Source: Lachnospiraceae bacterium
GTDB lineage: Bacteria; Bacillota; Clostridia; Lachnospirales; Lachnospiraceae
DNA: 20,139 nucleotides
Direction of reading: 5' to 3'
Assembly (NCBI GenBank): GCA_017476305.1
Contig: JAFVAA010000535.1
Span: 1-20,139 of the forward strand
The translations under genes were made by a program, and so were the position numbers. The notes beneath the pieces were generated by a model. That model was not told where the DNA came from and made no database searches. It worked only from the letters and a program-made list of their open reading frames with translations. Position 1 is the first letter of the stretch, and the number at the start of each line of letters is the position of its first letter. Shown here piece after piece: positions 1-20,139 of the stretch.

Positions 1-94
1 ATCTTCTGACGGAACCGCCTAAAACTCTGATACAAAGAAGTTCCTTAGCACCTGTATTATCAGCTACTTTAAGTCTTGATTCCTGCTGTACCAT
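1..94 (-). CDS. rplN: Ribosomal protein L14 (uL14), 5' end only
   Basis: Only the first 31 codons are inside the window. The minus strand from 94 reads [17 protein letters not shown] and continues with a LLCIRVLGG segment, which matches the highly conserved N-terminus of L14, a large-subunit protein that contacts 16S rRNA at the subunit interface. The ATG is preceded by GGAGG (complement of 101-105) at a good distance. It follows rpsQ by 27 bases in the same direction, the standard S17-L14 order at the start of the spc part of the cluster. The rest of the gene lies beyond the left edge. Confidence 0.95.
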
Positions 95-121
95 GATAAA
101 CCTCCATATTCCGCAAAAAAA

Positions 122-376
122 TTATTTTGCTCTCTCAATGATTTCTACAAGTCTCCATCTCTTATCCTTAGATAATGGTCTTGTTTCCATAACTCTTACT
201 CTATCACCCATCTTGCATTCATTCTTCTCATCATGAACTTTCAGCCTGCGGGTTCTCTTAATAATCTTACCATAAAGTGGATGCTTTACGTTGTCCACAA
301 CTGCTACAACAACAGTCTTATCCATTTTATCACTTACGACATTGCCTACACGAGTCTTTCTAAGATTTCTCTCCAC
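122..376 (-). CDS. rpsQ: Ribosomal protein S17 (uS17)
   Basis: S17 is a small-subunit protein that binds 16S rRNA early in 30S assembly. The 84-residue product begins [20 protein letters not shown] and contains the S17 signatures KTVVVAV near the N-terminus and [19 protein letters not shown] in the middle. Its length is normal for the family. The start codon is GTG (376-374), preceded by AGGAGG at 8 bases, which is a good match. It lies between rpmC and rplN in the S10-spc cluster, 45 bases downstream of the rpmC stop, and is co-transcribed with them. Nothing in the sequence suggests separate regulation. Confidence 0.96.
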
Positions 377-421
377 GACCTCGTCCTCCTTTCTGGCATT
401 CTCAAAAATAATATTTCATGA

Positions 422-619
422 TTATTCCTGTGCTGCGAGCACTGTCTGAATTCTGGCAATATTTTTCTTGACCTCTTTAATCCTGCTCGTATTATCCAGC
501 TGATTGGTTGCATTCTGGAATCTCAGATTAAAGAGTTCCTTCTTTGCAGCTACCAGATCCTCATTTAACTCTGCAACAGATTTTGTTTTTAATTCCTCCA
601 TAAACTGCTTACTCTTCAC
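422..619 (-). CDS. rpmC: Ribosomal protein L29 (uL29)
   Basis: L29 is a small two-helix protein next to the peptide exit tunnel, where it contributes to docking of nascent-chain factors. The product of about 65 residues begins (M)[17 protein letters not shown] and contains the family signature FNLRFQ, followed by [13 protein letters not shown]. An upstream GTG at 628 is also in frame. I chose the GTG at 619 because AGGAGG lies exactly 8 bases before it, whereas the upstream GTG overlaps the Shine-Dalgarno itself, and because 65 residues fits the family. With this start the gene overlaps the rplP stop by 11 bases, consistent with translational coupling. Confidence 0.92.
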
Positions 620-1046
620 TGCCCGCACCTCCTTCTAAATCTGCACGAGATACGACTTTACACCTGATCGGCAGCTTATGTGTTGCCAAACGTAAAGCTT
701 CTCTTGCAACTTCTTCGGGTACACCTGCGATTTCAAACATGACACGACCAGGCTTTACAACAGCTACCCAGTACTCTAATGCACCTTTACCTTTACCCAT
801 TCGGGTTTCGGCTGGTGTCTTTGTCACCGGCTTATCCGGGAAAATCTTGATCCAGACCTTACCACCACGCTTGATATGACGAGTCATAGCGACACGGGCT
901 GCTTCAATCTGATTTGACTTGATCCAGGCAGGCTCTAAAGCGACAATACCATACTCACCATAGGTGATTTTATTTCCTCTGAGCGCCTTTCCCTTCATTC
1001 TGCCACGGAACTGCTTACGATGTTTCACTCTCTTTGGCATTAACAT
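609..1046 (-). CDS. rplP: Ribosomal protein L16 (uL16)
   Basis: L16 sits near the A-site tRNA and the peptidyl transferase centre and is needed late in 50S assembly. The 145-residue product begins [19 protein letters not shown], the standard L16 N-terminus, and later has [20 protein letters not shown], the conserved loop that approaches tRNA. Length is close to that of other Firmicutes. The ATG overlaps the rpsC stop as TAATG, so the two are probably translationally coupled. Its 3' end overlaps the rpmC start by 11 bases. Nothing in the sequence is unusual. Confidence 0.96.
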
Positions 1047-1714
1047 TATTTATCGCTCCCTTCCTTTTTCGCATATTTCTTAGCTGGAAGTACCTCACCA
1101 TTGTAAATCCAAACCTTCACGCCAACTTTACCATAGGTAGTATCTGCTTCCGCAAATCCATAATCAATATCTGCACGAAGTGTCTGCAGAGGAATGGTTC
1201 CTTCGCTGTAGAACTCTGTACGTGCCATATCTGCACCGCCCAAACGGCCTGAGCAGGCTGCCTTGATTCCCTTTGCACCGGTCTTTAATGTTCTGCTCAT
1301 CGCAGACTTCATCGCACGACGGAAGGAAACACGGTTCTCAAGCTGGCCGGCAATATTCTCTGCCACAAGCTGTGCATGCTTATCCGGATTTTTGATATCC
1401 ATGATCTTGATATCCAGAGCCACTTTACGGTCTAAGACCTTTAAAAGCTCTTTCTTCAAATTTTCAATCTCAGCTCCACCCTTACCAATTACAAAGCCAG
1501 GCTTTGCTGTATGAATGATTACTCTTACTTTGTCGGTAGGTCTTTCGATCTCAATCTTGGAAATTCCTGCACTATACAGTTTTTTCTTAACGAATTCTCT
1601 GATCTTATAGTCTTCTACAAGGTAATCAGCAAATTTATCTTCTGAATACCAATTAGAATCCCAACCACTGATAATACCGACTCTTAAACCATGAGGATTA
1701 ACTTTCTGTCCCAT
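1046..1714 (-). CDS. rpsC: Ribosomal protein S3 (uS3)
   Basis: S3 is part of the mRNA entry site of the 30S subunit and contributes to mRNA unwinding. The 222-residue product begins [20 protein letters not shown], the typical S3 start. A type-2 KH RNA-binding region with PGFVIGKGG lies at about residues 73-81, and the C-terminal domain includes [18 protein letters not shown] and [13 protein letters not shown]. The ATG at 1714 has a GGAG Shine-Dalgarno six bases upstream. It lies 26 bases downstream of rplV and is coupled to rplP by a TAATG junction. Length and motifs are normal. Confidence 0.97.
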
Positions 1715-1740
1715 TTTAATCTCCTTTCATAGACCAGCGA

Positions 1741-2130
1741 TCAACGCTCATTCAAAATAATTGTGATGTGGCTCATGCGCTTCTCAATTCGATATGCACG
1801 ACCCTGAGCTCTTGGTCTGATTCTCTTCATTGTCGGTCCCTTGTTCGCAAAGCATTCTTCAATGTATAAATCATCCGGATTCATACCATTGTTGTTCTCT
1901 GCATTTGCAACTGCAGACTGTAATAATTTTAAAATAATACTGGACGCATATCTCGGATTATATGATAAAATACCGATTGCTGTTTCTACGTCTTTGCCCC
2001 TGATAGCATCTAACACATAGCAAGCCTTCTGTACAGAAACTCTGGCATAAGATAACTTCGCAGAAGGTCTGGTGTCTCTCTGGTTCTCATTTCTCTCTCT
2101 TTTAATTTGAGATCTATGCCCCTTTGCCAT
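1741..2130 (-). CDS. rplV: Ribosomal protein L22 (uL22)
   Basis: L22 lines the nascent peptide tunnel; changes in its beta-hairpin are a known route to macrolide resistance in other bacteria. The 129-residue product carries the core ARVSVQKACYVLDAIRGK, LLQSAVANAENN and the tunnel hairpin region KGPTMKRIRPRAQGRAYRI with no visible deletion. It is about 15-20 residues longer than typical L22 because of an N-terminal basic extension (MAKGHRSQIKRERNENQR). From memory this extension is common in Lachnospiraceae, which I could not check here. AGGAGG precedes the ATG at 2130. It lies between rpsS and rpsC. Confidence 0.96.
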   Translation of the reverse strand: MAKGHRSQIKRERNENQRDTRPSAKLSYARVSVQKACYVLDAIRGKDVETAIGILSYNPRYASSIILKLLQSAVANAENNNGMNPDDLYIEECFANKGPTMKRIRPRAQGRAYRIEKRMSHITIILNER

Positions 2131-2182
2131 TTTGGAAGCCTCCTTTCGAATTTAGTATATAGTTACCGGAAAGCTCTCTGAA

Positions 2183-2458
2183 CTATCTTCCCTTCTTTTC
2201 GTCTTTTCCATGACCTCTGTAGGTTCTCGTAGCTACGAATTCCCCTAACTTATGTCCTACCATATCCTCTGTAACATATACAGGCACATGCTTCCTTCCA
2301 TCATGTACTGCAAATGTTAATCCAACGAAGGATGGGAAAATAGTGGAACGACGAGACCATGTCTTAATCACACGACCGTCATCAGCTGCTACTGCAGCAT
2401 CAACCTTCTTTAAAAGACTCTTATCAGCAAAAGGTACTTTTTTTAATGAACGTGCCAT
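2183..2458 (-). CDS. rpsS: Ribosomal protein S19 (uS19)
   Basis: S19 is in the head of the 30S subunit and forms a pair with S13 near the A site. The 91-residue product begins [15 protein letters not shown] and contains [18 protein letters not shown] and the signature [18 protein letters not shown] chose the ATG at 2458 rather than the in-frame ATG at 2470 because GGAGG lies five bases before 2458 and because it restores the normal S19 start and length. It sits in the usual place between rplB and rplV. Confidence 0.96.
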
Positions 2459-2528
2459 TATATCCTCCATTCTGCCGGTCTTCCGGCTACTGCTAACTCT
2501 CTTTATTTCTCTGGTAACACAGCTGTTT

Positions 2529-3374
2529 TTACTTCAATGCCTTACCATCTCTTCTTCTTACGATCATCTTGTTTGACTGCTTATTCTTCTTCCGCGTCTT
2601 CAAACCAAGAGCAGGCTTACCCCAAGGAGTACATGGACCCGGGCGACCGATTCCAGCTTTACCTTCACCACCACCATGCGGATGGTCATTCGGGTTCATA
2701 ACAGAACCACGAACCGTAGGTCTGATTCCCATGTGACGTTTTCTTCCTGCTTTACCGATGTTTACAAGTGCATGCTCTCCATTTCCTACGATACCGACGG
2801 AAGCACGGCAAACGATCGGAACCATTCTCATCTCGCCAGACGGCAGACGAAGCGTAGCATACTTTCCTTCCTTCGCCATGAGCTGAGCACTGTTTCCTGC
2901 GGAACGGACAAGCTGTCCTCCCTTTCCGGGATGCATCTCGATATTATGAATCTGTGTACCTACCGGAATATTCTCCAATGGCAGACAGTTTCCTACCTCA
3001 ATTTCTGCTGTAGGACCATTCATGATTTTCTGACCTACCCTTAATCCATTCGGTGCCAGAATATATCTCTTCTCACCATCTGCATATACTACCAGCGCAA
3101 TATTGGCAGTTCTGTTCGGATCATATTCGATCGTCTTAACTGTTCCAGGAATTCCATCCTTATTTCTCTTAAAATCAATGATTCTATATTTTCTCTTGTG
3201 TCCACCGCCACGATGTCTCACGGTAATTTTACCCTGGGCATTACGTCCGGCGTTCTTCTTCGTCAAAGATACTGTCAGAGACTTTTCCGGCTTGTCTGTA
3301 GTAATCTCAGCCTTGTCAAGCACTGACATCTGTCTTCTTGAAGGTGTATATGGGTTAAATGTTCTGATTCCCAT
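2529..3374 (-). CDS. rplB: Ribosomal protein L2 (uL2)
   Basis: L2 is one of the most conserved large-subunit proteins. It is needed for subunit association and for a fully active peptidyl transferase centre. The 281-residue product begins [20 protein letters not shown], has the RNA-binding core with [20 protein letters not shown], and ends with the diagnostic [19 protein letters not shown] followed by the GPCTPWGKP segment, including the conserved histidine of the HPHGGGEG motif. Length is normal. A GGAG site lies ahead of the ATG. The 128-base spacer upstream, between rplW and this gene, contains a duplicated piece of rplW, described separately. Confidence 0.98.
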
Positions 3375-3502
3375 GACCTTTTCTCCTTTCCATATATCTG
3401 CAGCATGATAGGATTTCCATGCCGCTAACTTTTACAGTCCTTCGAAAATCTCGATTTCCTTAGGAAATCGGGTTCCCATTTTGGTCGCTCTTGATCCATC
3501 TT

Positions 3503-3889
3503 TTATAAACCTTCGAAAATCTCGATTTCCTTGGAGTCCTCCGTCAGCTTCACGATTGCTTTCTTTGTCCTGGCAGTCTTTCCAACGGTCCTTCCACGAC
3601 GACGGGTTTTTCCGCTCCTGTTCATCGTATTTACCTTTGCAACCTTCGTGCCCTCGAACATCTTTTCCACAGCATCTTTGATCTGCTCCTTCGTTGCCTC
3701 CGGATGTACTACAAAGGTATATTTCTTCTCTTCCATCGCTGTCATAGATTTCTCTGTGATCAACGGCTTTAAGATAATATCATAATACTTCAGCTTATTA
3801 TAGACCTTCTTTTTGCTGATGTCTCTTCTGCCCTGCCTTCCCTTTCTGGCAAGCGTCTTTTCCGTAGGCTTCACAATTCCCTCTGCCAT
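3503..3889 (-). CDS. rplW: Ribosomal protein L23 (uL23) with N-terminal extension
   Basis: L23 is at the tunnel exit and is the docking site for trigger factor and the signal recognition particle. The core starts with [19 protein letters not shown] and continues with [19 protein letters not shown] and [17 protein letters not shown], a clear match. The core normally accounts for about 95-100 residues. Here 128 are predicted because of an unusual basic extension of about 33 residues before it ([20 protein letters not shown], then RRDISKKK). The start at 3889 is supported by GGAGG ten bases upstream and a TAATG overlap with rplD. I see no alternative ATG, GTG or TTG with a Shine-Dalgarno near the core. 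Confidence 0.95.
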
Positions 3890-4509
3890 TATGCGTACAC
3901 CTCCTCTATCTTAGAAACAGCAGCCTTTGTAATCACTACCGTCTCGTACTTTAAGATATCATATACATTGATTGCATTTGATGGTACTACGCGAACTCCT
4001 GCGATATTTCTGGCAGAAAGTGCTACATTGTCATTATCACCATCCAAGACCACAAGTGCCTTATTTACCTTTAAGGCATTTAATACACCTACCATTTTCT
4101 TCGTTTTGATCTCATCAAACTTCAGGTTTTCCAAAACAACGAATTTCTCCTCATTCACCCTGGAGGTAAGTGCTGACTTGATTGCAGCCGCTTTTTCCTT
4201 GCGGTTCATCTTAAAGGAATAGTCTCTCGGTGCCGGAGCAAATACCACTCCACCACCTGTCCACTGTGGAGCTCTGATAGATCCCTGTCTTGCATGACCG
4301 GTCCCCTTCTGTCTCCAAGGCTTCTTTCCACCACCGCTCACTTCAGAGCGTGTCTTTGCCTTCTGCGTACCCTGACGCTTATTTGCAAGCTGTAATACCA
4401 CAGCCTGATGCATTAAATGCTCGTTTATCTTAGCAGCAAATACAGTATCGTTTAAATCCATCTTTCCCACTTCGCTGCCTTCCATATTATAAACAGATAC
4501 GTTAGCCAT
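3889..4509 (-). CDS. rplD: Ribosomal protein L4 (uL4)
   Basis: L4 has a globular domain on the 50S surface and a long loop reaching the tunnel. In E. coli it also represses its own S10 operon through the mRNA leader. The 206-residue product begins [19 protein letters not shown] and has the tunnel loop [20 protein letters not shown], then [12 protein letters not shown]. The start was moved from an upstream in-frame ATG (4542) to 4509 because AGGAGG lies ten bases before it and the protein then begins like other L4 proteins. It overlaps the start of rplW (TAATG). Whether it regulates the leader upstream of rpsJ here is unknown. Confidence 0.97.
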
Positions 4510-4556
4510 TTTTCGTGTTCCTCCTTTCCCAAGGGCAAACAAGCCCTTTTTAGAAT

Positions 4557-5240
4557 TTATTTACCGCGCTTCACTGTATCTCTGATTGCCACGCAGGCTT
4601 TCTTTGGTCCAGGAACAGCTCCCTTTACCAAGATCAGATTTTTCTCTGCATCTACTCTGACTACTTCCAGATTCTGGATCGTGACCTTCACGCCACCCAT
4701 CTGACCCGGCATTTTCTTTCCTTTAAATACGCGGCTCGGATCGGAGCAGGCACCATTGGATCCCGCATGTCTGTGGAACTTGGAACCATGTCCCATAGGT
4801 CCTCTGTGAAGACCATGTCTCTTGATAGCGCCCTGGAAACCTTTTCCCTTTGAAGTACCGCTGACATCGATCTTGTCACCTGCTTCAAAGATATCTGCTT
4901 TGATTTCCTGTCCCAGCGTATACTCTTCCGCACCATCGAGCTTAAATTCCTTCAGATATCTCTTACCAGATACCCCGGCCTTCTTAAAATGGCCCTGCAA
5001 TGGCTTATTTACACCATGTGCTCTTTTTACTTCCTTCTTTCCGCTGGCATCCCTGCTGATAATCTTATCCTTCTTATCAACAAAACCAACCTGTACCGCA
5101 CTGTAACCATCATTATCCACAGTCTTCACCTGCGTCACATAGCATGGTCCAGCCTGAAGCACAGTAACCGGAGTCAACACTCCGTCCTCTGCAAAGATCT
5201 GTGTCATACCGATCTTTGTCGCTAAAATAGCTTTCTTCAT
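4557..5240 (-). CDS. rplC: Ribosomal protein L3 (uL3)
   Basis: L3 binds 23S rRNA directly and is among the first proteins to assemble on the 50S subunit. A long loop reaches the peptidyl transferase centre. The 227-residue product begins [20 protein letters not shown], the classical bacterial L3 start, and includes [20 protein letters not shown] and [19 protein letters not shown] precedes the ATG at 5240. It follows rpsJ after a 100-base spacer that contains a perfect 9-bp hairpin, and precedes rplD by 47 bases. Length is a little above the usual 205-215 because of the final residues; otherwise it is ordinary. Confidence 0.97.
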
Positions 5241-5268
5241 ACTTTTTACCTCCTGTTGATCTACAGCG

Positions 5269-5290
5269 GAATACAGAAAAATCTGTATTC
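5269..5290 (-). other. Hairpin in the rpsJ-rplC spacer
   Basis: Bases 5269-5277 (GAATACAGA) and 5282-5290 (TCTGTATTC) are perfectly complementary, giving a 9-bp stem with a four-base loop in the mRNA just upstream of the rplC Shine-Dalgarno. There is no U-run after it on the minus strand, so it is not a terminator. It could be a processing or stabilising hairpin. Its function is unknown. Confidence 0.6.
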
Positions 5291-5340
5291 ATCCTAGATG
5301 GTCTATAGCTCTGTCTATATAAACCCTAAGGAATCTGCTA

Positions 5341-5658
5341 TTACTTTTCTTTCATTTTCAAAACCACAGCAACCCCGGATGGCATTTCCATCTTCGTCAA
5401 TGCCTCTATGGTCTTCTGTGTCGGAGCAATGACATCAATGAGTCTCTTATGAGTCCTCTGCTCAAACTGCTCTCTGGAATCCTTGTACTTATGAACCGCA
5501 CGAAGAATCGTAACAACCTCTTTCTTGGTCGGAAGAGGAACAGGACCGCTTACCTTTGCGCCTGTCTTCTTTACAGTTTCGATGATCTTTCCAGCAGCAT
5601 GATCGATCTGAGTGTGGTCATATGCTTTGAGTGTAATCCTCATTACCTTTGTTGCCAT
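5341..5658 (-). CDS. rpsJ: Ribosomal protein S10 (uS10)
   Basis: S10 is in the 30S head; in other bacteria it also joins NusB in transcription antitermination. The 105-residue product begins [20 protein letters not shown] and has the signatures [16 protein letters not shown], then [21 protein letters not shown] chose ATG 5658 over the longer in-frame start at 5694. The upstream residues ([12 protein letters not shown]) are not S10-like and would run through the Shine-Dalgarno AGGAGG, which lies ten bases before 5658. It is the first gene of the operon and follows a structured leader of about 300 nt. Confidence 0.97.
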
Positions 5659-5957
5659 AAAAAAAGCCGCCTCCTTTTCGCTTTTTACAGACATTTACTG
5701 ATCTAAGGTTTCCCTAATGTCTGTTCATTACAGCGGAACAAGTGGTGACTGTACACTTATCCGGGCATGTCATACTGATACGTAAATAAAGTATGATTTC
5801 CCTCTGTCCGGGCAGAAAGCTGCCTCTGCAGAATATCCAATTGTACAGTGACTTGTCGCCAGTTTTCTAACTTGACATTCGCTCCACGGAAAACCTGCGC
5901 TTACAGTATGTAAGAACGCAGCAACCTCACGCTTCACAGCTATCAATGTCACAACAA
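5659..5957 (-). promoter_or_regulatory. Structured 5' leader of the S10 operon (candidate ribosomal-protein leader)
   Basis: The mRNA from the predicted start site to rpsJ is about 300 nt and holds no convincing gene. It contains several strong helices. One hairpin is at 5895-5921, with CTGCG/CGCAG and CTTAC/GTAAG stems. A long-range helix pairs 5748-5755 with 5842-5849 (8 bp) and continues as 5738-5743 with 5851-5856 (6 bp). That helix encloses two small hairpins: 5770-5776 with 5790-5796 (7 bp), and 5811-5815 with 5820-5824 (5 bp). A final 9-bp hairpin (5687-5695 with 5716-5724) lies 12 bases upstream of the rpsJ Shine-Dalgarno. S10 leaders are autoregulated by L4 in E. coli; that this leader is regulatory is an inference. 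Confidence 0.6.
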
Positions 5958-5962
5958 AAAAT

Positions 5963-5991
5963 ATTCTACAACATTTTTTCACACATTGCAA
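5963..5991 (-). promoter_or_regulatory. Sigma-A-type promoter of the S10 operon
   Basis: On the minus strand TTGCAA (5986-5991) and TAGAAT (5963-5968) are separated by exactly 17 bases. The -35 box matches TTGACA in five of six positions, counting TTG and the final A, with the C/A pair swapped; the -10 box matches TATAAT in five of six. Transcription would begin near 5956. The -35 box lies inside one arm of a 13-bp inverted repeat (5985-5997 and 6005-6017). No other promoter this good lies between spoVG and rpsJ on this strand. Confidence 0.65.
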
Positions 5992-6017
5992 GACTTTTTT
6001 TAAGAAAGTCTTGCAAT
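5985..6017. repeat. 13-bp inverted repeat overlapping the S10 promoter
   Basis: ATTGCAAGACTTT (5985-5997) and AAAGTCTTGCAAT (6005-6017) are perfectly complementary with a 7-base loop. No run of U follows the stem on either strand, so it is a poor terminator. The left arm contains the -35 box of the S10 promoter. It may be an operator, a cruciform-prone site or a degraded second terminator behind spoVG. Confidence 0.6.
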
Positions 6018-6035
6018 TTACCCGAAATTTACCTG

Positions 6036-6076
6036 AAAAAGCTTGAGAGCCTTACCGTTTTCCCGGTAAGGCCCTC
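6036..6076 (-). terminator. Rho-independent terminator after spoVG
   Basis: GCCTTACC (6049-6056) pairs with GGTAAGGC (6065-6072), extended after one mismatch by GAG/CTC (6045-6047 and 6074-6076). On the minus strand the stem is followed by AAGCTTTTT, giving a U-run. It lies 42 bases downstream of the spoVG stop, which is the right place to end that transcript and separate it from the S10 promoter. Confidence 0.8.
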
Positions 6077-6117
6077 TTTATCTTAGCTGTACTTCCATAT
6101 CACAGCCATCCAATTTA

Positions 6118-6402
6118 CTATTCATTTTCCATCGTCTGAGCTTCTTCTTCAAGCACCATCTGATATTTCTCTAAAATGATATTCTGAATCCTCGTTCTGG
6201 TTTCAGAATTAATCGGATGAGCAATGTCACGATATTCTCCTTCACTGGTTCGTCTGCTCGGCATGGCGATAAACAAACCCTGTTCCCCTTCGATCACTTT
6301 AATGTCATGAATCACAAACTCATCATCAAGGGTAATGGATACTACCGCTTTCATTTTTCCTTCCTTTGTAATCTTCCGAATTCTTACATCCGTTACTTGC
6401 AC
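6118..6402 (-). CDS. spoVG: SpoVG, small RNA/DNA-binding regulator
   Basis: SpoVG proteins bind nucleic acid site-specifically and influence sporulation, cell division, capsule and virulence genes in Firmicutes. The 94-residue product begins (M)[20 protein letters not shown] and has the conserved [36 protein letters not shown] and [13 protein letters not shown]. The track-style ATG at 6447 is too far upstream. The real start is very likely the GTG at 6402, with AGGGGG eight bases before it and the family-typical N-terminus. It lies 68 bases after glgD and is followed by a terminator. A possible promoter overlaps the end of glgD. In Bacillus it neighbours glmU and prs; the partnership with glgCD here is different. 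Confidence 0.95.
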
Positions 6403-6469
6403 ATTAATAACCCCCTTTTGATGATTATTAAATAGGAAGAAACTCATCGCTGATTTAGTAGTTTTGAAT

Positions 6470-6499
6470 TTTATAATGCATACCTTTCATTTTTCTCAA
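6470..6499 (-). promoter_or_regulatory. Possible spoVG promoter overlapping the glgD 3' end
   Basis: On the minus strand TTGAGA (6494-6499) and TATAAA (6470-6475) are 18 bases apart, a sigma-A-like arrangement lying across the last codons of glgD. I did not find a clear sigma-H-type promoter, the type that drives spoVG in Bacillus. The spoVG mRNA could also come by readthrough from glgC. Confidence 0.4.
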
Positions 6500-7592
6500 C
6501 CACGATTCGAATCTGACCATCTTCTCCGATGTATTTCGTATTTGCCCGGATCGTATCTCTGCTTTCTACGATACAATTCTCAATGTAAGTATTATCTCCA
6601 ATATATACATCATTTAAAATAATCGAATTCTTGATCACGCAGTTATTTCCTATAAACACCTTTTTGAACAGTATGGAATCTTCTACCTTTCCATTGATGA
6701 TACAACCACTTGAAACCAAACTATTCTTTACAGAAGAACCTGTGTTGTATTTCGCAGGTGCCAGATCCTCCACCTTTGAATATACATCCGGATATTGTTT
6801 GAAAAAGTAATTGCGCACATCATAATCAAGGAAATCCATATTTGTTCTAAAATAGGAATCTACAGATGAGATGTTGCTCCAATAATCCGTCATCTGATAC
6901 GCATATATCTTCTTAACATCCTTATATCTGATAAGGATATCCTTTACGAAATCATGACGTTCTTCCTCCGCAGACTTCTCAATCAGATCAATCAAAAGTC
7001 TTCTCCTGACAATGTAAATTCCCGTAGAAACCTGATAGCTTTTCGCCTGGATCGGTTTCTCCTCAAACTCCGTAACCCGTCCTGTTTCATCGGTTTTGAT
7101 AACCCCCAAACGGCTCGGATCATCTTTCCCTTCAACGTTAGCAGTGACAATCGTGAAATCGGCTTTTTTAGCAATATGCTGTTCCAAAACCTTATTATAG
7201 TCCATCTTGTAAACGCCATCACCTGATGCAATAACAACATAGGGTTCGTGACTACTCTTTAAAAATCCCAGATTCTGCGCTATTGCATCCGCTGTTCCGC
7301 GATACCAATATCCATTCTCCGGTGTAGTTGTCGGCGTCAATACAAAAAGACCTCCTTGTTTACGCCCAAAATCCCACCACTTTGAAGAATTCAAATGTTC
7401 ATTCAGGGATTTTGCATTATACTGCGTAAACACTGCAACCTTCTGAATATGAGAATTACTCATATTACTTAAAACAAAGTCAATACTGCGAAATCCGCCG
7501 GCTATCGGCATAGCCGCAATCGCACGCTTATTGGAAAGTTCTCTCATCCTGCTGCTGTTACCACCAGCTAATACTATACCTATCGCTCTCAT
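6471..7592 (-). CDS. glgD: Glucose-1-phosphate adenylyltransferase-like subunit GlgD
   Basis: GlgD is the partner of GlgC in Firmicutes. In studied species it is poorly active or inactive alone but strongly changes the activity of the GlgCD complex that makes ADP-glucose for glycogen. The 373-residue product has a nucleotidyltransferase domain that begins [16 protein letters not shown], where GlgC has AGGQGSRL. It also has GTADAIAQN (about 99-107), [10 protein letters not shown] (about 123-132), where GlgC has [10 protein letters not shown], and C-terminal hexapeptide-type repeats ([20 protein letters not shown]). These substitutions are typical of GlgD. The gene starts at an ATG overlapping the glgC stop (TAATG), so the two subunits are probably made in balance. 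Confidence 0.95.
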
Positions 7593-8863
7593 TATATGTC
7601 ACCTACCTTAATCAAAGTTTCTCCACCCAAAAGTTTACCATCCGGATAATCGGAAGCTTCTGTAACACCGGAAATCGCTGTATTCTTTCCTATTTCAACA
7701 TTATCCGGCACTACGCTGTCCTCACCGATCGTAACCAGTCCAAATGCGTAAACATCCGGTTTCACCCTATTTGGCACTTCTTCTCCGACACCAAGCTTAC
7801 AGCCTTGTCCTATGGTAACATTTTCTGCGATAATCGATTTATCAACAACAGTATTCTTTCCAATCGTCGTCGCACTCATAATGATGGAATCCCTGATCAC
7901 TGCCCCCGGCTCGATCACAACACCGGAACCGATCACAGAATTATGGATCTCACCATATATTTCCGTCCCCTCGCCTATAATTGCTTTGTCAACCACTGCA
8001 TCTTTCGCAATATACTGTGGTGGAATACGATCTGCCTTTGTATAGATCTTCCAGTATTCTTCATAAAGATTGAATACTGGTACCAGATCGATAAGCTCCA
8101 TATTTGATTCCCAATAAGAACCCAGCGTTCCTACATCCTTCCAATATCCGTTAAATTCATATGCGAACACTCTGCCGCCTTTATTATGGCAATATGGAAT
8201 GATGTGCTTACCAAAGTCACAGGAAGGCTGATCCTTTAACTTGAGCAGTGCTTCCCTCAGTACTGACCATGAGAAAATATAAATTCCCATAGATGCCAGA
8301 TTACTGCGCGGATGCTCCGGCTTTTCTTCAAACTCCATGATCTGCTTCTGTTCATTTGTGATCACCACGCCAAACCTGCTTGCCTCCTCGATTGGAACCG
8401 GAATCGTCGCAAGTGTGACATCTGCATTATTCGCTTTATGGAAATCGAGCATCGCCTCATAATCCATTTTATAGATGTGATCCCCACCCAAAATCAAAAC
8501 ATAATCCGGATTATACGCTTCCATGTAACGAAGATTCTGATAAATGGCATTTGCCGTACCTGTATACCATTCACTGCTCGTACTCTTCTCATAAGGTGGA
8601 AGAACCGATACACCACCGACATTTCGATCCAGATCCCATGGAATACCAATCCCGATATGTGTATTTAAACGAAGCGGCTGATACTGCGTAAGAACACCTA
8701 CCGTATCCACACCAGAATTAATACAGTTACTAAGCGGAAAATCAATAATTCGATACTTACCTCCAAAGGCAACCGCTGGTTTTGCCACATTAGCTGTCAG
8801 AACACCCAGTCTGGAACCTTGTCCACCAGCAAGTAACATAGCTATCATTTCTTTTTTAATCAC
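7592..8863 (-). CDS. glgC: Glucose-1-phosphate adenylyltransferase GlgC
   Basis: GlgC makes ADP-glucose and pyrophosphate from ATP and glucose-1-phosphate, the committed step of bacterial glycogen synthesis. The 423-residue product has [12 protein letters not shown] at residues 9-20 (nucleotide binding), [10 protein letters not shown] near 42-51, GTANAIYQN at 102-110 and [10 protein letters not shown] at 126-135. A left-handed beta-helix of hexapeptide repeats occupies about residues 290-423. Length is standard. The start is GTG at 8863, with AGGGG seven bases upstream. It is the first gene of a glgC-glgD unit on the minus strand, divergent from murC. No other glycogen gene is in the window. 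Confidence 0.97.
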
Positions 8864-8893
8864 GTTATCACCCCTAACTATTGGAATAAAATT

Positions 8894-8922
8894 AGTATAA
8901 CATAAACTTTGGCAAAAGTGAA
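8894..8922 (-). promoter_or_regulatory. Promoter of glgC-glgD
   Basis: On the minus strand TTCACT (8917-8922) and TATACT (8894-8899) are 17 bases apart. The -10 box is good (TATACT, preceded by TTATGT); the -35 box is weak. The start site would lie about 20 bases upstream of the GTG, leaving a short leader. Confidence 0.55.
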
Positions 8923-8954
8923 TAATTTTTACGAATTTTTTGCCTTTTTTTGTT

Positions 8955-8981
8955 ATTTTTTGGATATATTAACCAAAAAAT
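8955..8981. repeat. 9-bp inverted repeat between divergent promoters
   Basis: ATTTTTTGG (8955-8963) and CCAAAAAAT (8973-8981) form a perfect inverted repeat with a 9-base spacer inside the very AT-rich gap between glgC and murC. It sits between the two divergent promoters, so it could be an operator. Runs of A and T are common here, so it may also be chance. Confidence 0.4.
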
Positions 8982-9003
8982 CAATTTTTTTTCGTTTTTT
9001 GCA

Positions 9004-9031
9004 TTGTTTTTTCATATGCATAGACTATAAT
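9004..9031 (+). promoter_or_regulatory. Promoter of murC
   Basis: A perfect TATAAT box lies at 9026-9031, with TTGTTT at 9004-9009 and a 16-base spacer. The upstream DNA is dense in A/T tracts, which often act as an UP-element. Transcription would start near 9038, about 60 bases before the murC ATG. Confidence 0.6.
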
Positions 9032-9100
9032 AAAGGAAACTGACCTTTATTTTATTAACTTTTTGTATATTTTGTTTTTTATATTACAGGAGGCTTTTCT

Positions 9101-10495
9101 ATGAACACGAATATGTACCAAATTGATTTAAAAAAAACCTGCACTGTCTATTTCATGGGAATCGGCGGAATCAGTATGAGCGGCTTTGCCCGTCTTTTCC
9201 TTGAGAACGGTTTTACCGTAAAGGGATCGGATTCCTCGGAAAGTAAAATCACCAAACAGCTTGTTTCATCAGGCATTGATATAGTATATGGACAAAAAGC
9301 CGAAAATATTACAAATGATATTGATTTTATTGTTTATACTGCTGCCATCCAGCCCGATAATCCTGAATTCGTCGCAGCAAAAGCATCCGGAATCCCTATG
9401 ATGGAGCGTGCGGTCATGGTCGGTCAGGTGATGAAGAACTATAAAAATGCCATCGGGATCTCCGGAACGCACGGAAAAACGACCACTACTTCCATGCTGA
9501 CACATGTTTTTCTGGCCGCCAAAAAGGATCCTACGATTTCCGTGGGCGGTATTTTAGACTCCATTGGTGGAAATATCCGGATCGGACATTCCGAAAATTT
9601 TATCACCGAGGCCTGTGAATATACCAATAGTTTTTTGAAATTTTTCCCTACGGCAGAAATCATATTGAATATCGAAGCAGATCATTTGGATTTTTTTAAG
9701 GATTTGGAGGATATTCGCCATTCCTTCCACGAGTACGCAAAGCTTTTACCGGCAGATGGTGTTTTAGTGGCCAATGCAGAGATTGCTTCCCTTTCAGAAA
9801 TCACCGAATGAATCACCTGCCCGGTCATTACCTTTGGACTATGTGAAAACGCTGAATATACCGCTAAGAACATTGTTTTTGACGAAAACGGCCATGCTGC
9901 CTTCGAGCTGGTACATAAAAATGTCCCGACCGGAGATACGATCCATCTGGGCGTCATCGGCATGCACAATGTATCAAATGCCCTCTCTGTCATTGCGCTC
10001 TCTTTATTCTATGGCATCCCAATGGAAACGGTAAAAGAAGGGCTTCTGAATTTTCACGGGACCGAACGCAGATTTGAAAAGAAAGGAACCTTCCATGGCG
10101 TGACCGTAATCGATGATTATGCACATCATCCGACCGAAATCACCGCCACCCTGACCGCTGCAGAAAAATATCCGCATAACCACCTGTGGTGCGTATTCCA
10201 GCCACACACCTACAGTCGTACAAAGGCACTCTTAAAGGATTTTGCAGCTGCCCTTTCCCATGCGGAAAATGTAATCTTAACAGATATCTATGCTGCCAGG
10301 GAAAAGGATCCGGGGGATATTTCCTCAAAAACCCTGCAAGCGGAAATGGAAAAACTTGGAAAAGAAGTGTATTATATTTCCGACTTTGAAGAAATAAAAA
10401 AATTTTTATCAGAAAAATGTTTCGACGGTGATTTGTTGATAACTATGGGGGCTGGAAATGTCGTGAATATAGGCGAAGACTTAGTTGAAAAATAA
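9101..10495 (+). pseudogene. murC: UDP-N-acetylmuramate--L-alanine ligase (MurC), frame interrupted by in-frame TGA
   Basis: MurC joins L-alanine to UDP-N-acetylmuramic acid, using ATP, in the cytoplasm; it is the first peptide step of peptidoglycan synthesis. GGAGG precedes the ATG by 7 bases. The first 236 codons contain the Rossmann motif GIGGISMSG (20-28) and the ATP loop SGTHGKTTT (121-129). Codon 237 (9809-9811) is TGA. The same frame then reads ITCPVITFGLCENAEY and continues through FHGTERRFE (318-326), DDYAHHPTE (338-346) and PHTYSRTK (368-375) to a TAA at 10493-10495. Both halves are complete and undecayed, and the full 464-codon length is normal. One base change (for example GGA to TGA) explains it. 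It is called a pseudogene only formally: sequencing error, readthrough or a second murC are all possible. Confidence 0.85.
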
Positions 10496-10507
10496 TTTTC
10501 CACAAAA

Positions 10508-10560
10508 TCCACAATATTCTATATTAGTAGTATGCATAGAATATTGTGGATTCTTTTTTT
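10508..10560 (+). terminator. Strong Rho-independent terminator after murC
   Basis: Bases 10508-10522 and 10536-10550 are perfectly complementary over 15 bp with a 13-base loop. TTCTTTTTTT follows at 10551-10560. It begins 12 bases after the murC stop. Both arms carry TCCACA/TGTGGA sequences that resemble DnaA boxes. Confidence 0.92.
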
Positions 10561-10622
10561 ATAAAGAAATCTTTTTTTCCTCATTTTTCAAAATTTTCCA
10601 AACATTTTCTTTTTTATTCACA

Positions 10623-10631
10623 TTATCCACA
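10623..10631 (+). promoter_or_regulatory. Perfect DnaA-box consensus site
   Basis: TTATCCACA at 10623-10631 matches the DnaA-box consensus TTATNCACA in all positions. A near match, TTTTCCACA (8 of 9), is at 10496-10504. Two 7-of-9 matches occur in the terminator arms: AAATCCACA at 10505-10513 on the plus strand, and GAATCCACA on the minus strand at 10545-10553. The group lies directly upstream of the primosome genes. DnaA binding is an inference from sequence alone. Confidence 0.5.
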
Positions 10632-10667
10632 ATTTCAACAACTGCTTTCTCCTGAATTATCAAGTAT

Positions 10668-10695
10668 TTGCAAGAAAAAAAATCTGTGTTACAAT
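10668..10695 (+). promoter_or_regulatory. Promoter of the dnaD-like gene
   Basis: TTGCAA (10668-10673) and TACAAT (10690-10695) are 16 bases apart. It is the best promoter between the murC terminator and the next gene. Transcription starting near 10702 would place the palindromic repeat at 10710-10737 in the 5' untranslated region. Confidence 0.6.
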
Positions 10696-10700
10696 GGGAA

Positions 10701-10748
10701 AACATCAGATAATGATTCGGGCTTGACGGAATCGTTACAACATCAGAT
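10701..10748. repeat. Palindromic element copy 1 flanked by 10-bp direct repeats
   Basis: TAATGATTC (10710-10718) and GAATCGTTA (10729-10737) form an inverted repeat, 8 of 9 bases Watson-Crick and the ninth a possible G-U pair, around a GGCTTGAC-type centre. The element is flanked by AACATCAGAT at 10701-10710 and again at 10739-10748. A near-identical palindrome occurs at 16465-16492. The direct repeats look like a target duplication, suggesting a small mobile or REP-like element. Confidence 0.7.
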
Positions 10749-10774
10749 GTGAAAACAAAGCAGGGGGAATTACT

Positions 10775-11872
10775 ATGGATCAGATCTTATTATGCACGAA
10801 CCACCTTCCGCCCGTTACTACTATATATAATTCATTTATCCAAAACGAAATGCTGGATGCGAACGGCAGTTATGTAAAGGTATATTTATATCTTTCTATG
10901 TGCATTCAGTCCGGGAACACCTCCTTTTCCATCTCATCACTCGCAGATCAGATGGAAAACACAGAAAATGATATTATAAGAGCACTGAATTATTGGGAAA
11001 AAAAGGAGCTCCTCGTTCTGCAGCGCGAAGAAACGAACGGAGCAATTACGGGCATTGAGTTTTTAGTTCCGGAAAAGCAGGAAAAAAGCACAAGACCTGC
11101 TGTCCTGCCGGAAAAACAGAACAGTCAGATAACTACAGAAGCGCCAAAGCCTTCAAAGGCAGAAAAGCCTTCCATCCACATTACAGCAGAGCAAAGCTTT
11201 CGATTGGCAGAAAACCAGGATTTTATATGGATTTCCCAGATTGTGGAAAACTTTCTGGAACGGCCTTTAAAGTCCACCGAGATAGAGCTTCTCATGTACT
11301 TATATGATAATCTGCATTTTTCAAAAGAATTGATCCTGTATTTATATGAGTATTGCTGTACTTTAGGAAAAACGCACCTGAAATATGTACAGGCTGTAGC
11401 ATTTTCCTGGGCAGAACAGGGGATTTCGACTCCGGAGCAGGCAAAAGCCGCTTCCACCGCTTACAGCACTGTTCATACTGCTGTTTCCAAGGCATTTGGT
11501 CTGAACAGGACCCTTGGAGCCATCGAAATACAGTACATCAACCGCTGGAGCAACGAATGGAATTTTGACCTGTCCGCCATTCTGGAAGCCTGCAACAGAA
11601 CCGTATTAGCAATCCAAAAAGCGGATTTTAAGTATACTGACAGCATCCTTGCCAATTGGCACGAAAACGGAGTACATACTTTACAGGAAATCCAGATTGC
11701 CGACGAAAGCTTTGCAAAAAAGAAGGCGTCCAAAAGCAGTGCCGCAAACGGAAAACAGTACCAGAATCCACACAGCAGTACATCTTCTAAAAATCAATTC
11801 CAGGCATTTCAGCAAAGAGATGTTTCTGCCGAAGAGATGAAGCTATTAGAAAAACAGCTGTTATCAAGATAA
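10775..11872 (+). CDS. DnaD-domain primosome protein with two DnaB_2/DnaD domains
   Basis: DnaD and DnaB of Firmicutes act between DnaA and the helicase loader at replication start and restart. The 365-residue product has a winged-helix-like N-terminal part (about 30-90) and a low-complexity linker. Two DnaD-type helical domains follow, at about 148-225 and 235-310. Each ends in the YxxxIxxxW-like motif: KYVQAVAFSW in the first, degenerate, and KYTDSILANW in the second. The tail is a disordered Ser/Gln-rich segment. AGGGGG lies 7 bases before the ATG. The dnaI/dnaC-like loader follows, supporting a primosome role. Having both DnaD domains, it resembles the merged DnaB/DnaD proteins of Clostridia, so I give no gene symbol. 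Confidence 0.88.
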   Translation: MDQILLCTNHLPPVTTIYNSFIQNEMLDANGSYVKVYLYLSMCIQSGNTSFSISSLADQMENTENDIIRALNYWEKKELLVLQREETNGAITGIEFLVPEKQEKSTRPAVLPEKQNSQITTEAPKPSKAEKPSIHITAEQSFRLAENQDFIWISQIVENFLERPLKSTEIELLMYLYDNLHFSKELILYLYEYCCTLGKTHLKYVQAVAFSWAEQGISTPEQAKAASTAYSTVHTAVSKAFGLNRTLGAIEIQYINRWSNEWNFDLSAILEACNRTVLAIQKADFKYTDSILANWHENGVHTLQEIQIADESFAKKKASKSSAANGKQYQNPHSSTSSKNQFQAFQQRDVSAEEMKLLEKQLLSR

Positions 11873-11964
11873 TGTTTTAAGCTCTGCAGGCGGGAACGCC
11901 CTTGTGAAAACGAATTTGGCCGTATACGCACATTTCGACTGTGAATGGTAACGGAGGATCTGCT

Positions 11965-12975
11965 ATGGGAATAAAAGAATCACAATACAATGATATTATG
12001 TACGAATATGACAAAACACGTATGAAAAACAAACGGATTTTAGAGAAACGCCTGGAGGAAATTTATAAAGAAATACCAGAATTAAAGGAAATACACGACA
12101 CGCTCGTGAAAATTTCATTGGCACAGGCCAGATTGGAGATACTAAGTCCGGAGGAAGCGCGCAGGCAGGAAAGCGATTACAAAGCCAGACAGGCCGGACT
12201 CGCAGACAGAAAGCGGCACCTTCTTTTAGAAAACCACTATGACGAGGATTATCTGTCTCCGATCTATACCTGCCCGGATTGTCAGGATACGGGATATATA
12301 GATGGTGCTCCCTGCCATTGCCTAAAGCAGGCGAAGCTTATGGCACTATATGAAAATTCCAGACTGGGAGACATTTTAGCCGTGGAAAACTTTGATACCT
12401 TTTCAGAGGAATACTATGATGACAGTATGGTTCATGAAAATCTATCCATTACTCCCAGGGAAAATATCAGACGAATCCGGGAAATTTGCATGGATTTTAT
12501 AAAAAATTTTGACAATTTATACGAAAATATACTATTTTACGGTCCCACAGGGGTCGGAAAAACCTTTTTGACCCACTGTATCGCAAAGGAGCTCCTGGAT
12601 AGCGGGCATACTGTAGTCTACTTGACTTCTTTACAGCTTTTTGGTATTTTAGAAAAAAATAAATTTGGAAAAGAGGATTTTTATGGCGCAGAGCATAATC
12701 GCGAGCATATTGAATATATCCTGGACAGTGATCTGCTGATCATTGATGATCTGGGAACGGAACTTTCCAATTCATTTACGCTTTCACAGCTGTACTATTT
12801 TATAGAAGAAAGACATACCAGAAAGCGTTCCACGATTATCTCTACGAATCTTTCCTTTGCGGATATCCAAAATCGGTATAGCGAACGAATCTTATCCAGA
12901 TTTGCAGGCTATTATGATTTTAAACAGGTCGTCGGAAAGGACATACGGATTCAAAAGGCACTTAGGAACGGTTAA
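11965..12975 (+). CDS. DnaI/DnaC-like AAA+ helicase loader
   Basis: This family loads the replicative helicase on single-stranded DNA. The 336-residue product has an N-terminal coiled region (about 15-90) and a zinc-binding motif with CPDC (103-106) and CHC (117-119). The AAA+ ATPase domain follows, with Walker A GPTGVGKT (193-200), Walker B DLLIIDD (256-262), sensor-1 STNLS (293-297) and arginine-finger region SERILSRF (306-313). The start was moved from an upstream GTG (11941) to the ATG at 11965, which has GGAGG eight bases upstream. The zinc motif plus AAA+ layout is that of DnaI. It follows the DnaD-like gene after 92 bases without a terminator, so they are probably one unit. Confidence 0.92.
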   Translation: MGIKESQYNDIMYEYDKTRMKNKRILEKRLEEIYKEIPELKEIHDTLVKISLAQARLEILSPEEARRQESDYKARQAGLADRKRHLLLENHYDEDYLSPIYTCPDCQDTGYIDGAPCHCLKQAKLMALYENSRLGDILAVENFDTFSEEYYDDSMVHENLSITPRENIRRIREICMDFIKNFDNLYENILFYGPTGVGKTFLTHCIAKELLDSGHTVVYLTSLQLFGILEKNKFGKEDFYGAEHNREHIEYILDSDLLIIDDLGTELSNSFTLSQLYYFIEERHTRKRSTIISTNLSFADIQNRYSERILSRFAGYYDFKQVVGKDIRIQKALRNG

Positions 12976-12997
12976 TTAACAGTTCCTAAAGAACTGT
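12962..12997 (+). other. Two mutually exclusive hairpins across the loader stop codon
   Basis: TTAGGAAC (12962-12969) can pair with GTTCCTAA (12982-12989). Alternatively, ACAGTTC (12979-12985) can pair with GAACTGT (12991-12997). The two stems share bases 12982-12985. No U-run follows, so this is not a terminator. It may affect readthrough into the prs-like gene or be chance. Confidence 0.4.
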
Positions 12998-13055
12998 CCT
13001 TAGCAAAAATCAAGCAGTATAAAGATATTATTTTTTACATAAAGGAGGCTCTACT

Positions 13056-14240
13056 ATGAGTTCAAATGCAAAACGTCATGATGGCTTAGCACAGACAATC
13101 CCTTTTGGTACGCTGGGAATTTTAGCACTGGAAAGCAGCAGGGAAATGGGAAAACGCGTCAATGATTATATCGTGGGATGGCGTACAGACCGCGCCCAAA
13201 AACATACGATTGCTTCCGGCTTTGCCGGATATAACCGGGATTCCTTCCTTATCAGCTCTATCTGCCCACGCTTTGGTTCCGGAGAAGCAAAAGGAATCAT
13301 CCATGAATCCGTCCGTGGGGACGATCTTTATCTTTTAGTCGATGTCTGCAACTACAGTCTGACCTATAAGGTCTGTGGTCATGTGAACCATATGTCTCCG
13401 GACGATCACTACCAGGATTTAAAAAGAATCATTGCGGCAGTAGGTGGAAAAGCACGAAGAATTACAGTTATTATGCCATTTTTATATGAAAGCAGGCAGC
13501 ACAGGAGAAGTGCCAGGGAATCCCTGGATTGTGCTCTCGCATTACAGGAGCTGACACAGATGGGGGTGGAGAGTATCATTACCTTTGACGCCCATGATCC
13601 ACGTGTACAAAATGCGATTCCTTTAAAAAGCTTCGAAACAGTACAGCCAACGTACCAGTTCATCAAGGCTCTTTTAAAGGAAGTCGATGATCTGACCGTA
13701 AATGCCGACCACTTAATGGTGATCAGCCCGGATGAAGGTGCCATGGGACGAGCTGTATACTATGCCAATGTGCTGGGGATCGATGTCGGCATGTTTTATA
13801 AAAGACGGGATTACAGTAAGATCGTTGATGGACGCAATCCTATTATTGCACATGAATTTTTAGGTTCTGATCTGGAAGGAAAGGATGTCATCATTATCGA
13901 TGATATGATTTCTTCCGGAGAAAGCATGATCGATGTCGCAACGGAGCTAAAACGCAGGAAGGCCAAGCGTATTTTTGTCGCCGCAACCTTCGGTCTGTTT
14001 ACAAACGGCATGGAAAAATTCGACCAGGCACACGAGAAGGGACTCATCGACAAGGTCCTGACCACAAATCTGGTCTATCAGCCGGAGGAAGTCCTTACCC
14101 GCGATTATTATATCAATGTAGACATGAGCAAATATGTGGCCCTTTTGATCGACACTTTAAATCACGATCAGTCCATCAGTGAGCTGCTGAATCCTGCAGA
14201 ACGTATTCATAACATTTTAGAAAAATACGGGCAGAGATAG
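13056..14240 (+). CDS. prs: Ribose-phosphate pyrophosphokinase (PRPP synthetase), long form
   Basis: PRPP synthetase transfers pyrophosphate from ATP to ribose-5-phosphate, making PRPP for purine, pyrimidine, histidine, tryptophan and NAD synthesis. The 394-residue product has the PRPP-binding loop VIIIDDMISSGES (278-290), a KRRDYSK segment (249-255) where the catalytic flexible loop is expected, and FDAHDPRVQ (177-185) in place of the usual LHAxQIQGFF-type segment. It is about 80 residues longer than standard Prs, with a divergent N-terminus. It is therefore likely a clostridial long-form paralogue, and its activity is less certain than its fold. AAAGGAGG precedes the ATG. It lies 80 bases after the helicase-loader gene. 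Confidence 0.85.
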   Translation: MSSNAKRHDGLAQTIPFGTLGILALESSREMGKRVNDYIVGWRTDRAQKHTIASGFAGYNRDSFLISSICPRFGSGEAKGIIHESVRGDDLYLLVDVCNYSLTYKVCGHVNHMSPDDHYQDLKRIIAAVGGKARRITVIMPFLYESRQHRRSARESLDCALALQELTQMGVESIITFDAHDPRVQNAIPLKSFETVQPTYQFIKALLKEVDDLTVNADHLMVISPDEGAMGRAVYYANVLGIDVGMFYKRRDYSKIVDGRNPIIAHEFLGSDLEGKDVIIIDDMISSGESMIDVATELKRRKAKRIFVAATFGLFTNGMEKFDQAHEKGLIDKVLTTNLVYQPEEVLTRDYYINVDMSKYVALLIDTLNHDQSISELLNPAERIHNILEKYGQR

Positions 14241-14260
14241 GAGAACTTATTTGCAGGGAC

Positions 14261-14289
14261 TTGAATTTTCCAGAAAAACTTGCTATTAT
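14261..14289 (+). promoter_or_regulatory. Promoter of the secreted amidase-like gene
   Basis: TTGAAT (14261-14266) and TATTAT (14284-14289) are 17 bases apart, starting 21 bases after the prs stop. CTATTA and TAATAG around the -10 box form a small inverted repeat with loop TTGG. The start site near 14296 would give a leader of about 160 nt. Confidence 0.5.
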
Positions 14290-14313
14290 TGGTAATAGTT
14301 TCCAAAAAAACTG

Positions 14314-14417
14314 CAGATCTTTTTCTGTTTCAGAGGATTGATCCGATGAAATTTTACGGAGACATGGTTATTGAAAAAATTTTAAAAGGAATTACAGATC
14401 TTTTCCTTTTCAGAAGA
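14314..14417. repeat. Imperfect direct repeat in the leader of the secreted-protein gene
   Basis: The stretch starting CAGATCTTTTTCTGTTTCAG at 14314 recurs in slightly changed form at 14395 (CAGATCTTTTCCTTTTCAGA), about 81 bases later. The second copy is also part of a small inverted repeat (AAAAGGAA / TTCCTTTT). Both lie in the untranslated region before the ATG at 14454. Confidence 0.5.
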
Positions 14418-14453
14418 AGAAAAATGAATCGTAAAAAAGAGAGGTACTTTTCC

Positions 14454-16079
14454 ATGAAAAATTTTCACAGGCACATATCCATAAAAACTTTTTTTCTGCT
14501 GGCATGCACGCTGCAATGCATCCTGCTATTATCCCCGGTAAAAGCAGAAGCAAAGCCCGGCGATGATTATTCTCCCGCAAAAGCGATCGCATATGCTGAT
14601 TCCTGCTTTAAAGAAGTCAATGGAACACATCAGGCAAGCCCAAGCAAAAAATATGGAAGTGAACTATGCGCCGGCTATGTTTCCCAATGTCTCAGGGAGG
14701 GCGGTATGAGCGAGGACGCCTCCTGGTATTGGCACGGAATCGGAAAAACTCCGGATGCCTGGCGAATTTCCACTTCTTTATACAGTTATTTGAAAAAATG
14801 CGGATACCAGATCATCAGTTCACCAAACATCTCACAGGTAAATCCGGGAGATGTTATCTTTTATTACACCGGGAGCGGATGGGGACATTGCGCTATCTGC
14901 GTTGGCAAAAACAGCGCAGGGACTCCCCTCATCAATGCCTACAATAACCCGCATTATCATTATTCGAATTGGCGTCTTTATTATAGTAAGGTATGCGTTG
15001 TTTCCATGGACAGTAAGACGCAGACTCCTGAAATCGAGGAAGCGGCTCTGGCGAACGGAAAGGAGATTACGCTTTCCTGTGCTACCTCTGATTCTACCAT
15101 TTACTATACTACAGACGGGAAAAATCCTACCAAGTCTTCTACGGTATATAAGAAGCCCTTTACCTTAAAGAAAAGCAGTGAAATCAAGGCATTTGCCGTT
15201 TCAGAATCCAGAAGCAACAGCGATATAAGCTCTTCCTATATCAATACGGAAAAGGTACTGGAGGATGGAATCTATCTGATTCTTCCCACAGGTGATAAGA
15301 CCAAGACCTTAGGAATTTCCTCCTCCTCCACCAAATCAGGGGCAGCAGTGAAATTATTGAAAAAGAACGAGAACTATGACAGGAAGATCACTTTGACCTA
15401 TGTGAAGAACGGGTATTATACCATTACCTTTTTGCATTCCGGCATGGCTCTTACAGAGATTTCAAAGACAGTGGCTGCCAATATCGATCCTACCTCCACA
15501 GAATCTGCCGTGACTATAAAAAAGAACGCTGATATCGTAGCGGTAACGGAGCAGACTACCTATTCCATTTGCCAGAAAAAGGCTTCCGGCGCAAAAAATC
15601 AGCAGTGGAAGCTCATTTGTACCGGCAAAAATAAATTTATTTTACAAAACGCAAAAACTTCTCATTATTTGACTTTAGATAAAGCGCTGACCACTGGAGA
15701 AAAGGCATATCCCGAAGAAAAGAGCATTACAGCGGTGCAGGAATTTACCATTACTCCTACTTTGAAGTCCGAAATCAAGCTTACCGATGAAAAATTACCA
15801 GTCAGCCTAAAGCTGAAGCAGGCTTTTGACTTTTACGGCATTTTGACCTCTAATTACAAGCTGGCCTCTGTGCAGATCATCATTCAGGACAAGAATAAAA
15901 AGACAACTGCCTCCGCATCCGATACACCGAACAAAACGACTTACAGCATACTGACACTATCCCCAAAAATCAAATTTGGAAAGCTTTCTGCAGGCACGTA
16001 TTCTTTTATCGTAAAGGCAAAAGATGCCACAGGGCAGACGACAGTAGTTGTCAATAAAAAATTTAAAGTTACCAAATGA
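14454..16079 (+). CDS. Secreted modular protein: amidase-like domain, chitobiase-C-like and ricin-type lectin-like domains
   Basis: The 541-residue product starts with a signal peptide: basic MKNFHRHISIK, then a hydrophobic stretch to about residue 28, with likely cleavage after AEA near 33. An amidase_6/CHAP-like cysteine domain follows (about 40-187). It has GSELCAGYVSQCLREGG with Cys72 as the probable nucleophile, PGDVIFYY, GWGHCAI with His145, and HYHYSNW. Next is a CHB_HEX_C-like beta domain (about 192-263; IYYTTDGKNPT), a ricin-type trefoil-like region (about 270-420; QQWKLICTG) and a C-terminal beta-sandwich. It probably cuts peptidoglycan or another cell-surface polymer outside the cell; the substrate is unknown. 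An earlier in-frame start (14280) is rejected because GAGAGG lies nine bases before 14454 and a signal peptide then begins the protein. Confidence 0.85.
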   Translation: MKNFHRHISIKTFFLLACTLQCILLLSPVKAEAKPGDDYSPAKAIAYADSCFKEVNGTHQASPSKKYGSELCAGYVSQCLREGGMSEDASWYWHGIGKTPDAWRISTSLYSYLKKCGYQIISSPNISQVNPGDVIFYYTGSGWGHCAICVGKNSAGTPLINAYNNPHYHYSNWRLYYSKVCVVSMDSKTQTPEIEEAALANGKEITLSCATSDSTIYYTTDGKNPTKSSTVYKKPFTLKKSSEIKAFAVSESRSNSDISSSYINTEKVLEDGIYLILPTGDKTKTLGISSSSTKSGAAVKLLKKNENYDRKITLTYVKNGYYTITFLHSGMALTEISKTVAANIDPTSTESAVTIKKNADIVAVTEQTTYSICQKKASGAKNQQWKLICTGKNKFILQNAKTSHYLTLDKALTTGEKAYPEEKSITAVQEFTITPTLKSEIKLTDEKLPVSLKLKQAFDFYGILTSNYKLASVQIIIQDKNKKTTASASDTPNKTTYSILTLSPKIKFGKLSAGTYSFIVKAKDATGQTTVVVNKKFKVTK

Positions 16080-16088
16080 TTTGTATTT

Positions 16089-16120
16089 TTCACATTTTGG
16101 ACAAACTTTGTTCACATTTT
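16089..16120. repeat. Tandem 10-bp direct repeats, 22 bp apart
   Basis: TTCACATTTT occurs at 16089-16098 and again at 16111-16120, a spacing of two helical turns. The second copy overlaps a possible -35 box (TTGTTC, 16108-16113). This is the usual geometry of a two-site binding region for a regulator. Confidence 0.5.
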
Positions 16121-16264
16121 CATGGTATGCTATGTACTATAAGAAATGAATATAACATTTCTTACCAAATAATCAGCCGATTGACTTATGTTTGAGATAG
16201 ATTCTTTTTCATTTTTTTCATTGAGCCTCTGGTAGTTTCCCGTTACCAGAGGCTACTCCTTTTT
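16108..16264 (+). ncRNA. Candidate small RNA between promoter-like site and terminator
   Basis: TTGTTC (16108-16113), a 17-base spacer and TATGTA (16131-16136) form a weak promoter. The possible RNA would begin near 16143 and end at the terminator at 16224-16264, about 120 nt. A perfect 9-bp hairpin (16140-16148 with 16156-16164) lies at its start. No open reading frame with a ribosome binding site is present. The simpler view is that this is just the 3' untranslated region of the secreted-protein gene. Confidence 0.25.
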
Positions 16265-16266
16265 AT
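16224..16266 (+). terminator. Rho-independent terminator after the secreted-protein gene
   Basis: AGCCTCTGGTA (16224-16234) pairs perfectly with TACCAGAGGCT (16244-16254), an 11-bp stem with a 9-base loop. ACTCCTTTTTATTTT follows, giving a U-rich tail on the plus strand. It is 145 bases after the stop codon. Confidence 0.88.
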
Positions 16267-16300
16267 TTTACAGGAAACTTTCTTCTTTGATCAGCCAGAA

Positions 16301-16344
16301 CAAAGCATAAAAAGAGGTACTTAGGTACCTCTTTTTATGCTTTG
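16301..16344. terminator. Perfect 20-bp hairpin, bidirectional terminator between convergent genes
   Basis: Bases 16301-16320 and 16325-16344 are perfectly complementary over 20 bp with a TTAG loop. The arms contain an A/U-run (AAAAAG / CTTTTT) so that on both strands a GC-containing stem tip is followed by UUUUU. It lies between the secreted-protein gene and ileS, which converge. It probably stops ileS transcripts and is a second stop for the plus-strand gene. Confidence 0.75.
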
Positions 16345-16371
16345 GAGATAGTGATTTCATATCCCGCTTCA

Positions 16372-16404
16372 GTCAGGTCTGCACATTCACTGTGCAGACC
16401 TGAC
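16372..16404. repeat. Perfect 14-bp inverted repeat downstream of ileS
   Basis: GTCAGGTCTGCACA (16372-16385) and TGTGCAGACCTGAC (16391-16404) are perfectly complementary with a five-base loop. On the minus strand a stem this GC-rich would be a strong hairpin, but no U-run follows closely. It is one of several palindromes packed into the ileS 3' region. Confidence 0.65.
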
Positions 16405-16425
16405 CAAAAAGGTAAATCCAGCCAT

Positions 16426-16463
16426 GCATCGGACGAATTTGCATGCGAAGTTTCACCCGATGC
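16426..16463. repeat. 7-bp inverted repeat around a TTGCATGCGAA centre
   Basis: GCATCGG (16426-16432) pairs with CCGATGC (16457-16463). The loop contains a near-palindromic TTTGCATGCGAA. It sits directly between the 14-bp inverted repeat and the second copy of the dispersed palindromic element. Confidence 0.5.
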
Positions 16464-16464
16464 G

Positions 16465-16492
16465 TAACGATTCAGGCTTGACTGAATCGTTA
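16465..16492. repeat. Palindromic element copy 2, supplying the ileS stop codon
   Basis: TAACGATTCA (16465-16474) and TGAATCGTTA (16483-16492) are perfectly complementary around GGCTTGAC. The same sequence with four substitutions is at 10710-10737. Read on the minus strand, the first three bases of the element (16492-16490) are the TAA stop of ileS. Confidence 0.75.
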
Positions 16493-19400
16493 CAGCTTTT
16501 CCACACCAAATGTCACATTCTCTCCATTGATGCTCCACTCCTTTGTAAATCCCTCTGCACCTTCATAAGTGATGTTTTCTGCTAATACCTCAGTCTTGAT
16601 CGTATCCTCATTCTCTGACACGATCTTCTGCAGCTTTTCATTTCCCTGCATAGAAAAGTGAATATGATCCATCACTTCAAAATCTGCATCCTTGCGCATC
16701 GTCTGAATCTTACTGATTACCTCACGTACAAAGCCTTCCTCTATCAGCTCCTCTGTCAGGTTCGTATCTAACACCACAGTCACCCCATGGTCGCTGTCCG
16801 ATACGTAGCCCTCCATCTGTGCTGCCTCGATGAGAAGGTCTTCTTCCGTAAGGGCTTCTTCCTGTCCATCAACAGAAATCGTAAGCGTTCCTTTGTCCCT
16901 TAACTCTGCCATGGCTTTTTGTCCATCCAGATTTGCTAAAATTTCTTTTACAGCGCCGATATTCTTTCCAAAGCGTCTGCCGAGCGTTTTTAACTGTGGC
17001 TTAAAACTATACGTAGTGAGCCTGCTGACATCTTCTGTAAGCTCTGCTTCCTTTACATTTAATTCTTCTTTTATGATATCCAGATAAAAAGCATTCAGAA
17101 CCTTCTCTGCCTTGATAAACATTTTCCCAATCGGCTGACGGTTTTTGATATTTGCCGTATTTCTGCAGGCACGTCCCAGCACGACTGCCTCTAATACCAC
17201 TTCCATATCTGCTTCCAGGGCTTTATCGATCTGCTCCTCATGAACCTCCGGAAAATCACATAAATGGACACTTTCCGGTGCCTCTTTATCGATGGAACAA
17301 ACCAGGTTCCTGTAAATATCCTCCGTCATAAAAGGAATCATTGGCGCAGCAGCTTTTGCAGCCGTCACAAGTGCCGTATAAAGTGTCATATACGCATTTA
17401 TTTTATCCTGCTCCATTCCCTTTGCCCAGAAACGGTCACGGCAGCGGCGTACATACCAGTTACTCATCTCATCTACAAAATCCTGCAAAGCCCTGGCTGT
17501 CTCCGGAATCTTATACGCTGCCAGATTTTCATCCACAGCCTTCACGGTACTATTCAGTCTGGACAAAAGCCATTTGTCCATGACGCTCAATTTATCGTAC
17601 TCCAAAGCATACTTTGCAGCATCAAAATCATCAATATTTGCATAAAGTACGAAAAACGCATAGGTATTCCAAAGCGTACCCATGAATTTTCTCTGCCCCT
17701 CCTGTACAGCCTTACCATGAAAGCGGTTCGGAAGCCAAGGTGCACTATTTACATAAAAATACCAGCGGATCGCATCCGCACCATACTGCTCCAGTGCATC
17801 AAACGGATCGACTGCATTTCCCTTTGATTTACTCATCTTCTGACCATTCTCATCCTGAACATGACCAAGCACAATGACATTTTCATAAGGAGCCTTATTA
17901 AATAACAGCGTAGACTCTGCCATCAGAGAATAGAACCATCCGCGCGTCTGATCCACTGCTTCAGAGATAAACTGCGCCGGAAACTGTGCTTCAAAGAGAT
18001 CCTTATTTTCGAATGGATAATGATGCTGTGCAAATGGCATTGCACCGGAATCAAACCAGCAGTCAATGACCTCCGGAACACGTTTCATCACCTTCCCGCA
18101 ATCCGGACAGGTAAAGGTTACTTCATCAATATACGGGCGATGCAGCTCCACCTTTGCAGCCTCCGGATCTCCACTGCGTTCTGCAAGCTCTGCACGGCTT
18201 CCAATCGCCTCCTGACGCCCACAGCCTTCACACTCCCATACATTTAACGGTGTTCCCCAGTATCTGTTACGTGAGATTCCCCAGTCCTGAATATTTTCAA
18301 GCCAGTTCCCAAAGCGACCGGTCCCAATCGACTCCGGAATCCAGTTTACGGTATTATTATTTTTTACCAGATCATCCTTTACAGCCGTCATCTTGATAAA
18401 CCATGACTCACGTGCATAGTAGATCAAAGGTGTATCACATCTCCAGCAATGCGGATAGTCATGTTCGAACTTCGGTGCCGCAAAAAGCTTTCCGTCAGCA
18501 TCCAGATTCTTTAAGACCTCCGGATCTGCCTTTTTCACAAAAAGGCCGGCAAAAGGAGTTTCTTCACTCATGTTTCCCCGTTCGTCTACGAACTGAACAA
18601 ATGGCAGATCATAGTGCCTGCCCACATTTGCATCATCCTCACCAAATGCCGGTGCAATATGCACGATTCCGGTACCATCTGACATCGTAACATAAGAATC
18701 ACAGGTTACAAAAAAGCCTTTTTTGTGCTGCTTATCCGCACATTCCTTCGCACAGGCAAAGAGCGGTTCATACTCCCTATACTCTAAATCCTTTCCCCGA
18801 AATGTTTCCAAAACCTCATAGGCTGCATTTCCCTCCTCCGCAAGCGAACCAAGCACGGTGTCAGCTAATGCCTCTGCCAGATAATAAATATATCCATCCG
18901 CTGCCTTCACCTTTAAATAGGTATCCTCCGGATTCACACAAAGACCGACATTTGAAGGAAGCGTCCATGGTGTAGTCGTCCATGCCAAAAAGTAAGCATC
19001 TTCATCTGCCACTTTAAAACGTACAATCGCAGAACGCTCTTTGACCAGTTTATACCCCTGTGCTACCTCCTGCGAAGAAAGCGGTGTCCCACAGCGCGGA
19101 CAGTACGGCACAATTTTAAACCCTTTATATAAAAGCTTTTTATCCCAGATTTCCTTTAATGCCCACCACTCTGATTCAATGAAATTGTCATCATAGGTGA
19201 CATATGGATTTTCCATATCTGCCCAAAAGCCTACGGTACCGGAAAAATCCTCCCACATTCCTTTATATTTCCACACAGACTCCTTACACTTTTTGATGAA
19301 CGGCTCCATTCCATACTCCTCAATCTGGTCCTTGCCATCCAGCCCAAGCATTTTTTCCACTTCAAGCTCCACCGGAAGCCCATGTGTGTCCCAGCCTGCT

Positions 19401-19645
19401 TTACGGGGAACCATATACCCCTTCATCGTCTTATAGCGCGGAATCATATCCTTGATTACACGTGTCAGCACATGACCGATGTGAGGCTTTCCATTTGCCG
19501 TAGGAGGTCCGTCGTAAAAGGTATACGTCGGTTTTCCTTCCCGGATTTTCATGGATTTCTCAAAAATCTGCTGATTTCTCCAGAACTTTCCTACATTCTT
19601 TTCTCTCTCAACAAAATTCATGTTTGTAGACACTTTTTCGTACAT
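16490..19645 (-). CDS. ileS: Isoleucyl-tRNA synthetase, type-2 (long) form
   Basis: IleRS charges tRNA-Ile with isoleucine and clears mischarged valine in its editing domain. The product is 1051 residues. It has the HIGH motif (PHIGH, 54-58) in TANGKPHIGHVL, GWDTHGLPVELEVEK, the editing-domain motif WTTTPWTLPSN, CxxC pairs (CEGCG, CPDCG) and KMSKS at about 603-607. The GWDTHGLPVE form and the length near 1050 point to the eukaryotic-like IleRS2 class, known for lower mupirocin sensitivity. The active-site motif is the normal HXGH. Start: ATG at 19645 with AGGAG seven bases upstream, rather than the in-frame GTG at 19651. It is controlled by a T-box leader. The last three bases, the TAA stop, lie in a palindromic repeat. 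Confidence 0.97.
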   Translation of the reverse strand: MYEKVSTNMNFVEREKNVGKFWRNQQIFEKSMKIREGKPTYTFYDGPPTANGKPHIGHVLTRVIKDMIPRYKTMKGYMVPRKAGWDTHGLPVELEVEKMLGLDGKDQIEEYGMEPFIKKCKESVWKYKGMWEDFSGTVGFWADMENPYVTYDDNFIESEWWALKEIWDKKLLYKGFKIVPYCPRCGTPLSSQEVAQGYKLVKERSAIVRFKVADEDAYFLAWTTTPWTLPSNVGLCVNPEDTYLKVKAADGYIYYLAEALADTVLGSLAEEGNAAYEVLETFRGKDLEYREYEPLFACAKECADKQHKKGFFVTCDSYVTMSDGTGIVHIAPAFGEDDANVGRHYDLPFVQFVDERGNMSEETPFAGLFVKKADPEVLKNLDADGKLFAAPKFEHDYPHCWRCDTPLIYYARESWFIKMTAVKDDLVKNNNTVNWIPESIGTGRFGNWLENIQDWGISRNRYWGTPLNVWECEGCGRQEAIGSRAELAERSGDPEAAKVELHRPYIDEVTFTCPDCGKVMKRVPEVIDCWFDSGAMPFAQHHYPFENKDLFEAQFPAQFISEAVDQTRGWFYSLMAESTLLFNKAPYENVIVLGHVQDENGQKMSKSKGNAVDPFDALEQYGADAIRWYFYVNSAPWLPNRFHGKAVQEGQRKFMGTLWNTYAFFVLYANIDDFDAAKYALEYDKLSVMDKWLLSRLNSTVKAVDENLAAYKIPETARALQDFVDEMSNWYVRRCRDRFWAKGMEQDKINAYMTLYTALVTAAKAAAPMIPFMTEDIYRNLVCSIDKEAPESVHLCDFPEVHEEQIDKALEADMEVVLEAVVLGRACRNTANIKNRQPIGKMFIKAEKVLNAFYLDIIKEELNVKEAELTEDVSRLTTYSFKPQLKTLGRRFGKNIGAVKEILANLDGQKAMAELRDKGTLTISVDGQEEALTEEDLLIEAAQMEGYVSDSDHGVTVVLDTNLTEELIEEGFVREVISKIQTMRKDADFEVMDHIHFSMQGNEKLQKIVSENEDTIKTEVLAENITYEGAEGFTKEWSINGENVTFGVEKL

Positions 19646-19670
19646 AAGCACTCTCCTTTTCTTCTATAAT

Positions 19671-19709
19671 AAAATAAAAAACGCCCATCCCAAAACAGGA
19701 TGAAAGCGT
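19671..19709 (-). terminator. Regulated terminator of the T-box leader
   Basis: ACGC and CATCC (in 19681-19690) pair with GGATG and GCGT (19698-19709), with unpaired bases between the two stem parts. On the minus strand UUUUUUAUUUUAUU follows. It ends about 30 bases before the ileS start, the expected place for T-box attenuation. Confidence 0.85.
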
Positions 19710-19945
19710 ATGCAATCACAACCACCTATTCTGATGTACACTTAAAAAGCTATACACGTCCCTGATAACGGCGGGTGCCGGCAAAATGTACTAAAAATGA
19801 TTCGTTCCATCCGCAACTCAGAAGTGATCTTCACACATTTTCTACTCCGTATCCGGTTTCCACTCTCCCGGACTCCCTGTCACTTTTCAAAAAGGCTACT
19901 GTCTTCGTCATCGTTTTTTTCTAAAAAGAAATACAACATATAACT
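19671..19945 (-). promoter_or_regulatory. T-box riboswitch leader of ileS, Ile (AUC) specifier
   Basis: T-box leaders sense uncharged tRNA: the specifier pairs with the anticodon, and the T-box bulge pairs with the free NCCA end, blocking a terminator. On the minus strand the leader contains GAAG-AUC-ACUUCUGAG with AUC at 19828-19826, an isoleucine codon followed by the usual A. A CCGGCACCCGCCGTTATC stem follows (complement of 19764-19781), typical of clostridial T-boxes. Then comes the T-box-like AGGUGGUUGUGAU (complement of 19715-19727), whose UGGU matches the tRNA-Ile end ACCA. Last is a terminator hairpin (19681-19709) followed by UUUUUUAUUUUAUU. The bases after UGGU differ from the consensus ACC. 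Confidence 0.88.
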
Positions 19946-19952
19946 ATGTAAC

Positions 19953-19982
19953 ATAATAAAACACAATCCCTCTATTTGTCAA
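19953..19982 (-). promoter_or_regulatory. Promoter of the ileS T-box transcript
   Basis: On the minus strand a perfect TTGACA box (19977-19982) and TATTAT (19953-19958) are 18 bases apart. Transcription would begin near 19946, which gives a leader of about 300 nt before ileS, the normal T-box size. Confidence 0.8.
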
Positions 19983-20139
19983 GAACAAACAGGACCGAAT
20001 ATCCGCTTCTTGGTTGCACTTCACTGTAAAGAAAAGCGGGGATTGCTTCTATATGATTCATAACATCTATATATCGTCATATTTATCCTTTATATCTACA
20101 ACATATTGTATTTCTTAATTTTTTTGTTTAAAATAGCTA
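19983..20139. other. AT-rich gene-free edge of the window
   Basis: No gene, RNA or clear promoter is visible upstream of the ileS promoter. The only structure is a weak inverted repeat, CCGCTT (20003-20008) with AAGCGG (20034-20039), without a U-run on either strand. The region may belong to a neighbouring gene outside the window. Confidence 0.5.

Follow-up and report, generated by a model that had tools for sequence, protein, structure and literature searches.

The gene considered here belongs with MurC, the UDP-N-acetylmuramate--L-alanine ligase (TIGR01082; solved relative 9ir5). The likeness is a match to the family along its full length and above cut-off, once a single stop codon is passed over; the difference is that stop, one in-frame TGA at codon 237 of the deposited sequence. 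The closest described counterpart of such a lesion is the spurious pseudogene (Cooley and Wright 2024, PMC11017572). According to that study, the occurrence of spurious stops within genes of public bacterial assemblies goes with low coverage and with the platform and assembler used, and it is correlated with assembly error overall. Two features of the present case resemble the spurious pseudogenes described there: the gene is intact apart from one internal stop standing alone, and genes of this kind are in excess across the draft. The settings differ, in that the study drew on RefSeq assemblies with reads and near-identical neighbours, whereas our analysis used assembly sequence alone and the closest MurC was 91% identical.

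The window, by which we mean the whole stretch of DNA analysed (20,139 nucleotides), is one contig (C415) of a draft of 4,010,710 bases in 957 contigs, with 79.23% completeness and 2.67% contamination. The murC frame occupies positions 9101–10495 of its forward strand and comprises 464 codons from ATG to TAA; its sole internal stop is the TGA at 9809–9811, present in the deposited sequence as the earlier note had reported. With that one TGA passed over, the whole frame scored 462 bits against TIGR01082 (cut-off 335.1) and spanned profile positions 2–448 of 449; by this score it belongs to the MurC family, though not as one uninterrupted reading frame. When the two pieces were scanned apart, they matched the profile separately and in order. 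Codons 1–236 (9101–9808, forward strand) encode the N-terminal domain together with the larger part of the ATP-binding central domain, with the motif GTHGKTTTT (profile 2–219, 238.7 bits). Codons 238–464 with the TAA stop (9812–10495, forward strand) encode the remainder of the central domain and the C-terminal domain, with DDYAHHPTE and PHTYSRTK both present; the coding part, 9812–10492, gave 211.5 bits over profile 236–448, which bears out the earlier claim that the gene continues intact and without decay beyond the stop.

The same absence of decay was seen residue by residue. MurC departed only once, at residue 13, from columns conserved in more than 97% of 240 homologues gathered in two protein searches, and where 25 relatives are invariant it carried a single private change, compared with 0–6 in those relatives themselves. 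The earlier note had proposed comparing codon 237 among related strains. Of 27 genus relatives, two gave no murC match; in the other 25 the gene had no internal stop and codon 237 was a sense codon in every one. Across the 228 homologues (of 240) without a gap at this column, the residues were G (121), D (67), N (21), E (7), S (4), C (2), V (2), and H, R, L, and K once each, and the column exceeds 75% of the 464 MurC columns in variability. The closest homologue has Gly. Judged on these alignments, the change in murC appears to be an isolated one, at a tolerant position, in a gene without decay.

Protein searches for same-species copies reached few close sequences. The closest named locus to the C-terminal half of MurC was in the Lachnospiraceae MAG RUG14105, at 83% protein identity. 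When the 236-residue truncated MurC was used as query, none of the best 120 matches listed exceeded 80–82% identity, nor did the window's own fragment appear among them; our guess is that the latter may sit inside the 90% cluster of one two-member entry (P0002). The DnaD-like protein encoded at 10775–11872 was found at 100% identity only as the window's own (two contigs), with the next best match at 69%. This drop indicates that the species is barely sampled in the protein database, and the absence of an intact same-species murC is therefore uninformative.

Based on similar stops in other essential genes of the assembly, the TGA in murC is very probably a sequencing or assembly consensus error. 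The living organism would then have an intact and ordinary murC, and the TGA would come from one base called wrongly in the consensus, the draft being fragmented and probably of low coverage. Much of the case lies outside the window. A TAG in prfA, encoding release factor 1 (RF1), was first noticed during a search for release factor 2; it lies in frame at L134:1740 (contig C92), and the gene was without an internal stop in all 26 relatives that matched over cut-off. At columns invariant in 20 relatives, prfA had five residues private to this genome, joint highest among the 21 sequences (range 0–5), and four of these five changes, including the stop, fell within 12 codons (residues 301–312). 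Clustering of this kind was rare when five changes were placed randomly among the 240 invariant columns (permutation, P = 0.0006), and the patch around the TAG looks as would be expected of a poor consensus. Three further stops occurred in neighbouring genes on a single 5.8-kb contig (C280), chosen without knowledge of its content: TAG in dxr, TAA in rseP, and TAA in ispG (L140:1226, 3313, and 4147, respectively). The last of these genes was intact in all 24 relatives with a match. The gene for IF2, infB, contained one in-frame TAG. In dxr, rseP, ispG, and infB, the pieces on either side of the stop, scanned apart, matched consecutive parts of one family. The same was true of three less essential genes, those of a subtilase, an amidohydrolase, and an FlK thioesterase, each interrupted by TAG; for a fourth less essential gene, that of an ABC ATPase with a TAG at its Walker A motif, a family match was obtained for the right piece alone. 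Searching with the relatives' open reading frames (tblastn) recovered the murC and prfA stops again and added a TGA that lies 19 bases from the end of a contig, in a penicillin-binding-protein gene next to murD. Two other stops from this search (L089:2625 and window position 5911) were dropped, their alignments being gapped or non-coding. The residue of the relatives could be read at few stops; it was Glu for prfA and Gly for both murC and the penicillin-binding-protein gene. All three sites fit one transversion, but such numbers are too small for a bias in substitution type to be claimed.

How unusual these stops are was assessed with a junction scan, which records stops lying between two coding-like stretches in one frame. 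The window and 80 further contigs made up the sample; of its 430,673 bases, 61,933 were N (29 contigs were all N) and 368,740 were readable. The first scan of the murC-bearing genome gave 15 junctions; 11 were checked by scanning the pieces apart, and in seven the pieces matched one family. With one codon model applied to all genomes, the scan gave 17 junctions for this genome (369 kb), 22 for the relative G001 (659 kb), and one for the relative G017 (114 kb). Raw junction counts alone do not tell the genomes apart; only the homology check does. Both pieces fell in one family at five of the 17 junctions here (14 of them scanned) and at none of the 22 in G001 (all scanned), at an E-value of 1e-3 here, 1e-5 for 18 of the 22 junctions in G001, and 1e-3 for the rest of that genome; at 1e-5 the FlK case is lost and the count here becomes four. 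The genome thus has more internal stops in conserved genes than its relatives (5/17 junctions against 0/22 in G001, with prfA, murC, and ispG intact in the relatives), as in the description of spurious pseudogenes. Sensitivity of the scan was low, since murC and prfA were themselves missed. Junctions judged to be ordinary neighbours or unclear were those in L132, L136, L158 (three), L106, L133, L139, L166, and L086, together with L084:4627; those in L082, L116 (two), and L142 were judged from sequence alone. Two G001 junctions may mark non-essential genes that are broken, one at L224:1572 in an AAA-ATPase/PDDEXK_9 gene and one at L230:7542 in a YaaA-like piece.

A cell without working RF1, IF2, MurC, Dxr, and IspG is not viable. 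Loss of these functions being lethal, most or all of the stops in these genes would be absent from the cells, barring free readthrough of all three stop codons; and no single recoding explains them all, because TAG, TAA, and TGA are all involved. Several observations count against the error reading. The murC contig is mostly clean, rpoB is free of internal stops, and murC is without an excess of odd residues; the raw junction counts are similar to those of G001, and the essential genes of the relatives are not all stop-free. About 19 of the 20 kb of the contig appears clean, with murC the one gene among 18 checked in the window to hold an internal stop, and in this assembly no match to rpoC was found. 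Errors in the assembly are patchy rather than everywhere. As for the relatives, infB had one TAA in each of G017, G026, and a fragment (C294) of G016, which could be its true end, and there was one internal TGA in rpoC of G011 (contig C26) and one in a prfB-like match of G016 (contig C190).

The other accounts of the TGA share much of the same evidence. A real nonsense mutation, whether a harmful variant of recent origin that the consensus happened to capture or one covered by a second murC in the missing part of the genome, is unlikely. One base change would turn a glycine codon, the class found in the closest homologue, into TGA, and the assembly is incomplete; still, the genome search for the second murC envisaged by the earlier note found none over the TIGR01082 cut-off among the 79% of the genome present, and as many coincidences of this sort would be required for the five or more further essential genes that carry such a lesion. 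Two other matches to the murC family (113 and 87 bits) were set aside as second copies. On our reading of the sequences, one is MurD (contig C763), flanked on one side by a penicillin-binding-protein gene and on the other by an FtsW-like gene, and the other is a Ddl-MurF fusion (contig C808). Improbable to a further degree is a real TGA read through often enough for viability, by way of a leaky UGA, a weak release factor, or a suppressor tRNA. The tolerant column at codon 237 (almost any inserted residue should do) and the A that follows the stop would suit this account, as would a tRNA-Trp(CCA) at L070:1501–1572 (contig C534) with A at the position counted as 24; this base is a feature of the Hirsh UGA suppressor of E. 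coli and is natural in Bacillus. Yet readthrough of UGA would not account for prfA, infB, dxr, ispG, and rseP, whose stops are TAG or TAA, and the suppressor tRNA suggested earlier was not seen: none of the 22 tRNAs in the assembly, an incomplete set, nor any in the sampled loci had an anticodon matching a stop. With about one fifth of the genome missing, the lack of a tRNA or of a second murC is no proof. Release factor 2 was uninformative as a cause, prfB lying in two pieces at contig ends (C690 and C329).

Two polypeptides that reassemble into a split MurC, another option of the earlier note, are very improbable. The stop does fall at a variable column, but the cut lies inside the central ligase domain, none of the relatives has a split gene, and the first in-frame ATG, GTG, or TTG beyond the TGA is at 9962, 50 codons downstream; an ATG at 9808 overlaps the TGA and belongs to another frame. 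About equally remote is the idea that termination is relaxed in general in this lineage, a Lachnospiraceae lineage of rumen type; its essential genes, bearing all three stops, would then be read through, and the in-frame UAG of RF1 could set the level of RF1. The in-frame UGA of RF2 sets the level of RF2 through frameshifting. Were the stops real, this organism would show a tolerance of nonsense codons that is not known elsewhere. Least credible of all is selenocysteine or a reassigned TGA, for which one gene with TGA in frame can be cited. The earlier judgement that general TGA reassignment is unlikely was well founded: in the window TGA ends rplV and the gene at 14280–16079, and the 338 long open reading frames of the sampled contigs end in TAG (100), TAA (153), or TGA (85), so that TGA and TAG are ordinary terminators and general reassignment of either was rejected. 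Selenocysteine was likewise rejected, as far as the sequence present goes. In the assembly, 79% complete, neither a tRNA-Sec over the gathering score nor a SelB over cut-off was found (the best SelB match was infB), the RNA around the murC TGA folded no better than shuffled sequences (z = 0.44) and so gave no signal of a stem-loop after the TGA, and relatives show Gly, Asp, or Asn at codon 237, not Cys.

A consensus error thus remains the favoured reading of the murC stop. Of the earlier interpretation, the observed facts (an in-frame TGA, no decay, no reassignment) held, and sequencing error, one of the options it listed, is the one that the isolated stops in unrelated essential genes of the assembly favour; a second murC, a suppressor, and a split protein were not supported. 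The biological puzzle is weakened, since lesions of this kind also affect other essential genes of the draft that are unrelated to murC. Where a draft assembly shows a stop inside an essential gene, it is best weighed first against the number of such stops in the other essential genes of that assembly. Elsewhere in the window, the gene at 14280–16079 may encode a secreted protein, with matches to Amidase_6, CHB_HEX_C_1/Fn3_assoc, and RicinB_lectin_2.
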